64,000 nt of DNA, from assembly GCA_947632335.1 (NCBI GenBank), contig CANROX010000007.1:1-64000 (forward strand), read 5' to 3'. A program made the position numbers and the translations under genes. The notes below the pieces were generated by a model. The model made no database searches. It saw only the letters and a list, made by a program, of their open reading frames with translations, and had not been told where the DNA came from. The first letter of the stretch is position 1; every line of letters starts with the position of its first letter. Positions 1-64,000 of the stretch are shown here, one piece after another. The DNA comes from an uncultured Clostridia bacterium (GTDB lineage: Bacteria > Bacillota > Clostridia > Oscillospirales > Acutalibacteraceae).

Positions 1-806
1 TAAGGTGCTTTTCACCTGTAGCAGGGTCTCTTGTAAATGCAACACCTGTACCTGATGTATCGCCCATATTACCGAATGCCATCATCTGAACATTAACAGC
101 AGTACCCCATGAATAAGGAATGTCGTTATCTCTTCTGTAAACATTGGCACGAGGGTTGTCCCATGAACGGAAAACGGCCTCAATAGCGCCCATAAGCTGT
201 TCCTTAGGGTCAGTTGGGAAATCAACGCCAATCTGCTTTTTGTACTCTGCCTTAAACTGTGCAGCTAATTCAGCAAGGTCCTCAGCAGTAAGCTCAACAT
301 CCTGGGTTACGCCCTTCTTTTCTTTCATTTCGTCAATAAGAACTTCAAAGTACTTCTTACCAACTTCCATAACAACATCAGAATACATCTGAATAAATCT
401 TCTGTAGCAGTCCCAAGCCCAACGCGGGTTGCCGGACTTTTTAGCCATAACTTCAACAACATCTTCGTTAAGACCAAGGTTGAGGATTGTATCCATCATA
501 CCCGGCATAGATGCTCTTGCGCCTGAACGAACAGAAACGAGAAGCGGGTTTTCCTTGTCGCCAAACTTCTTGCCTGTGATTTCTTCCATTTTTGTGATGT
601 ATTCCATAATCTGTGCCTGGATATCATCATTAATTTTTCTGCCATCTTCATAGTACTGTGTACAGGCTTCTGTTGTGATTGTGAAGCCCTGTGGAACCGG
701 AAGACCTAAGCCTGTCATTTCTGCCAGGTTGGCACCCTTACCACCGAGAAGATTACGCATGTCTTTGTTACCCTCTTTAAAAAGGTACACGAACTTCTGA
801 CTCATA
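1..806 (-). CDS. ppdK: Pyruvate, phosphate dikinase, N-terminal part (cut by window edge)
   Basis: This enzyme interconverts pyruvate, ATP and phosphate with phosphoenolpyruvate, AMP and pyrophosphate, usually in cytosolic glycolysis or gluconeogenesis. The reading frame runs off the left edge, so only about the first 268 of roughly 875 residues are present. The visible part is the N-terminal ATP-binding domain, opening with the family pattern GGKGANLAEMTGLGLPVPQG and continuing with SVRSGARASMPGMMDT. The ATG at 806 is preceded by AGGAGGATTC at 811-820, which fixes the start. The gene is divergent from the glmU-like gene. The identification is firm; the intactness of the phosphohistidine and PEP domains cannot be judged here. 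Confidence 0.96.
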
Positions 807-846
807 ATTGAATCCTCCTGTAAAAGTATAAAATTAAACCGCCAAG

Positions 847-884
847 CAAAATACTCCGCAGTTATTTTGCAGACTTCGTAGTCT
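847..884 (-). promoter_or_regulatory. Paired small hairpins in the ppdK leader
   Basis: Two adjacent inverted repeats lie in the ppdK leader: CAAAATA at 847-853 with TATTTTG at 863-869, and AGACT at 871-875 with AGTCT at 880-884 around a TCGT loop. A TATAAT-like box on the minus strand lies just upstream at about 890-897, so both would be transcribed. No known riboswitch is recognised, and they may be only mRNA-stabilising structures. Confidence 0.3.
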
Positions 885-1014
885 AAATCCTATTATAGCA
901 AAAACTTCGCAAAATAGCCACAATTTTTAGAAAATATTTCTAATAAAAAGTGGGTGTTTTTTCAAATATATATTGTATAATATGTTAAAAATATAATTAT
1001 TTTGCGATTTAGTC

Positions 1015-1042
1015 TTGAAAAATATAGGATTTATGGGATAAT
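1015..1042 (+). promoter_or_regulatory. Candidate sigma-A promoter for the glmU-like/prs operon
   Basis: TTGAAA at 1015-1020 and GATAAT at 1037-1042 are separated by 16 bases. They sit about 40 bases upstream of the ATG at 1089. A second TATAAT at 976-981 has no convincing -35 box. Confidence 0.4.
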
Positions 1043-1088
1043 AGTAGTGTCTTATTATGTGTTCACACAAAAGTTAGGGGTGGAGAAT

Positions 1089-1835
1089 ATGGACAACTGT
1101 GCCGTTATTTTAGCAGGAGGCGAAGGCAAGCGTATGAAAAGCAATATGCCTAAGCCTATGTCACAGGTTTTGTGCAAACCCATGCTTCAGTGGGTTATAG
1201 AATCTGTAAGAAAGTCCGGCATAGAAGATATTTGCGTTGTCAAAGGATTTAAAAAAGAGTGTATTGAGGAATTCGTTGAAAAACTTCCCTATAGGGTGGA
1301 AACAGTTTACCAGTCTGAACGCCTTGGAACAGGACACGCAGTGATGATGGCAAAGGAGTTTCTTGCAAGACATAGCGGAAATGTTGTAATTCTCAATGGC
1401 GACGCCCCTTTTATGGACAGTGAAACCATTTCAGAGGCCCTTAAACTGCATACTGAAAAGAAAAGCGTGGCAACGGTAATCTCTGCCAAGGTTTCGGACC
1501 CGACGGGATACGGAAGAATTATCAGAGACAGTGAGGGTAATTTTCTAAAAATTGTGGAGCAGAAGGACGGCAGCCCTCAGGAACTTGCGGTGGACGAAGT
1601 AAACTCCGGAGCTTTCTGGTTTGACTGTCAGAAACTTTTATCAGTCCTTGGGGAAATAAAGAGCAACAACAATGCCAAAGAATATTATCTTCCTGATGCT
1701 TTAGAGATTCTCCACAATAAAAAAGAGAATGTTACAGCCTTTACGGCAAGTAATCCTGATACGGTTTTGGGAGCAAACGACCCGGAACAGCTCCAGGAGC
1801 TTAACAATATTGCCAGAACAAAAGGTTATAAATAA
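1089..1835 (+). CDS. GlmU-like sugar nucleotidyltransferase, uridylyltransferase domain only
   Basis: This is a 248-residue nucleotidyltransferase of the GlmU N-terminal type, predicted to form UDP-GlcNAc from UTP and GlcNAc-1-phosphate. It has the signature LAGGEGKRMKSNMPKPM near the N-terminus, the metal/sugar region VVILNGDAPFMD, and YLPDALEIL. The ATG at 1089 follows AGGGGTGGAG at about 1076-1085. An in-frame upstream extension to 1002 has no ribosome site. Canonical GlmU has about 450 residues with a C-terminal left-handed beta-helix acetyltransferase domain, which is wholly absent. Position directly before prs matches the usual Firmicutes glmU-prs order, so it probably occupies the glmU locus. 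The acetyltransferase step would have to be supplied by another gene. Confidence 0.85.
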   Translation: MDNCAVILAGGEGKRMKSNMPKPMSQVLCKPMLQWVIESVRKSGIEDICVVKGFKKECIEEFVEKLPYRVETVYQSERLGTGHAVMMAKEFLARHSGNVVILNGDAPFMDSETISEALKLHTEKKSVATVISAKVSDPTGYGRIIRDSEGNFLKIVEQKDGSPQELAVDEVNSGAFWFDCQKLLSVLGEIKSNNNAKEYYLPDALEILHNKKENVTAFTASNPDTVLGANDPEQLQELNNIARTKGYK

Positions 1836-1874
1836 GAAAAAATAAACAAAAGTAAAAGGTAAGGGGATTTAAAA

Positions 1875-2834
1875 ATGAACTTAAATGGTAAGGATATTAA
1901 GATTTTTGCCGGCTCATCTAACAAGGATGTAGCGCAGGGAATTGCAGGCTGCCTGGGTCTATCACTTGGTAAAAGTAACTGCTGTACTTTTTCAGACGGC
2001 GAAATTGCAGTATCTCTTAACGAGTCTGTAAGAGGTAAGGACTGCTTTATTGTTCAGTCAACATGCACACCGGTTAATGACAACCTTATGGAAATGCTTA
2101 TTATGATTGATGCACTGAAAAGGTCATCTGCCGGCAGAATTACAGCCGTTATGCCATACTTCGGCTATGCGCGTCAAGATAGAAAGGCAAAGCCCCGTGA
2201 TCCGATTTCAGCTAAGCTGTGCGCAGATATTATTACTGCTGCCGGTGCAGACAGAATTCTTACTATGGACCTTCACGCAAATCAGATTCAGGGATTTTTT
2301 AATATTCCTGTAGACCATCTTATCGGAGCACCCATCCTTGCTAACTATATGAAAGAAAAGATGGGAACAAAGGCTGACGAGTATGTTGTTGTTTCCCCTG
2401 ACTTAGGCTCAATTAAGAGAGCAAGGAGCTTTGCCTCAAAAATAGGCTGTGGTATTGCAATTATAGACAAGAGAAGACAGAAAGCCAATGTGTCAGAGGT
2501 TATGAGCATTATTGGTGACGCAAAGGGCAAGAGAGTTATACTTGTTGATGATATGATTGATACAGCAGGTACTCTGTGCAACGCAGCAGAGGCAATTATT
2601 GAAAAGGGCGGAGCTGTTGATGTTACAGCCTGTGCAACCCATGGCGTCCTTTCGGGCCCGGCCATTGAGAGAATTGAGAAAAGTCCTATTAAGGAACTTG
2701 TACTTCTTGATACTGTTCCTGTTCCTGATGAAAAGATGCTTGATAAGTTTACAATGCTTCCTGTTGCTCCTGTTTTTGCAGAGGCCATTGAGAGAATTTA
2801 TGCCGATAAGCCAATCTCTCCAATCAACGCATAA
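1875..2834 (+). CDS. prs: Ribose-phosphate pyrophosphokinase
   Basis: PRPP synthetase transfers pyrophosphate from ATP to ribose-5-phosphate, giving PRPP for purine, pyrimidine, NAD, histidine and tryptophan synthesis. The 319 residues match the family length. Visible motifs are the flexible-loop region PYFGYARQDRKAKPRDPIS, the metal site MDLHANQIQGFF, and the PRPP-binding loop VILVDDMIDTAGTL. The gene follows the glmU-like gene after about 40 bases and is preceded by AAGGTAAGGGG. A hairpin terminator follows it before pth. The identification is secure. Confidence 0.98.
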   Translation: MNLNGKDIKIFAGSSNKDVAQGIAGCLGLSLGKSNCCTFSDGEIAVSLNESVRGKDCFIVQSTCTPVNDNLMEMLIMIDALKRSSAGRITAVMPYFGYARQDRKAKPRDPISAKLCADIITAAGADRILTMDLHANQIQGFFNIPVDHLIGAPILANYMKEKMGTKADEYVVVSPDLGSIKRARSFASKIGCGIAIIDKRRQKANVSEVMSIIGDAKGKRVILVDDMIDTAGTLCNAAEAIIEKGGAVDVTACATHGVLSGPAIERIEKSPIKELVLLDTVPVPDEKMLDKFTMLPVAPVFAEAIERIYADKPISPINA

Positions 2835-2859
2835 TAGGGTTTAAAGAGAATAATCTATA

Positions 2860-2886
2860 GGGGGTACGCAAGTACCCCTGTTTTTG
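2860..2886 (+). terminator. Terminator or attenuator between prs and pth
   Basis: GGGGTAC at 2861-2867 pairs with GTACCCC at 2872-2878 around a GCAA tetraloop and is followed by TGTTTTT. It lies only 28 bases before the pth start, with no obvious promoter in between, so partial read-through is likely. Confidence 0.7.
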
Positions 2887-2913
2887 CTGTAAAATAGTGA
2901 ATAGGTGATATTA

Positions 2914-3510
2914 ATGTTTGGAAAAAAGAAGTTTTCATCTTCAGTGGAATATATGGTTGTAGGACTGGGTAATCCCGACAAAAAATACGAGAACACCCGA
3001 CATAATACCGGCTTTATCTGTCTTGACAAACTGGCAGATAAGTTTGGTGCAAATGTAAACAGAATTAAGTTTAAATCCCTTGTGGGAGAGGCAACTGTGG
3101 AGGGAAAAAAGGTTCTGTTTATGAAACCTCAGACCTATATGAACAATAGTGGACAGGCTGTTGTAGAGGCAATGAATTTCTACAAAATTCCTGCCGAAAA
3201 TGTGATATTAATATTTGATGACATTTCCCTTGATGTAGGAAAGATGCGTATTCGCAGAAAGGGAAGTGACGGAGGTCAGAACGGCGTTAAAAATATTATT
3301 TATCTAAGTGGTAAGGATACTTTTCCCCGCATAAAGGTTGGTATAGGGAAGAAACCCCATCCTGACTATGATTTAGCCGCCTGGGTGCTTTCCAAATTTA
3401 AGGGAGAGGAAGTTAAATTAATTGATGAAATGGCAGATAACTGCTGTCAGGCAGTACCTCTGATTATTAGAGGTGAGGTTGATAAGGCCATGAATAAATT
3501 TAACTCCTGA
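2914..3510 (+). CDS. pth: Peptidyl-tRNA hydrolase
   Basis: Pth cleaves peptidyl-tRNAs released from stalled ribosomes, recycling tRNA in the cytosol. The 198-residue protein has the catalytic segment GLGNPDKKYENTRHNTGF with the active-site histidine, the MKPQTYMNNSG motif, and IFDDISLDVGKMRIR containing the conserved aspartate. The ATG at 2914 is preferred because AGGTGA at 2903-2908 is correctly spaced for it. An in-frame GTG at 2905 overlaps that ribosome site. A short basic extension precedes the Pth fold. It lies between prs and mfd, the usual Firmicutes order. Confidence 0.97.
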   Translation: MFGKKKFSSSVEYMVVGLGNPDKKYENTRHNTGFICLDKLADKFGANVNRIKFKSLVGEATVEGKKVLFMKPQTYMNNSGQAVVEAMNFYKIPAENVILIFDDISLDVGKMRIRRKGSDGGQNGVKNIIYLSGKDTFPRIKVGIGKKPHPDYDLAAWVLSKFKGEEVKLIDEMADNCCQAVPLIIRGEVDKAMNKFNS

Positions 3511-3529
3511 GTAAGGATGCAGGTGTAAA

Positions 3530-6500
3530 ATGAATTTTATATTTAATTCCATATCAGAATTAAAATCCTACAAAAAACTAAATTCTTATACAGAAATAAA
3601 CGGTGCTGTTGCTGTAACAGGGCTTAACACCGGGTTTAAATCTAATATTATAGGAACGCTCTGCCATTATAATAATGTTAGGGCTTTTTGTGTTGCCTCC
3701 GACGAAAAAGAGGCTCAAAGTCTTTGTAACGACCTTTGTATGATGGGTCATAATGCCTGTGTGTATCCCCTGCGTGATTTTAATTTTCGTAAGGTCAGCG
3801 GTATTTCCAGAGAGTATGAGCACCAGCGTTTGAGGGTTCTTACAAAGCTGATGACGGGTCAGTGTAATATTGTAGTAGGCACCATTGACGCACTTATGCA
3901 ATATACTATTCCCCAGAAAATTCTTAGAAAATCAACTCTTACAATAGAGAAAGGCCAGCATATTTCTACAGAAAATTGTGTTGAAACCCTTTTAATGCTG
4001 GGATATGAGAGGACAGAAATGGTTGAGGGTACCGGACAGTTTTCCCTTAGGGGCGGTATTCTTGACTTTTTTATGCCGGAAAGTGAATATCCTGTCAGAG
4101 TTGAATTTTGGGGCGACGAGATTGACTCCATAAACTACTTTGATATTGAAACACAGAGAAGATTTGATAAAGCGGACAGCATTTTTCTATCCCCCTCAAA
4201 TGAAATACTGATACAGGATAAGTCTGTCTTGGCAGATAAAATTGAAAAAAAGGCAAATTCTCTTAAGAGTGAAAAAACAGCTAAAGCAAAGGAAATACTT
4301 TATAATGAGGCCGATATGCTTAGAAGCGGAGTTTGCCTGACGGAGATTGATAAATTTATTTCCCTTGTCTATGAAAAGCCGGAAACCGTTCTGGATTATA
4401 TGGATAAGCGGGATTTTATATTTATAAGTGAACACACAAAGGTTGCCGAGAGGATAAAGGCGGGAGAGTTCCAGTATAAAGAGGATATGAAGGAGTATTT
4501 TGCAGAGGGTATTCTCTGCAAAGGCTTTGATAAGTTTTCAAAATCATACAGAGAAATGGTGGAGGAAATAAAGGACAGAAGAACAATTTTTCTCGATAAT
4601 TTTACCTCCGGCCACTTTGACTTGCCTCTTAGTGACATTGTTACATTTAACATAAAGCAAATTCCCCTGTGGAACGGTACACTGTCGGTTTTATGTGAGG
4701 ATTTAAAGGAAATATTTAAGGAAAGAACTACAGTGTGTATTCTTGCCGGCACAGAAAAATCAGCAAAAAATCTTACAGAGGAACTTAACGAAAAGGGCTT
4801 TAAAGCACAGTTTGTCAGAAATCTTGAAAGGGCAAATCAGGGCAATATATATGTTATGGAGGGCGCATTATCCTGCGGATATGAACTTTTGCAGACGGAT
4901 TTTCATTTAATATCCTATGGACAGAGCCTTACAAAAACAAAGAGAAAACTGTCAAAGAAAAAGCAGGGACAGGAGATATATTCTCTTTCTGAACTTAATC
5001 AAGGGGACTATGTTGTTCATTCAACCCATGGTATAGGTGTATTTAGCGGTATTCAAAATCTTGATGTCCAGGGGGTTAAAAAGGACTATATTAAAATTAC
5101 CTATGCAAAGGGAGATGTTCTCTATGTTCCTGTAACCCAGCTCGACATGGTTGCTAAGTATATTGGACCGGGGGAGAATACCAAGGTTAAACTTTCAAGA
5201 CTCGGAGGTACGGACTGGCAGAGGACTAAAACCAGGGTCAGAAAAGCTGTAAAGGATATGGCAAAGGAACTTTCCCAGTTGTATACCCGGCGTATGCAGG
5301 CAAAGGGTTACGCCTTTTCACCGGACGGAGAGTGGCAAAGAGATTTTGAGGCAAAGTTTATGTATGAGGAAACCCCAGACCAGCTGCGATGTGCAGATGA
5401 AATAAAGGGTGATATGGAGCGCCTTGCTCCAATGGACAGACTTCTCTGTGGTGATGTTGGTTTTGGCAAAACAGAAGTCGCTCTAAGGGCTGCGTTTAAG
5501 TGTGTTTGTGACAGCAAGCAGTGTGCAATTCTCTGTCCCACAACAATCCTTGCATGGCAGCATTTTAATACGCTTTTAAATAGGTTTGATGATTATCCTG
5601 TTAGAATTGAATTGTTAAGCAGGTTTAGAACCCAGAAACAGCAAAAGGAAATTGTAGAAAAGCTGAAACACGGGGAGATAGACATTGTGGTTGGAACTCA
5701 TCGGCTTGTGCAAAAGGATGTGGTTTTTCACGACCTTGGACTGGCAATTATTGATGAGGAACAGCGTTTCGGGGTTGCCCACAAGGAAAGATTTAAGGAA
5801 ATCTGTCATAATGTTGATGTACTTACACTTTCGGCAACACCTATTCCAAGAACCCTAAATATGGCTATGAGCGGTGTAAGAGATATGTCGGTCCTTGAAG
5901 AGGCACCCACAAACAGACTGCCGGTACAAACTTATGTTCTTGAACACGAACCTGCTGTTATCCACGAGGCTATCCGCAGGGAACTGCGCAGAGGGGGTCA
6001 GGTATTTTATCTTCACAATAATACTGAAACCATAAACGCAAAGGCTGTTGCACTTTCCCAGGCTATTCCCGAGGCAAAAGTGGCTGTGGGACACGGAAAA
6101 ATGTCTGAAAATGAGCTATCGGAAATATGGGAAAAAATGATTAATCAGGAGATTAATCTCCTTGTCTGCACCACCATTATAGAAACAGGTGTTGACCTTC
6201 CCAACGCCAATACCCTAATTATTGAAAATGCAGAAAATATGGGGCTTGCCCAGCTCCACCAGCTGAGGGGCAGAGTAGGCAGAAGTTCCAGAAGGGCCTA
6301 TGCATACTTTACCTTTAATCCCCATAAGGTGCTTTCTGATATTAGCCAGCGGCGCCTTAATGCAATTAGGGAGTTTACAGAGTTTGGCTCCGGCTTTAAA
6401 ATAGCAATGCGTGACCTTGAACTCAGGGGGGCAGGGAATATTTTAAGCGGTCAGCAGCACGGTCATATGGAGGATGTTGGGTATGATATGTACCTTAAAC

Positions 6501-6976
6501 TGCTTGGTGAGGCTGTTAAGGAGGAAAAAGGGGAAATTAAATCCAATGACAACTTTGAATGTACGGTTGACATTCAGATGGACGCACATATCCCCGAGTA
6601 CTATATTGAAAGCCTATCTTTAAGACTGGACGCATACAAGAGAATTGCAGACATTAAAAATGCCAATGATTATGATGATGTTATTGATGAGCTTTGCGAC
6701 CGTTATGGGGATATGCCCGATGCTGTTGTGGGGCTATGTGATGTAGCCCTTATACGCAACAGGGCAAAGCATTTGGGTATTCATGAAATTAAGCAAAATG
6801 AAAATGCGGTGGTCCTGCGCTTTAATGATTTAAACAATCCTGAAATTTTTGACTTAATCAGCAAGGCAAAGGGAAAGGCCGTACTTAATCCAAGCAATGA
6901 ACCTTATATAACCGTAAAAGTTGAAAAAGGGGAAAGCTCTCTTAATTCTCTTGTAGAATTATTCCTTGACAGATAA
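3530..6976 (+). CDS. mfd: Transcription-repair coupling factor
   Basis: Mfd displaces RNA polymerase stalled at DNA lesions and recruits UvrA for nucleotide excision repair. The 1148-residue protein has the complete family layout. It begins with a UvrB-like N-terminal half, followed by the RNA-polymerase-interacting module near residues 490-560 (GDYVVHSTHGIGVFSG). The translocase has Walker A GDVGFGKTE near residue 641, DEEQRFG near 741, LSATPIPRT, and QLRGRVGRSS. A C-terminal TRCF domain ends the protein. It starts 19 bases after pth and is probably co-transcribed with it. No truncation or missing key motif was seen. Confidence 0.98.
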   Translation: MNFIFNSISELKSYKKLNSYTEINGAVAVTGLNTGFKSNIIGTLCHYNNVRAFCVASDEKEAQSLCNDLCMMGHNACVYPLRDFNFRKVSGISREYEHQRLRVLTKLMTGQCNIVVGTIDALMQYTIPQKILRKSTLTIEKGQHISTENCVETLLMLGYERTEMVEGTGQFSLRGGILDFFMPESEYPVRVEFWGDEIDSINYFDIETQRRFDKADSIFLSPSNEILIQDKSVLADKIEKKANSLKSEKTAKAKEILYNEADMLRSGVCLTEIDKFISLVYEKPETVLDYMDKRDFIFISEHTKVAERIKAGEFQYKEDMKEYFAEGILCKGFDKFSKSYREMVEEIKDRRTIFLDNFTSGHFDLPLSDIVTFNIKQIPLWNGTLSVLCEDLKEIFKERTTVCILAGTEKSAKNLTEELNEKGFKAQFVRNLERANQGNIYVMEGALSCGYELLQTDFHLISYGQSLTKTKRKLSKKKQGQEIYSLSELNQGDYVVHSTHGIGVFSGIQNLDVQGVKKDYIKITYAKGDVLYVPVTQLDMVAKYIGPGENTKVKLSRLGGTDWQRTKTRVRKAVKDMAKELSQLYTRRMQAKGYAFSPDGEWQRDFEAKFMYEETPDQLRCADEIKGDMERLAPMDRLLCGDVGFGKTEVALRAAFKCVCDSKQCAILCPTTILAWQHFNTLLNRFDDYPVRIELLSRFRTQKQQKEIVEKLKHGEIDIVVGTHRLVQKDVVFHDLGLAIIDEEQRFGVAHKERFKEICHNVDVLTLSATPIPRTLNMAMSGVRDMSVLEEAPTNRLPVQTYVLEHEPAVIHEAIRRELRRGGQVFYLHNNTETINAKAVALSQAIPEAKVAVGHGKMSENELSEIWEKMINQEINLLVCTTIIETGVDLPNANTLIIENAENMGLAQLHQLRGRVGRSSRRAYAYFTFNPHKVLSDISQRRLNAIREFTEFGSGFKIAMRDLELRGAGNILSGQQHGHMEDVGYDMYLKLLGEAVKEEKGEIKSNDNFECTVDIQMDAHIPEYYIESLSLRLDAYKRIADIKNANDYDDVIDELCDRYGDMPDAVVGLCDVALIRNRAKHLGIHEIKQNENAVVLRFNDLNNPEIFDLISKAKGKAVLNPSNEPYITVKVEKGESSLNSLVELFLDR

Positions 6977-7088
6977 ATCAGCATGGTTAAAGTATTTAAA
7001 AATATTTAAAATTTTATTTGTTTCTTGGTACAATATGTATATGATTTTATACAATTTGTGCAAAAAGTTTAAATTTTCGTTTTTTTTG

Positions 7089-7117
7089 TGGACATTTTTA
7101 CAAATCTATAGTATAAT
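7089..7117 (+). promoter_or_regulatory. Promoter for the PrsA-like lipoprotein
   Basis: TGGACA at 7089-7094 and TATAAT at 7112-7117 are separated by 17 bases, about 40 bases before the ATG at 7158. It gives the lipoprotein its own transcript downstream of mfd. Confidence 0.6.
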
Positions 7118-7157
7118 ACAGTCTGTGTTATATTATCCTAAAGGCAGGTATAATGAA

Positions 7158-8375
7158 ATGAATTTTAAGAAAAACATAAAAAAAGTTCTTGCAGGTATAT
7201 CAGCAGGTGCATTAATTGTTTCTGCAACAGCCTGTACACCAATCAGTTCAAGTGCAGAATGGTCTTATAAGCTGGGAGATGACGAAAAGGCAATCGGTGT
7301 TTATATTTATTCACTTTACAATGCCTATAACCAGGCAAAGACCTTTGCAGAAAAGGCTAAGGGCTATGATGAGAAAGAGAGTTTCCTTGACCTTGAAATT
7401 ACAGATGATGACGGCAAAAAGGCTGTTGCCTCTGACTGGATTAAGGAAAAGGCAGACATTGCAGTAAGGGAAATGCTTTTCATTGATAAAATTATTGATG
7501 AAAAGGGTGCAACTATTGATGAGGCCGCTTGTGACAAACAGGCAACTGAGGACTGGGAGCTTGGCTATATGTATAGTATGTACAGTCAGTACGGCTATGC
7601 AACAACTCCTGAACAGGAAATCCTCGAACCCTTTGGCGTTTCTAAGGAAAGCTATACCGATGTACGCTACTACTCTTCTGCAAAACAGCAGGAGCTGTTT
7701 AAGCTAATGTATGAAAAGGGCGGTTCAGAGGAAGTTTCTGACAAGGATTTAGCAAAGTTCTTTGATGATAGCTACACATACTACACATATTTTACAATTC
7801 CGCTTTTTGAACAGACAACAGATTCCGACGGTAATCAGACATCAAAGGCTTACAGCAATAAAAAGCAGAAAAATCTTATAAACCAGGCTAACAAGTATAA
7901 AGATGCTGTAAACGGCGGAGAAACTGTACTTTCACAGTGTGAAAAATATCTTAAAGATAACAAGGTTGAGGGCAAAGCTAAGGATACAGTTGTAACTAAC
8001 TGCGAACTCCTTGACGAGGATAACCTGGCAAACAGCTCAATCGGTGAAGAAGTAGCTAAGAAGCTGGCTGATGTAAAGGTAGGCAAGGCTGAGGTAATTA
8101 CTATCGGCGAGAAGGATACCAAGACAGTTTATGTTGTCCAGAAACTCAACACCAAAAATGCTGAAAAGGAATATCTTACAAAAGATGACTCCACAAGGTC
8201 ATCAGTTCTGCAAAATATGAAGCAGGACGACTTTGCCTCATATCTGGAAAAGCAGGCAAAAGATTTGGATTGCCAAGTAAACTCTGCTGTAGATAAATAT
8301 GACCCGGATATGTTCTGGTCTGAGCCAGGAGATGAAACATCTTCAACAACTGCCGCAGAAAACGGTGGTCAGTAA
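7158..8375 (+). CDS. PrsA/SurA-like lipoprotein, probable extracytoplasmic chaperone
   Basis: This is a 405-residue predicted lipoprotein. A basic N-terminus and hydrophobic stretch precede the lipobox-like VSATACTP, with the lipidated cysteine near residue 23. The rest is an acidic, lysine-rich, mostly helical region resembling the SurA-N/PrsA foldase family, including the typical VSDKDLAKFFDDSYTYYTYF. The expected parvulin motifs (HILV-type strands) are absent or very divergent, so isomerase activity is doubtful. The ATG at 7158 is chosen because it begins the signal peptide and lies downstream of the promoter at 7089. Position after mfd matches the prsA slot in related genomes. The role is inferred: folding or quality control of secreted proteins at the membrane surface. 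Confidence 0.7.
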   Translation: MNFKKNIKKVLAGISAGALIVSATACTPISSSAEWSYKLGDDEKAIGVYIYSLYNAYNQAKTFAEKAKGYDEKESFLDLEITDDDGKKAVASDWIKEKADIAVREMLFIDKIIDEKGATIDEAACDKQATEDWELGYMYSMYSQYGYATTPEQEILEPFGVSKESYTDVRYYSSAKQQELFKLMYEKGGSEEVSDKDLAKFFDDSYTYYTYFTIPLFEQTTDSDGNQTSKAYSNKKQKNLINQANKYKDAVNGGETVLSQCEKYLKDNKVEGKAKDTVVTNCELLDEDNLANSSIGEEVAKKLADVKVGKAEVITIGEKDTKTVYVVQKLNTKNAEKEYLTKDDSTRSSVLQNMKQDDFASYLEKQAKDLDCQVNSAVDKYDPDMFWSEPGDETSSTTAAENGGQ

Positions 8376-8431
8376 AAATTAGCAGATTTATTGGTAGAAT
8401 TAATTTTTCACGGCAGATAAGGAGAGTCCTT

Positions 8432-9322
8432 ATGCTAAAAAAATGTAAAAATATATTTTGTATTGGTCTGATAGCTGTTTTATCAGTTATGTCCTTATCA
8501 GTTGTTTTTGCTGAGGAGGTTGTGGAAGAAACACAGGTCATTCCTACAGAGGAACAGCAAGTGTATACAACTGCCTATCCGGAATATACTCAGGCGCCGG
8601 AACCGGAAACTCAGGCTCCTGTTTATACCCAGGCACCGGAACCGGAAACCCAGGCTCCTGTATACACCCAGGCACCGGAACCTGTATATACTGAATATTA
8701 CACTCAGGCACAGGAAGAAAATTACTATTTTCATGAAGAACCAACTGAATTTCAAAATCAGCAGGAAAACTACGATGCTGAAACAACGGAGGCTACTGAG
8801 CAGAATACATCTCTATATAAAGATGTAAAGGACATTGACGATACAGAGCTTAAAAAGAAAAATTGGGCAAATATTGTAGCAGACCTTGCAAAGGCTAATG
8901 AGAGTGATAAGGATTCAGATGCCAGTCCCTTTGACTATATTAAAAACGGTGATAAGGCCACAGGTTTTCAGGCATTTCTTAACAGCCTTAACTGGGCAAT
9001 GACGCTGGCGATTATTTGCTTTATTATTGCAGCTATTTGTGTTGTTGTGTTTATTGTTCTCACAAAGAAAAATAAACAAGGCAATATACAAAAGAACCTG
9101 GAGAAAAATAGTCCAACTCCTAAAAGAGGTAACAGTAAGACCGATAAAAACGGTTACTATATTCCTCCTTCACAAAGGGGAAAAAGTGACTACGGCGATG
9201 ATTTTTCAGCTGATACCAGCAGGTATGATGAGTTGATTTCCCCCGGAAAAGCTGTGAAAAAGAAAAAGGCAAGCCAAGATACCGGGGAGATAATTATTCC
9301 CGATAACTATAAAAAACGCTAA
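8432..9322 (+). CDS. Secreted-then-anchored membrane protein with Thr/Gln/Pro/Glu repeats
   Basis: No function is recognised. The 296-residue protein has a signal peptide ending near SLSVVFAEE. An extracellular Pro/Glu/Thr/Gln-rich stretch near residues 50-95 contains a 13-residue unit, TQAPEPETQAPVY, repeated twice in full and once in part. One transmembrane helix follows near residues 188-211 (TLAIICFIIAAICVVVFIVL). A basic cytosolic tail contains NGYYIPPSQRGKSDYGDDF. It starts 56 bases after the lipoprotein and shares its terminator, so both may be one operon. The Pro-rich outer part could span the cell wall. Gene calling is strong, but function is unknown. Confidence 0.75.
   Translation: MLKKCKNIFCIGLIAVLSVMSLSVVFAEEVVEETQVIPTEEQQVYTTAYPEYTQAPEPETQAPVYTQAPEPETQAPVYTQAPEPVYTEYYTQAQEENYYFHEEPTEFQNQQENYDAETTEATEQNTSLYKDVKDIDDTELKKKNWANIVADLAKANESDKDSDASPFDYIKNGDKATGFQAFLNSLNWAMTLAIICFIIAAICVVVFIVLTKKNKQGNIQKNLEKNSPTPKRGNSKTDKNGYYIPPSQRGKSDYGDDFSADTSRYDELISPGKAVKKKKASQDTGEIIIPDNYKKR
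8588..8683 (+). repeat. 39-base tandem repeat inside the membrane-protein gene
   Basis: Near-identical 39-base units run at 8588-8626 and 8627-8665, with a partial third unit from 8666. They encode TQAPEPETQAPVY. The unit length is a multiple of three, so copy-number change would keep the frame. Confidence 0.8.
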
Positions 9323-9332
9323 AATAACAGTT

Positions 9333-9359
9333 AATGCCGACTTTTTAGTCGGCATTTTT
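9333..9359 (+). terminator. Rho-independent terminator after the membrane-protein gene
   Basis: AATGCCGACT at 9333-9342 and AGTCGGCATT at 9347-9356 form a perfect 10-bp stem with a four-base loop, followed by T residues. Confidence 0.9.
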
Positions 9360-9366
9360 ACTTATA

Positions 9367-9397
9367 AAATTAAGGCAGTCAGTGACTGCCTTAATTT
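9367..9397 (-). terminator. Near-perfect palindrome at the 3' end of the CBS gene
   Basis: Two 15-base arms, 9367-9381 and 9383-9397, are perfect inverted copies around one central base. The palindrome overlaps the stop codon of the minus-strand CBS gene and is followed on that strand by a T-rich run. It probably works as a terminator for the CBS gene. Confidence 0.65.
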
Positions 9398-9806
9398 ATG
9401 TTCCGTATTTTGTTTTTAACTGTTCCTCATAAATATATTTAAAAATTATTTTTCGGGTAACAATACCAACAAACATATTCCTGTCATCTGTTACAGGTAC
9501 AAAGTTTTGGTCAAGCACCTTAATGAGAAGTTTATCAATGCTGGCTGTAATTTTCACAGCCTCATAGAAATCTGTCCTGAGGATATTTCTTATCTTTACT
9601 TTTTTTAAGTCCTTATCAGGATTATCCATAATATAGTAAAGTAAATCACCCTCGGTAATTGTTCCCCTGTAGATTCCCTCAGAATTTATAACAGGTACTG
9701 CCGTATAGGAGGTACTCTTAAATACAGAAAAAGCAAATTCTATTGAGTCTTTTGTATGTAAATAGGTCACATTTCCTTTGGGTATTAATAGTGAAGGAAT
9801 GTTCAT
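9396..9806 (-). CDS. CBS-domain pair protein, CbpB/YkuL-like
   Basis: This 136-residue protein consists almost entirely of two CBS motifs: SYTAVPVINSEGIYRGTITE in the first and NFVPVTDDRNMFVGIVTRK in the second. Such small pairs bind adenine nucleotides. The CbpB/YkuL family of Firmicutes binds cyclic di-AMP. The gene is divergent from ktrB-ktrA, and cyclic di-AMP is known to control Ktr potassium uptake in Firmicutes. A nucleotide-sensing role in potassium or second-messenger homeostasis is therefore plausible but inferred. AAAGGA precedes the ATG at 9806 with good spacing. Confidence 0.82.
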   Translation of the reverse strand: MNIPSLLIPKGNVTYLHTKDSIEFAFSVFKSTSYTAVPVINSEGIYRGTITEGDLLYYIMDNPDKDLKKVKIRNILRTDFYEAVKITASIDKLLIKVLDQNFVPVTDDRNMFVGIVTRKIIFKYIYEEQLKTKYGT

Positions 9807-9830
9807 ACCATATCAGTCCTTTCTGAATGT

Positions 9831-9858
9831 ATTATACCATAAACCTGTGTTATAACAA
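9831..9858 (-). promoter_or_regulatory. Promoter for the CBS-domain gene
   Basis: On the minus strand TTGTTA (9858-9853) and TATAAT (9836-9831) are separated by 16 bases, about 25 bases before the start codon. Confidence 0.55.
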
Positions 9859-9910
9859 GTAAAAATTTGTTATTATCTTTTTGCTGTTGAATTTCATCTA
9901 TATTATAGAA

Positions 9911-9939
9911 TTGATTTTGTAGTTATAAAGTGATATAAT
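9911..9939 (+). promoter_or_regulatory. Promoter for ktrB-ktrA
   Basis: TTGATT at 9911-9916 and TATAAT at 9934-9939 are 17 bases apart. The likely transcription start is about 10-15 bases before the GAGGTGA ribosome site at 9949-9955. Confidence 0.6.
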
Positions 9940-9961
9940 TTTGAAAACGAGGTGAAAATTT

Positions 9962-11284
9962 TTGAGAAGACTTAGTACAACAAAAATTATTGCAATGGGA
10001 TTTTTAATAATAATACTTTTGGGTACAGGTCTTTTATCTTTGCCTATTTCCACCAGAACAGGACAGGCTACAGATTTTCTGGATGCCGGATTTACTGCAA
10101 CATCGGCTACCTGTGTAACAGGACTGTCAGTTTTTAATACTTGGGAGTATTGGAGTATTTTCGGACAGATTGTAATTTTGTGTCTTATCCAGATTGGCGG
10201 GGTAGGATTTATGACCTTTGCCGTAATAGTTACCAGACTTTTCAGAAGAAAACTGTCAATTTCCAATCAGGTAATTATGCAGGAGTCTGTTTCTGCCCCT
10301 ACCCTTGGGGGTGTGGTGTCCCTTACAGGTGTAATTGTATTTGGTACGCTTGCCTTTGAGTTAATGGGAGCAATAGCATATAGTTTTTTCTACATTCCTC
10401 ATTTGGGTGTGGCAAAGGGAATTTATTACAGTATTTTTCACTCGGTTTCTGCTTTTTGTAATGCAGGATTTGACCTTATGGGTTACACAGGTGAAAATTC
10501 TCTTATTGCATTACAGGGAAATATTTACTATAATATAATAACAATGGCACTGATTATTATTGGTGGTTTAGGTTTCTTTGTTTGGGTGGATTTATGGGAA
10601 AGCAAGTTTCGTTTTAATCATATGAAACTTCACACAAAATTAGTTATAACAGTTTCATCTATACTGATTTTACTTGGCACACTTCTTTTTTTCCTCTTAG
10701 GGACACAAAAGTATGAAGATATGTCTGTAGGGAGAAAAATTCTTGTTTCCATGTTCCACTCTGTATCAGCAAGAACGGCAGGATTTGAAACTGTGGATTT
10801 ATCCACAATATCCCAGCCCGCACAAATGATTATGATACTTTTAATGATGATAGGAGGCTCGCCGGGGTCAACGGCAGGAGGTTATAAAACAACAACACTT
10901 GGGGTGCTTTTCTTTAATTTTATCAGTACTTTCAAAAAGAAAAATGATGTTGAGTGTTTCCACAGAAGTATATCCCCTGCAATAGTGAAAACGGCATTTA
11001 CAATTTTTGTAATGTATATGTTCCTCTTTATCAGCAGTGCGATTGCTATTTCGGTTTTAGAGGATTTACCCCTTCTTACATCAATGTTTGAAACTTCTTC
11101 TGCAATAGCAACAGTTGGGCTTTCCCTTGATGTTACACCAAATTTACATTCTGCAAGCCATTTGATACTTATGTTTCTTATGTACTTTGGAAGAGTTGGC
11201 CCTCTTACAATATTTATGGCTTTTTCTTCTAAGAAGTTTTCAAGCGTTTCAAGTTTACCGGAGGAAGAAATAAAGGTAGGTTAA
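9962..11284 (+). CDS. ktrB: Potassium uptake channel subunit, TrkH/KtrB family
   Basis: KtrB is the membrane pore of a sodium-linked potassium uptake system gated by a cytosolic KtrA ring. The 440-residue protein is strongly hydrophobic with the four M1-P-M2 repeats expected. The filter-region segments seen are SATCVTGLSVF, HSVSAFCNAGFDL, HSVSARTAGFETVD and SSAIATVGLSLD, each with the conserved glycine. The start is a TTG at 9962, supported by GAGGTGA six bases upstream; there is no better ATG before the first helix. Four bases separate it from ktrA, so both are translated from one message. Confidence 0.95.
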   Translation: MRRLSTTKIIAMGFLIIILLGTGLLSLPISTRTGQATDFLDAGFTATSATCVTGLSVFNTWEYWSIFGQIVILCLIQIGGVGFMTFAVIVTRLFRRKLSISNQVIMQESVSAPTLGGVVSLTGVIVFGTLAFELMGAIAYSFFYIPHLGVAKGIYYSIFHSVSAFCNAGFDLMGYTGENSLIALQGNIYYNIITMALIIIGGLGFFVWVDLWESKFRFNHMKLHTKLVITVSSILILLGTLLFFLLGTQKYEDMSVGRKILVSMFHSVSARTAGFETVDLSTISQPAQMIMILLMMIGGSPGSTAGGYKTTTLGVLFFNFISTFKKKNDVECFHRSISPAIVKTAFTIFVMYMFLFISSAIAISVLEDLPLLTSMFETSSAIATVGLSLDVTPNLHSASHLILMFLMYFGRVGPLTIFMAFSSKKFSSVSSLPEEEIKVG

Positions 11285-11287
11285 TTT

Positions 11288-11935
11288 ATGAAAGATATTC
11301 TTATTATTGGTTTAGGAAGATTTGGCAGACATATGGCTGCAAGATTCCTTGAGGACGGAAATGATGTTTTGGCTGTTGACCATTCCAAAGAAAGGGCAGA
11401 GGCAGCTCTTTCCTATATTCGCAATATACAGATTGGTGACTCCACAAATGAGGAGTTTATAAAAAGTCTTGGCGTTAAGAACTTTGATATTTGCGTAGTG
11501 GCTATTGGAGATAATTTTCAAAACGCCTTAGAAACCATAGTGCTCCTCAAGGATTACGGTGCAAAGTTTATTTTAGGCAGGGCTACAAGAGATGTTCACA
11601 AAAAGCTCCTTCTCCGCAACGGTGCCGACCATGTTGTATATGGGGAAAAGGAGCTTGCACAGAGGCTTGCAGTAAAATATGGGGCGGATAATATTTTTGA
11701 TTATTTTTCACTTACTCCGGAGTACAGCATTTATGAGATAGCTACCCCTAAGCGCTGGGTGGGCAAATCCATTATTGATATGGATATAAGAAATAAGTTT
11801 GGTATTTCAATTCTCGGAACAAAGACAAATGATGTGCTTTCGCCTCTTCCAAGCCCTCGTTATATTTTTAATAACAAAGACACACTGCTTATTTTGGGAG
11901 ATAATCACAGTATAGAAAAGCTGGTAAAGGGATAA
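11288..11935 (+). CDS. ktrA: Potassium uptake regulatory subunit, KtrA/TrkA family
   Basis: KtrA is the cytosolic gating ring of the Ktr potassium transporter. The 215 residues contain an RCK-N Rossmann domain with IIGLGRFGRHMAARFLEDG and GDSTNEEF. A C-terminal RCK-C domain follows (from about residue 135, EYSIYEIATPKRWVG, ending ILGDNHSIEKLVKG). RCK-N binds ATP/ADP or NAD(H), and RCK-C of Firmicutes KtrA can bind cyclic di-AMP, which is interesting beside the CBS protein. It follows ktrB by three bases. Confidence 0.95.
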   Translation: MKDILIIGLGRFGRHMAARFLEDGNDVLAVDHSKERAEAALSYIRNIQIGDSTNEEFIKSLGVKNFDICVVAIGDNFQNALETIVLLKDYGAKFILGRATRDVHKKLLLRNGADHVVYGEKELAQRLAVKYGADNIFDYFSLTPEYSIYEIATPKRWVGKSIIDMDIRNKFGISILGTKTNDVLSPLPSPRYIFNNKDTLLILGDNHSIEKLVKG

Positions 11936-11952
11936 ATTATAAAGGAGTTTTT

Positions 11953-12894
11953 ATGACTAAGCTATATCTTGCAATTCCTTGTTATAACGAGGAAGAAGTA
12001 CTTTATGATACAACGGAAAAACTTACAAAAAAGTTTGATGAAATGATTGCACAGGGTAAAATTACACCTGACAGCAAGATTTGTTACTTTGACGACGGAA
12101 GTAAGGACAAAACCTGGCAGATTATTTCCGAATTACATAAAACAAACAGGTATGTAAACGGTGTAAAGATGAGCCGTAACAGGGGTCATCAGAATACGCT
12201 TTTAGGCGGACTTATGACTATTAAGGACAGATGCGACTGTGCCATTTCCATTGATGCAGATTTGCAGGACGACATAAACGCTTTTGACAAAATGATTGAG
12301 GATTTTGAAAACGGCTCTGAAATTGTTTACGGCGTCCGCAGCAAGCGTGCCACCGACACAGCTTTTAAAAGAATGACGGCACAGGGCTTTTACAAGGTTC
12401 TTTCAGCCCTTGGAGCAGAGGTTGTCTATAACCATGCCGACTTTCGTTTAATGAGCAGAAAGGCACTTAACGCCCTGGCAAACTTTAAGGAAGTTAATCT
12501 TTTCCTTAGGGGTCTTGTTCCTCTGGTTGGTTTTAAAACTTCAGTTGTTGAATATGAGAGAAGTGAGCGTCTTGCAGGCGAAAGTAAATATCCCCTAAAG
12601 AAAATGCTGGGTCTTGCCTGGGACGGAGTTACAAGCCTTTCTATGAAACCCATCAGAATGATTACTTCTTTGGGTGCAATAGTTTTTTGCATAAGTATTA
12701 TAATTCTTATTTATAGTTTCATAGTGTGGTGTCTGGGAAGAACTGTATCCGGCTGGACATCAACTGTTGTTTCTATTTGGGCTATAGGCGGACTCCAGCT
12801 CCTTGCCATAGGAATTGTGGGAGAATATATTGGCAAAATCTATATGGAAACAAAACATAGGCCACGCTTTATTGTTGAAGAAGAACTTAAATAA
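11953..12894 (+). CDS. GT2 glycosyltransferase, GtrB/DPM1-like with two C-terminal membrane helices
   Basis: This 313-residue family-2 glycosyltransferase is of the GtrB or dolichol-phosphate-mannose-synthase type. These load a sugar from a nucleotide sugar onto undecaprenyl phosphate at the inner membrane face. The GT-A domain begins LYLAIPCYNEEEVL. The metal site is ISIDADLQDD near residue 98, and two hydrophobic helices lie near residues 235-300. It begins 17 bases after ktrA with a good AAAGGAG site, so it is probably co-transcribed, although no functional link is evident. The sugar and acceptor cannot be told from sequence. Confidence 0.88.
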   Translation: MTKLYLAIPCYNEEEVLYDTTEKLTKKFDEMIAQGKITPDSKICYFDDGSKDKTWQIISELHKTNRYVNGVKMSRNRGHQNTLLGGLMTIKDRCDCAISIDADLQDDINAFDKMIEDFENGSEIVYGVRSKRATDTAFKRMTAQGFYKVLSALGAEVVYNHADFRLMSRKALNALANFKEVNLFLRGLVPLVGFKTSVVEYERSERLAGESKYPLKKMLGLAWDGVTSLSMKPIRMITSLGAIVFCISIIILIYSFIVWCLGRTVSGWTSTVVSIWAIGGLQLLAIGIVGEYIGKIYMETKHRPRFIVEEELK

Positions 12895-12900
12895 AAAACT

Positions 12901-12934
12901 AAGGGGTTGTACTTTAGCGGTACAATCCCTTTTG
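12901..12934. terminator. Bidirectional terminator between the glycosyltransferase and LysR genes
   Basis: AAGGGGTTGTAC at 12901-12912 pairs with GTACAATCCCTT at 12920-12931 (one G-U pair), followed by TTT on the plus strand. It serves two converging genes. Confidence 0.8.
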
Positions 12935-12936
12935 TG

Positions 12937-13818
12937 TTATAATTTTACTTTTCGGGCCTCATTTAGAAAAAGCCTTATTGCAGGGTTACTCATTTTTTTG
13001 TTCCATGCCATAATATAGGAGATTGTTGTGTCAACCCCTTTAATGCTATGAGTTTCAAACTTGCCGTTTTGCATGGAGCGGCAGATTGATGTGGGGAGTA
13101 TTGAAAATCCAATACCTGATGAAACTGCAAGTATTACGGAATTAATGTCGTTAAAGCGGTTTACAATTTTGGGTACAATATTGTATGTTCGGAACAAATC
13201 AAGTATTTCCATATACAAAATAGGATTTTCTTCTTCTGATAGCAGAACAACACCCTCATTGTGCAAAATATCAAAATCCAGTTTTCCACCCTGCACAAGT
13301 CCCTTTTTGCAAATGATTGACATAGTATCCTCAAAGGCGTCTATGTGTTCTATGTCAATGGAATCGGGTATCATATCCCTTAGCATAAATACAATATCGT
13401 ATTCGTTGTTATCCAAGGCAAGGATTTGTTCACTTAAAAGAATTTTTTTAATATCCATAGTTATGTCGGGATATTTCTTTACAAAACCTTCAAGATATTC
13501 TGTAATATAAGGACCTGATGTTTCGTCATAACCTATTGTGACTTTGCCGTCAACACCACGCTGGAGCTTGTCTATTGTAAAGGTGGCAGAGTTAAGATTT
13601 TGAATAATTTCCATGGCATAGGGCAAAAGAGCCTTGCCCTCCGGAGTTAGCACAACATTTCTTTTGGTGCGTGAAAAAAGAGTTGCCCCCAGTTCTTTTT
13701 CTATTTCTCTTATACCCCTTGAAACTGTACTTTGTGATACAAAATTTTGCCTTGCCGCCTCTGAAAAGTTAAGTGACTGAGCTACACTTACAAAATATTT
13801 TATAAGGTTAATATCCAT
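12937..13818 (-). CDS. LysR-family transcriptional regulator
   Basis: This 293-residue regulator has an N-terminal winged helix-turn-helix (residues 1-60: NFSEAARQNFVSQSTVSRGI) and a LysR substrate-binding domain from about residue 90. The ATG at 13818 is supported by AAAGGGAG upstream; the longer frame to 13851 has no ribosome site. It is divergent from the fabF-ligase-thioesterase operon with 254 bases between start codons, the usual arrangement for a LysR regulator and its target. The ligand is unknown; an acyl or aromatic acid metabolite would fit the neighbours but is inference. Confidence 0.92.
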   Translation of the reverse strand: MDINLIKYFVSVAQSLNFSEAARQNFVSQSTVSRGIREIEKELGATLFSRTKRNVVLTPEGKALLPYAMEIIQNLNSATFTIDKLQRGVDGKVTIGYDETSGPYITEYLEGFVKKYPDITMDIKKILLSEQILALDNNEYDIVFMLRDMIPDSIDIEHIDAFEDTMSIICKKGLVQGGKLDFDILHNEGVVLLSEEENPILYMEILDLFRTYNIVPKIVNRFNDINSVILAVSSGIGFSILPTSICRSMQNGKFETHSIKGVDTTISYIMAWNKKMSNPAIRLFLNEARKVKL

Positions 13819-13894
13819 AATAACATCTCCCTTTATATAAAAATGTATCACACTGTATTATAAAAATAATTCCGCACAAGAATAATAGGGATTA

Positions 13895-13915
13895 TTTATG
13901 CATAAAAAGCATAAA
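13895..13915. promoter_or_regulatory. Candidate LysR operator
   Basis: TTTATGC at 13895-13901 and GCATAAA at 13909-13915 are perfect inverted arms separated by seven bases. The site lies between the LysR gene and the fabF promoter, where a LysR recognition site would be expected. Confidence 0.4.
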
Positions 13916-13952
13916 GTAATGTAAAAATTAAATATTTAGCATTATGGAGAGG

Positions 13953-13981
13953 TTGTAAAAAATTTCCGCCTTTGATATAAT
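13953..13981 (+). promoter_or_regulatory. Promoter of the fabF-ligase-thioesterase operon
   Basis: TTGTAA at 13953-13958 and TATAAT at 13976-13981 are 17 bases apart, implying a leader of about 85 bases before fabF. Confidence 0.6.
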
Positions 13982-14025
13982 TCTACTGTAAGATAATTAA
14001 GGGCGGTATTGACGAATACGGTCCT

Positions 14026-14045
14026 ATACCAAACAGATTTGGTAT
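14026..14045 (+). promoter_or_regulatory. Leader hairpin upstream of fabF
   Basis: ATACCAAA at 14026-14033 and TTTGGTAT at 14038-14045 form a perfect 8-bp stem with a CAGA loop. It lies in the predicted leader and lacks a T-run, so it is not a terminator. It may be an operator or an mRNA element. Confidence 0.4.
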
Positions 14046-14072
14046 ATCGCACATTGAAAGGACTTTCAGAAA

Positions 14073-15290
14073 ATGAAAAAAATTGTAATTACAGGTATGG
14101 GTGCTGTCACACCAATAGGCATAGGTGTTGACCAGTACTGGAAAAATCTTCTTGCAGGCAAAAGCGGTATCAGCAGAATATCCTCATTTGACCCTTCAGA
14201 CCTTGCAGTACAGATTGCAGGTCAGATAAAGGACTTAAATCCTGCGGACTACATTCCAAAGCAGATACTCCGCCAGACTGACCCGTTTATGCAGTATGCC
14301 TATATTGCGGCAGATGAGGCCATAAAAATGAGCGGTGTGGAAATAGAGCCCACAAGAACAGGAATTGTTATGGGTACAGCCCTCAATGGTATTGCCACTG
14401 TAGCATATACCCAGGAAGCTCTTACGGGCGCTGCACACAAGAAGGTAGGACCCAGATTTATTCCAAAAATTCTGGGCAATATTGCTGCCACACATATTGC
14501 TATTATGCACAATATTCAAGGCCCCTCCTTTACTGTAAACACAGCTTGTTCCTCCGGCGGTGACGCTATTTATACTGCTGCTATGCTTATGCAGGCAGGA
14601 AAGGCAGACACAATGGTGGCTGTTGGCGCAGAGAGTGTACTTTGTCCTATTGTTATATATTCTCTTGCAAACGCAAAGGCTTTGTCAAGAAATAATGAAA
14701 ATGCAGAAACTGCCTCACGCCCCTTTGACACAACCCGTGACGGTTTTGTTATGGGAGAGGGAAGCGGCGCACTTATCCTTGAAACGGAGGAGCATGCCCT
14801 TGCCCGTGGTGCAAATATAATTTGCGAATTAAAGGGTTGCGGTAACACAAGTGACGCACACCATATTACTGCTCCTCATCCTGAGGGAGATGGTGCAATC
14901 AGGGCAATGAAGTGTGCTATTGAGGAGGCAGACATTGACCCAAGTGAAATAGGTTACATAAATGCCCACGGCACAGCTACTCATAAGGGAGATATAGTTG
15001 AAAGCGTTGCCATTAATGCAGTTTTTGAATCCAACGCACCATATGTATCGTCCACTAAGGGTGCAACAGGTCATATGATGGGTGCCGGAGGCATTACAGA
15101 ATGTATCGCCTGTATCAAGGCAATAACCGAGGGGATTATACCCCACACACTAAACCTAAATAATGTTGATGAAGAAATCCACCTTAATCTTGTGAAGGGA
15201 GAACCTTTAAAAAAGGATATTAATTATGCAATGAGCAACTCCTTAGGTTTCGGCGGTCAAAACAGCAGCGTTATAGTTGGTAAGTACTAA
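14073..15290 (+). CDS. 3-oxoacyl-ACP synthase II (KAS II, FabF-like)
   Basis: This 405-residue beta-ketoacyl synthase condenses an acyl chain with malonyl-ACP. All three catalytic residues are visible: Cys in VNTACSSGGD near residue 162, His in INAHGTATHKGD, and His in STKGATGHMMGAGG. The C-terminal NSLGFGGQNSSV is typical. It heads an operon with an acyl-CoA ligase and a thioesterase and is divergent from a LysR gene. It is not surrounded by fabD, fabG, acpP or acc genes. It may therefore be a secondary KAS for a specialised acyl product rather than the housekeeping FabF. The enzyme class is certain; the pathway is not. Confidence 0.93.
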   Translation: MKKIVITGMGAVTPIGIGVDQYWKNLLAGKSGISRISSFDPSDLAVQIAGQIKDLNPADYIPKQILRQTDPFMQYAYIAADEAIKMSGVEIEPTRTGIVMGTALNGIATVAYTQEALTGAAHKKVGPRFIPKILGNIAATHIAIMHNIQGPSFTVNTACSSGGDAIYTAAMLMQAGKADTMVAVGAESVLCPIVIYSLANAKALSRNNENAETASRPFDTTRDGFVMGEGSGALILETEEHALARGANIICELKGCGNTSDAHHITAPHPEGDGAIRAMKCAIEEADIDPSEIGYINAHGTATHKGDIVESVAINAVFESNAPYVSSTKGATGHMMGAGGITECIACIKAITEGIIPHTLNLNNVDEEIHLNLVKGEPLKKDINYAMSNSLGFGGQNSSVIVGKY

Positions 15291-15324
15291 AAATAACTAA
15301 TAGTATTTATAAAGGAAGATGATT

Positions 15325-16986
15325 ATGAACTATACTTATGATGTAACAATGTTTAAAGAAACATTTGAACATGAATTTACATGGTTAAATGGTTTTATGC
15401 GGAATGTAAGACGCTTTGGCTACAAACAGGCAATGATTGACCCTCAGACAGACAGGGTATGGACTTATGAACAGCTGAACAAGGATGCTAATAAGTTTGC
15501 CAATGCTATGAAAGCAAAGGGTGTAGGCAAGAACGATACAGTTCTATATCTTCTTCCAAATTCACCTCAGTTTATTATGTGTTATATTGCACCTCAAAAA
15601 ATCGGTGCAATCAACTGTCCGGCAAACTTTAATCTTGCGGCAGGTGAGGTTTCACTGCTTATTAACCACAACACACCAAAGGTATTTGTATATGACTATG
15701 AATATGCAAAAGAAATGCAGCAGGCCCTTGCTCTTTGTGTTGAAAAGCCTGAGATAATCCTTATGGTAGATACAGAAAACAAGTGCAAAAAACTTCCCAG
15801 AGGTCATAAGCGGTTTGAAGATTTTTGTAAGGACGGAGATGACACAAATCCGCCCTTGGACTTTACAGCTCATATTTATGACGAAGTTACCAGACTGTTT
15901 ACTTCAGGTACAACATCGCTGCCAAAGGGAGTGCCAATTAACAATATAAATGAGGTTCTCTCCTCCCACGATGTTATTATGCATTTTCCTCTTAATCCAA
16001 CAGATGTTACCATGAATATGACTCCGTGGTTCCACAGAGGGGGTATTCACTCCGGCGGGCCATCCCCAACACTGTATGCAGGCGGTTCATTTGTGGTTCT
16101 CCGCAACTACAATCCGAGAGTTTGTTTGCAGTATACTGAGAAGTACGGCGTAACATTTCTTGTGGGAGTACCGGCAGTTCTTACATCCCTTGCAACAAGA
16201 CAGGAAAAGCATCCTGTGGACCTTTCAAAAATCAGAGGCATTGTTACAATGGGCTCTCCTCTTGAAAAGGCACAGTGTATCAGATTTCAGGAAACACTTA
16301 CACCAAATATTTTTAACGGTTACGGTACAACAGAGTCTTTCTGGAACACATTTCTCAGACCCTATGACCTTCCGGAAATGTCAGGTACGGCCGGCAGATT
16401 CTGTACTGACGACGATGTGCGTATTGTAAAGGCATATGATGACCGTAAGGCAGAACCTGATGAAATGGTGGCAAAGGATAATACAGAGGTGGGGGAGGTT
16501 ATTATTAAATCTCCGGCAAAATCTGCAATGTGCTACTTTAATAACGAAAAGGTTACTAAAGAGAAGTTTTATAAGGGTTATCTATACACAGGTGACCTTG
16601 CAACCTGGGACGAAAAAGAATTTATCACTATTGCGGGACGCAAGGACGATATGATTATCTGCAGCGGAGAAAATATTTATCCTCCTCAGATTGAGGAAGT
16701 TCTCAATATGCACCCCAAGGTACAGGATAGCATTGTATCTTCAGTGCCTGATAAGACAAGGGGTGAAATGCTGGTGGCTTATATTATCCCGGAGGATAAC
16801 AGCATTACAGTTAAGGAAATGATAGATTACTGTGCAGCCCACCCTAACCTTTCAAAATATAAATGCCCCAGATATTACCGTTTTGTGGAGGAACTTCCCT
16901 TTACGGCAACGGGCAAGAAACAGCATTATAAAATTAAGGAGCAGGCTAAAAAGGATTTAGAGGCAGGTCTGCTGTTAAGGAAGTAA
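15325..16986 (+). CDS. AMP-dependent acyl-CoA/acyl-acid ligase
   Basis: This 553-residue member of the ANL (acyl-CoA synthetase) superfamily activates a carboxylic acid as acyl-AMP and transfers it to CoA or a carrier thiol. Visible motifs are the phosphate loop LFTSGTTSLPKGVP, FNGYGTTE, YTGDLATWDE, the hinge region IAGRKDDMIICSGENIYPPQ, and the C-terminal lysine in TATGKKQHYK. The ATG at 15325 has AAAGGAAG at the right distance; ATG 15319 is too close to it. It lies 34 bases after the KAS gene and six bases before the thioesterase. The substrate is unknown, but medium- or long-chain fatty acids or aryl acids are possible. Confidence 0.92.
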   Translation: MNYTYDVTMFKETFEHEFTWLNGFMRNVRRFGYKQAMIDPQTDRVWTYEQLNKDANKFANAMKAKGVGKNDTVLYLLPNSPQFIMCYIAPQKIGAINCPANFNLAAGEVSLLINHNTPKVFVYDYEYAKEMQQALALCVEKPEIILMVDTENKCKKLPRGHKRFEDFCKDGDDTNPPLDFTAHIYDEVTRLFTSGTTSLPKGVPINNINEVLSSHDVIMHFPLNPTDVTMNMTPWFHRGGIHSGGPSPTLYAGGSFVVLRNYNPRVCLQYTEKYGVTFLVGVPAVLTSLATRQEKHPVDLSKIRGIVTMGSPLEKAQCIRFQETLTPNIFNGYGTTESFWNTFLRPYDLPEMSGTAGRFCTDDDVRIVKAYDDRKAEPDEMVAKDNTEVGEVIIKSPAKSAMCYFNNEKVTKEKFYKGYLYTGDLATWDEKEFITIAGRKDDMIICSGENIYPPQIEEVLNMHPKVQDSIVSSVPDKTRGEMLVAYIIPEDNSITVKEMIDYCAAHPNLSKYKCPRYYRFVEELPFTATGKKQHYKIKEQAKKDLEAGLLLRK

Positions 16987-16991
16987 GAGAA

Positions 16992-17411
16992 ATGAAAATT
17001 AAGCCATATATAAGAAAAGTAAACTATTACGAAACAGACAGAATGTGCATTGTGCACCACTCAAACTACATCCGCTATTTTGAGGAGGCCAGAATTTATG
17101 CAATGGAACAGATTGGCTGTGACTGTCTTGAAATGGAGAAAATAAACCTGATTATTCCTGTAGTTGATGTGTATGCAAAATATCATAAATCCCTTGGCTT
17201 TTCAGACCAGTTTGCCGTCTACACTAAAATGACATATTTTAACGGGGTCAAAATGTCCTTTGAGTATGAAATTCGCTTTACAAAGGATAACAGTATCTCC
17301 TGCACAGGTCATTCCACTCATTGTTTTATAAACGAAGAGGGAAGACCCATTTCAATTAAAAAATCTCACCCTGATATTTACAAAAAATTTATGTCGCTGG
17401 TGGAGGATTAA
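16992..17411 (+). CDS. Hot-dog acyl-CoA thioesterase, YbgC/4-hydroxybenzoyl-CoA type
   Basis: This 139-residue single hot-dog-fold enzyme hydrolyses acyl-CoA or acyl-ACP thioesters. The family signature YETDRMCIVHHSNYIRYFEE (residues 12-31) includes the catalytic aspartate position, the HHSNY segment and the conserved glutamates. It starts five bases after the ligase stop and ends the operon, followed by a terminator. Pairing with an acyl ligase and KAS suggests chain release or proofreading in the same pathway. Confidence 0.92.
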   Translation: MKIKPYIRKVNYYETDRMCIVHHSNYIRYFEEARIYAMEQIGCDCLEMEKINLIIPVVDVYAKYHKSLGFSDQFAVYTKMTYFNGVKMSFEYEIRFTKDNSISCTGHSTHCFINEEGRPISIKKSHPDIYKKFMSLVED

Positions 17412-17447
17412 ACCTGAATTTAGCAGCAAAATTAATAATTGTATTTG

Positions 17448-17476
17448 AGCCGTTGAGTTTTCAACGGCTATTTTTC
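17448..17476 (+). terminator. Terminator of the acyl operon
   Basis: AGCCGTTGA at 17448-17456 and TCAACGGCT at 17461-17469 form a perfect stem with a GTTT loop, followed by ATTTTT. Confidence 0.92.
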
Positions 17477-17552
17477 TTATAAAAAAATATATTCGTTTTT
17501 TTGCTGTAAATAACTGTATATTATTTGTGCAGTTATACGAAATTAATTAATA

Positions 17553-17595
17553 TTTACAAAAAGTTTTTACTTACATTTATAATTTGTGTTAAAAT
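17553..17595 (+). promoter_or_regulatory. Promoter region for the giant CotH-protein gene
   Basis: Two overlapping options are visible: TTTACA 17553-17558 with TATAAT 17578-17583 (19 bases apart), or TTTACT 17566-17571 with TAAAAT 17590-17595 (18 bases). Either gives a leader of more than 100 bases that contains the structure at 17622-17671. Confidence 0.4.
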
Positions 17596-17621
17596 TAATA
17601 TGATTAAGTGGTATATTATGC

Positions 17622-17671
17622 ACTGTTAAAAGCTATAACCGCTGGGGTCAGACAGCGAGGTGGAAAACAGT
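17622..17671 (+). promoter_or_regulatory. Structured leader RNA before the CotH-protein gene
   Basis: An outer stem ACTGTT (17622-17627) with AACAGT (17666-17671) encloses a hairpin CGCTG (17640-17644) with CAGCG (17653-17657). The unpaired purine-rich sequence GGGTCAGA and AGGTGGAA lie in between. This nested layout resembles a small cis-regulatory RNA. I could not match it to a known riboswitch class. Confidence 0.4.
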
Positions 17672-17709
17672 AATAGTATTATCACCGGAAAATATATGGA
17701 GGTTATTTT

Positions 17710-20700
17710 ATGAACACAAAAAGCAAGAGAACTGTTCGCAGTTTTTGGGCTTTATTATTAGCATTTATGATGATAATGTCCTCAATCACCGCTGCGGCAG
17801 TTTCCCTTAATATTGAAAGTGACGGTACAGCCAACACTTTCAATAAGGGTGATACGATCTATTTTGATATAAATTCAAAAACAGATTGGACAAATGACGG
17901 TGCAAAGTTAGCAGCTATTTTCTTCTATCAAAATAATGACAACTGGTGTTATGAAACAAACAGCGACAGCTATTCCGACAGCAACATCGGCAATAGAACA
18001 GCCTTTTCAAAGAGCAGCGTGTATGAAGTATGTACACCTGTAGAAGGAAATACTTATAAGGTTACTGTTCCCGCTGATAGTTTGGGTTCAGTAAGATTTA
18101 TCAGAGTTGGCAGTAACGGTACTGATGTATGGAACTATTCAAGCCGTATGTCAGTTGACTCCAAGGGTACTAACAACTGTGTAGCAATTACTGATTGGGA
18201 TAATACAGGTAAATGGACAACCTTTAAGCCATCGTCAGGCGGTACGCCCGGTGAAGTAACAGCGGACTTAATCTCTATCCTAAACGGAACAAAGATTAAT
18301 TTCTACTACGGTGATGTTTGGGGTTCAGGTACTAAATATCTTAGGACAAGCACCAGCACAAGCAGTAATGTGACTGACGGGGCGTCTAGCTCTATAAGCG
18401 GTTTTCCGTCATCATCACATACCTATTATTACAGAACTGCCGTTGCATCTCCGGCAAAATACTATGTTTCAAATTCCGGCTCCTGGGAAGGGGTACAGAT
18501 GTCTGCTACAGCCGTTGCAGGCGCAGCTTATGTTCTCAATAATATGAGTGATATAGGAGGCTCAACCAACAATGTAAAGGCATATACCGGAGGAACAAAG
18601 ACAGTTAGCGTAACTGTCCCTGAAACAATTAATGTTGGCAGCACACTTCCTGTTACAACCGGTGCAGTGGGTAAGTCTGTTATAAATAAAACAAATCAGG
18701 CAAAGTACTATATTCTGGATGGCTCAACCTACAAAGAAGCAACATTAAAAAATGGTGCTCTTGACACAACAAATCTCAAGGCAGGTACATACACCCTAAA
18801 GACTTTGCTGACAGACGGAAATATTTATGTGTTGGCTGATACAGATAAATTCACTGTAGGCTCGGTTTCCCCTGACCCGTCTTCAGAATCATCTTCAGAC
18901 CCATCTTCATCACAGGAAAGTTCTACGGAATCAACAGTGCCCTCGACAATGCGTACCCTGTATTTTGATGCAACAGGCATAATTGTAAGTGATGCAAATG
19001 CAAGATATGCTATATACGCATTTGATGATTCAAAAGACCAAAAAGAATGGGTAAGTATGACAAATGTTAAGGGTAACATTTTTAAGGCAGAAATCCCAAA
19101 GTCATATCCTAATGTTATTTTTGTTCGTTTGGACGGTTCAAAACCGGAAAATATCTGGGAAAACAAATGGAATCAGTCAGAAAACCTGGATGTTACGGAT
19201 GAATACAATCTTTACACATCAATAGCTTTTGTTTCCAATTCAGATAAGTTTACCGGTAAATGGGGCAAATATACAGAAGACCCAATACCGTCATCAGGTG
19301 AGGACCCGACAAAACCAACTGACCCTCCGAATGTTGACCCGGTTAAAGCATCGGCTTTCCAAAATGCAATTTGGTTTGATGTTCAGCCGGAAACCCCTGG
19401 TTCAACTTCAATTATTGGTCTTGTTAAGGCATATGACAGCACATCAGGTATGAGATTCTATATACCCTCCGGTATTGATACAAAGAATCTCCACATTTAC
19501 CACAGCTATAACAAGGTTGTAATTAACGGCACAGAAATTAAGAGCGGTGGTACATATGATGTAAGTGCCTGGACAAACACAACTGTCAAAATTAACGACG
19601 GTTCTTCAAAATCATTTAAAGTTTACAAGTCCACAGCAAAAACATTCCTTACCAGCACATTTAAAACAGACGCATCGGGCAAAGTTACTTACAGTGACCT
19701 TCCTACAACAACTGATGAAAAATTAACTTCAAAGAGCTCTGTTAATAAGTCAGGTACATATGTTGCTCTCAACAGCGACGGCTCTGTTCTTCAGAATTTA
19801 GATACACTTTCTTCTATCAAGGGCAGAGGCAATTCCTCTTGGGAGGCATCCTACCAGCATTTCGGTAAGTATGCTTACAACCTAAAACTCAACTCAAAGA
19901 TTAAACTTGCAGATAACTCAACAAAGAGCAAAAAGTGGAGTTTCCTTGCAAACAATGCTGACGAATCAATGATGAGAAATACAGTAGTATATAATCTTGG
20001 CGACAGCGTTGGTCTTGAAGATTCACCTATGGGTGATATTTATGATGTTTACAACAACGGTAATTACCTTGGTACATACCTTGCCTCAGAGAAAGTAGAA
20101 GTTGGCGGTTCTGCCTTGGTTAACGGTACAAGTATAGACGACCTTAACGAGGAAGACCCGGAAAACGCCCAGTACGACTTTGATAACCCAACAAGGGCTT
20201 ATAAGAACGGTACTTCTATTGACGATAACAGCACTAAGGGTTTTTACAAGTACAACACAGGTATGCACACGCCTGAGAACTTTAAGACCGGGGATTTCCT
20301 CCTTGAATTTGAGCTTAGTGAAAGATTTGCAGACGAGATGTGCGGATTTATCTCAAACCAGGGTCAGCAGGTAGTTCTCAAGACTCCGGAGGTTGCAACT
20401 CAGGAAGAGGTTCGCTACATTATGGACCGCTTTAATGCTGCCGAGGCAGTTGCATATGTTCAAAGCGGAGGTTCTTCAAGAACATTTGCCGCAGGTAAGA
20501 TTACGGTATCCGGCAGCAAATATACATACACTTCTACATTGGAAGGCTCAAATTACACAGTAACAGTGGATAGCTATGACAAACTGATTGATGCGGAAAG
20601 TTTTGCACAAAACTATCTTATCCAGGAGTTTGTAGAAAATCTTGACGGTGTAGCTACATCATTCTATGTAAACCTTTCAAATGAAGATTCAATATTTACA

Positions 20701-23700
20701 GCAAGTCCTCTTTGGGACTTTGACTGGACTTTAGGTCAGTACGGAAATGACAAGAAGATTGGCAGCAACACTTCTAAGAAACCAAATAACACTGACCAGT
20801 GGTTCATAAAAGAAAAAGGTATTTATGGCGACGAGGGTACAAAGAACTTTGTTGCAAGACTCAATATGATTAGTGATTTTTGGACAAGAGTTCAGCTCCA
20901 GTGGAAGTATAATGTATATCCACAGGTTCAAAAGCTCTATGGTGCAAACGGTCTTATTAAGGGCAAATATTCTGATATGATAAGAGCTTCTATAACTATG
21001 AACGAGGACCGTTATCACTTTATTGCAAATGACCCAATTAAGTCTTGGGGAAGTGTTGATACAGGTGCAACCTGGGATGCGGCAGTAAGCTATCTTGATA
21101 ATTGGGCTATGAATCGTGCAAAATGGATGAACAGCAACATCGGTTCGGCAGCTGCATATACCAAGACCCAGGACGCTTCAGCAACAATCTCTATAGAAGA
21201 AGGTCAGGACACAATTACAGCAGATGTAACTGCTCAGGGTATCTCCGGCACCTCTGCACTTAAATCCAGTGATTACACATATAGATTTACAGTAAAGAAG
21301 GGTGAGGAAACAAGAACAGTTACACAGGTAGGTAACCCAAAATTAACGGTTGCCACAGAATACTCAACCGGTGATGTATTTGAGGTATCTGTAGAGGCAT
21401 ATCCTACACTCTTAGGCAGGGATACAGGCTTTGTATTATCAGCAACAGAAACATACACAGTACTTTCCCCCTCAACTCCAAGCCTCACACTTAAAGAATC
21501 TAAAATCAGTATTTATGTAGGTAAGAAAGCTACACTTACAGCAAAGGCTGTAAATATTGAGGGCGAACTGACTTGGGAAAGTGATAACCAAGGTGTTGCT
21601 ACAGTTGACAAGGGCGTAGTTACAGCTCTTTCAGAGGGTGTAGCAAATATTAAGGTTTCAGGCGGCGGACTTTCCGCAACCTGCGTTGTAACTGTAACGG
21701 AGGAACCGGAAATCCCCTCAACTATGGTTACTGTTTACTTTACAAATAATAAAAATTGGTCAAAAGTCAATGCTTATATTTGGAATGATACCACAAAAGA
21801 TAAACCGGCAGAATGGCCCGGTAAAGCAATTAATAAGATAACAACAAATGAAATGAGTCAGGACATTTATGCGGTAACATTTGATTCTGCCATTTATGAT
21901 TCAGTTATCTTTAATGACGGTACTAACCAGACAGTGGACATTAAGGGCATTAAAGGTTCAATCGGTTACTACATTGATACAGCGGACACATCATCACCCT
22001 ATGATGTTAAATCGTATGAAGTTGTAGAACCTGCCCTAAAACTCAGTGAAAATGTTGTTTCACTTAAAGTTGGCGGAACATATAAAATTACACCGAAGAA
22101 ATCTGTGGGTACACTTTCCTATACAGTGGATAAAAGCGGTGTTGTTTCCGTAAGCAAGGAAGGTCTTATTACAGCCGACGGAACAGGCACAGCTGTAGTA
22201 ACCGTTACGGCCAAGGGTACATTTACCTCTGTAAGCGAAAAAATAACAGTTTCAGTTTCAAGTGAACCAACAAAGGCAACTGTAAACGGAAAAGAATATC
22301 CTATAGGAACCGTTATTACATTTATTGTCAGGGCTCAGTTTGATGAAAAACTGAAATCAATACAGGGTAACATTTCATATTCAAAGGACGGTCTTGAGGT
22401 TCAGGAGGGCTCATTTGCCTTCGGCAACAAGATAAAGGCTGGTTCAAAAATATTTGACCTCCACGATACAAAGGTTGTTGAGGGTTCTGATGTAGTATCC
22501 TACAACTGCCTTGCAGATGAGGGCGAATACAACCTGACAAAATTGTCAACATTAGTTTATGTTCAGTTTAAGGTTAAGGCCAATGGTGAATGGACAATCA
22601 GCAACAAGTTTACACTTGCTGAAGATATTAACGGCAGCAGATATGTTGATAATGGCGAAACCTTAAAGGATTTTGATTCTGAGTCAGAAGTAGCAGACAG
22701 TACTCCTGCTCCCGATAAGTACACGGTAGAATTTAAGAACTATGACGGCAGTGTAATCAGCTCAAAAGAATATAACGACGGTGAAGATGTTGAAATTCCA
22801 ACAGATACCCCTACAAGACCTGATGACCAGCACTATACATATACATTCTCCGGCTGGGAACCAACCGTTGATGAAAAAGTTACAGATGACGCTGTATACA
22901 CAGCAAAATACAGCAAAGAGGCAAAGAAGTATAATGTATCTGTTTCAGTTGCAAACGGCACAGTAACAGGCTGTCCCGAAGAGGCAGTTGAATACGGTAC
23001 ATCTGTAACACTTAATGCAAAGGCTGATGAAGGATATACATTTGTCGGATTCTTTGTTGACGGACATAAAGTTTCTCCTGCCTCATCATATACATTTACA
23101 GTTGAAAAAGATATACAGATTGAGGCTAAGTTTGAGGCTAAGCCATCGTCTGAACTTAAAGTAATGGTTCTTGGCGGCGATTCACTTAAAGTTAAGATTG
23201 GTTCAAACGGTACAGAAGCTGTACAGTCAGTATTCTACTTTAACAGAGATGTAAAGACAGGTCAGTACATAACACTGACAGCAGGCTCAACTCTTGAGGG
23301 CTTTAAGTTTATGTATTGGATTGACGAAAACGGAATAATTGTTTCCTATAACGAAAAGTATACATTTATGTTTATGGCAACCACAAATCTTACAGCAGTA
23401 TATGCAAAAACAACATCAGGCGTTATAACATTTATGAGCGGGTATCATCAGACAAACTCATCAATGTGCTATGAAAACAAGTCTGATATTGTAATTCCAA
23501 CACCATATGGCAAGAGTGGTTATACATTTAAGTTCTGGTCTATTGACGGAGTTAGTGAGTGTACAGTGGACGACATTTATGAGGCATCCCTAAAGGGTAA
23601 TGTAAATGTTGAGGCATTATATGAGGCTGACGAAGTATACTACAGCGTAAATGTTGAGAGCGGTACAATTATTTCAGTAGACGGTACACCGTTACAGGAT

Positions 23701-24252
23701 ACAACTACAAGCGGTTCTTATAAACCAACGCAGGCAATAAAAGTTAAAGCAGAAGACGCTCCTGATGGTCAGAAGTTTGCATACTGGCAAAATGAAAAAG
23801 GTGAAATAGTGTTCTACAATGAATACTATGAATTCTACCTTAGTGATAACCATACATATACAGCCGTATTTGTAGATGAAAATGAGGAAGTAGAAAGCAA
23901 GGCAATTGTTGCAATTACATCAAAGTCATATGATGAATCTACTAAGAAATTTACTACAGTTGCAGAATACGCTGTACCTACAGGCTGCACAATAGTAACT
24001 GCAGGAACACTCCTTACTACAGATACATCTGTTGGAACATCACCTGAGGGCTTTACAGTAGACACAGCAGAGGTGAAATCCGTAAAGGATTATGAAGAAT
24101 CCGGCTATGACTACTTGAGAAGAACTGTAAACAAGGGTAGTGTCAACTATGGTGATATCTGGTTTGCAAGGGCATACCTTGTTTATAGGGATGCTAACGG
24201 AAATATTTATGAAGTTTACGGCGATATTATTTCCAACGAAGATTTATTCTAA
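17710..24252 (+). CDS. Giant secreted CotH-kinase-like protein with starch-binding-like and InlB-like modules
   Basis: This is a 2180-residue exported protein with a signal peptide ending near SSITAAA. Module positions are approximate. CBM26-like carbohydrate-binding modules lie at 40-175, 413-525 and 1338-1435. Ser- and Pro-rich linkers are near 384-412 and 526-548. A CotH domain covers 650-1150, with SSIKGRGNSSWEASY near 702 and the metal-binding LWDFDWTLGQ near 999. Big_2-like Ig folds lie at 1257-1335 and 1441-1518, and a cohesin-like beta domain at 1520-1664. InlB-type repeats run from 1669 to about 2050. The last 110 residues are of unknown type. CotH proteins are atypical secreted kinases. 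No dockerin, LPXTG or S-layer anchor was seen. GGAGG precedes the ATG. CBM26 and cohesin assignments are by eye. Confidence 0.85.
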   Translation: MNTKSKRTVRSFWALLLAFMMIMSSITAAAVSLNIESDGTANTFNKGDTIYFDINSKTDWTNDGAKLAAIFFYQNNDNWCYETNSDSYSDSNIGNRTAFSKSSVYEVCTPVEGNTYKVTVPADSLGSVRFIRVGSNGTDVWNYSSRMSVDSKGTNNCVAITDWDNTGKWTTFKPSSGGTPGEVTADLISILNGTKINFYYGDVWGSGTKYLRTSTSTSSNVTDGASSSISGFPSSSHTYYYRTAVASPAKYYVSNSGSWEGVQMSATAVAGAAYVLNNMSDIGGSTNNVKAYTGGTKTVSVTVPETINVGSTLPVTTGAVGKSVINKTNQAKYYILDGSTYKEATLKNGALDTTNLKAGTYTLKTLLTDGNIYVLADTDKFTVGSVSPDPSSESSSDPSSSQESSTESTVPSTMRTLYFDATGIIVSDANARYAIYAFDDSKDQKEWVSMTNVKGNIFKAEIPKSYPNVIFVRLDGSKPENIWENKWNQSENLDVTDEYNLYTSIAFVSNSDKFTGKWGKYTEDPIPSSGEDPTKPTDPPNVDPVKASAFQNAIWFDVQPETPGSTSIIGLVKAYDSTSGMRFYIPSGIDTKNLHIYHSYNKVVINGTEIKSGGTYDVSAWTNTTVKINDGSSKSFKVYKSTAKTFLTSTFKTDASGKVTYSDLPTTTDEKLTSKSSVNKSGTYVALNSDGSVLQNLDTLSSIKGRGNSSWEASYQHFGKYAYNLKLNSKIKLADNSTKSKKWSFLANNADESMMRNTVVYNLGDSVGLEDSPMGDIYDVYNNGNYLGTYLASEKVEVGGSALVNGTSIDDLNEEDPENAQYDFDNPTRAYKNGTSIDDNSTKGFYKYNTGMHTPENFKTGDFLLEFELSERFADEMCGFISNQGQQVVLKTPEVATQEEVRYIMDRFNAAEAVAYVQSGGSSRTFAAGKITVSGSKYTYTSTLEGSNYTVTVDSYDKLIDAESFAQNYLIQEFVENLDGVATSFYVNLSNEDSIFTASPLWDFDWTLGQYGNDKKIGSNTSKKPNNTDQWFIKEKGIYGDEGTKNFVARLNMISDFWTRVQLQWKYNVYPQVQKLYGANGLIKGKYSDMIRASITMNEDRYHFIANDPIKSWGSVDTGATWDAAVSYLDNWAMNRAKWMNSNIGSAAAYTKTQDASATISIEEGQDTITADVTAQGISGTSALKSSDYTYRFTVKKGEETRTVTQVGNPKLTVATEYSTGDVFEVSVEAYPTLLGRDTGFVLSATETYTVLSPSTPSLTLKESKISIYVGKKATLTAKAVNIEGELTWESDNQGVATVDKGVVTALSEGVANIKVSGGGLSATCVVTVTEEPEIPSTMVTVYFTNNKNWSKVNAYIWNDTTKDKPAEWPGKAINKITTNEMSQDIYAVTFDSAIYDSVIFNDGTNQTVDIKGIKGSIGYYIDTADTSSPYDVKSYEVVEPALKLSENVVSLKVGGTYKITPKKSVGTLSYTVDKSGVVSVSKEGLITADGTGTAVVTVTAKGTFTSVSEKITVSVSSEPTKATVNGKEYPIGTVITFIVRAQFDEKLKSIQGNISYSKDGLEVQEGSFAFGNKIKAGSKIFDLHDTKVVEGSDVVSYNCLADEGEYNLTKLSTLVYVQFKVKANGEWTISNKFTLAEDINGSRYVDNGETLKDFDSESEVADSTPAPDKYTVEFKNYDGSVISSKEYNDGEDVEIPTDTPTRPDDQHYTYTFSGWEPTVDEKVTDDAVYTAKYSKEAKKYNVSVSVANGTVTGCPEEAVEYGTSVTLNAKADEGYTFVGFFVDGHKVSPASSYTFTVEKDIQIEAKFEAKPSSELKVMVLGGDSLKVKIGSNGTEAVQSVFYFNRDVKTGQYITLTAGSTLEGFKFMYWIDENGIIVSYNEKYTFMFMATTNLTAVYAKTTSGVITFMSGYHQTNSSMCYENKSDIVIPTPYGKSGYTFKFWSIDGVSECTVDDIYEASLKGNVNVEALYEADEVYYSVNVESGTIISVDGTPLQDTTTSGSYKPTQAIKVKAEDAPDGQKFAYWQNEKGEIVFYNEYYEFYLSDNHTYTAVFVDENEEVESKAIVAITSKSYDESTKKFTTVAEYAVPTGCTIVTAGTLLTTDTSVGTSPEGFTVDTAEVKSVKDYEESGYDYLRRTVNKGSVNYGDIWFARAYLVYRDANGNIYEVYGDIISNEDLF

Positions 24253-24257
24253 GGATA

Positions 24258-24286
24258 TTGACAAATCTTATATATTATTATATAAT
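24258..24286 (+). promoter_or_regulatory. Consensus sigma-A promoter of the small peptide gene
   Basis: TTGACA at 24258-24263 and TATAAT at 24281-24286 are exact consensus hexamers 17 bases apart. They begin only six bases after the CotH-protein stop codon. It is the best promoter match in the window. Confidence 0.88.
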
Positions 24287-24332
24287 GCTACTGTAAGTAT
24301 AAGGTCTTGTATAATGATAGGAGGAAAATAAA

Positions 24333-24440
24333 ATGAAATATGTATCACCGGATATTGAATTAATTGCTATAAAGAACGAAACCGCTGTTGCAGGTCCCTC
24401 ACAGGGCGGTCATGCCGGAGATGACGGTGCAGATATTTAA
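24333..24440 (+). CDS. 35-residue peptide, possible precursor or signalling peptide
   Basis: A short frame starts at ATG 24333 with a perfect AGGAGG at 24319-24324 and stops at 24438-24440. The peptide begins MKYVSPDIELIAI, continues with KNETAVAGPS, and ends with an acidic, glycine-rich tail QGGHAGDDGADI. It has no signal peptide and no cysteine. A consensus promoter lies upstream and a 14-bp terminator downstream, so the gene is a self-contained and probably highly expressed unit. From memory, short peptides starting MKYxxPxIEL with a polar Gly-rich tail recur in Clostridia, but I know no assigned function. No modification enzyme or exporter lies nearby. It could be a RiPP-like precursor, a signalling peptide or a small regulatory protein. 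Confidence 0.8.
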   Translation: MKYVSPDIELIAIKNETAVAGPSQGGHAGDDGADI

Positions 24441-24464
24441 TCTTTGACATGCGTTATTGCAGTG

Positions 24465-24505
24465 CAAAAGGCTATCCCATAATACGGGATAGCCTTTTGT
24501 AATTA
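24465..24505 (+). terminator. Strong terminator after the peptide gene
   Basis: A perfect 14-bp stem (24465-24478 with 24486-24499; core GGCTATCCC/GGGATAGCC) has a seven-base loop and a TTTTG end. It also serves any CotH transcript that reads through. Confidence 0.93.
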
Positions 24506-24565
24506 TTACTTTTTTATCTACATAGTATTAATATTGACAAATATAACTTATAAAAGGAATTAAAT

Positions 24566-25156
24566 ATGGGATTAATAGAAATACTTTTGCTGGCGGTAGG
24601 GCTGTCTATGGACGCCTTTGCAGTGTCAGTATGCAAAGGTCTTGCCATGAATAAGATAAATTTTAGACAACAGGCAATATGTGGTATATGGTTTGGGGGA
24701 TTTCAGTTTTTAATGCCCATGATAGGTTATCTACTTGGAGCGGGACTTACAGGATATATCACAAGTATTACCCCATGGATTGCATTTGTTCTGCTTTCCC
24801 TAATAGGGGGAAATATGATTAAAGAGTCCTTTGACAGCGGAGAAGAAAGGGCAGACGGAAGTCTTAGTTTTAGAATAATGCTGACAATGGCAGTAGCAAC
24901 AAGTATAGACGCCCTTGCCGTAGGCGTCACATTTGCCTGCGTTCCGGTTGCAATTATTCCCGGTATTAATACTTTTTTAAATACCCTTTTGGGCTCGATG
25001 GTTGTGGGAATTACAACTTTTATTTTGTCCTGTATAGGAGTACGCATAGGTAATATATTTGGACTTAAATATAAAAATAAGGCAGAACTTGCAGGTGGAA
25101 TTATTCTTATCACTTTGGGACTTAAAATACTTTTGGAACATTTTAATATACTGTAA
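24566..25156 (+). CDS. mntP: Manganese efflux pump
   Basis: MntP exports excess manganese through the cytoplasmic membrane. The 196-residue protein has about six hydrophobic helices and the family features SMDAFAVSVCKGL near residue 15 and TSIDALAVGVTFA in the second half, where conserved aspartates lie in membrane helices. AAAGGA precedes the ATG. The intergenic stretch upstream is too short for the yybP-ykoY manganese riboswitch that often precedes this gene. A terminator follows at 25162. Confidence 0.95.
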   Translation: MGLIEILLLAVGLSMDAFAVSVCKGLAMNKINFRQQAICGIWFGGFQFLMPMIGYLLGAGLTGYITSITPWIAFVLLSLIGGNMIKESFDSGEERADGSLSFRIMLTMAVATSIDALAVGVTFACVPVAIIPGINTFLNTLLGSMVVGITTFILSCIGVRIGNIFGLKYKNKAELAGGIILITLGLKILLEHFNIL

Positions 25157-25161
25157 TATAT

Positions 25162-25188
25162 GAACCTCCTATGGGAGGTTCTTTTTTC
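25162..25188 (+). terminator. Terminator after mntP
   Basis: GAACCTCC at 25162-25169 and GGAGGTTC at 25174-25181 form an 8-bp stem with a TATG loop, followed by six T residues. Confidence 0.93.
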
Positions 25189-25289
25189 TTAATATGAATA
25201 ATATAATATCTTAGAATGATTGTTAATATATTATCAATAAAATATTAAAAAATAAATAGAGAAAATTTAATAAAAGTGCATAAAAACTC

Positions 25290-25318
25290 TCGACAAATCA
25301 ATTAAAAAGTAATATAAT
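25290..25318 (+). promoter_or_regulatory. Promoter of the kinase-like gene, with long leader
   Basis: TCGACA at 25290-25295 and TATAAT at 25313-25318 are 17 bases apart, about 115 bases before the ATG at 25435. I see no recognisable riboswitch in the leader. The rest of the 280-base gap is AT-rich and holds no gene that I can support. Confidence 0.6.
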
Positions 25319-25434
25319 GAACTTGAGATTAGATAATATTTATAAATTTTTGGGTTATATTGAATATTTTTTAATCTTACATCTTTTAACCAAATTTCTC
25401 GGGATGTAGAAAACCTGGGAGTAAGGAGATAAAT

Positions 25435-26178
25435 ATGGATATAATATTTGAAAGAAAAGACAAAAAAATTATTCGTGACGGAGATACTGTTGTAAAAATT
25501 TTTTCCGCAGATTACAGCAAGGCCAATGTCCTTAATGAGGCACTTAATCAGGCTCTTGTAGAGGAAACGGGTCTTAACATTCCCCGTCTTCGCGAAGTTA
25601 AGATGATTGACGGTCAGTGGGCCATTGTTATTGATTATATTGAGGGCAAGACCCTACAGCAGCTTATGGCTGAAAATCCAAAGAAGATGGACGAGTATCT
25701 TGAGCTTCTTGTTGACTTACAGTGTAAAGTTCTTTCCAAGAAGTCCCCTAAGCTGAACAAATTAAAAAATAAAATGATGAATAAGATTGCGGAATGTAAG
25801 ATTATTGACGCCACACAGCGTTATGAACTGCAAACCCGTATTGCCTCTATGTCTGACCATACAAAAGTTTGCCACGGTGATTTTTGCCCCAGTAATATTA
25901 TAATTGATAAAGAGGGTACACCGTATATTATTGACTGGGCACACGCAACACAGGGTAATGCCTCTGCTGACGCAGCCCGTACATACCTTACCTTCCATCT
26001 TAATGGAAGAGGTGACCTTGCTAAAAAATATCTTGATTTATTCTCTAAGAAGGCGGATATTCCAATTCAGTTAATTCAAAAATGGATGCCTATTGTTGCT
26101 GCCTCTCAGTCTGTTAAGGGCGTAAAAGAGGAACAGGAAGTTCTTGCACAGTGGGCTAATGTTGTTGAGTATCAGTAA
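25435..26178 (+). CDS. Choline/aminoglycoside-kinase-fold phosphotransferase
   Basis: This 247-residue protein has the APH/choline-kinase fold. The catalytic loop VCHGDFCPSNIIID near residue 143 and the metal-binding IIDWAHATQGNASADAA both match the HGDxxxxN and D-rich motifs of active kinases. The substrate is not predictable; a small cytosolic alcohol or sugar is likely, and antibiotic resistance is only one possibility. AAGGAG precedes the ATG. It is monocistronic, with its own promoter and terminator. Confidence 0.85.
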   Translation: MDIIFERKDKKIIRDGDTVVKIFSADYSKANVLNEALNQALVEETGLNIPRLREVKMIDGQWAIVIDYIEGKTLQQLMAENPKKMDEYLELLVDLQCKVLSKKSPKLNKLKNKMMNKIAECKIIDATQRYELQTRIASMSDHTKVCHGDFCPSNIIIDKEGTPYIIDWAHATQGNASADAARTYLTFHLNGRGDLAKKYLDLFSKKADIPIQLIQKWMPIVAASQSVKGVKEEQEVLAQWANVVEYQ

Positions 26179-26190
26179 TATAATAAATGT

Positions 26191-26219
26191 AAGGGCTGTT
26201 CATTTGAACAGCCCTTTTT
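26191..26219. terminator. Bidirectional terminator between the kinase-like and exonuclease genes
   Basis: AAGGGCTGTTCA (26191-26202) and TGAACAGCCCTT (26205-26216) form a perfect 12-bp stem with a TT loop and a following T-run. It ends two converging genes. Confidence 0.93.
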
Positions 26220-26223
26220 AAAA

Positions 26224-26979
26224 TTATATGTCAATATCCAACTCAATAGGACAATGGTCACTGCCCATAATATCCGTATGGATTTTTGCATCCTTTATTT
26301 TATTTTTTATTCTGTCAGATGTGATAAAGTAGTCAATACGCCAGCCGGAGTTGTTTTTTCTTGCGTTAAAGCGGTAGCTCCACCAGGAATAAATGCCCTC
26401 TTTATTGGGGTAAAGGTATCTGTAGCTGTCTGTAAATCCGCTTTCAAGAATGGCAGTCATTTTTCCCCTCTCTTCATCGGTAAAGCCTGCATTTTTCCTG
26501 TTGGTCTTTGGGTTTTTAAGGTCAATCTCGTTATGTGCAACATTCAAGTCCCCACAGAAAATGACAGGTTTTTTCCGGTCTAATTTTTTAATATATTTCA
26601 AAAAGTCATCTTCCCATTTCATTCTGTAGTCAAGTCTTTTGAGTTCGTTTTGGGAGTTTGGGGTGTAGCAGGTAACAAAGTAAAAATTCTGATATTCCAG
26701 GGTAATAACTCTGCCTTCCTGGTCGTGTTCCTCTATTCCAATTCCATAGGAATGGGAGAGAGGTTTCTTTTTCGTAAAAATTGCCGTACCGGAATACCCT
26801 TTTTTTACGGCATAGTTCCAGTACTGATAATAACCCTCCAGTTCAAGGTTAATTTGACCCTCCTGAAGCTTTGTTTCCTGTAGGCAGAATATATCTGCGT
26901 CCATTTCGTTAAATATATCCATAAAGCCTTTTGTAACACAGGCCCTTATTCCGTTTACATTCCAGGATATCATTTTCAT
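26224..26979 (-). CDS. xth: Exodeoxyribonuclease III / AP endonuclease
   Basis: This base-excision-repair enzyme cuts DNA at abasic sites and removes 3' blocks. The protein of about 251 residues begins with the family start [14 protein letters not shown]. It has the catalytic glutamate in [22 protein letters not shown], and the C-terminal [10 protein letters not shown]. Several starts are possible (GTG 26988, ATG 26985, 26979 and 26973). I chose 26979 from family length and spacing to AAGGGTG. It follows the methyltransferase gene within about 12 bases and is probably co-transcribed. Confidence 0.95.
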
Positions 26980-26990
26980 TTTCATCACCC

Positions 26991-28256
26991 TTATCCTCTA
27001 ATTTCATTTTTAAATAGATTTTTAGCACCTTTTTTTCTGCTCTTTGGTTTTGCATATCTTGGGTTAATTTTAGGAATTTTTATTTGCAGACTTTTGTCAA
27101 TACTATCGTGGACCTTTGCAAAATCTTCAATACCAAGATGTTTGCGGATTATTTCATTCTTGTTTGGCCTTACAACAAGGTTTTCATCTATGCTGGGTTT
27201 AACAGGAATTTTCTGTATTTGCTCTCTTTCAATATCGGAGATTTCCAAGTGTTCTTTTTGGGCAGATGTATCATCTTCTTTGTTGTCCTGCAAATCAAAA
27301 TCTTTCCTATTTGTATCTGTAATATTAGAAGTATTATTTTCTTCTACAGAATTATTTGGGTTTTCATATATGTCCAGAATTTCCCGAGGTAAGACCGGCA
27401 GAGTCATTTGCATTTTAAGAGAATTTTCTTTTTGGGAATTTTCTTTTGGGAGATTTTCCCGCTGCAACAATGGGTCAATACTCTTATGAATTACATTTTT
27501 CTTTTGCAGAGATGTATCAATGCTGGGTTTAATTTCTATATCAGAATTATAATTTTCACGGTTGTCCGCTTTTTTGTCAGCAGTTCTTTCAATATTTAGC
27601 GAGTCCAAAATATCTTTGGGTATCTGTAAAATAACCTGTGGAGGTATAGCGTCCCTGCTGATTGCAGGTTTAATTTTAGCTATGGTAAGGCAACGCTGAT
27701 TTGAAATATGATTGTTAAAATTATTTTTTGCAACAGGTATACTCTTATAACGAATTGTTTTAAGGGCATTTACAGGGGCAAGTTTAAAGGTGTTTTCTAC
27801 AACAAAGCCTGCCTCCAAAAGTACATCTGTCTCTGTTTTATCCACAGCTGAAAACTGGGGATTTTGAGAATTTTGCATATAAGGGGTATAATTGCTGATT
27901 GTAAATAGGACGCCTGTATCCTTTATGAGCCTCTTGACTTCTTTAATTGTTTCTACCCTTTTGTCAGGGGATTGTAGTGAGTACAGCGGGCCAAGCAAAA
28001 GTACAGCGTCTGCCCTTGTATCCTCTACAGGAATCATTCTGTCGTCATTAATAAAATTGTTGTAGGCAACAAAAGGATTTTCGTGGCTGATATGCTCCAT
28101 TTCCTTTGGGGACATTGGAAGTAACTTAACTTTATTTGTTTCATTGAGCCATTCTGAATAATAGCTGTCGCCGCAAAGCATATCAATTACCCTTGCGCCC
28201 TTATGCAGATTGGATGATAATATATGTTTAACTTGTGAAATTTCTTTACTTTTCAT
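26991..28256 (-). CDS. Methyltransferase-like domain with long disordered, repeat-bearing tail
   Basis: The 421-residue protein has two parts. Residues 1-185 look like a class I SAM-dependent methyltransferase: [18 protein letters not shown] is the motif I region, [13 protein letters not shown] the motif IV region, and LLEAGF is typical of the C-terminal strand. Residues 200-421 are polar, low-complexity and probably disordered. They contain four copies of a short SIDxxL motif ([36 protein letters not shown]) near residues 240, 256, 353 and 381. A basic end follows ([14 protein letters not shown]). AAGGAGATAAG precedes the ATG. The substrate is unknown; the tail suggests nucleic-acid or protein-partner binding. 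Confidence 0.75.
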
Positions 28257-28351
28257 ATCTTATCTCCTTTCTACACATATTCCCCATAATTATAACAAAT
28301 ACACAAAACTTTATCAAGATTAAACATGGCAATACCATACAATTAATGAAA

Positions 28352-28382
28352 AAAATCCGCCGTAAAAAATACGGCGGATTTT
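28352..28382 (-). terminator. Terminator after the alanine symporter gene
   Basis: A 13-bp perfect stem (28352-28364 with 28370-28382; core TCCGCCGTA/TACGGCGGA) has a five-base loop and, on the minus strand, a T-run. It ends the symporter transcript ahead of the methyltransferase gene. Confidence 0.88.
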
Positions 28383-28409
28383 GTGTAAAATTAAATTTTT
28401 ATTTTGATA

Positions 28410-30146
28410 TTAGACTTTATTGGCTTTCTGCCGGGCTCTTTCTGTTTTAAGGACTTTCTGAAATTCCTTTGTATCCTTTGCCAGCTTACCGCTAAGTATT
28501 AGTAATGCCGCAAGGTTAGGTATTATCATAAGGGCATTGGCAATATCGGAGAAAGACCATACTATATCAAGGGAAATGATTGCACCCACATATACGATGA
28601 GGGAGAAGAATATTCTGTATATGTAGCAGAATACAGGTTTCTTAAACAAAAATTCAAGTGCCTTTTCTCCGTTGTATTCCCAGCCGAGAATTGTGGAGAA
28701 TGCAAAGAGGATAAGCCCGATTGTAACAAGAAATGCTCCCACATCACCCAGTATACTTCTAAAGGCTTCTATTGTTAGCTTTGCGCCTGTTGTAAGGGCA
28801 AGAGATTCATATTTACCGTTTTCGTTAAACTTTAAGTTATTGCCGGTTCCGTCGGACCAGGTGCCCTGCACTGTTGTTTCGGTGGCAACAGCCTTTACAC
28901 CTTGAATACTCTTGTCAAAGGCAGTCTTCTGATTAGCTGCAATCTTTTCTTTCTTACAAGGAACATAGTTTGTGGTATTTCCATCTTTGTCAGTAAGAGA
29001 GAATCCATTGTCGGTTAGTGCGTATTCATATACTGAATTTGAAAATTCTTCATCAGAACCAACTTGATGAGAGGAAATAGTCATAGTGTTGTTTTCGATA
29101 ATATATTTGCCCTCAAAATCAGCATTAACCGTTCCCAGTACGCCGGAAGATGCAATAGCAAGGCCGGTGATAGTACATACAACAATGGTGTCCAGAAATG
29201 TACCGCACATACTGATATAACCCTGTCTTACATGGCTGTCAGTGTGTGCAGCGGTAGAACTGATAGCAGCAGAACCCATACCTGCTTCGTTACTGAATAC
29301 GCCTCGTCCAACCCCAAATCGTATGGAGTTCATAATGGTAGCAGTCAGCGTGCCGGCAATACCTCCGGCAACTGATTTTCCGGAAAATGCCATTACGAAA
29401 ATATTTTTTAAACCGCTTGGAATACCTCCAATATTACCAAATATAACAACAATTCCGGCGAGTATGTAGAAAATGGCCATTGCAGGAACTAGAATACTTG
29501 AAACCTTTGAAATTGACTGAATACCGCCAATAACTATAAGGAGAACAAATACAGTAAGAATTAGTCCGGTAACCCAAGTAGGGACGGAGAATGTGGAATT
29601 TACAGCGTCGGATATTGAGTTTGCCTGGGTAAGGTTTCCAATGCCAAAAGATGCGATTACCGCAAATACTGCAAAAAGAACTGCCAGTATTTTTCCGGGA
29701 AGTTTGTCCTTAAAAGCTGCCTTAATTGAATACATAGGACCGCCCAGCATTTCACCTCTGCTGTTTACGACTCTGTATTTAATGGCGAGGGAACACTCGG
29801 CAAATTTTGTTGAGATGCCAAATGCGGCGGAAAGCCACATCCAAACCAGCGCTCCCGGACCGCCTGATACCATAGCTGTGGCAACGCCTACAATGTTGCC
29901 TGTACCAATGGTAGCCGCAAGGGCAGTCATAAGTGCAGCAAAAGGTGAAACATCTCCTGTACCGCCGTTTTGCTTTTTTCTTGATTTTTTGCTGAATAGT
30001 GTTTTCAGCGAGGGGAATAAATTTCTCCACGGCAGGAATTTAAGCCTAAAGGTTAGGAATATTCCTGAACCAACAAGCAGAATTAGCATTACGGGTCCCC
30101 AGACAGCGTCGTCAATGGTATTTAGCATATCTTGTATTGCTTCCAT
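28410..30146 (-). CDS. AGCS-family sodium:alanine symporter with an inserted soluble domain
   Basis: This membrane transporter couples sodium entry to uptake of alanine or glycine. Family motifs include ATIGTGNIVGVATAM, VWMWLSAAFG, GVGRGVFSNEAGMGS and FSTILGWEYNGEKALE. At 578 residues it is about 100 longer than usual. The excess lies near residues 343-449, between the helix ending GLAIASSGVLG and the one starting LTIEAFRS. It reads as a beta-rich soluble module (GKYIIENNTMTIS, GTWSDGTGNNLKFNENGKY). Both flanking segments match the family, so this looks like a genuine insertion and not a frameshift. AAGGAG precedes the ATG. Transport function is well supported; the role of the insert is unknown. 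Confidence 0.92.
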   Translation of the reverse strand: MEAIQDMLNTIDDAVWGPVMLILLVGSGIFLTFRLKFLPWRNLFPSLKTLFSKKSRKKQNGGTGDVSPFAALMTALAATIGTGNIVGVATAMVSGGPGALVWMWLSAAFGISTKFAECSLAIKYRVVNSRGEMLGGPMYSIKAAFKDKLPGKILAVLFAVFAVIASFGIGNLTQANSISDAVNSTFSVPTWVTGLILTVFVLLIVIGGIQSISKVSSILVPAMAIFYILAGIVVIFGNIGGIPSGLKNIFVMAFSGKSVAGGIAGTLTATIMNSIRFGVGRGVFSNEAGMGSAAISSTAAHTDSHVRQGYISMCGTFLDTIVVCTITGLAIASSGVLGTVNADFEGKYIIENNTMTISSHQVGSDEEFSNSVYEYALTDNGFSLTDKDGNTTNYVPCKKEKIAANQKTAFDKSIQGVKAVATETTVQGTWSDGTGNNLKFNENGKYESLALTTGAKLTIEAFRSILGDVGAFLVTIGLILFAFSTILGWEYNGEKALEFLFKKPVFCYIYRIFFSLIVYVGAIISLDIVWSFSDIANALMIIPNLAALLILSGKLAKDTKEFQKVLKTERARQKANKV

Positions 30147-30306
30147 TTTTTCACTCCTTAAAAATTTTTATTGGTAAAGTTATTTTATTATACATATATT
30201 CTATTATATATAATTTAGTGTAGTAAAGCAACAAATTATATAAAATTTCTTGTTTTTTTTACATTTTCTTATTAGGGTATTTCCAATACTTTATAGCCAT
30301 TCAATG

Positions 30307-30335
30307 TTGATTTTTAAAATTTACTGTGATAAAAT
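30307..30335 (+). promoter_or_regulatory. Promoter abutting the PAP2 gene start (possible leaderless mRNA)
   Basis: TTGATT at 30307-30312 and TAAAAT at 30330-30335 are 17 bases apart. A start of transcription six to eight bases later would fall on or next to the ATG at 30343, which lacks a ribosome site. Confidence 0.45.
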
Positions 30336-30342
30336 TATTGTT

Positions 30343-31041
30343 ATGAAAAGACGAATTGTACCGAAATATGGGTACATACCGGTGATAATCTGCCTTGTAT
30401 GGAACATTTTAGTTTATAACATTAGCAGAATATTTACTGATAGGCTTGCCCATTATGATTTTTCTACAAAATTTGATGACATAATACCTTTTGTGCCGTC
30501 ATTTATAGTGATTTACATTTTGTCCTACCTGTTGTGGGTAATAGGTTTCTTTGTGTTTATAAAAGAGAGCAGGTCTTTATGTAACGAGATTTTTGCCGCT
30601 GAACTTATAGCAAAAACTGTTTGCTTTTTGTTTTTTATTATAGTGCCTACAGAAATGAAAAGGGCAGATGTGGGTCAGGCGGACGGGTTATTTAATTGGC
30701 TTATAAATCTTACTTATTTCTCTGATGAACCTAACAATCTTTTCCCGTCAATACATTGTATGGAGAGCTGGCTCTGTTTTAGAGGGGCTATGAGGTGCAA
30801 GAAAACCAATTCAGCATATACTTTTGTCTGGTTTATTCTTGCTGTTCTCATATGCGTTTCAACTGTTTTTGTAAAACAGCATGTGTTTGTGGACATATTT
30901 GCAGGAATACTTACGGCTGAATTGGGTCTGTTTTTGTCCAAACGCTTTGGGGTAGGCAGGATATATGATTATATACGCTTAAAATGGCTCATGCACAAAA
31001 GATTAAAAAGGTCAAAAAAATTGTTAATTAAGGGCAGTTGA
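30343..31041 (+). CDS. PAP2-superfamily membrane phosphatase/transferase
   Basis: This 232-residue membrane protein has about six hydrophobic segments. Its PAP2 signature is LFPSIHCMESW near residue 132 (the SxxH-type motif), and VKQHVFVDIFAG carries the later conserved His and Asp. The family hydrolyses or transfers lipid phosphates; the layout resembles the inositol-phosphotransferase/Aur1 branch. The substrate is unknown. Upstream in-frame codons extend to 30250, but none has a ribosome site. The ATG at 30343 starts a normal positive-inside N-terminus (MKRRIVPKYGY). The stop codon lies inside a terminator stem. Confidence 0.8.
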   Translation: MKRRIVPKYGYIPVIICLVWNILVYNISRIFTDRLAHYDFSTKFDDIIPFVPSFIVIYILSYLLWVIGFFVFIKESRSLCNEIFAAELIAKTVCFLFFIIVPTEMKRADVGQADGLFNWLINLTYFSDEPNNLFPSIHCMESWLCFRGAMRCKKTNSAYTFVWFILAVLICVSTVFVKQHVFVDIFAGILTAELGLFLSKRFGVGRIYDYIRLKWLMHKRLKRSKKLLIKGS

Positions 31042-31063
31042 CAAATGTCAACTGCTTGTTTTA
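31034..31063 (+). terminator. Terminator hairpin that also contains a -35 box
   Basis: GCAGTTGACA (31034-31043) and TGTCAACTGC (31046-31055) form a perfect 10-bp stem with an AA loop, followed by TTGTTTT. The left arm contains TTGACA at 31038-31043, a consensus -35 hexamer. TTAATA at 31061-31066, 17 bases on, could be the -10 box for the next gene. Confidence 0.7.
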
Positions 31064-31107
31064 ATATAAGTGTACAAAAATATTTTATTAAAAAGACAGG
31101 TCAAGTT

Positions 31108-32226
31108 ATGACATTCTTTCTACTTTTAATTTCATCAATAGTATTTCTTACGGCCGTTTATCTCTTCTTTTTTGTAAAGAGGATAGTTTCCCTTTTTACA
31201 GATAAAAAGGGAATATCAAGGATATGGGCTATTGCAATTTTACTTTCAGTGGGCGGAACTTGTATTTATCTTTTTAGATATACCGCAGTTATCCTAATGC
31301 TGCATCTTGTGTTTGCAGGACTTATCTGCCAGATTATCTCCTTTATTCTTAGAAAGACTGTAAAAAATGTAAATTTTCAAAAGAAGAGAAATATTATTTA
31401 TAAGGCAGGTATTGTACCAATTTGTATTACTCTGTTAATTGGAGTCTTTGGTTACTGCAATATGGTGAATGTTGTTAAAACGGAATATAACTACAAAACA
31501 GATAAGTGGGACAGGGGTAAAAACCTTAAGGTTGCAATGATTTCCGACCTTCATATGGGTACAACAATGGATACAGAAACCCTGCAAAAACATATGGATA
31601 AAATCAGTGAAGAAAAACCCGATGTGTTTTTGCTTGTTGGGGATATTGTTGATGAAAGTACCACAAGGAAACAAATGATAGATACCTTTGATATACTTTC
31701 AAATGTAAAAAGTCGTGACGGTGTATTCTATGTATATGGAAATCACGACAGAAATATTTACGGTAACCATAAAAACTTTACTGATAAAGAGCTGACACGG
31801 GCTATTGTTGACAGCGGTATAAAAATTTTAAGGGACAATATTGCGGAATTTGATGACTATGTAATTGTAGGCAGGGAGGACCGTTCCGCTGAAAATGAAA
31901 TATACTCCAGAAAAGATATAAAAACTCTTCTGGAGTATGTTGATAAGTCAAAGTATATAATAAATCTTGACCACCAGCCTCGGGAACTGAAAAAATGCAG
32001 TGAGGCAGGTGTTGACCTGCAGCTTTCCGGCCATACACATGGCGGACAAATATGGCCCGCCGGTATTATTGCTGAAAAAACAGGAATATTTGAGCTTACT
32101 TACGGAGAGAAAATTCTTGATACATATACTGCAATTACCTCCTCAGGTATTGCAAGCTGGGGATATCCAATCAGAACGGAACAGCACAGCGAATATGTAA
32201 TAGTTAATATTGATGGAAATAAATAA
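31108..32226 (+). CDS. Membrane-anchored metallophosphoesterase
   Basis: This 372-residue protein has several N-terminal hydrophobic segments (residues 1-125) followed by a calcineurin-like metallophosphoesterase domain. All metal motifs are seen: VAMISDLHMG, LLVGDIVDE, YVYGNHDRN and QLSGHTHGGQIWP. It resembles YkoQ/YaeI-type enzymes, some of which act on lipid-linked phosphates; the substrate here is unknown. ATG 31108 starts the first hydrophobic helix; the frame extends to 31045 without a ribosome site. Residues encoded at 31839-31935 are duplicated downstream. Confidence 0.9.
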   Translation: MTFFLLLISSIVFLTAVYLFFFVKRIVSLFTDKKGISRIWAIAILLSVGGTCIYLFRYTAVILMLHLVFAGLICQIISFILRKTVKNVNFQKKRNIIYKAGIVPICITLLIGVFGYCNMVNVVKTEYNYKTDKWDRGKNLKVAMISDLHMGTTMDTETLQKHMDKISEEKPDVFLLVGDIVDESTTRKQMIDTFDILSNVKSRDGVFYVYGNHDRNIYGNHKNFTDKELTRAIVDSGIKILRDNIAEFDDYVIVGREDRSAENEIYSRKDIKTLLEYVDKSKYIINLDHQPRELKKCSEAGVDLQLSGHTHGGQIWPAGIIAEKTGIFELTYGEKILDTYTAITSSGIASWGYPIRTEQHSEYVIVNIDGNK

Positions 32227-32304
32227 TTGAAAAAAGGTATCAGATGAAAACACTTTATGTTTCTGATTTGGACGGAACACTTCTTAATTCTAATATAGAA
32301 TTAT
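32226..32304 (+). repeat. Direct repeat, copy A (phosphatase gene start)
   Basis: About 79 bases match 32758-32837 with one indel and one substitution, both in the leader. Divergence is very low, so the duplication is recent or maintained. Confidence 0.9.
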
Positions 32305-32306
32305 AA
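32244..32306 (+). pseudogene. Truncated copy of the Cof-type phosphatase gene start
   Basis: The frame encodes the first 20 residues of the downstream phosphatase (MKTLYVSDLDGTLLNSNIEL) and stops at 32304-32306. The DNA at 32226-32304 is nearly identical to 32758-32837, including the untranslated leader. It is a broken remnant created by a local duplication. Confidence 0.85.
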
Positions 32307-32409
32307 ATCGCCCTTGCAAAATTAAAACTATTATTATGGATATGACAATCATAGTTTTTTAATTTATATACAGACAGAAAAAATTTTTAAAAAATGTATA
32401 CATTTTATG

Positions 32410-32438
32410 TTGACTTTTCTGTTTTTATATGTTATATT
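32410..32438 (+). promoter_or_regulatory. Promoter for the candidate small RNA
   Basis: TTGACT at 32410-32415 and TATATT at 32433-32438 are 17 bases apart, placing transcription start at about 32445, the first base of the RNA stem. Confidence 0.6.
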
Positions 32439-32444
32439 ACTAAT

Positions 32445-32520
32445 ATAGCCAGAATGACGAAACTCGGTAGGCATTTCGAAGCCTACTCGACTTATCAGAT
32501 TTCTGGCTATTTTTTTATTT
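32445..32520 (+). ncRNA. Candidate small structured RNA with intrinsic terminator
   Basis: The outer arms ATAGCCAGAA (32445-32454) and TTCTGGCTAT (32501-32510) pair perfectly and are followed by seven T residues. Inside, GTAGGC (32467-32472) and GCCTAC (32481-32486) form a second stem around ATTTCGAA, leaving a structured internal loop. A promoter sits directly upstream. No frame or ribosome site is present. About 70 nt long; no known family recognised. It may be a trans-acting sRNA or a remnant of a mobile element. Confidence 0.6.
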
Positions 32521-32556
32521 TTATTGACATACAAAACTTAACTTTATTCTTAATAA

Positions 32557-32585
32557 TTGTGAGATATATGATTTAATGATATATT
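32557..32585 (+). promoter_or_regulatory. Candidate promoter for the Cof-type phosphatase gene
   Basis: TTGTGA at 32557-32562 and TATATT at 32580-32585 are 17 bases apart. If used, the leader would carry the duplicated metallophosphoesterase fragment. Confidence 0.35.
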
Positions 32586-32660
32586 TTCATTAGGAGTAAG
32601 TTCATTTAACCGGGAAATTGTTTTCGATGACCGAGTCTGTTTTGTATTTGTCTTTATTAT

Positions 32661-32757
32661 TATTGCGGAATTTGATGACTATGTAATTGTAGGCAGGGAG
32701 GACCGTTCCGCTGAAAATGAAATATACTCCAGAAAAAATATAAAAACTTTTCTGGAG
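32661..32757 (+). repeat. Direct repeat of an internal metallophosphoesterase segment (gene fragment)
   Basis: These 97 bases match 31839-31935 with two substitutions. In this copy the fragment is joined directly to the phosphatase leader (32758 onward), so 290 bases of the original (31936-32225) are missing. It is non-coding here. Confidence 0.92.
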
Positions 32758-32776
32758 ATTGAAAAATAGGTATCAT

Positions 32777-33598
32777 ATGAAAACACTTTATGTTTCTGAT
32801 TTGGACGGAACACTTCTTAATTCTAATATAGAATTATCGGATTATACTGTAAGGACAATAAATTCTCTTATTGAAAAGGGAATGAATTTTACCTTTGCCA
32901 CAGCCAGGTCACTTAATTCCTCAAGAGAAATAACAAATAATTTAAAATTAAATTTGCCTGTCATTGTATATAACGGCGCTTTTATTATGGATAAGGAAAG
33001 CGGCAGGATAATTTCTTCAACCACTTTTACAGATATAGAAAAGCGTTTTGTTATTGAAAAAATCAAGAAACACAAACTAAGCCCTTTGGTGTATTCTTTT
33101 ATTGGTGACAGGGAGTGTGTCAGTTATGACAGAAATAAAGTTAATGAGGGTATAAGACTTTATCTTGACAGCAGAAAAGGGGATAAAAGAATGATGCCTC
33201 TGGAGGATAATGGAAAACTTTATACAGGGGATATTTTTTATTTCACTTTAATAGGAACTAGGGAGGAACTTTCCCGATTTTATGATGAGGTAAAGACTAA
33301 CAAAAATCTTCGGGTGACTTTTCAACAGGATATTTATAACGAGTATTATTGGTGTGAGATTATGCCAAAGTCCGCCTCAAAGGCAGAGGCTATTATTCGA
33401 TTAAAGAATATTTATAATTTTAATAGGATAATATCCTTTGGGGACGCAGTCAATGATATTCCAATGTTTCAGATTTCTGACGAATGTTATGCCGTTAAAA
33501 ATGCTGTTGACCGGCTAAAACAAATTTCCACAAAAGAAATATTATCAAACAACAATAACGGCGTGGCACATTGGCTGAGGGAAAACTTTACATTATAA
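32777..33598 (+). CDS. Cof-type HAD-IIB phosphatase
   Basis: This 273-residue haloacid-dehalogenase phosphatase belongs to the Cof/YidA group, which typically dephosphorylates sugar phosphates or flavin nucleotides in the cytosol. Motif I is VSDLDGTLLNSN, motif II VYNGAFI, and motif IV IISFGDAVNDIPMF. The ATG at 32777 matches the truncated duplicate and the family start; an upstream TTG at 32759 adds six residues without support. The ribosome site is weak (ATAGG). The gene's original link to the metallophosphoesterase gene was broken by the duplication, so its promoter may be newly acquired. Confidence 0.92.
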   Translation: MKTLYVSDLDGTLLNSNIELSDYTVRTINSLIEKGMNFTFATARSLNSSREITNNLKLNLPVIVYNGAFIMDKESGRIISSTTFTDIEKRFVIEKIKKHKLSPLVYSFIGDRECVSYDRNKVNEGIRLYLDSRKGDKRMMPLEDNGKLYTGDIFYFTLIGTREELSRFYDEVKTNKNLRVTFQQDIYNEYYWCEIMPKSASKAEAIIRLKNIYNFNRIISFGDAVNDIPMFQISDECYAVKNAVDRLKQISTKEILSNNNNGVAHWLRENFTL

Positions 33599-33633
33599 AA
33601 AGGCAGACACAAACTTAGGTGTCTGCCTTTTTT
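33597..33633 (+). terminator. Terminator after the phosphatase gene
   Basis: AAGGCAGACAC and GTGTCTGCCTT form a perfect stem (33600-33610 with 33619-33629) with an eight-base loop and T-run. It is flanked by A- and T-runs, so it can act in both directions. Confidence 0.92.
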
Positions 33634-33682
33634 GTAGATAACACAAATGATGGCGTCCATTTTGCAATGCATAAATGCTATT

Positions 33683-34078
33683 TTACATTTTATTCAAATC
33701 TTTCTTTATTTGTGTAGTACTAATTTCAGGTGTACGGGGCAAATAAACAACATCTACACCCTCGTCTTTCAGAAAGTCAAATTTCCCCTGCCAATCATCA
33801 CCTATTACAAATGTATCAATGTGATACTCATGAACATCTGTTTTTTTCTGTTCCCAGCTTTCCTCCGGGATTACAAGGTCTACATATCTAATTGATTCAA
33901 GGAGTGCCTTTCTGTTCTCATAGTTAAAGTAACATTTCTTCTTTTTTGCTTTCCAGTTAAACTCATCTGTTGAAAGGACGACAATTAGGTAATCCCCAAG
34001 TGCCTTGGCCCGTTTTAGCAAGTTAATATGGCCGTAATGTAACAGGTCAAATGTTCCATATGTAATAACTCTCTTCAT
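33683..34078 (-). CDS. tagD: Glycerol-3-phosphate cytidylyltransferase (TagD-like)
   Basis: TagD makes CDP-glycerol from CTP and glycerol-3-phosphate, the activated donor for glycerol-phosphate transfer in the cell envelope. The 131 residues match the family length. The active-site segment is GTFDLLHYGHINLLKRAK, followed by RYVDLVIPEESWEQKK, VIGDDWQGKFDFL and YLPRTPEISTTQIKK, all near-diagnostic. The ATG at 34078 begins MKRVITYGTFD; a longer frame to 34174 overlaps the licD gene. It is last in the ATP-grasp/LicD operon, 22 bases after licD, so it probably supplies CDP-glycerol to that LicD. Confidence 0.93.
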   Translation of the reverse strand: MKRVITYGTFDLLHYGHINLLKRAKALGDYLIVVLSTDEFNWKAKKKKCYFNYENRKALLESIRYVDLVIPEESWEQKKTDVHEYHIDTFVIGDDWQGKFDFLKDEGVDVVYLPRTPEISTTQIKKDLNKM

Positions 34079-34100
34079 ATTATTTGTTTCCCCAAAAAAT

Positions 34101-34886
34101 TTAAAAATATATATTGACATGGGAATAGTGCCGAATTCGCTTCTCAAAAGGCGGAAAATCCATAAAATTTCCATATCTTTTTTTCAAAACGGATTTAGCG
34201 TCTGCAGGACCATAAAACTTTGCATCTTCAAATACATATTTCTTTAATGGAAAAATATCTGAAACATACATGAATTTGCATTTATAATCAGTTAGAAAAC
34301 CATAAATTTTTGTCGTATCCACACATTTCTCTTTTTCAGATAGACGAATGTTCTCATTTAATTTAAACATTCTATCATTATATTCTTTATCAGAAATAAG
34401 ACCCTTTGATTTTCGTCTTTCAATATAAATTTTGTTTTGCTCGTTAATATAGTCTGATAAATCTTTCTTCTCTATTTGTTGTGCACGGTAAAGGTCAACA
34501 CTAAGACCTTTATGTGCATATACACCATCATGTGGGTACGCCTCGTTTTCTACCTCTGAACACAAATCTTTTACATGTGCCCACGCATGAAAGTATAGAG
34601 GTTCAGATAAGTCATCCTCTAAAAATAAATTACTTGGCAATTCTTTTCTAAGACACTTAATAGCATCTTCATAAACATCATCAAAAATAAATATATCAAA
34701 GTCATCGTCCCATGGAATAAACCCCTGATGTCTTACAGCGCCAAGCAGGGTTCCGAGTGCTAACATATAGGGTATATCATTTTTTTCGAGAATTGAACAA
34801 ATACTTTTAGCCATTTCAAGCAATCTACCTTGTACCTTTTTTAAAGTTTCTTTAGGATAGCCTGGTACTTCAGGGAAATCTATCAT
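34101..34886 (-). CDS. LicD-family phospho-alcohol transferase (first of two)
   Basis: LicD proteins transfer phosphocholine, or in the related Fukutin/FKRP group ribitol- or glycerol-phosphate, from a CDP-alcohol onto a glycan. This 261-residue protein has the defining LALGTLLGAVRHQGFIPWDD followed by DFDIF (residues 43-67) and a C-terminal RYGNFMDFPP, typical of the family. ATG 34886 is chosen because AAGGAG lies nine bases upstream. No choline genes (licA-C) are nearby, but a CDP-glycerol synthase follows. Glycerol-phosphate transfer is therefore the better guess. Confidence 0.9.
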   Translation of the reverse strand: MIDFPEVPGYPKETLKKVQGRLLEMAKSICSILEKNDIPYMLALGTLLGAVRHQGFIPWDDDFDIFIFDDVYEDAIKCLRKELPSNLFLEDDLSEPLYFHAWAHVKDLCSEVENEAYPHDGVYAHKGLSVDLYRAQQIEKKDLSDYINEQNKIYIERRKSKGLISDKEYNDRMFKLNENIRLSEKEKCVDTTKIYGFLTDYKCKFMYVSDIFPLKKYVFEDAKFYGPADAKSVLKKRYGNFMDFPPFEKRIRHYSHVNIYF

Positions 34887-34906
34887 ATTAATATTCTCCT
34901 TACAAT

Positions 34907-36193
34907 TTAAATTTGCCATTCAATTAAACTTTCCACCATATCCAAATCGAATACGGGGATATGTAAACTCTCAGATACAGCCTTGCGTTCTGCAAATGAA
35001 TCATCAATAAATATGGAAGGCTTTTCTCTAATAAAGTCCTTCTTGTCTTTATCTACAGGAATTATAATAATTTCGTCAAATAAATTTTTACAAATTTTGT
35101 ATTTTTTTAAATCATCAAAAAAATTGCCTTTGTGTTTTGAAAGGATATGAATTTTTTTCCCTTTCTCTACCGCCTGATAAAGGAAAGCTATTATTTTTTT
35201 GTTGACGGCGCCATTAATTATTAGGGTATCATCATAGTCCACATACACATGTTCATATTTAATATCAATTTTATATGCATTGTAATATGCCCTATCTAAT
35301 ATCAAAGGGTAGTTATTATCAATTACTGAAACATCATACCCCCAGAAATCAAATAAGGTTAACATGGGAAAATTAATACCACAATTTCTGGATAAACCCA
35401 TTGTACCGGGAATGCGGGGAGAAATCTCCATTAATTTATATTCACCATTAATGTCTTTTTTAAGTTGAAAAAACCATGCGCCTCTAAATCTGAGCTTGTT
35501 ATTTATCTTATTGGCTATTGATAGAACATCTTTGTCTGTATCGAGCAATTTAGAACGAACACTAATTCCGCAACGAATCCTTTCCCGATTACGGAGTTTA
35601 ACAACCCGCAGAGTACCGTGACGGTCAGTAAAACAATCTACAGTATATTCCATACCGGGTAAATATTCACAAATTACTAAGGAAGGGTCATTATTTAAAT
35701 GAATTTTTAACTCTTCCATAGTGTCAATTTTTTCTGCACCGTTTGAACCTTGTCCGACACTTGGTTTGACAAAGACAGGGAACTGCGGAACATCGTTAGC
35801 GCTCTCATAAAATTCAGGTATAAATGATTCTCCGGCAAAATATTTATATGTGTCTTTTTTGGATCTACATAATGTTGTTGTTTTTGCCTCAGATATTATT
35901 ACCTTGGCTTTTATTTTTCCTGCATTCTCACTCAAAACAACGCTTGCACTGTCATGCGCAGGATAAACAGCGTCAATATCATATTTTTCTATAACATTAT
36001 TTAGATACTCTATAAAGTCAGGGCTATCTACATATGGGAAGTTTCTAATTAGATTTTTGTAGACAAATTCGGAATGGTCATTAGCACTGGTTCCTCCAAA
36101 GAGTTCCACAAACTTTGAATATTTTAATGCATTAAATATTTCAAATGCAATCTCTGTTCCAGCCGGAAAAATTAATATTTTTTTTCGACACAT
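34907..36193 (-). CDS. ATP-grasp ligase fused to a HAD-type phosphatase domain
   Basis: The 428-residue protein joins two enzyme domains. Residues 1-290 form a CarB-like ATP-grasp with KPSVGQGSNGAEKI (ATP loop), ICEYLPGMEYTVD and LMEISPRIPGTMGLSR (metal ligands). Residues about 300-428 form a HAD fold with VDYDDTLI (nucleophile motif I), HILSKHK (II), KKDF (III) and IFIDDSFAERK (IV). Both appear catalytically complete. ATP-grasp enzymes ligate a carboxylate to an amine or thiol through an acyl-phosphate. First gene of the operon, followed 20 bases later by licD. The substrate is unknown; it may prepare an unusual alcohol or amino-acid decoration. A run of G residues (GGGGGG) near 36203-36208 is the ribosome site. 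Confidence 0.85.
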   Translation of the reverse strand: MCRKKILIFPAGTEIAFEIFNALKYSKFVELFGGTSANDHSEFVYKNLIRNFPYVDSPDFIEYLNNVIEKYDIDAVYPAHDSASVVLSENAGKIKAKVIISEAKTTTLCRSKKDTYKYFAGESFIPEFYESANDVPQFPVFVKPSVGQGSNGAEKIDTMEELKIHLNNDPSLVICEYLPGMEYTVDCFTDRHGTLRVVKLRNRERIRCGISVRSKLLDTDKDVLSIANKINNKLRFRGAWFFQLKKDINGEYKLMEISPRIPGTMGLSRNCGINFPMLTLFDFWGYDVSVIDNNYPLILDRAYYNAYKIDIKYEHVYVDYDDTLIINGAVNKKIIAFLYQAVEKGKKIHILSKHKGNFFDDLKKYKICKNLFDEIIIIPVDKDKKDFIREKPSIFIDDSFAERKAVSESLHIPVFDLDMVESLIEWQI

Positions 36194-36245
36194 ACGATTT
36201 TCCCCCCATTAATTTAATAATAGAAAATAGATTATATGCCTAACA

Positions 36246-36275
36246 AATATATGAATTGTATTTTACAATTTTCAA
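36246..36275 (-). promoter_or_regulatory. Promoter of the ATP-grasp/LicD/TagD operon with an embedded dyad
   Basis: On the minus strand TTGAAA (36275-36270) and TATATT (36251-36246) are 18 bases apart. Between them AATTGTA and TACAATT (36254-36260, 36264-36270) form a perfect dyad with a three-base spacer, an ideal position for a repressor. It lies outside the invertible segment. Confidence 0.45.
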
Positions 36276-36347
36276 AGGACAAAAACACATTAAAATTCAA
36301 CTTAATATCTACTTATATTAATTTCCTATAATAAGTCATCTTGTTTT

Positions 36348-36375
36348 ATTCGCAGAATGTTTCCATCTGCGAACA
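36348..36375 (+). repeat. Left inverted repeat of the invertible segment (recombination site)
   Basis: A 28-base sequence that is the exact reverse complement of 37730-37757. It contains its own dyad, TTCGCAGA and TCTGCGAA, around an asymmetric nine-base spacer ATGTTTCCA. This is the layout of a tyrosine-recombinase core site. Confidence 0.95.
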
Positions 36376-36380
36376 AAAGT

Positions 36381-36423
36381 AAAAAGGTCACTAATTACCT
36401 TAATTTATTGGTAATCAGTGACC
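36381..36423 (-). terminator. Terminator of the recombinase gene
   Basis: Two 14-base arms (36386-36399 and 36410-36423) are inverted copies with one mismatch, followed on the minus strand by a T-run at 36385-36381. It isolates the left-hand operon from recombinase transcription in the present orientation. Confidence 0.8.
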
Positions 36424-36447
36424 AATATTTTGACCACAAATAAAATT

Positions 36448-37536
36448 TTAAATTACAAATTTTAGTTTATTCATATTTTTTTGTTTTAACTCAAAAGATG
36501 AATGTACATATCTATTCAGCGTTGTTTTAACATCTGTATGGCCAAGAATTTCTGACAATGTCTTTATATCAAAACCTGCCTCTACACATCTTGTTGCAAA
36601 AGTGTGCCTTAATGTATGGAAATGTACATCCTGTAAACCGCAGGCATTTACAATCTGGGCAAATTTTTTCTGCATTAGCCTTGGTTCAATAAACTTGTTG
36701 TTTTCTTGATGTATTACATATCCATTTGCTTTTCTCTTTTTAACAATTAACTTATTTATTACAGGCGGAACTGGGATTATTCTCTTTGATTTATCCGTTT
36801 TGGGTTCGGTTATTAAAATTATGCTTTTTCCGTTTTTATTAATCCGCTGCATAGTCTTTGTGATTTTAATTTTTCCATCTACAATATCGCTCCATTGTAG
36901 GGCGCATAGTTCGCCAATTCTTATTCCGGTACAAAGGGCAAACAAAATGCCAAAGCTATAATTATCCATATGATTTATAAGATAATTAACCAAGGTCTTT
37001 TGTTCAAAAATTGTTAAAACCCTCATTTCCTTTTTTGGTTGTTTTATAAGTTGTACCTTTGGCAAATTAATTTTATATTCATTTTCAGCATATTCAAGTC
37101 CCATTCCTAAAACAACCAAAATGTTATTAACGGTTGTAACAGAGAGTGCCCTGCCGGAGTGTTTACAGGACAACTTATTTTCAATAAATTTAGATATTAT
37201 TTTAGAAGAAAGTAAATTCACCTGTATGTTGCCCAAAAAAGGGGATATGTGTTTTTCTATAATTGTCTTATATTTCACATAAGTTGAATATTTAATACTA
37301 TGCTTATTGGCACATATCCACTCGTACATAATATCATCAACTATTAAACCAACCCTTTTTGTTGAGATTTTTGCATTATTACTGACCATTTCTAATTGTT
37401 TACACTTAACCTCCTGATAAGAATGAGCATAAACAGAGCCATAAATCTTTTTCCCGTCAACAGATATTTCTTTAACATATCTTGCCTCCCAGCGTCCGTC
37501 TTTTCTTTTGTAAATATTTTCTCCTCGTCTTGACAT
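36448..37536 (-). CDS. Tyrosine recombinase/integrase
   Basis: This 362-residue phage-integrase-family recombinase has an AP2-like N-terminal DNA-binding region (RRGENIYKRKDGRWEARYVK), a core-binding SAM-like domain near residues 60-165 and a C-terminal catalytic domain. The catalytic residues are visible: Arg in CTGIRIGELCALQW, His and Arg in HTLRHTFATR, His in LGHTD, and Tyr in LNRYVHSS. The start at 37536 has AAAGGA upstream; an in-frame extension to 37557 lacks support. It is the only gene inside the 28-bp inverted repeats, so it probably acts on them, inverting its own locus. It could instead be a degenerate integrative-element remnant, but no attachment direct repeats or cargo are seen. 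Confidence 0.92.
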   Translation of the reverse strand: MSRRGENIYKRKDGRWEARYVKEISVDGKKIYGSVYAHSYQEVKCKQLEMVSNNAKISTKRVGLIVDDIMYEWICANKHSIKYSTYVKYKTIIEKHISPFLGNIQVNLLSSKIISKFIENKLSCKHSGRALSVTTVNNILVVLGMGLEYAENEYKINLPKVQLIKQPKKEMRVLTIFEQKTLVNYLINHMDNYSFGILFALCTGIRIGELCALQWSDIVDGKIKITKTMQRINKNGKSIILITEPKTDKSKRIIPVPPVINKLIVKKRKANGYVIHQENNKFIEPRLMQKKFAQIVNACGLQDVHFHTLRHTFATRCVEAGFDIKTLSEILGHTDVKTTLNRYVHSSFELKQKNMNKLKFVI

Positions 37537-37699
37537 AAAAACAAATCCTTTCAACAAAGATACTTATATTTTAAACTTGACGAAGTTTTTGACCATTAAA
37601 AATAATATAATAGTATAATATATTGCAGATAATTATTTAATTAGACCTTAATTTATCCATAATATGTTGAAAAATCTTTGGTAATGTGATAATATATCT

Positions 37700-37728
37700 T
37701 TGGTTAATGATAAAAATACTTTTATATT
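37700..37728 (+). promoter_or_regulatory. Outward-facing promoter at the right edge of the invertible segment
   Basis: TTGGTT at 37700-37705 and TATATT at 37723-37728 are 17 bases apart, ending one base before the right inverted repeat. Transcription would begin inside the repeat and leave the segment, rightward now and leftward after inversion. Confidence 0.5.
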
Positions 37729-37729
37729 A

Positions 37730-37757
37730 TGTTCGCAGATGGAAACATTCTGCGAAT
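37730..37757 (-). repeat. Right inverted repeat of the invertible segment (recombination site)
   Basis: Exact reverse complement of 36348-36375 over 28 bases, with the same internal 8-bp arms and nine-base spacer. Confidence 0.95.
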
Positions 37758-37835
37758 TTTTTATATAAAAATAAGGCTATAAAGAAATTCTTACTTGCAA
37801 TACTTTGCTTACTAACTCTTAATTTACCATTTTAA

Positions 37836-37864
37836 TTGTATTTTATAGGCAAATATAGTATAAT
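37836..37864 (+). promoter_or_regulatory. Own promoter of the aminopeptidase gene
   Basis: TTGTAT at 37836-37841 and TATAAT at 37859-37864 are 17 bases apart, about 38 bases before the ATG. The aminopeptidase therefore need not depend on the invertible promoter. Confidence 0.65.
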
Positions 37865-37901
37865 AATAAAGTATATGAAATTAATTTAACAGGTGATATA
37901 T

Positions 37902-39128
37902 ATGAAGAAAACTGATTTAAGAAATTATGCAAAATTAATTGCCAAAAAGGGAGTTAATGTCCAAAAAGGGCAGGAGGTTTATATTACCGCAGAACTTGAC
38001 CAGCCTGAATTTGTAAAAATGCTGGTTGAAGAATGTTATAGGGCAGGCGCAGGAAAAGTTATAGTTGACTGGACATATATGCCCCTTACAAAACTTCATG
38101 TTCGTTGGCAGAAAGAAAAAATACTCTCTAAAGTGGAAGAGTGGGAAAAGGCAAGGCTTCAGCATAAGGTTGATACACTCCCTGCTCTTATTTATCTTGA
38201 AAGTGAAGACCCTGACGGCCTTAAAGGCGTAAATATGGAGAAACTGGTGAAAAGCCAGCAGATAAAAAGGAAAATAACAAAACCCTACCGTGACCAAATG
38301 GATAATAAGTATCAATGGTGTATTGCTGCCGTTCCCGGGGCAGACTGGGCAAAGAAAGTATTTCCAAATGAAAGAAAGTCATCAGCCGTTGAAAAGCTTT
38401 GGCAGGCTATCCTATACACTTCAAGGGCAAATGGGGATCCAATCAAAAATTGGGAAGAACATAACGAGGATTTAGCACAGCGATGTAATTATCTCAATTC
38501 TTTGGGTATAGAAACACTTGAATACAAATCTTCAAACGGTACAGACTTCAGGGTGGGTATGATTGATACTGCAAAATTCCTTGGAGGTAGTGAGAAAACC
38601 CTTGGTTCCAACATTGAATTTAATGCAAATATTCCTTCGGAAGAAATTTTTATTACACCAAAGAAAGGTGTAGCCGAGGGTATTGTATATTCCTCAAAGC
38701 CCCTTTCATACCAGGGTCAGCTTATTGAAAACTTCTCTGTAAGATTTGAAAACGGCAAGGCAGTAGAGGTTAAGGCAGAAAAAAATGAAGAACTGCTAAA
38801 ATCAATTATTAATATGGACGAAAATTCTGCCTATCTTGGAGAGGTTGCCCTTGTACCCTACGATTCCCCCATACGAAATAGTGAAATTCTCTTTTACAAC
38901 ACTCTTTTTGACGAAAATGCCGCTTGCCACCTTGCCTTTGGCCAGGGCTTTACAAACTGCCTCAAAGACTACGAAGAGCTTACCCTTGAACAGTGCAGGG
39001 AGAGGGGTATTAACGACAGTCTTATTCATGTAGATTTTATGATAGGCAACCGAGACCTTAATATTACTGCTGTAACAAAAGAGGGCAAGAGAGTAGAAAT
39101 ATTTAAAAATGGTAACTGGGCATTTTAA
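37902..39128 (+). CDS. M29-family metallo-aminopeptidase
   Basis: This 408-residue cytosolic aminopeptidase is of the AmpS/PepS (thermophilic aminopeptidase, M29) family, which removes N-terminal residues with two metal ions. Supporting segments are the N-terminal LRNYAKLIAKKGVNVQKGQE, FNANIPSEEIFITP with metal ligands, GEVALVPYDSPI, and FYNTLFDENAACHLAFGQGF. ATG 37902 has AGGTGAT immediately upstream; GTG 37893 overlaps it. It follows the invertible segment but has its own promoter. Confidence 0.93.
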   Translation: MKKTDLRNYAKLIAKKGVNVQKGQEVYITAELDQPEFVKMLVEECYRAGAGKVIVDWTYMPLTKLHVRWQKEKILSKVEEWEKARLQHKVDTLPALIYLESEDPDGLKGVNMEKLVKSQQIKRKITKPYRDQMDNKYQWCIAAVPGADWAKKVFPNERKSSAVEKLWQAILYTSRANGDPIKNWEEHNEDLAQRCNYLNSLGIETLEYKSSNGTDFRVGMIDTAKFLGGSEKTLGSNIEFNANIPSEEIFITPKKGVAEGIVYSSKPLSYQGQLIENFSVRFENGKAVEVKAEKNEELLKSIINMDENSAYLGEVALVPYDSPIRNSEILFYNTLFDENAACHLAFGQGFTNCLKDYEELTLEQCRERGINDSLIHVDFMIGNRDLNITAVTKEGKRVEIFKNGNWAF

Positions 39129-39165
39129 TTATTGATGAAAATAACGCAGTATAGGGAAGAAGATA

Positions 39166-42100
39166 ATGGACAGAACAGCAATTAAAAATTTTGCCATATA
39201 TGCAAGGCATAAATTAATTGAGAACATAAAATCAAATGCCCGTTTTTTGGGCGTAACAGAAGGCGGTATATCACAGTATTACGGACACCTTAGCAAAGAA
39301 CAGGCAGAGGTAAGAGAAAATTTTATTTCCGCTATAAAGTCTAAAGATTTGACTGATTACGGAGAGGCATATAACAGTCTTGTGGAGGATATAGCCTACA
39401 CCTGGTTTACCAGGATTATATCCTTGAGATATATGGAAGTGAATAAAATTCTTCCACCTAAGTTTTCTCTATTTCCCAACAATGGCAAAGCACCGTATAT
39501 TGTGACAAATCCCTATGGCACTATTCTGGAGTACAGTGAAAGCGAAAAATCTATTATCCACAGTTGCAATAATAGAGATGAGAAGTATACATTTCTCTTT
39601 ATAAAGGTATGCAGTTACATTGAAGAAAATATGACTGTATTTACAGACCAACTGACAGATTACTGCAAAATGCTCCTGTCCGTTTCCTGGGAAAATGACG
39701 GTGTTATAACAAGACTTGTAAATAATGTTGATGTAGATAATTTTACCGGAGGAGTAGAGATACTTGGCTGGTTCCACCAGTACTATAACACAGATATGTT
39801 TAATCAGCTTTATGACGGGGATATGTCTAAAAAGAAGATAAGTCCCCGTTATCTCCCTGTGGCCACCCAGCTTTATACACCTGACTGGGTGGTAAAATAT
39901 ATGGTGGAAAATACCTTAGGCAGACTATGGATTGACCACATGGCGGGGAACAATGAGGAAAGTAAAATTAATTCTTTTATAGAAAAATGGCGTTATTATA
40001 TTGATGACGAAAACCCGTCCTCTAACACACTTAGGGAAATTAGAGAGAAAAGGAAAAATATTTCTTTATCAGAAATAAAATTCATTGACCCCTGTATGGG
40101 CAGCGGTCATATTTTGGTGTATGCCTTTGAAATTTTTATGCAAATTTATTTAAGTATGGGATATACTCAAAGTAAGGCTGTAAGAATGATTTTGGAAAAC
40201 AATATTTACGGCATTGATATTGACGACAGGGCCTATTCACTGGCATATTTTGCCCTTATGATGAAAGCATATCAATATGATAATAATATTGTGAAAACAA
40301 AATGCAGGTCTAACCTTTGTGGGATACAGCAGAGCAACAGTATTAATTCACTTATAGATGTAATGAATTACTTTGCAGGCCCTAACGAAAGGCTTAGGGA
40401 GGAGTTTGAGTACATAGTAACTGTATTCTATGACGCAAAGGAATACGGCAGTATAATAAATATGCGTAAGGTGGATTTGCCTGCAATCAAGGGTCGTATT
40501 AAAGAAATAGAGAATATACTTCCCCAAAATAGGGAGGAAGAAAATTTAAGAAAAGAGGTTTTGCAGAAGTTTTTACCCCTTGTAAGGCAGGCGGAGATTA
40601 TGTCACAGCACTATGATATTGTAGTGACAAACCCTCCTTATCTCAACAATTCAAGAATGAGTACTAAACTTTCCCAGTATGTTGCAAAGGAATATAATAT
40701 TGCGAAAAATGACTTGGCAACAGTTTTTATACACAAGGCACTGGGCGTCCTTACAAAAGAGGAGGGTCTAATTGCCATGATTACCACAGTTTCCTGGATG
40801 TATATAAAAAGTTTTGAAAATATGAGAAAGTATCTTCTCCATTCTTTCCAGCTTAATTCAATCATTGATTTTGGGACAGAACTTTTCGAGGGTAAAATCG
40901 GACATCTTCCTGTGGTAACCTGGGTAAATCGCAAACATAGTCCATTTCAAAAGGTTAAGGCTGTACGGCTTACAGACTATAACTACGGCAGACGAAGTGA
41001 AAAGCAGGAGCAGTTTTTTAACATAGAAAATCATTACTGTGCAGACCAGCTTGATTTTGCAAAAATTCCCGGGGAGCCTGTGGCATATTGGCTTGGGGAA
41101 AATTTTATGAAGGCATTTGATAAAGGTATGACCCTTGGTGAATTAACCCTTGCCCGCAACGGTATGAAAACCGGTGATAATGAAAGATTTTTGCGGCTTT
41201 GGTGGGAGGTTAAAAACAGCTCCGTAAATTATGGGGCGAAAAGTGCAGACGACGCATATAACAGCGGTAAAAAGTATTTTCCATATAATAAGGGCGGGGA
41301 ATATCGAAAATGGTACGGCAATAACGACTACCTTATTGACTGGCAGAACAGAGGAGAAGTTGTTATAGGTATGGCAAAGAAGGATAAAAGACATACCCAG
41401 GATTATAATGACGAACTTAAATTCATGCCCCTTGCAACCTGGTCCCTTATTACAGTTAAACCGGCTTTCAGGTATAAGAGATATGCTATTTCAGATATTG
41501 CAGGAATGTCTTTCTATACCAGTGAGGAAAAACTGTTTTACTACTTAGGTTTTTGCAACACATCTATTGCTACGGAGGTTATAAAACTTCTGGCTCCTAC
41601 TATGAACTGTCAGGTAGGGGATATTTCAAGATTGCCGATTATTCATTCAAAAAGTAATGAACAGACCGTTATAAACCTTGTAAAGGAAAATATAAGGCTT
41701 TCAAAGGAAGATTGGGATAGTTATGAAACCTCATGGGATTTCAAAACTCACCCATTTATAGCATACAGGCAAAACAACCTTGCAGATACATTTGCCAAAT
41801 GGACGCAGGTAGCCCTAAAAAGGCATAATAGACTTAAAGAAAATGAAGAAAAGTTAAATGAAATCTTTATTGACATCTATAATCTTGGTGACAGCTTTAA
41901 GGCAAAGATTGATGACAGGGACATTACAGTGAAAAAAGGTGACTTGCCAAGAGATGTACGCTCTTTTATCTCCTACGCAGTGGGCTGTATTTTCGGAAGA
42001 TACAGCCTTGATAAAGCAGGGGTTGTCTATTCCGGTGACGACTGGGATATAAATAATTATAAGACTTTTCGTCCGGTGTTTGATAACTGTGTTGTTATTA

Positions 42101-42690
42101 CTGATATGGAGGATTATGACAAGGATATAGTCAGCTATTTTGTAAAATTTGTGGAAACAGTTTTCGGAAAGGAACATCTTGAAGAAAACTTGAAATTCAT
42201 CGGCAACGCCCTGAAAACAAAGGGCATTACACCAAGGGAACAGATAAGAAATTATTTCTTTAATGATTTTTATAGGGAACACCTTTCAAACTATACAGTT
42301 GGAGCGTCAGGCAAAAGGCCGATTTATTGGATGTTCCAAAGCGGAAAAAAGGCAGGACTAAAGGTTCTGACATATATGCATAGGTGGAGTTATGAAACTG
42401 TAACCGGTGTAAAGGAAAGCCATCTGCAAATGATGAAAGCCTATTATGAAGAAAAACTTGAAAATTTATACATTGACCCAAATGATAATCTTTCAAAAAC
42501 AGAAATGAGAAAGAAAATGAATTACAGAGATAAACTTCTTAGCAGATATGAAGAAATTATTTCCTATGAGCAAAAACTCAGCAGGCTTGAGGGTATAATC
42601 TTTGATACGGACAGTGGCATCAAGGCAAACCATAAAAGGGTGCAGACCACACCCGAGGGTGAATATATACAAATTCTTGCAAAAATATAG
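39166..42690 (+). CDS. pglX: BREX-type PglX DNA adenine methyltransferase, solitary
   Basis: PglX is the N6-adenine methyltransferase of BREX phage-defence systems. The 1174-residue protein starts with the family hallmark RTAIKNFAIYARHKLIENIK. It has the SAM-binding FIDPCMGSGHILVYAFEIF near residue 306, YGIDIDDRAYSLAYFALMMK, and the catalytic VVTNPPYLNN near residue 487. A long C-terminal target-recognition part follows. Length and motifs are complete. No brxA, brxB, brxC, pglZ or brxL lies in the surrounding genes, which are an aminopeptidase and a Nudix hydrolase. It starts 37 bases after the aminopeptidase stop. It may be a stand-alone methyltransferase or a remnant of a lost BREX locus. 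Confidence 0.92.
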   Translation: MDRTAIKNFAIYARHKLIENIKSNARFLGVTEGGISQYYGHLSKEQAEVRENFISAIKSKDLTDYGEAYNSLVEDIAYTWFTRIISLRYMEVNKILPPKFSLFPNNGKAPYIVTNPYGTILEYSESEKSIIHSCNNRDEKYTFLFIKVCSYIEENMTVFTDQLTDYCKMLLSVSWENDGVITRLVNNVDVDNFTGGVEILGWFHQYYNTDMFNQLYDGDMSKKKISPRYLPVATQLYTPDWVVKYMVENTLGRLWIDHMAGNNEESKINSFIEKWRYYIDDENPSSNTLREIREKRKNISLSEIKFIDPCMGSGHILVYAFEIFMQIYLSMGYTQSKAVRMILENNIYGIDIDDRAYSLAYFALMMKAYQYDNNIVKTKCRSNLCGIQQSNSINSLIDVMNYFAGPNERLREEFEYIVTVFYDAKEYGSIINMRKVDLPAIKGRIKEIENILPQNREEENLRKEVLQKFLPLVRQAEIMSQHYDIVVTNPPYLNNSRMSTKLSQYVAKEYNIAKNDLATVFIHKALGVLTKEEGLIAMITTVSWMYIKSFENMRKYLLHSFQLNSIIDFGTELFEGKIGHLPVVTWVNRKHSPFQKVKAVRLTDYNYGRRSEKQEQFFNIENHYCADQLDFAKIPGEPVAYWLGENFMKAFDKGMTLGELTLARNGMKTGDNERFLRLWWEVKNSSVNYGAKSADDAYNSGKKYFPYNKGGEYRKWYGNNDYLIDWQNRGEVVIGMAKKDKRHTQDYNDELKFMPLATWSLITVKPAFRYKRYAISDIAGMSFYTSEEKLFYYLGFCNTSIATEVIKLLAPTMNCQVGDISRLPIIHSKSNEQTVINLVKENIRLSKEDWDSYETSWDFKTHPFIAYRQNNLADTFAKWTQVALKRHNRLKENEEKLNEIFIDIYNLGDSFKAKIDDRDITVKKGDLPRDVRSFISYAVGCIFGRYSLDKAGVVYSGDDWDINNYKTFRPVFDNCVVITDMEDYDKDIVSYFVKFVETVFGKEHLEENLKFIGNALKTKGITPREQIRNYFFNDFYREHLSNYTVGASGKRPIYWMFQSGKKAGLKVLTYMHRWSYETVTGVKESHLQMMKAYYEEKLENLYIDPNDNLSKTEMRKKMNYRDKLLSRYEEIISYEQKLSRLEGIIFDTDSGIKANHKRVQTTPEGEYIQILAKI

Positions 42691-42732
42691 GAAATAATAT
42701 ATAATCAAATTATTAAATGAACGGAGAAATAA

Positions 42733-43257
42733 ATGGACAAGAAACAGGAATATTGGGATATATACGACAAAAATAAACAACCTACCGGAAGAACAATGCG
42801 GCGTAATGACTGGGTTTTAAAGGACGATGAATATCACCTAACAGTTTTAGGAGTGGTTTCAAGGCCTGACGGTAAATTCCTCATTACAAAGCGTTCAATG
42901 GATAAGCATTGGGCACCGGGCTGGTGGGAAGTATCCGGCGGAGCTGCAATGGCAGGTGAAAGTTCAGAGGAGGCTGTACGCAGAGAAGTTTCTGAGGAAA
43001 CAGGTCTTGATGTTGCAGATGCAGATGTAAGGTATCTATTTACATACCACAGGGAAAACCCCGGAGAGGGAGATAATTACTTTGTTGATGTGTATCGTTT
43101 TACACTTGACTTTACAGAAGATGATGTAAATAATCAGAAAACAGAAACTACAGACTTTATGCTTGCAGATATTGAACAAATTAAAGAATTTGCAAATCAA
43201 GGAATTTTCCTGCATTATGACAGTATAAAGGACGCCTTTGAAATACCTGTACTTTAG
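42733..43257 (+). CDS. Nudix hydrolase
   Basis: This 174-residue Nudix hydrolase, probably cytosolic, is of the YfcD/IDI-like group. The Nudix box is intact: GGAAMAGESSEEAVRREVSE followed by ETGL. The N-terminal YWDIYDKNKQPTGRTMRR is the usual lead of this subfamily, whose substrates include nucleoside diphosphate derivatives. It starts 43 bases after pglX with ACGGAG upstream. The natural substrate cannot be told. Confidence 0.92.
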   Translation: MDKKQEYWDIYDKNKQPTGRTMRRNDWVLKDDEYHLTVLGVVSRPDGKFLITKRSMDKHWAPGWWEVSGGAAMAGESSEEAVRREVSEETGLDVADADVRYLFTYHRENPGEGDNYFVDVYRFTLDFTEDDVNNQKTETTDFMLADIEQIKEFANQGIFLHYDSIKDAFEIPVL

Positions 43258-43289
43258 CTATATAAAAATCTATAAAGGATGTGTTATTT

Positions 43290-43865
43290 ATGAGCGAAAA
43301 TAAAAACAAGGTATCAAACTTTAAAAACGATTTTATCTATGTGGCTTTGGCTCTCATTGGAGTAGGTGCTCTATTTGTGTTAATGCCTGAACAATCCTCC
43401 CATATTATCTGCTATATTACAGCATCTCTTCTCTGCGTATGGGGTATAATTAAACTGTTTATGTACCTGGGCAGTGAAAGGAATGAGATTTTCGGTTCGT
43501 TTGGACTTGTATCCTCTGTTACACTTATAATTTTAGGTATCTCAATCTTTGTAAATCCTGAATTTTTTGAAAGCGTAATTGCAACAATATTTGGATTTGT
43601 TCTTATTGTAGACGGAGTATTAAAACTGCAATACTCCCTTGACCTTAACAAAATCGGTGCAAAGCGCTGGTGGTCAATTCTTATCCTGGCAGGAATTTTT
43701 GTATCCGCCGGATTAGTGGTGGTGTTTAATCCTCTGTTCACTGCAAAAACTCTTATGGTCTTTGCAGGTGTAGTGCTTATTGTGAACGGTGTTGCCGACC
43801 TTTATACAGCAATATTTATTAACAGGGCTCTAAAAAAGGCAAAAAATAATACAGACGAAAAGTAA
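43290..43865 (+). CDS. DUF308/HdeD-like integral membrane protein
   Basis: This 191-residue protein has six predicted membrane helices in pairs, with the repeated pattern LIVDGVLKLQ and LIVNGVADLYTA characteristic of the HdeD/DUF308 family. In enterobacteria a member is linked to acid resistance, but the Firmicutes function is unknown. ATG 43290 begins a hydrophilic MSENKNKVSNFKN; AAAGGATG lies upstream. It lies 32 bases after the Nudix gene, probably co-transcribed. Confidence 0.85.
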   Translation: MSENKNKVSNFKNDFIYVALALIGVGALFVLMPEQSSHIICYITASLLCVWGIIKLFMYLGSERNEIFGSFGLVSSVTLIILGISIFVNPEFFESVIATIFGFVLIVDGVLKLQYSLDLNKIGAKRWWSILILAGIFVSAGLVVVFNPLFTAKTLMVFAGVVLIVNGVADLYTAIFINRALKKAKNNTDEK

Positions 43866-43874
43866 AATATAAAT

Positions 43875-43908
43875 TTAAGGGGTTGTATCATTTGATACAA
43901 CCCCTTAA
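43875..43908. terminator. Bidirectional terminator between DUF308 and ribU genes
   Basis: Perfect 16-base inverted arms (43875-43890, 43893-43908; core GGGGTTGTATCA) with a TT loop lie between two converging genes. Confidence 0.88.
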
Positions 43909-43917
43909 TTCATTAAA

Positions 43918-44592
43918 TTATAAAATATCTGCAAAGATTAAAAGTGTAAGTATAAGTGTGATTGTAATAAGAGCAGAAACAGCAACAATAATAAAAGTGT
44001 TTGACCTTTTCATTTCCTCGTTGTCAGCACTTTCTCTTGTAGGGATGAGCCTTGCCTTTCTTAGGGCAGTAACAACGCCTTTGTATAGAAGAAGTGTAAG
44101 AGCTGAGTTTAGAGCGGCCTTAATGGCATTAAAGGGAATTAACAGAGGAAGAAACATATCAAGTATGGCCTCCCTTGGCATACCCGTATATATAGGAGTT
44201 AGGATATAATTCCATAAAAGCATAATAATTATCATTGAAAGAGAACCGCAGACAAGGCCTATTATTGCCCTTGAAAGTGTTTTTCTTCTGTAGTAAACAG
44301 TGGAAGCAACCCCTACAAATACGGCCGATGCAAGAAAATTCATAGTACAGCCAATCAGTCCGCTGCTGCTTATAGTAATCATTTCTACAAGACAAACTAC
44401 AAGGGACATAATAATACCCTGGACAGGACCAAAGATGAACCCTCCGATTGTCAGTACAACATCTTTTGGTTCATAGGTAAGGAAACCGCCGATGTTAGGC
44501 AGTCTTAACAGCAAATCTGCCGCTATTGCAATGGCTGTAAGCATAGCCATGGAACATAAGGTTCTTATGTTCATAGATTGTTTTGTTGTCAT
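43918..44592 (-). CDS. ribU: Riboflavin ECF transporter S component
   Basis: RibU binds riboflavin in the membrane and is driven by the shared EcfA-EcfA'-EcfT module. The 224-residue protein has about six helices with the family features AIAADLLLRLPNIGGFLTYE, KDVVLTIGGFIFGP and NFLASAVFVG. The assignment is fixed by the FMN riboswitch directly upstream. AAGGAGG precedes the ATG at 44592. An extra hydrophobic helix at the C-terminus (residues 198-222) is unusual. Ecf ATPase genes occur at the right end of this window. Confidence 0.95.
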   Translation of the reverse strand: MTTKQSMNIRTLCSMAMLTAIAIAADLLLRLPNIGGFLTYEPKDVVLTIGGFIFGPVQGIIMSLVVCLVEMITISSSGLIGCTMNFLASAVFVGVASTVYYRRKTLSRAIIGLVCGSLSMIIIMLLWNYILTPIYTGMPREAILDMFLPLLIPFNAIKAALNSALTLLLYKGVVTALRKARLIPTRESADNEEMKRSNTFIIVAVSALITITLILTLLIFADIL

Positions 44593-44638
44593 AATAATGA
44601 CCTCCTTAATATTTTCTGATACAAAGTAGTCATCATCA

Positions 44639-44667
44639 TAAAAAAATCCCCACAGTTACCTGTGGGG
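44639..44667 (-). terminator. Riboswitch-controlled terminator before ribU
   Basis: On the minus strand CCCCACAG and CTGTGGGG (44667-44660, 44655-44648) form a stem with a four-base loop, followed by seven T residues. It is the expected expression platform of the FMN riboswitch. Confidence 0.92.
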
Positions 44668-44714
44668 CAAAGAGTACAATAATATTGCAAGCAATTAAGT
44701 ACAAATGCAGTATG

Positions 44715-44825
44715 CGTCAATCCTCTTTCATCCGGACTATACCGTCGGTACCGGAATTGCACCGGTTCAGCTTTTGGCTCGTGGACTTTACCACCGGTGG
44801 GGAATTTCACCCCGCCCCGAAGACA
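44715..44825 (-). promoter_or_regulatory. FMN riboswitch (RFN element)
   Basis: The minus strand carries the conserved RFN blocks in order: CTTCGGGGCGGGGTGAAATT, CCCACCGGTGGTAAAGTCC, CGAGCC, a variable stem, CCGACGGTATAGTCCGGATG and AAAGAGGAT. Binding of FMN should promote the downstream terminator and shut off ribU. Confidence 0.97.
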
Positions 44826-44843
44826 ACTATTCTGTTCACTACT

Positions 44844-44871
44844 ATTATACTATGCTATAGGGTATTGTCAA
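44844..44871 (-). promoter_or_regulatory. Promoter of the FMN riboswitch/ribU transcript
   Basis: TTGACA (44871-44866) and TATAAT (44849-44844), both perfect, are separated by 16 bases on the minus strand. The promoter overlaps the last codons of the alkD-like gene. Confidence 0.8.
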
Positions 44872-45610
44872 GATACTTCTTTTTAAAAAAATTCACTTTT
44901 TCTTTATTTTCTTCACTTATTCGATAACTGTCGCGAATTTTTCCAAAGGTCATAACCATTGTTTCTCTGTCAAAATTATTCTTTAAAAGAAACTTAAACA
45001 TTCTGTCAAAGTAATATACAAAAAGCTCTGCGGTAAGCCAGGCTTTCGCCATTTTTACATAATAAAAATCGTATGTGATACTGTTGAGCCTATTAAGAAT
45101 TTCTGAAAGATATTCCTTGTTATTTTTGTATTGAAACATAGTAATTATGCCGTATCTGATAGCCCAAGGATTGTCACTGTAAATATATTTTTCTATATAA
45201 GAAAAATATTCCTTTTTGTATTTGTTAAAATCTCTGCTTTTACCGCTGATTAAATCGCAGACTGCCCAGTTGTCTATCCTTAAAACAAAGCTGTCAAACA
45301 GTGTGCAAAATTCATTGTAGTTCTCCGTTTTTAAATTACAAAGTACAATGCCGTAAAGTATGCTCTCTTCATAATAATTCTTTTTAGGAAATTTAAGAAA
45401 ACTTCTGCCGTTTCCTTTGCTGATAGCTTTACCTATTTTTCTAAGCTCAGGCATACGCACCCCAATAAAATAGTGGGGACTTTTGTTTGGAACAATGCCG
45501 GAATGAAATTTTTTGTATTTAAAATCAGCCTGCTCCTTAACAAACAGGAGCAAGCTGTCATAATCATTTTGTGTCCATTTTTCTAATATAAATCTTTGTA
45601 GATTGTCCAT
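44855..45610 (-). CDS. AlkD-like DNA alkylation repair protein
   Basis: This 251-residue all-helical HEAT-like-repeat protein is of the AlkD family, DNA glycosylases that excise bulky or positively charged alkylated bases. Supporting segments include GVRMPELRKIGKAISK, YEESILYGIVLCNL, DNWAVCDLISGK and the helix-rich WAIRYGIITMFQ. The ATG at 45610 overlaps the tarJ stop codon (TAATG), so the two genes are translationally coupled; an in-frame ATG at 45622 lies inside tarJ. The link to the tar genes is probably only positional. The end of the gene contains the ribU promoter. Confidence 0.85.
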   Translation of the reverse strand: MDNLQRFILEKWTQNDYDSLLLFVKEQADFKYKKFHSGIVPNKSPHYFIGVRMPELRKIGKAISKGNGRSFLKFPKKNYYEESILYGIVLCNLKTENYNEFCTLFDSFVLRIDNWAVCDLISGKSRDFNKYKKEYFSYIEKYIYSDNPWAIRYGIITMFQYKNNKEYLSEILNRLNSITYDFYYVKMAKAWLTAELFVYYFDRMFKFLLKNNFDRETMVMTFGKIRDSYRISEENKEKVNFFKKKYLDNTL

Positions 45611-46644
45611 TACGCTTTCCATTCAAAAACTGTTTTAAAAGGTGTGTTCAAATCATCTGCAAAGGCTCTGTGCATATCGTCAAAGGTTCTGACCGGGGCG
45701 TCCTCGTAGATAATAGAGGAGAGTCGTCTGCGTATCCTCTGGGTTTCCATTAACTTAATGGCAGATTCAAAATCGGCTCTGCCGCTTCTTGAACAGCCAA
45801 TAATTGTAATACCCTTTTCAAGTACAAGCCTTGTGTTTATGGCAACCTTATTTTCAGAAACGCCCATAAGCACCATTGAACCCTGTGGCTTAATAAATTC
45901 TATCATATCATTTATTGCGTCAAGTGCACCCTCGCCACCGACACACTCAAAGGAGTGGTCAACCTGTAAATCCTTTGGAATATTGTAAGTTAAAAAAGTT
46001 TTTGTAACAAATGAAAATCTGCTTAGTTTTCTCTGGTTTTTACCTATAACATAAATCTTTGTCTTTGGCATTTTTGACCTTAAAACACAGGCAACAACAA
46101 AAGCCAAGGCTCCGTCACCCCAGATTGCTATGTTACCCCTTTCTTTGTGGGATATTCTCTGCAGCCTTGTAACTGCATGGCAGGCAACCGAAACAAATTC
46201 CGTAATGGCGGCAGTCTGCATAGGAATATTTTCAAAGGGAATTACCCTGTCCGGTTCAATATCAACAAATTCTCTCATAAAACCGTCCACACCGGAGCTA
46301 AGAAATTTAGTGCCCGGGCGGTAATTTTCATAGTAAGTGCTTTCTTCGGGAATGTTGCCCTCTAAATCCCTTTGGGGAGAATTTGGAATCATAACAACCT
46401 GCTGTCCCGGTTTAAAATGCCCTGTTTTATCCATTACAACCTGACCGCAGCACTCGTGAATAAGGGCCATAGGAAGTTTTTCACGCATAACTTTAAGGTC
46501 CCTGTTGCCCTGATAATATCTTTGGTCGGCATGGCATATAGACATATATCTGGGTCTTATAATAACCTTTTTGTTAATGTCTATATCTTCGTATTTTACT
46601 GAGAAAAATTGGGGAGAGGTAAGCTGATAGACATAGTTAATCAC
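45610..46644 (-). CDS. tarJ: Ribulose-5-phosphate reductase (TarJ-like alcohol dehydrogenase)
   Basis: TarJ reduces ribulose-5-phosphate to ribitol-5-phosphate with NADPH for CDP-ribitol synthesis. The 344-residue zinc-type dehydrogenase matches TarJ closely: MINYVYQLTSPQFFSVKYED, RPRYMSICHADQRYY, LPMALIHECCG, FGIWGDG-like NIAIWGDGALAFV, and VDHSFECVGGEGALDAIND. The start is a GTG that overlaps the tarI stop (GTGA), typical of coupled translation. The tarI-tarJ pair makes the assignment strong. Confidence 0.94.
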   Translation of the reverse strand: MINYVYQLTSPQFFSVKYEDIDINKKVIIRPRYMSICHADQRYYQGNRDLKVMREKLPMALIHECCGQVVMDKTGHFKPGQQVVMIPNSPQRDLEGNIPEESTYYENYRPGTKFLSSGVDGFMREFVDIEPDRVIPFENIPMQTAAITEFVSVACHAVTRLQRISHKERGNIAIWGDGALAFVVACVLRSKMPKTKIYVIGKNQRKLSRFSFVTKTFLTYNIPKDLQVDHSFECVGGEGALDAINDMIEFIKPQGSMVLMGVSENKVAINTRLVLEKGITIIGCSRSGRADFESAIKLMETQRIRRRLSSIIYEDAPVRTFDDMHRAFADDLNTPFKTVFEWKA

Positions 46645-47375
46645 TGCTTTTCTTCCTCCAGCTCAGCAATATTACCCCCAACAATAACCTGGGCAATTTT
46701 ATAATCGCTGATTGTTGTTATTTTAATATTGGAGGAGTTGCCCTTAACAAGTTTAACGGGAGCGCCCTTCATAACACAAATTTTACATGCGTCTGTAAGA
46801 ATGTTCTTTTCGGAGGGTTTAAGCTGTTTATATAGGTTTTTGATAAGATTAATTTTAAAGGTTTGGGGAGTTTGCCCCTGGTACATCATTGTTCTGTCGG
46901 GAATAGAATCAATCTGTTCATGGTCTTTAGACATTACAATGGTGTCAACAGCAGAAATAACAGTGTCACAGGCACCGTATGTTTTTGCGTTTTCAATATT
47001 TTCATCTAAAATTCTAAGAGTTACAAATGGTCTTACGGCATCGTGAGTAACAATAATATTTTCCTCGTCCTCACCGTACTTTTTTTCAATTTCATTAATA
47101 ATATTAAAAATTGTGTCGTTGCGGTTTTTACCACCGGGGGTAAGAACAATCTTATCATCAAAGTCCAGCTCATACTTTTCCAGCAAGTCGGACATATAAC
47201 CAAGCCATGCAGGATTAACTCCAATGTAGATAACATCAATTTTTGAACACATTAACATTTTTTCAAGTGTATGAATAATAATCGGCTTGTCATCAAGGGG
47301 TAAAAACTGCTTTGGCATATTGCTTATATGCATTCTTGTGCCGCTGCCACCTGCTAAAATAGCGCCAAATACCAT
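46641..47375 (-). CDS. tarI: Ribitol-5-phosphate cytidylyltransferase (TarI-like)
   Basis: TarI transfers CMP from CTP to ribitol-5-phosphate, giving CDP-ribitol. The 244-residue IspD-type protein has GAILAGGSGTRMHISNMPKQ at its N-terminus, KPIIIHTLEKM, THDAVRPFVT, and YQGQTPQTFKINL. IspD itself would be an alternative, but direct coupling to tarJ favours TarI. AAGAGG precedes the ATG. It heads the tarI-tarJ-alkD unit downstream of a terminator. Confidence 0.92.
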   Translation of the reverse strand: MVFGAILAGGSGTRMHISNMPKQFLPLDDKPIIIHTLEKMLMCSKIDVIYIGVNPAWLGYMSDLLEKYELDFDDKIVLTPGGKNRNDTIFNIINEIEKKYGEDEENIIVTHDAVRPFVTLRILDENIENAKTYGACDTVISAVDTIVMSKDHEQIDSIPDRTMMYQGQTPQTFKINLIKNLYKQLKPSEKNILTDACKICVMKGAPVKLVKGNSSNIKITTISDYKIAQVIVGGNIAELEEEKQ

Positions 47376-47432
47376 AGGTAAAACCTCTTTTCATTATAGT
47401 TTGCAAAAAATATAGAATCCGAGCACATCTGA

Positions 47433-47483
47433 CAAAAAGAAAATCAGATGTAATATACTCTAATAGTATAACACATCTGATTT
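47433..47483 (-). terminator. Terminator between licD and tarI
   Basis: AAATCAGATGT (47441-47451) and ACATCTGATTT (47473-47483) form an 11-bp stem, extended by ATACT/AGTAT inside. A T-run follows on both strands, so tarI probably uses its own promoter near 47400. Confidence 0.8.
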
Positions 47484-47493
47484 GTTTTTTCAA

Positions 47494-48345
47494 TTATTTT
47501 AGGCAGGATTTGTTTAAATCAAGATGAACAAGGTCGTGGTGGGGAACTTGCTTTTCTTCCGGCGGTAATTCCATATAATCCCCAAAAGCAATTTTAAGGT
47601 ATTTATCATAGCCAACGGGAATGGGGAAAAGCTCTCCCTCAAAGGGTTCCCAAAGGGCGCTTTCAAAACATCTTTTTGGGTACTCGTTCATCATATAGTG
47701 AGGTCCTGCACAAAGCTCTGTTATGTATTCACACTCATCAATACTAAAACGGGTCATTCGTTTTTCGCAGTGTTTCCAGATTTTTGTACGAAGTTTTCTT
47801 CCCCTGAAAATACCCAAAAGAATTTTACTGAAAAACGCAACAGCCCCTCCGTGCTTTTCGGGTACGACCTCGCTCATAAACAGGGAATAAATAAGACAGT
47901 TAAAAAGCTGCATATATCTGTTGATTTTACCGCTTGGACAGCCGTCAAGAGGCATAATATCCATTACAAGTCCGTGGGGAACATCAATAAATTCCTGATT
48001 TTCCTTTACACAGGTATAGTTTGTGTCAACAAATGTGGCAAAAATATTTCCTGTAAAGGTGGTGCCAACATCGGTTTTCAGAAGTCGAAATCTTCCATCA
48101 TTACCCACCTGTTTCGGCCATTCTCTCAGAAGAATTTCGTAGTCCGGTCTTGGCATAAATATATCAATATCATCGTCCCACGGGATAAATCCCTGATTGC
48201 GGAGTGTACCTATACAGCAGCCGCCACAGAAAAAGAACAGCAAATCATTCTTTTTGCAAAAATCTTTAAATACCCTTAATGATTCAAGTTCTTTAAGTTG
48301 TAATTCTCTTATGGTTTCTTTAGAAAGTTTAATTGGTTCTGACAT
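47494..48345 (-). CDS. LicD-family phospho-alcohol transferase (second of two)
   Basis: This 283-residue LicD-fold transferase has the catalytic segment CIGTLRNQGFIPWDDDIDIF near residues 45-64, the family start IRELQLKELESLRVFKDFCK, and the C-terminal FGDYMELPPEEKQ. It lies just upstream of tarI-tarJ. LicD relatives in animals (Fukutin, FKRP) use CDP-ribitol, so ribitol-phosphate transfer to a surface glycan is a natural hypothesis. No choline kinase or licC-type gene is nearby. It follows the GT2 gene by 21 bases. Confidence 0.92.
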   Translation of the reverse strand: MSEPIKLSKETIRELQLKELESLRVFKDFCKKNDLLFFFCGGCCIGTLRNQGFIPWDDDIDIFMPRPDYEILLREWPKQVGNDGRFRLLKTDVGTTFTGNIFATFVDTNYTCVKENQEFIDVPHGLVMDIMPLDGCPSGKINRYMQLFNCLIYSLFMSEVVPEKHGGAVAFFSKILLGIFRGRKLRTKIWKHCEKRMTRFSIDECEYITELCAGPHYMMNEYPKRCFESALWEPFEGELFPIPVGYDKYLKIAFGDYMELPPEEKQVPHHDLVHLDLNKSCLK

Positions 48346-48366
48346 ATTATTTACCTGCCTGTAAAA

Positions 48367-49428
48367 TTATTTAACAGTATTTTTTATGATAGCCTTTTTT
48401 ACCTCTTCAATCTGCCTTTCGGCACTTCCGTCTAAATTTTTTTTCCAAAAGGGAAGTTTTATAAGTCCCACAATGGTTCCCACGCCGTATACTATGTGAA
48501 GAATGGGGAAAAGTACGGGAAGAAGTAAAAAATGAGGTTGAATTTCCCTGGTAATAAAGCAGGAAATTGTATTTACAAGATTAAACAGACCATATAGACA
48601 TACCAGTAAAATTAAGAAAATATTAATTCCAAAAGCGGAAAAAACAGCACTTCCCAGTATGGCCATTACAAATAGAAAGGGTACAAAGTGAAAATAACTA
48701 AGACAACCCTTGCAAATCCCAAGGGTAAGGCCAATCCATTTTCCGTTGCCGTACTTCTGTTTAATCATATCCCTAAGGGTATTTCTTGTCATTTGGTAGG
48801 AAATTATATCGGGGCAACAGCAAAGTTTGTAGCCTGCACGCCTTATTCTGTAATGAATTTCGTTGTCCTCTGTTCTGCCAAGATTTTCATTAAATCCACC
48901 AACCTTTGCAAAAACCTCTCTGCGGTAGGCAGCATGAAACATACTGTCTTGATATTCCTTTTCATTAACTTGCCGTCTGTAGGAGGCAATAGAAGAACCA
49001 AAAAGGGATTCCTCTGCGGCAAGGAGGGTCAATTTCCAAGGAGATGGTTGAGATACAATGTTTGGTCTGCCGCCTCCTGTAATATCTTCACCCTCTTTAA
49101 TATGACAAACATTTTTTGATACAAACTGCTCAGGAATACTGGCGTGGGCGTCAATTCTTATAATAATATCGCCGGTGGCAACCTTTAGTGCTTCATTCCA
49201 GCTTGACGCCTGATTACCTCTGTTATTTGAAACAATTTTAACACCGCTAAAGCCATGTTTAGAATTTTTGAAATTCTCCATAAGTTCTACCGTGTTATCA
49301 TTGGAGTTGGAGTCAACCAGTACCACTTCTATTTTTTCGTGGGGATAATCCTGATTGGTAATATCTCTAAAAAGTCTTTCAAGTACAGCCCCCTCGTTAA
49401 GAGCTATAACACAAATTGAAACTGTCAT
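48367..49428 (-). CDS. GT2 glycosyltransferase with C-terminal membrane helices
   Basis: This 353-residue family-2 glycosyltransferase of the ExoA/succinoglycan type is predicted to build lipid-linked surface glycans at the inner membrane face. The GT-A start is VSICVIALNEGAVLERLF. The donor/metal segment is DIIIRIDAHASIPEQF near residue 97, and the acceptor region is GRTEDNEIHYRIRRAGYKLCC. Three hydrophobic helices occupy about residues 248-325. It lies between a DUF975-like protein and licD in one minus-strand operon. Confidence 0.92.
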   Translation of the reverse strand: MTVSICVIALNEGAVLERLFRDITNQDYPHEKIEVVLVDSNSNDNTVELMENFKNSKHGFSGVKIVSNNRGNQASSWNEALKVATGDIIIRIDAHASIPEQFVSKNVCHIKEGEDITGGGRPNIVSQPSPWKLTLLAAEESLFGSSIASYRRQVNEKEYQDSMFHAAYRREVFAKVGGFNENLGRTEDNEIHYRIRRAGYKLCCCPDIISYQMTRNTLRDMIKQKYGNGKWIGLTLGICKGCLSYFHFVPFLFVMAILGSAVFSAFGINIFLILLVCLYGLFNLVNTISCFITREIQPHFLLLPVLFPILHIVYGVGTIVGLIKLPFWKKNLDGSAERQIEEVKKAIIKNTVK

Positions 49429-49455
49429 TGTTTTGTCCCTTTCGGTTTCATTTGT

Positions 49456-50259
49456 TTAATAATTCTGATAATAGCCGTTTTCAGCTACATAGTTTTCATT
49501 ATTTTCCGTTTTGTGCAGCTGTGTTATCCACTTGCCATTTGTCATATATGTGACCGTAAGATAGGGAACAACAAAAATCAAAGGCAGTACAAAGAAACAA
49601 AGCAAAAGATACGGGAAGAAGGTAAGGGTCAGCATATTTATGGTGCTGAGTTTTTCTTTTGAAAACATTACGCCAAGTTTAACTATTTCCTTAGAGGAAA
49701 GGCTTTCGTCCTCAAAAAACACACAAGAAACCACCGTATATCTAAGTAAAATAAATACAGCTCCTATAGTAAGAATGACGATAAAAAAGATAAATAGATA
49801 AAACAGGGTGTTATTTTTAAAAACATTGTGCACAAGGGCAAAATAACCCAGAACCCCAAACCATAGAAAATACACTAACATTCTTACCAAAACTCTGATA
49901 TTAAGGGCAAGACATTTCCCATAAAGGGAACCCCTAAAGTAATAGAAAACATCTGTAAGCTCCGCCTTTTCTCCCTTAGAAATCTTGTAGCATAAGCGCT
50001 GATAACCGGTAAGGGCAGGGCTTAGCATAATGACGGTGACGATTACAATAAACTCAATTCCCAAAATTATAGTACTATTTAATATATCCAAATTCTCTAA
50101 ATCAAAATAAATATTTAGAAAACTTACTATAGAGCTTTCCCCAAGGATTACCAGTAAAAAGGGCAGTATCATAACAAAAAATCCACCAATGGCAGTACCC
50201 CAGTTATTTTTTCCCAAATAGGCAAGCGCCTGCATTTTAAGTATCTTTTCCTTATCCAT
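49456..50259 (-). CDS. DUF975-like multi-pass membrane protein
   Basis: This 267-residue membrane protein has about six helices and a polar Asn/Tyr-rich cytosolic end. The opening MDKEKILKMQALAYLGKNNW and PALTGYQRLCYKISKGEKA resemble the DUF975 family, whose function is unknown. The ATG at 50259 is four bases after the pepV stop, favouring coupled translation; a longer frame to 50304 overlaps pepV. Its place among glycan genes suggests an accessory membrane role, but this is weak evidence. Confidence 0.75.
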   Translation of the reverse strand: MDKEKILKMQALAYLGKNNWGTAIGGFFVMILPFLLVILGESSIVSFLNIYFDLENLDILNSTIILGIEFIVIVTVIMLSPALTGYQRLCYKISKGEKAELTDVFYYFRGSLYGKCLALNIRVLVRMLVYFLWFGVLGYFALVHNVFKNNTLFYLFIFFIVILTIGAVFILLRYTVVSCVFFEDESLSSKEIVKLGVMFSKEKLSTINMLTLTFFPYLLLCFFVLPLIFVVPYLTVTYMTNGKWITQLHKTENNENYVAENGYYQNY

Positions 50260-50263
50260 AATG

Positions 50264-51631
50264 TCAGTTAAAATCTCCCGTAAACATTCTATACATAGCC
50301 TCAAGGCAAATTTCTGCGTGTTTCATAAATTTTTCTTCATCAAGGCTTTCGTTTGAGTTGTGCATATTGCTGTAGTCATCCTTAAAGAGGGGTCCAAATG
50401 CAACACCTTTGTTGTCAAGCATTCTCGCATATGTTCCTCCGCCTGTAGAATACAACTCCGGCTCTTCACCCATAACTTCTTTGTAGGAGGATTTAAGAAG
50501 GGATATAATGGGAGCGTTTTCGTCAATATTCAGTGGCTTTGAGTGGTTAAGGATTTTAACACTTAAACCCTCGTTTTCTGCCGCCTTTTTAACCCTGTAA
50601 AGCACGATACTTCCGTCAATAGACGCAGGATAGCGAATATCTATACCGATTTTAGCCTCTCCCTCATCAATGTGAATATATCCAACATTAACGGTTAAGG
50701 GTCCGGAAATACTATCACGCATTTTTATACCCATAGAGTTGCCGTTTGTTTCCATTCCCACAGCGGAATTAAGGAAAGAGCAGATTGGGCCAAGCTGTTG
50801 GTAGTTAAAGTTTGATGACAAAAGCTCAACCAGTGCGGTTGCGGCATTTACACCCTTTTCCGGCTCACAGGCATGACTTGCCCTGCCCTGGGATATTATC
50901 ATAAGTCCGTCAATAGTGTAGTGAAATTCAAACTTATTCTCCATAGCGTCGGCAAATCTTAAAAGCTGGTGGTCGTCGTTCTCACTACAATCCAAAAGGG
51001 CATAAGCGGTGGCAGGTACTACATTGACAGCCTTGCCCGAATGAAGTTCGTTGAGGGTAGAGCCTGTGTGTCCCTCTTCATAAATTTCAAGCTGTAAAAT
51101 ACCCTTTTCACATCTGCAAATTCCATATTCACTGTCGGGGGTAAAGCTGTATTCCGGCACTTCTTCCCTTTCAAAGTAGGCCTCCATATCTTTCATACCA
51201 ACTTCTTCATCAGTTCCGTAAATGGCTCTCAAGGTATTTTTGCCTTTAACACCTGAGTCTTTCAAAGCTTTAAGACAGTATAGCGTAATAAGTGCCGCGC
51301 CTTTGTCGTCTGCAACACCCCTGCCAAAAAGTCTGCCCTCTTTTCTTGTAAGGTCAAATGGAATTGTGTCCCAGTTGTTTCCGGCAGGCACTACATCTAG
51401 GTGAGTGAGAACACCGCAAAGGCTTCCTCCCTTGCCAAGCTCTGCGTGGCCGGCGATGTTATCAATGTTTTTTGTTTTAAGACCAAATTCCTCCGCCTTA
51501 TCCAGCATAAAATTCAGTGCCTTTACACATTCCTCCGGCTGTTCACCGGAAATTGACTGGAACGAAATAAGGGTTGAAAGGTCCTTTAGTATATCGTCTT
51601 TATATTTTAATATGTTTTTGCCAAATGACAT
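50264..51631 (-). CDS. pepV: M20-family dipeptidase, PepV-like
   Basis: This 455-residue zinc dipeptidase (PepV/Sapep group) cleaves dipeptides such as beta-Ala-His or D-amino-acid-containing pairs in the cytosol. Zinc ligands are in GVLTHLDVVPAGNNW and GRGVADDKGAA. The catalytic glutamate is in YGTDEEVGMKDM, and further ligands in TPDSEYGICRCEKG and FKDDYSNMHNSNE. Length is normal. It lies between yfhO and the DUF975-like gene; AAGGAG precedes the ATG. Confidence 0.93.
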   Translation of the reverse strand: MSFGKNILKYKDDILKDLSTLISFQSISGEQPEECVKALNFMLDKAEEFGLKTKNIDNIAGHAELGKGGSLCGVLTHLDVVPAGNNWDTIPFDLTRKEGRLFGRGVADDKGAALITLYCLKALKDSGVKGKNTLRAIYGTDEEVGMKDMEAYFEREEVPEYSFTPDSEYGICRCEKGILQLEIYEEGHTGSTLNELHSGKAVNVVPATAYALLDCSENDDHQLLRFADAMENKFEFHYTIDGLMIISQGRASHACEPEKGVNAATALVELLSSNFNYQQLGPICSFLNSAVGMETNGNSMGIKMRDSISGPLTVNVGYIHIDEGEAKIGIDIRYPASIDGSIVLYRVKKAAENEGLSVKILNHSKPLNIDENAPIISLLKSSYKEVMGEEPELYSTGGGTYARMLDNKGVAFGPLFKDDYSNMHNSNESLDEEKFMKHAEICLEAMYRMFTGDFN

Positions 51632-51643
51632 TATATTATCTCC

Positions 51644-54082
51644 TTATAATTTCTTTTTTTCTCTTTTCTTTTTACTAATGTAATATGTAATAACCATATA
51701 TCCTATGAATATAATCAGGGAAATTACAGATATTCCAAAACCGGCGCTAAGACCGGGGGTTTTGTATACAAACTTAATTTTATTATTTGTATGGCCAAGA
51801 ACCTTTACAGCCATAAAACCGATATTTGCCTTTTCAATTTCTGTTTCTTTTCCGTTTACATAGGCGCTCCAGCCCTTTTCATAGGGAACGGAGAAAAAGA
51901 GAAGATTATCCTCTCCTGTGTTGTTTATTTCTGCGGTAAAACCATTGTTAATATACCGAAAGTTTTGACAGGACTGGGCTTTTCTCTCTATACAGTCCCT
52001 GTAATAATCTATGGTTCTGTAGGAGAAACTGTCAGAAATGCCTCTGAAGTTTATTTCTGTAGTTTCATCATTAAGTAAATCAAATTCTCCGTCAACATAG
52101 TTTGTAATATCGGCGTATTTTTTTATCTGCTTTTGGCTAAGGACCATAGCCTTTAAAAGGGCCTTGTCTCTGTTTTTGGTTTCAATCTTTTCAAACTCTT
52201 CCTCACAAATAAAGTTATCATACATATATCCCATAGGAACATAGTACTTGTTTTGGAAAATTTCTACACCGTTTCTGTTGTCCAAATATTCCCATCCGGG
52301 CATTTGATATTTTTCATTATTATAAAAATTATTTTGGTCAGACGGGTCGTCAAAAAGATATTTCACAGACAAAAGGCTTCTCAGCGCATAGGAGTCCACC
52401 TCCGGACGGGAGGCAACATCTCTTGTGATATCCAGTTTAGGATAAAAATCCATTATTGAACCGGGCACAATACTATGAAACGCTTGTATGTTGGGGATAT
52501 TCCAGTACATACCTAAATTATCTGCACAAAAGTAAAAGTCACTTCTTACATTTTGAATATCCTCAAGGTCAATATCTTCTCCTCTGTTAAGACCGTAGTC
52601 AAGGAGAAATTCCCTTGTAGTACCGCTTTGGAGTTCACCAAAATAAAAAATAAGGTTTCCGTATACAATAATTGTAAGGGACATAGCAACTGAAGTAAAC
52701 CTTATAAACTTCTTCTTGTCTCCAATAAATGCTTTAACAATAAATCCAAAGGCACATATGCCTACAAGGGAGATTGCGCCGTAAATCCATAGTCGTTCGG
52801 GATAATTTTCAAGTCCCAGTTTTGTAACAGGATTTTTTTCGTCCTGTGAGTAATCTGTGTAGGGCATAGCTCCCACAAGCAGGAGAATAGCCACAGTAAT
52901 TCCGGCAGAAAGCCTTGTTGCCTTTAGCCAGTCTACCCTTTTATTTTCAAACGCCTTGAGAGTTGCAAATATCATCATAAGTTCAAGAATATAGAACCAC
53001 CTTGCATAGTAGTTCATATTAAATCCCTGGAACATAGCATTGAAGATTGGTACCAAAGCGATTAAAAATAACAGGGGAATAATTTTTTTAAGCCAGTGTT
53101 TTCCTGTTGTCTGTAAAAATCCAATAACACCGGTCATACCCACAAGCGGCAACCACGCCGCAATGGAGGCCCAGTTGGAGTTGCTGTCCGGGGTAAAGTT
53201 GGGTCGTGCGGCTATGTCGGGGGGAAAGAAAAAGCTCTCAATAATATGAACATATCTCTGTTCAGAGTCATAGACCACCGATGACCAGCCGTCAGGTAAT
53301 GTGGAAAGCCTGTTGTTCTGAATAACTGTGAGTATGGATGGAAGCAGTATAACTGCTGTCATTAAAAATCCCAGCAATACTTCTATGGCAAGGCAAACAA
53401 GGTGTCTGAACTTGATTTTCGGGTAACTTTTTGTGCATACCCTCATAACCCAGTATATGATTACAAATACAACCTGTCCCACAAAGAAATAGTAGTTCAT
53501 TACGCATGAGGCAAATACCGTTAGGGCTACAATGCCCTTTCTTTTTTTATACATAAATTCATCTATGCTAAAAAGCAAAAGAGGAAAGATAACTATAGCC
53601 TCATGAAAATGATTAAAAAACACATTATAAATGCTAAATCCCGAAAAGGCATACATCAACCCGCCAAGTACGGCAAATCTTCTGTCGCAAACATATCTTC
53701 TTAAATACAGATATGCTGTAGAGGAGGCACAGCCAAATTTTAATATAAGCAGAGGCGCCATAAGATAGGGTACTGCCCATGAAGGAAAGAGCATAGTAAT
53801 CCAGAAAAAGGGACTTCCTATAAGGTAAAAGCTGTAACTGCCAATAAGGTTTGCCCCAAGGTCTGTAGTACTGCTCCACATAGTATCCCCATTCCAAAGG
53901 GAATCATGAACCTGCATATAAAAGGGTATTTGCTGGGCGTTAAAATCCCCGTAAAAGATAAAATACCCGTTACAGTAAATCATTGTAGGGACAAAAATAA
54001 ATATAGCAAGCCCTAATCCTGCCAGAAAGGAAATAATACCGTAATTATGCTTTTTATTTCTTAAATAGTTTTTCAAATCCAT
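51644..54082 (-). CDS. YfhO-family GT-C-like membrane protein
   Basis: This 812-residue protein has about 13 transmembrane helices followed by a large extracellular C-terminal domain and a last helix. It matches the YfhO family, GT-C-fold proteins needed for glycosylation of lipoteichoic acid or other lipid-linked polymers in Firmicutes. Characteristic segments are YFIFYGDFNAQQIPFYMQVHD near residue 35, FHEAIVIFPLLLF, MNYYFFVGQVVF and PYEKGWSAYVNGKE. It heads the pepV-DUF975-GT2-licD gene series, consistent with surface-glycan decoration. Confidence 0.92.
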   Translation of the reverse strand: MDLKNYLRNKKHNYGIISFLAGLGLAIFIFVPTMIYCNGYFIFYGDFNAQQIPFYMQVHDSLWNGDTMWSSTTDLGANLIGSYSFYLIGSPFFWITMLFPSWAVPYLMAPLLILKFGCASSTAYLYLRRYVCDRRFAVLGGLMYAFSGFSIYNVFFNHFHEAIVIFPLLLFSIDEFMYKKRKGIVALTVFASCVMNYYFFVGQVVFVIIYWVMRVCTKSYPKIKFRHLVCLAIEVLLGFLMTAVILLPSILTVIQNNRLSTLPDGWSSVVYDSEQRYVHIIESFFFPPDIAARPNFTPDSNSNWASIAAWLPLVGMTGVIGFLQTTGKHWLKKIIPLLFLIALVPIFNAMFQGFNMNYYARWFYILELMMIFATLKAFENKRVDWLKATRLSAGITVAILLLVGAMPYTDYSQDEKNPVTKLGLENYPERLWIYGAISLVGICAFGFIVKAFIGDKKKFIRFTSVAMSLTIIVYGNLIFYFGELQSGTTREFLLDYGLNRGEDIDLEDIQNVRSDFYFCADNLGMYWNIPNIQAFHSIVPGSIMDFYPKLDITRDVASRPEVDSYALRSLLSVKYLFDDPSDQNNFYNNEKYQMPGWEYLDNRNGVEIFQNKYYVPMGYMYDNFICEEEFEKIETKNRDKALLKAMVLSQKQIKKYADITNYVDGEFDLLNDETTEINFRGISDSFSYRTIDYYRDCIERKAQSCQNFRYINNGFTAEINNTGEDNLLFFSVPYEKGWSAYVNGKETEIEKANIGFMAVKVLGHTNNKIKFVYKTPGLSAGFGISVISLIIFIGYMVITYYISKKKREKKKL

Positions 54083-54260
54083 ACCAATGCAACATTCTCC
54101 AATAAAACATTTAGTAAAATTGTTTACTATATCAGAAATATGAGTTATAATAATAACTAATATTTTAGCAGTGCATTTGTTTTTGCATACACACGCTTTA
54201 TTATAACATAAAAAAATATATTTTGCATTATAAATTTAGAAATTTTTGGAGATGAATATA

Positions 54261-54842
54261 ATGAGCAGTCATTTTTTTGCTATGATAAGCCGAATGAAGT
54301 ATATTAACCGTTGGGGTCTTATGAATAATACCCACAACGAGACAATAAGCGAACATTCTTTGCAGGTTGCCATGTTTACTCATTGTATGATATTAATGCA
54401 CAATGACATGTTCGGGGAAAACCTAAATGCTGACCACGGCGCCATTCTTGCCATTTATCACGATGCAGGTGAGATTATTACAGGGGATTTGCCTACTCCT
54501 GTTAAGTATTATAATGATAAGATTACAAATGCTTATAAAGAGGTAGAGGTTGTTGCAGAAGAACAGCTTTTATCTATGCTTCCGGAAAATATGCAGATAT
54601 ATTATAAAAATATTCTTCATTTCAGTGAGGATGACAGGGAACTTTGGAAGTATGTAAAGGCCGCCGATAAAATTTCCGCACTTACAAAGTGCATTTCCGA
54701 AATTAATATGGGAAATTCAGAGTTTAGCGACGCGTACCATACAATTAAACAGTCCATTGAAAATATGAATATGCCTGTGGCGGATAAGTTTATTGAAGAA
54801 TTTATTCCTTCTTTTAGGCTTACTCTGGACAAGCTGAAATAA
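54261..54842 (+). CDS. YfbR-like 5'-deoxynucleotidase, HD superfamily
   Basis: This 193-residue HD-domain phosphohydrolase resembles YfbR, which removes phosphate from deoxynucleoside monophosphates. The start SSHFFAMISRMKYINRWGLM is diagnostic. Metal-binding residues follow in NETISEHSLQVAM, YHDAGEIITGDLPTPVKY and YVKAADKISALTKC. ATG 54261 is chosen because GGAG at 54248 is spaced for it. Divergent from yfhO. Confidence 0.93.
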   Translation: MSSHFFAMISRMKYINRWGLMNNTHNETISEHSLQVAMFTHCMILMHNDMFGENLNADHGAILAIYHDAGEIITGDLPTPVKYYNDKITNAYKEVEVVAEEQLLSMLPENMQIYYKNILHFSEDDRELWKYVKAADKISALTKCISEINMGNSEFSDAYHTIKQSIENMNMPVADKFIEEFIPSFRLTLDKLK

Positions 54843-55000
54843 ATAACATAGCAAAAATAAAAAATTTGTAGAAATATTTGTAAAAAAGAATAAAAATGAT
54901 TGTTAATTCTATTAAAGAATTATAAATCTACACTATATATAGTATAATGTTCAAATAGGTACAATGTGCTACTGTGCTTATTCTGGAAAGGGGCGATATA

Positions 55001-56251
55001 ATGGCTGGTTATCATGGTAAACGTAGTTCAGATTCAGCTGATGCTCAGAATATTGTAAAGAATGATGATTTTGTAGATATTTCATCTAAGTCAGCAGTTT
55101 CAAAGGTGTATAACAGGAAAAATAAAATTGCGAGAATTGTGTCAATTATACTTGCAGTTATTTTCACTGTTTCCGGCGGAGCCCTGTGTTATGCGTCATC
55201 GGTTATGTCCTCAGTAGGTGACGACGGCTCACTGGACGATGGAAAGGAATACACTGTTTCAGAGGATAATGGAGAAGATGTTGTGGCAGATTCCAAGCTG
55301 TTGGAAAACGCCGATGTTCTCAATGTTATGCTTTTTGGACAGGATAAGGCAGAGTCAAAAACAGACAAGGGTCGTTCAGACTCTATGATTCTTGTGTCCC
55401 TTGATGTTAAAAACAAGCAGATTAAACTTACATCATTCCTCCGTGACACATATGTATATATTCCAAGCGGCGATGAAAATGCAGGTTGGAACAAGCTGAA
55501 TGCTTCATATTCCCTGGGGGGAGCAAAGCTGGCTGTTAAAACCATTGAAAGCAACTTTGGGGTTAAGATTGATAAATACGGCATAGTTGATTTTTCCGGA
55601 TTTAAGGAAGTGATTAATGCCCTGGGCGGCGTTAAAATTGCGATTACAGGTTCAGAGGCAAGATATATAAATGCGCAGATTGACCACAATAATCAGGACT
55701 GTAAGCATGTTGCAGACAAGTACTGTGAGTCTGTCTATGTAAAGGACTCTAAGGGCAATTACAAATACGACAGAAACGGCAATCAAGTGGAAAAGAAAAA
55801 GAAGGTTAGACTTAACGGTCAGCAGGCCTTGTGGTATGCAAGAAACAGAGGCTCTGACGAAATTGGAAGTGAAGTATTCAGCGGTGATGACTGGGATAGA
55901 ACAGAACGCCAGCGTGCACTTATAATGGCTGTTGTTGACGGATTTAAGAAGGCGTCTTTTACAGAACTTGTATCTGTTGTAAGCGAAATCGGTCCGATGA
56001 TTTCTACAAACTTTAAGGAAAATGATATTACTTCCCTTATGACAAGCGCTCTTACTTTCCTTGATTATCCAATTTACCAGTTCCACATTCCCATTGGCGA
56101 CTCTGACGCTGCGGACAAGCTGTGGGCATATGACGACTATACAGAGGCTGGCTCAGTTGTAAGGATTACGGATTGGGATACAACCAGAAAAGACCTTGCG
56201 AATTATGTTTTCTATAAGGCAGATGAAAAGTATAGGTCAAGCAAAAAATAA
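55001..56251 (+). CDS. LytR-CpsA-Psr (LCP) family glycopolymer ligase
   Basis: LCP proteins attach lipid-linked teichoic acids or capsule to peptidoglycan at the outer membrane face. The 416-residue protein has a cytosolic N-terminus, one membrane helix near residues 47-70 (ARIVSIILAVIFTVSGGALC), and an LCP domain with NVMLFGQDKAE, GRSDSMILVSLD, LTSFLRDTYVYIP and the arginines in ALWYARNRGSDE and RTERQRALIMAV. ATG 55001 has AAGGGGCG upstream. It could complete the pathway of the nearby tar/LicD genes, which is inference. Confidence 0.95.
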   Translation: MAGYHGKRSSDSADAQNIVKNDDFVDISSKSAVSKVYNRKNKIARIVSIILAVIFTVSGGALCYASSVMSSVGDDGSLDDGKEYTVSEDNGEDVVADSKLLENADVLNVMLFGQDKAESKTDKGRSDSMILVSLDVKNKQIKLTSFLRDTYVYIPSGDENAGWNKLNASYSLGGAKLAVKTIESNFGVKIDKYGIVDFSGFKEVINALGGVKIAITGSEARYINAQIDHNNQDCKHVADKYCESVYVKDSKGNYKYDRNGNQVEKKKKVRLNGQQALWYARNRGSDEIGSEVFSGDDWDRTERQRALIMAVVDGFKKASFTELVSVVSEIGPMISTNFKENDITSLMTSALTFLDYPIYQFHIPIGDSDAADKLWAYDDYTEAGSVVRITDWDTTRKDLANYVFYKADEKYRSSKK

Positions 56252-56260
56252 TTAAGAAAT

Positions 56261-56290
56261 TTGCGGACGGCAATCGTCCGCAATTCTTTT
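56261..56290 (+). terminator. Terminator after the LCP gene
   Basis: TTGCGGACG (56261-56269) and CGTCCGCAA (56275-56283) form a perfect stem, followed by TTCTTTT. Confidence 0.9.
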
Positions 56291-56309
56291 GACAGTAAGG
56301 AGATTTAGT

Positions 56310-56741
56310 ATGTCAACACCAAATAAAACATCAAACAGACTCCGTATTGCTGTTTGTATTTTATATGCAATACAGATTTTTTTCCTAACAGAAACATATT
56401 CCTATGTTATTGATGCAAAAAATGTAAAATCCATTGGGGGCCTTAGCTGTTTTTCCCTGATTTATAAAAGTATTGACATTGGTGAAATAGGCTTAGCGGT
56501 ATATTCAATTATTATGGCCATTATTCCCATTGCAGGATTTTTTGTGTTTGCCTTTGATAAAAACAGAAACATTAAGAATATCTACGGTTTTCTTTCCTCT
56601 GTGCTGGCAGTATTCCTCATTCTTGCTACCATCGGCGGTTACATAGGTTTTGGTTCTACAATGGCACTTATACTTTATATCCCAATAGTTTTTCTTTCGG
56701 TTATGGGAATGTTTGCAAGAATGACAGCTACAAATTCTTAA
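56310..56741 (+). CDS. Four-helix membrane protein of unknown function
   Basis: This 143-residue protein has four predicted membrane helices and no recognised family. AAGGAGA at 56297-56303 supports the ATG at 56310 over an upstream frame. It sits between terminators at 56261 and 56748. Nothing in the sequence points to a function. Confidence 0.75.
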   Translation: MSTPNKTSNRLRIAVCILYAIQIFFLTETYSYVIDAKNVKSIGGLSCFSLIYKSIDIGEIGLAVYSIIMAIIPIAGFFVFAFDKNRNIKNIYGFLSSVLAVFLILATIGGYIGFGSTMALILYIPIVFLSVMGMFARMTATNS

Positions 56742-56747
56742 TTAAAA

Positions 56748-56783
56748 AATGGGTTGTATTAAAATCAATACAACCCATTTTAT
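56748..56783. terminator. Bidirectional terminator
   Basis: AATGGGTTGTATT (56748-56760) and AATACAACCCATT (56767-56779) form a perfect 13-bp stem ending two converging genes. Confidence 0.92.
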
Positions 56784-57787
56784 ATTGTGGAATTAATTAG
56801 TATGGAGTCAAACCCGTCAATTTTATTTATTTTTCCCTTTTCGTCAATAATATGACCGTATATATTTCCGTATATTATTGTCTTTTTATCGCTCTTTGTA
56901 TTAAGACTTCCGCCGCCCTTGGTGGAGGGTACAAATTCTATATAAATATTTCCCTCCTTATCCTGAAAGCTCCATGTTGAGCGAATATCTTTGGTATGTC
57001 CTTTTGCTTTAACAGGACCAAGTTTAATCATTTTGCCGTCTGCAAAAAGGCAGTTTTCAATACCCTCTGTTTCTCCGGAAATTCCTCCGGAAAAATGGAG
57101 GGTAATTTTACTTTTTTTTATCATTCCCTCGGCAATTAGCTGATGATACTGAAATTTATTTGGAACAGAAATTCTTGTCCAGTCTAAAAATGCAGAGGTA
57201 GGTTCCTTGTCCAGATTGTACTCGTTTCCTCCAAAGCGCACAATGCCGGAGGCTTTCATCTGAGGCATAAATCTCTTTGTAAAATAGCTGGTTTTACTAT
57301 GTTCAAAGGGGACGGCAATGTTCATACTCTGCACTTTGTTTTCATCAATTTCAATATTAAAATACAGATTCTTATTATTATCAAAATTAAGAAATTCACA
57401 TTTTAAGTACCTCTTTGGGCCTGCTTTGGAAAACTTTACACCGATTTGACTGTCATTATAGGCTACATCTCCCGACAGGGAACTTTCGGGCATTCTGATT
57501 TTTACAAATGGAAACATCTTTTTTACTGTTTTACTTCCCAGTCTAAAGGAATCAAAGTCAATAATCACTATGCCTATAGCGCCGTACAATCCAAGATTTG
57601 CAATAGATACGGAAAGAAATAGATGGGAGTTCATAATGCAGTATGTGTCTGTTTCCTTTGACCTTAGCATAGAGGCAGACCTATTTATTTTATTAAAGAA
57701 AAATACAGGCTCTTTGCTCCAGCCAAATGGCACTACAGAACCGTTCTTGTCAAATACACTTATTGTGTTTAAATATTCTTTATACAT
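56780..57787 (-). CDS. DUF2804-like protein
   Basis: This 335-residue soluble, beta-rich protein matches my memory of the DUF2804 family: FGWSKEPVFFFNK near the start, LDWTRISVPNKFQYHQLIAEG-type centre (residues 208-228), and a C-terminal WSFQDKEGNIYIEFVPS. The fold resembles AttH/hydroxyneurosporene-synthase-like lipocalins. Function is unknown. AAAGGAG precedes ATG 57787; a 30-base frame extension lacks a ribosome site. Confidence 0.75.
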   Translation of the reverse strand: MYKEYLNTISVFDKNGSVVPFGWSKEPVFFFNKINRSASMLRSKETDTYCIMNSHLFLSVSIANLGLYGAIGIVIIDFDSFRLGSKTVKKMFPFVKIRMPESSLSGDVAYNDSQIGVKFSKAGPKRYLKCEFLNFDNNKNLYFNIEIDENKVQSMNIAVPFEHSKTSYFTKRFMPQMKASGIVRFGGNEYNLDKEPTSAFLDWTRISVPNKFQYHQLIAEGMIKKSKITLHFSGGISGETEGIENCLFADGKMIKLGPVKAKGHTKDIRSTWSFQDKEGNIYIEFVPSTKGGGSLNTKSDKKTIIYGNIYGHIIDEKGKINKIDGFDSILINSTI

Positions 57788-57921
57788 AAGGGAACTCCTT
57801 TCAAATTGATTATACACACTTTTATTTTTTATTTCAATATTAAGTACTTGCTAAAGCTGTTTTTTGTTATATTTTTCCTGATATTTTCATAAGTAGTATT
57901 ACCGAAAGTGTGGTGCATATT

Positions 57922-58275
57922 ATGAAAATAAAAATTACAGTCATATATCTTCTGGCATTTGTCATAATGTTTATGTGTTCGTGCAGCCAGGCAGAGGATA
58001 CTCCTGCCAGGGTGCTGCGCTCTAATACCTGGACAGAAAAGGGAAATAATGATGTGAATTTACACCTTAGCTTTAAAAATGATAATGCAGTAATTAAAAT
58101 AACTGACGAAAAAGGCAGTGAAAATATTATAACAGGCACAACTATAATATCCGATAAGGATATTAAGGTTACGGATAAAAGCACCCTGACAGAGTATGAT
58201 TTTCATTATTGGCTTACAGGGGAAAATGTGAAAATAAGTTACAATGATAAAACAATAAAGCTATTTAAAGAATAG
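57922..58275 (+). CDS. Small lipoprotein of unknown function
   Basis: This 117-residue predicted lipoprotein has the hydrophobic stretch IYLLAFVIMFMCSCSQ with a lipobox-like end; the lipidated cysteine is at residue 20 or 22. The mature part has short beta-strand segments (NDVNLHLSF, NAVIKITDEKG, NVKISYNDKTIKLF), suggesting a small beta-barrel or lipocalin-like fold. It may be linked to the divergent DUF2804 gene, but this is speculative. The ribosome site is weak (GGTG). Confidence 0.7.
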   Translation: MKIKITVIYLLAFVIMFMCSCSQAEDTPARVLRSNTWTEKGNNDVNLHLSFKNDNAVIKITDEKGSENIITGTTIISDKDIKVTDKSTLTEYDFHYWLTGENVKISYNDKTIKLFKE

Positions 58276-58366
58276 CATATTAAATATTGTTGTGAATTTG
58301 CACATTTTATTTTTTAAACACCCTTTCAATTTTACATTATTACAATTAAAAAAATAGTCTGTTTTA

Positions 58367-58395
58367 TTGATAAATAATCTGTTCTATGATATAAT
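58367..58395 (+). promoter_or_regulatory. Promoter of the ruvCAB operon
   Basis: TTGATA at 58367-58372 and TATAAT at 58390-58395 are 17 bases apart, with the GGAAGGGAA ribosome site about 27 bases on. Confidence 0.7.
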
Positions 58396-58437
58396 AAAAC
58401 GAATATATTATGCTGTAACTTGGAAGGGAATGTTTGT

Positions 58438-58947
58438 ATGGTTGTTTTAGGAATTGACCCCGGTTATGCAATCGTCGGCTATGGTGCAATTAACTATAAT
58501 AACAATTCATTTGTCCCTATTTCATTTGGTGCAATCACTACTGATGCCGGTACAGATTTTAACCGCAGACTTGAGATTATATATGATGACATAGTTAAAG
58601 TTATTACAAGGGTTAAGCCTGACGCACTTTCTATTGAAAAACTGTACTTTCAAACCAATGCAAGGACAGCAATTATGGTTGCAGAGGCCAGAGGTGTGAT
58701 ACTTCTCGCGGCACAGAAAATGGGTGTACCGGTTTTTGAATATACACCGTTGCAGGTAAAGACGGCCGTAACAGGCTATGGCAAGGCAAAAAAACCGCAG
58801 GTTATGGAAATGACAAGAAGACTTTTAAAGCTAAAGGAAACTCCTAAACCTGACGACACGGCTGACGCCCTTGCTATTGCCATTACACATACCCAGTCGG
58901 CAGGCTCAAGTCTAAGACAGTTTATGATGAAAAAGGGAATAAAATAA
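58438..58947 (+). CDS. ruvC: Crossover junction endodeoxyribonuclease RuvC
   Basis: RuvC resolves Holliday junctions after RuvAB branch migration. The 169 residues show all catalytic acids: LGIDPGYAIVGYG (Asp), SIEKLYFQTN (Glu), and KPDDTADALAIAITH (Asp pair). ATG 58438 has GGAAGGGAA at the right distance; TTG 58420 is not preferred. The stop overlaps the ruvA start by one base. Confidence 0.97.
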   Translation: MVVLGIDPGYAIVGYGAINYNNNSFVPISFGAITTDAGTDFNRRLEIIYDDIVKVITRVKPDALSIEKLYFQTNARTAIMVAEARGVILLAAQKMGVPVFEYTPLQVKTAVTGYGKAKKPQVMEMTRRLLKLKETPKPDDTADALAIAITHTQSAGSSLRQFMMKKGIK

Positions 58948-59543
58948 TGATTTATTCAGTAAGAGGTACTTTAGTACATACAGAACAGAATTTAGCAGTT
59001 GTTGAATGTGGAGGCGTGGGCTATGGTTGCCGAACCACCCTTAATACACTAAAGGATATAAAAATGGGGGCAGAGGTAACCTTATATACCTATATGTCAG
59101 TTCGTGAGGACGCGGTAGAGCTTTTTGGGTTTTCAACCCTTAAAGAGCTTAATACCTACAAAATGCTGATTAATATTAATGGAGTAGGTCCAAAGGTTGG
59201 TATATCAATTCTTTCAATTTTGTCCCCGGAGCAGGTTGCGGTTTCAGTTTCCTCAGGGGATTGGAAAACTATAACGCAGGCAAACGGAGTAGGCCCTAAG
59301 ATGGCTCAAAGAATAGTCCTTGAATTAAAGGATAAGTTTAAAAGTCTTGAAATGGACGACAGCCTTTCTTCAGAGGGCAGCTTAAATGCCTCTGCCGTTT
59401 CCGGAAATATTCCGGCGGCTGTACAAGCCCTTTCTGTACTGGGATTCAGCGCATCTGATGTTACACCTATTCTTACGAAACTCGATAAAAATATGACAGT
59501 AGAGCAAATGATTGGCGCCACGCTAAAAAGGTTAGGTAAATAA
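58947..59543 (+). CDS. ruvA: Holliday junction DNA helicase subunit RuvA
   Basis: RuvA binds Holliday junctions as a tetramer and loads RuvB. The 198 residues have the N-terminal OB fold ([20 protein letters not shown]), helix-hairpin-helix motifs ([31 protein letters not shown]) and the C-terminal RuvB-binding domain ([14 protein letters not shown]). Its ATG overlaps the ruvC stop (TAATG) and it ends one base before ruvB. Confidence 0.97.
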
Positions 59544-59544
59544 A

Positions 59545-60600
59545 ATGGATTATCAACAGGATTTTGATTTTGAAAACAGAATAGTGGACGCCCACGAAAT
59601 CCCCGAAGATAATTTGGAGATAGAAACGGACAATCCCCTGAGACCCAGAAAACTTGAGGATTATATTGGTCAGGAAAAGGTTAAGGAAAACCTTAAAATA
59701 TACATTGAGGCGGCGCTGCAAAGGGGAGAACCCCTGGACCATGTACTTCTTTACGGCCCTCCCGGACTTGGAAAAACCACGCTTTCTCAAATTATAGCAA
59801 ATGAACTGGGTGTTAATATTCGTATTACATCGGGTCCTGCTATTGAAAAGCCGGGGGATTTGGCGGCTATCCTTACAAACCTTAACGAGGGCGATGTGCT
59901 TTTTATTGACGAAATCCACAGGCTTAACAGAAGTGTTGAGGAAATTCTCTATCCGGCTATGGAGGACTTTGCCATAGATATTATTACGGGCAAGGGTCAA
60001 ATGGCGGCATCTTACCATTTACCGCTCCCAAAGTTTACACTTGTGGGTGCAACTACAAGAGCCGGACAGCTTACAGCGCCCCTTAGGGATAGATTTGGGG
60101 TTACTTTAAGATTGGAGCTTTATTCTCCCGAAGAATTATCAACCATAATTAACCGCTCAGCAAATATCCTGGGAATAGAGATTGACAGTGACGGTTCTCT
60201 TGAAATGGCATCTCGTTCAAGGGGGACTCCCAGAATTGCAAATAGATTTTTAAAAAGGGTCAGGGACTTTGCGCAGGTTCTTAACGACGGAAAAATTAGT
60301 TTTGAGATTGCAAGAACGGCTCTTGATAAAATGGAAATTGATGAACTTGGTCTTGACCAGAATGACAGGCGTATGCTTGAATCTATGATTAAGTTTTACA
60401 ACGGAGGTCCTGTAGGCCTTGAAACCCTGGCTGCGGCAATCGGAGAAGAGGCGGTAACTATTGAAGATGTTTACGAACCATATCTTATGCAGATTGGTTT
60501 CCTCCAGAGAACACCAAGGGGAAGATGTGTTACAGCCGAGGGATACAGGCACTTAGGTTATGAATTTGGCGGGACAGCATCTCAGCAAACGCTGTTTTAA
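59545..60600 (+). CDS. ruvB: Holliday junction branch-migration ATPase RuvB
   Basis: RuvB is the hexameric motor of branch migration. The 351 residues include the RuvB lead [19 protein letters not shown], Walker [13 protein letters not shown], Walker [11 protein letters not shown], sensor 1 LVGATTRAG, and the C-terminal winged helix ending [19 protein letters not shown]. It follows ruvA directly. Confidence 0.98.
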
Positions 60601-60638
60601 GTTTGAAATATAGAAATATTAATATAAGGAGATTTATT

Positions 60639-61988
60639 ATGGGCAGAATTTTTGGCACAGACGGTGCAAGAGGAGTTGCAAACAAGGAGCTTACAGTTGA
60701 TTTGGCTCTTTCAATAGGCAGAGCGGCAGCAGTTGTATTAACAAGCGAAGATGTTAAGCACCCTACATTTGTAATTGGTAAAGATACAAGAGTTTCAGGG
60801 GATATGCTTGAGGGTGCTCTTGTGGCAGGTCTTACATCAGTAGGGGCAAATGTAATAATATTAGGTGTAATTCCAACCCCTGCAGTGGCTTACCTTGTTA
60901 AGCATTATAATGCTGACGCAGGCATTATGATTTCTGCCTCTCACAATCCTTTTGAGTTTAACGGTATTAAACTTTTTAATGAGGAGGGCTTTAAGCTTCC
61001 GGATGAGATAGAGGAAAAAATTGAAGATATAATTCTTGATAAGAATAATTCTCCTGACCTTTCCTATGGAGGAGAAATTGGTAAGGTTAGTTATTATAAA
61101 GAGGGTGCAGACCTTTACATTGAACATATAAAGTCTACAATAGACGGCGACCTTACCGGTATGGAAATTGCCATTGACTGTTCAAATGGTTCTTCCTCTG
61201 TAACTGCGGAAAAACTTTTTACACAGCTTGGCGCAAAGGTACATATACTTTCAGCAACGCCGGACGGTACCAATATTAATAAGGACTGCGGTTCTACCCA
61301 TATGGAAAATCTTATGGAGTATGTAAAGAAGAACAATCTCCAGGCAGGTCTTGCCTTTGACGGCGATGCGGACAGATGTCTTGCAGTAGATGAAAAGGGC
61401 AATATGATTGACGGAGACTTTTTAATTGCCATATGTGCAGAGGATATGCGCCAGAGAGGAACCCTTAAGGGTAATGCAGTTGTAGGTACTGTAATGACAA
61501 ATATGGGATTTCAAAAATTTTGCGAGGAGAAAGGTCTGCGCTTTGAGGCCACAAAAGTTGGCGACAGGTATGTCTTAGAAGAAATGCAGTTAAGCGGTTA
61601 CAATATTGGCGGGGAACAAAGCGGCCACATTATATTCAGCGACTATGCAACAACAGGTGACGGTCAGCTTACAGGCGTTCAGCTTATGTCAATTCTCAAG
61701 AGAAGAAATAAGAAGATGTCGGAGCTTGCTAAGGTTATGAAGCGTTACCCGCAGGTTCTCATTAATGTAAAGATTTCCAATGAAATGAAGCCAAAATTCT
61801 ATACAGACAAACACATAAAGGCAGAGATTAAGCAGGTAACAGATATTCTTGGCAACAGGGGTAGAATTTTAATCAGAGTTTCCGGCACAGAACCACTGGT
61901 AAGGGTTATGCTTGAGGGTGAAGATTATCAGGAGATTTCCGTGCTTGCAGAAGAGGCAGCAACTGTTGTCAGGGAAAGATTAGCTTAA
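60639..61988 (+). CDS. glmM: Phosphoglucosamine mutase
   Basis: GlmM converts glucosamine-6-phosphate to glucosamine-1-phosphate, the step before GlmU in peptidoglycan precursor synthesis. The 449-residue protein starts MGRIFGTDGARGVANKEL. It has the phosphoserine loop ISASHNPFEFNG, the metal loop LAFDGDADRCLAVD, GGEQSGHII, and the phosphate-binding RVSGTEPLVRVMLE. ATG 60639 has AAGGAGA. It follows ruvB by 38 bases, probably in the same transcript. Confidence 0.97.
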   Translation: MGRIFGTDGARGVANKELTVDLALSIGRAAAVVLTSEDVKHPTFVIGKDTRVSGDMLEGALVAGLTSVGANVIILGVIPTPAVAYLVKHYNADAGIMISASHNPFEFNGIKLFNEEGFKLPDEIEEKIEDIILDKNNSPDLSYGGEIGKVSYYKEGADLYIEHIKSTIDGDLTGMEIAIDCSNGSSSVTAEKLFTQLGAKVHILSATPDGTNINKDCGSTHMENLMEYVKKNNLQAGLAFDGDADRCLAVDEKGNMIDGDFLIAICAEDMRQRGTLKGNAVVGTVMTNMGFQKFCEEKGLRFEATKVGDRYVLEEMQLSGYNIGGEQSGHIIFSDYATTGDGQLTGVQLMSILKRRNKKMSELAKVMKRYPQVLINVKISNEMKPKFYTDKHIKAEIKQVTDILGNRGRILIRVSGTEPLVRVMLEGEDYQEISVLAEEAATVVRERLA

Positions 61989-62012
61989 CTATTGTAAGGA
62001 ATTTATAAATAA

Positions 62013-62876
62013 ATGAGAATATCAGAAAATTGGAGAGATTATGAGCTTATTGACTGCTCCGACGGTGAAAGGCTGGAGCGTTGGGGCAATATAATTCTTA
62101 TAAGACCCGACCCCCAGATTATTTGGCATACAAAGAGAACAAACCCTTTGTGGCATAGTGCCCACGCAAGATATTTCCGCAGTAATAAAGGCGGAGGAGA
62201 GTGGAAGATATTTAAAAAACTTCCGAAACAGTGGAGTGTTGAATATCTTGACCTTAAATTTAATGTTAAAACAATGGGTTTTAAGCATACCGGTATTTTT
62301 CCGGAACAGGCTGTAAACTGGGATTTTGCCAGGGATAAAATTGCTAAGGAGAACAGGAAACTAAATATTCTCAACCTATTTGGTTACACAGGGTGTGCAA
62401 CACTTTCCTGTATGAAAGCAGGGGCAAATGTTTGTCATGTTGACGCTTCAAAGGGTATGGTGCTTTGGGCAAAGGAGAATGCCCAGACAAGCGGTATTGC
62501 GGACAAACCTGTAAGGTGGCTGGTGGATGACTGTATAAAATTTGTGGAGAGGGAAATCCGCAGGGGTCATCACTATGACGGAATTATTATGGACCCGCCC
62601 TCCTATGGAAGAGGACCAAACGGTGAAGTTTGGAAGTTAGAGGATAATCTTTATTCTTTAATAGAATTATGTACTAATGTGCTTTCGGATTCTCCTATAT
62701 TTTTCATACTTAATTCCTACAGCACAGGACTTTCCTCCGGTGTTATGGAATATATGCTTGGGGCAATACTCAAGCCAAGGTTTGGAGGCAAGGTAAGCTC
62801 CGATGAAATCGGACTAAGGGCAACAGACTCCGGTTTGGTGCTTCCATGTGGTTCAACAGCTATCTGGGAGAAATAG
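62013..62876 (+). CDS. RlmI/RlmK-like class I SAM methyltransferase
   Basis: This 287-residue methyltransferase resembles the C-terminal catalytic part of the RlmI family that methylates cytosine in 23S rRNA. SAM-binding motif LNILNLFGYTGCATLSCMKA lies near residue 118, the acidic motif VCHVDASKGMVLWAKEN follows, and the NPPY-like motif is DGIIMDPPSYGRGPNGE. No N-terminal PUA domain is present, unlike full RlmI (about 400 residues). It follows glmM by 24 bases with AAGGA. The RNA substrate is inferred. Confidence 0.88.
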   Translation: MRISENWRDYELIDCSDGERLERWGNIILIRPDPQIIWHTKRTNPLWHSAHARYFRSNKGGGEWKIFKKLPKQWSVEYLDLKFNVKTMGFKHTGIFPEQAVNWDFARDKIAKENRKLNILNLFGYTGCATLSCMKAGANVCHVDASKGMVLWAKENAQTSGIADKPVRWLVDDCIKFVEREIRRGHHYDGIIMDPPSYGRGPNGEVWKLEDNLYSLIELCTNVLSDSPIFFILNSYSTGLSSGVMEYMLGAILKPRFGGKVSSDEIGLRATDSGLVLPCGSTAIWEK

Positions 62877-62913
62877 TTTAAAGGCAAAGAAGTTAGAGAA
62901 TTAAGAGGTTTTA

Positions 62914-63759
62914 ATGAATTTTATTTCGGTGGAGAACCTGTCATTTAAGTATGACAGCGACGGAGAAAAATTAATAGAAACCAGTGTCATAAAAAATCTT
63001 AACCTAAGGGTTAATCAGGGAGAGTTTCTCTGTATATTAGGTCATAACGGAAGCGGAAAAAGTACCCTTGCCAAGCATTTTAACGGAATGCTCCTGCCCT
63101 GCGGGGGAAAGGTGTATGTTGACGGTATGGATACAGCAGATGAAAAACTCTGCTTTGATATACGCAGTACGGTAGGACTGGTACTGCAGAATCCTGATAA
63201 TCAGCTTGTTGCCTCTGTAGTGGAGGAGGACATTGCCTTTGGCCCGGAAAACCTGGGTGTTCCCTCGGCGGAAATCAGGGAAAGGGTAGAGAATGCTCTT
63301 AAAGCTGTTGATATGTATGACTACAGAAACCACGCCCCCCATAAATTAAGCGGAGGACAAAAGCAGAGAATTGCCATAGCGGGGATTATTGCTATGGAGC
63401 CGAAGTGTATAGTACTTGACGAACCTACGGCTATGCTTGACCCGAGGGGTAGGAATGAAGTTATAAGTACAATAACTAAACTTAACAGGGAGTATGGCAT
63501 TACCGTTGTTCTCATAACCCACTATATGGACGAGGCAGTAAAGGCAGACAGGGTAGTTGTTATGGACAATGGGGAAATACTTACGCAGGGTACCCCCCAA
63601 CAGGTATTTGCACAGGTGGATTTACTTAAAAGTCACTGCCTTGATGTACCCCAGGCTACAGAAATTTGTCACAAACTAAAAAAATTAGGTGTGGATATTA
63701 AAACACTTCCCCTTGATGAAAATTCCTGCGTAGATGTTCTTATGGAGGTGTTAAGATGA
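62914..63759 (+). CDS. ecfA1: Energy-coupling factor transporter ATPase EcfA1
   Basis: EcfA1 is one of the two ABC ATPases that power vitamin-uptake ECF transporters with EcfT and a substrate-specific S component. The 281 residues have Walker [19 protein letters not shown]-loop [20 protein letters not shown], signature [13 protein letters not shown], Walker [13 protein letters not shown], and the switch histidine ITHYMDEA. Its stop overlaps the ecfA2 start (ATGA). Confidence 0.97.
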
Positions 63760-64000
63760 GTGCAATTATTCGTACGGAAAATCTCACCTACACATACGGA
63801 TTAAAGACGCCCCTTGAAAAGACGGCAGTTTCAGACCTTAATATAGAAATTAACGAAGGGGAATTTTTAGGGGTAATCGGTCATACAGGCAGTGGAAAGA
63901 GCACTTTTGTTCAAATGCTTAACGGACTGATAACTCCCACAAAGGGTAAGGTTTACCTTAGAGGTACAGATATAAATCAGAATAAAAAAGAACTTCAAAG
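63756..64000 (+). CDS. ecfA2: Energy-coupling factor transporter ATPase EcfA2 (cut by window edge)
   Basis: This is the first 81 residues of the second Ecf ATPase. Walker [21 protein letters not shown] and the N-terminal TENLTYTYG are present; the signature and Walker B regions lie beyond the window. The ATG at 63756 overlaps the ecfA1 stop, and GGAGG lies upstream at 63744-63748. An ecfT gene would be expected next. Confidence 0.95.

Follow-up and report, generated by a model that had tools for sequence, protein, structure and literature searches.

A tyrosine recombinase gene within inverted core sites as a probable self-encoded promoter switch beside a LicD operon in an uncultured Clostridia bacterium

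The segment at 36348-37757 of the window, the whole 64,000-nucleotide stretch of DNA analysed, is judged from its sequence to be very probably an autonomous invertible-promoter cassette. The sequence enclosed by its two 28-bp sites consists of a tyrosine recombinase gene and a putative promoter and nothing else, and the segment measures about 1.4 kb. The anatomy of the cassette and its recurrence in relatives were observed, as was the joining of one flank to opposite cassette ends at other loci. The first-pass annotation had proposed a self-encoded invertible promoter beside a surface-modification operon, and this core idea appears well supported by the comparative anatomy.

Sequence comparison within the window revealed that 36348-36375 and 37730-37757 are exact reverse complements over 28 bp, in accordance with the earlier claim. 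This is the longest exact inverted pair with a separation of up to 5 kb in the 64-kb window, the runner-up being 18 bp. The left core recombination site (36348-36375, plus strand), one arm of the 28-bp inverted repeat, has 8-bp arms around a 9-bp asymmetric spacer, and the right core recombination site (37730-37757, minus strand) is its exact reverse complement. When the pattern TTCGCAGA-N9-TCTGCGAA was searched with up to three mismatches, the two sites were the only matches in the window, while 0.13 are expected from shuffles; the core-like 8-9-8 layout read by the first-pass annotation was confirmed with these two occurrences. The segment 36348-37757 thus shows the flanking inverted repeats expected of an inverton.

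The recombinase gene lies at 36448-37557 on the minus strand with a likely ATG start at 37536, and its product is assigned arm-binding, core-binding and catalytic domains. In a 21-sequence alignment the residues R206, K246, H307, R310, H333 and Y343 (numbered from the ATG at 37536) were invariant. The protein carries the R, K, H-x-x-R, H, Y set of tyrosine recombinases, as had been stated for the sole enclosed gene, and is not a serine recombinase of the Hin type. Phage_integrase and SAM-like domains were detected, and a Foldseek search with the predicted model gave the Tn1549 and lambda integrases as best matches. The N-terminal domain was modelled as three strands and one helix with a mean pLDDT of 84.7, an arrangement of the Int_Tn916 type that is seen on the predicted model only. 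No Pfam arm-domain match was obtained for the window protein, and an AP2 match in the relative from G047 had E = 0.0037, below the curated cut-off.

The edges of the cassette contain the remaining parts. Past the end of the recombinase gene, a strong terminator-like hairpin followed by a T run lies at 36386-36423 on the minus strand (z = -4.78 for a 75-nt stretch), which agrees with the recombinase terminator claimed for the left edge; hairpins were predicted at the matching left (3') edge in all three relatives folded. Direct repeats of the form GTCA-N8-GTCA occur on the minus strand at 36419-36434, on the 3' side of the gene, and at 37578-37593, on its 5' side and shortly before the recombinase start; both are putative arm-type binding sites. 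The first-pass annotation had placed the outward promoter at 37700-37728 (plus strand). The sequence TTGGTT-N17-TATATT is indeed there, but its promoter role was rejected: it is weak (8/12 by hand count), was not listed by the promoter scan, and comparison favours an element 33 bp further inside. The most likely cassette promoter is TTGAAA-N17-TAATAT at 37667-37695 (plus strand), which reads rightward here and would read leftward into the LicD operon if inverted. It scores 9/12 to consensus, a value reached by one third of shuffles, and is favoured because it is supported by the aligned TTGACA-N17-TAACAT of a relic on contig C14, by TTGAAA-N17-TAAAAT in the nearest relative, G047, and by the family-wide pattern at the 5' edge.

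The relic lies in the window's own genome, from G000:C14:25427 to about 25660 (L041, about 5428-5661). It retains a decayed left site, 3'-edge parts, the outward promoter and a decayed right site but no recombinase gene. Its promoter is directed at two glycosyltransferase genes, GtrII and GT2, and the relic may represent a switch locked ON.

The proposed working of the cassette is as follows. The integrase-type tyrosine recombinase would bind both inverted core sites, and probably also the GTCA-N8-GTCA arm repeats just inside them, and would flip the segment that holds its own gene. Core sites in inverted orientation give inversion, not excision. The 3'-edge terminator would insulate the recombinase gene while the 5'-edge promoter would read out of the cassette. 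In the assembled orientation this promoter would point toward the aminopeptidase side, leaving the LicD operon presumably OFF as regards the switch; inversion would turn it toward the ATP-grasp/LicD/TagD operon, which it would then transcribe (ON). We infer that the enzyme acts on the window sites in a reaction controlled by arm binding, and that the promoter is active and affects the operon.

The recurrence of the enclosing repeats was analysed in relatives. Matches to the recombinase at E <= 1e-50 were found in 35 of 161 genus genomes (51 in total); with four further loci the genus sample comprised 55, of which 50 had both flanks. An enclosing inverted repeat of score at least 15 was present in 37/50, against 5/140 for a control in which flanks were permuted between loci, and at a score of at least 13 the values were 40/50 and 10/140. 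Among the 50, G015 was scored as a miss because its repeats, which are present, lie beyond the flank limits used. The order-wide search found relatives in 55/394 genomes (80 rows), and this second sample of 28 new loci, three of them one nearly identical locus in three species, showed the repeat in 25 of the 27 with both flanks (permuted 4/150). For the combined set of 95 loci the repeat of score at least 15 was seen in 72/89 with both flanks; all family counts are uncorrected for kinship. The other 17/89 had no repeat of score 15, and these misses include G089, G180, G005, G128, G193, G195b, G003, G196c, G417 and G467.

The pattern was also followed in viral contigs and plasmids. From IMG/VR, 57 of 88 loci (L201-L288) were used, end-truncated matches and two duplicates being mostly left out, and 55 had enough flank. 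Enclosure was found in 7/12 relatives with at least 38% identity, two of the misses being one identical locus, and in 1/43 distant integrases below 38%, identity being measured against the window protein except at seven loci, where the G500 relative served as reference. Plasmid loci showed the repeat in 6/9, three of the six being nearly identical E. raffinosus plasmids. The protein family itself is large: of 7999 proteins scored, 6638 reached E <= 1e-60. In repeat-bearing loci the arms lie mostly 50-130 bp past the gene 3' end and 150-330 bp past the 5' end, and the edges are shorter for armless enzymes.

Several relatives showed features of their own. In G500, G488 and G270 (L172, L173, L174), three species of two families, cassette and flanks are 94-100% identical over the aligned pieces, from which it follows that the cassette probably moved recently together with its surroundings. 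The nearest relative cassette (L043, G047) has an Eco57I-type methylase/ResIII pair on one side and an AbiH-like gene on the other, possibly a phase-variable defence locus. On E. raffinosus plasmid pCX012922 (L194) the related recombinase is enclosed by an 18-bp repeat and adjoins an accessory Sec (secA2) operon; on E. gilvus pCR1A (L198) it adjoins a WxL surface-protein operon and the enclosing repeat is weak. A second tyrosine-recombinase-like gene adjoins the cassette in L033 (4645-5571) and in the flank of G439a/G439c (L179, L181). By eye, its usual catalytic histidines are replaced by other residues; possibly it encodes an inactive partner and is controlled by the switch.

The edge elements were counted across the family. 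An outward promoter of at least 10/12 within the last 90 bp before the 5'-side site was present in 48/72 repeat-bearing loci, whereas the controls gave 1/72 inward, 0/64 at the 3' edge and 5% of shuffles. With at least 11/12 the count was 32 loci, against 0 inward, 0 at the 3' edge and 0.4% of shuffles. GTCA-N8-GTCA, with its fixed 12-bp step, was found among 78 arm-domain loci at the gene 3' end in 37, at the 5' end in 43 and at either in 53, while shuffled edges gave about 0.1%. None of the 8 armless loci, defined by a protein match starting past residue 60, carried it (53/78 versus 0/8; Fisher p = 0.00026, kinship uncorrected); this count omits 7 fragment and 2 short-flank loci of the 95 and retains repeat-less loci. 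Sorting of armless enzymes by a sequence motif (48/69 versus 8/20, p = 0.02) was discarded, as it misfiled full-length proteins with a differing motif. The N-terminal motif of the recombinase of G009 (L015) has diverged, and the GTCA pair at the 12-bp step was not found at either edge of that locus. Of 37 loci in which both neighbours were called, 35 have one or both of these nearest genes directed away from the cassette.

Orientation was compared between loci and species, and among the genomes covered, one per species, the opposite orientation was not seen at the window's own locus. The first-pass annotation had pointed to relatives as the place to look for the opposite orientation; opposite joins were indeed found in related cassettes, but at the window's own place G098, G128 and G047 have no cassette. 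The paralogues G439c and G439a of one genome, both repeat-bearing, share 987 bp at 93.4% on opposite ends, and the homology begins at the core site. A 5.9-kb flank, 89.5% identical between G195f and G197f, is joined to opposite ends, both contigs stopping inside the recombinase gene. Two gene groups were split between the sides, partly seen at nucleotide level and with families assigned from one member each: G043 and G044 carry a PP2C/kinase group at the 3' side, G023, G119 and G128 at the 5' side (2:3); a group with AraC-type genes occupies the 5' side of G045, G051, G122 and G145 and the 3' side of G052, G148, G159 and G168 (4:4). Five of these 13 loci (G128, G122, G051, G052, G159) have no score-15 repeat. 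An HTH gene is likewise common to opposite ends of L201 and L203, of which L201 has no clear repeat.

Among the loci compared, no swapped pair with both outer flanks conserved was found. The close pairs or sets G001/G127, G194/G198, G195d/G197d and G270/G488/G500 are each in one orientation, no flip was seen among E. raffinosus plasmids (4/4 strains alike), and none between IMG/VR L201 and L202, which are identical over 9.4 kb. The contigs of G058 (L050) and G051 (L060) end about 13 and 2 bases from the cassette repeat. Such ends fit a sampled population with both orientations and may possibly have other causes.

The neighbouring genes indicate the likely local target. To the left, on the minus strand, lie an ATP-grasp enzyme (34907-36193), the first gene of the candidate operon, a LicD family protein (34101-34919) and a TagD-like glycerol-3-phosphate cytidylyltransferase (33683-34174, start codon uncertain). 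To the right, on the plus strand, is an M29 family aminopeptidase (37893-39128), whose relatives in G098, G128 and G047 are 88-91% identical, preceded by its native promoter TTGTAT-N17-TATAAT (37836-37864) outside the cassette. In these three genomes the promoter or a close variant is kept and the cassette is lacking at this place. The aminopeptidase of G098 directly follows a HAD gene, with operon and cassette missing at this place; in G128 and G047, where both are also missing, it follows a relative of the 30250-31041 gene, so more differs on the left side. An approximate island of operon plus cassette can thereby be drawn at 33600-37830. Since the aminopeptidase is resident with its own conserved promoter and the operon and cassette are missing together, the ATP-grasp/LicD/TagD operon is the likely target of the switch, and the aminopeptidase was rejected as main target on the same two grounds. 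Directly past the aminopeptidase, a BREX-1 type PglX methyltransferase gene is found at 39166-42690 (PADLOC and NCBIfam matches).

The ATP-grasp gene of the operon was detected at E <= 1e-30 in 3/161 genus genomes including the window's own. The operon region of G194 shows 77% identity, and its contig, which reaches roughly 690 bp further upstream, contains no cassette there; the ATP-grasp gene of G125 belongs to a larger polysaccharide-type cluster and is directly preceded by another gene. The earlier statement that the only promoter belonging to the LicD operon is a weaker one is not established: TTGAAA-N18-TATATT upstream of it scores 10/12 to consensus, and a TATAAT -10-like element, identified by eye, is common to the window and G194, where the available upstream sequence has no cassette.

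Three other readings of the segment were weighed. It could be a minimal mobile element, its repeats being terminal inverted repeats and its recombinase an integrase that performs no switching. Enzymes of the arm-binding type are tied to mobile elements in the available part of the literature (PMC8138268), the relatives lie beside unrelated genes with up to six per genome, the near-identical cassette with its flanks occurs in two families, and the swapped flanks could have arisen by separate insertions in opposite orientation. This reading is nevertheless quite improbable. The repeats, here and in many relatives, have the symmetry of core sites around a spacer and are in inverted orientation, the outward promoter is at one edge only, and the shared flank of G439a and G439c is on opposite ends with its breakpoint at the core site; a pure transposon was rejected. 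Moreover, G270, G488 and G500 share kilobases of flank along with the cassette, not the cassette alone, and at the window's place operon and cassette are missing together.

That the cassette toggles between two targets, serving the aminopeptidase/PglX genes as assembled and the LicD operon once inverted, is suggested by both window neighbours pointing away from it and by G015, where two very large genes face outward, one on each side. It is unlikely, given that the aminopeptidase is a resident gene with a promoter conserved where the cassette is absent, while operon and cassette are missing as one. The outward-facing neighbours are no evidence for two targets because both nearest genes are outward in only 10/40 family loci, which is about the chance level. 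A decayed relic that has lost inversion would be in line with the remnant on C14 and with the stops in the recombinase genes of G002, G128, G169, G195e and G132c. It is highly improbable for the window, where the gene has an open frame and its full catalytic set and the two sites match exactly. An autonomous invertible promoter acting on the LicD operon is therefore the preferred reading.

A broader proposal is put forward tentatively, at somewhat less than even probability. Arm-binding integrases of the Tn916/lambda type may have been domesticated across the order as portable promoter switches, in units of about 1.2-1.5 kb comprising recombinase, core sites, paired arm sites, terminator and one outward promoter, inherited or transferred with the surface, signalling, glycan or defence genes that they control. 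The same-pointing arm repeats at the ends might make switching regulated (by orientation and autoregulation) and not random. A large family of arm-binding recombinases appears to serve as dedicated switches that each bring along their own recombinase, and the question is raised what arm sites do in an inversion system. As the recombinase lies inside, the segment reaches about 1.4 kb and might escape surveys aimed at short intergenic invertons. The analysis also suggests a simple rule, a repeat-enclosed recombinase with an outward promoter at its 5' edge, by which phase-variable genes for surface structures, signalling, glycans and defence might be predicted in poorly cultured bacteria.

The cassette was compared with known systems. 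The Hin segment of the flagellar switch of Salmonella holds an outward promoter, and Hin belongs to the serine recombinases and works with another accessory system. A recombinase gene within its own invertible segment is already known from Hin/fljBA (PMC5903667, in part), and the present cassette shares this likeness and differs in its tyrosine integrase-type enzyme and putative arm repeats. FimB/FimE, RecV of C. difficile and Tsr of Bacteroides flip a promoter by surface genes through short inverted repeats (excerpts of PMC5903667 and PMC11892184). For tyrosine-recombinase invertons the recombinase is described as mostly beside the segment or elsewhere (same excerpt of PMC5903667), and in two group 139 invertons the arms are about 206 and 228 bp apart and the invertase is described as nearby (PMC11892184, in excerpt). 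The promoter-flipping repeats are alike, whereas the window recombinase lies inside the segment. The layout of arm-binding, core-binding and catalytic domains is that of the Int_Tn916 subgroup and lambda Int (PMC8138268, portion available), the best sequence and fold matches among solved structures; the solved Tn1549 structures have no arm domain. Tn916, Tn1549 and lambda Int integrate and excise elements, whereas the window sites are inverted around the gene and enclose only recombinase and putative promoter, the cassette being the sole element delimited in the window.

Inversion by tyrosine recombinases is found in two further systems. The PsrA/CreX gene of Streptococcus pneumoniae lies among the inverted genes, and its locus switches a specificity gene, not a promoter. 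At this hsdS locus the tyrosine recombinase produces inversions at several repeat pairs (PMC7096588, in part). It is alike in being an inverting tyrosine recombinase, but the window cassette would switch a promoter. The Rin shufflon of Bifidobacterium phages has an armless tyrosine invertase with predicted shuffling of receptor-binding gene parts (PMC6109161, in part); it is also a tyrosine invertase, but armless, and it would shuffle gene parts, not a promoter. A literature search covering titles, the beginnings of abstracts and few subscription papers returned no tyrosine recombinase with an outward promoter in its own invertible segment. The apparent novelty lies in the joint occurrence of an integrase-type, arm-binding tyrosine recombinase with paired arm-like repeats and a single outward promoter, together with an order-wide spread.
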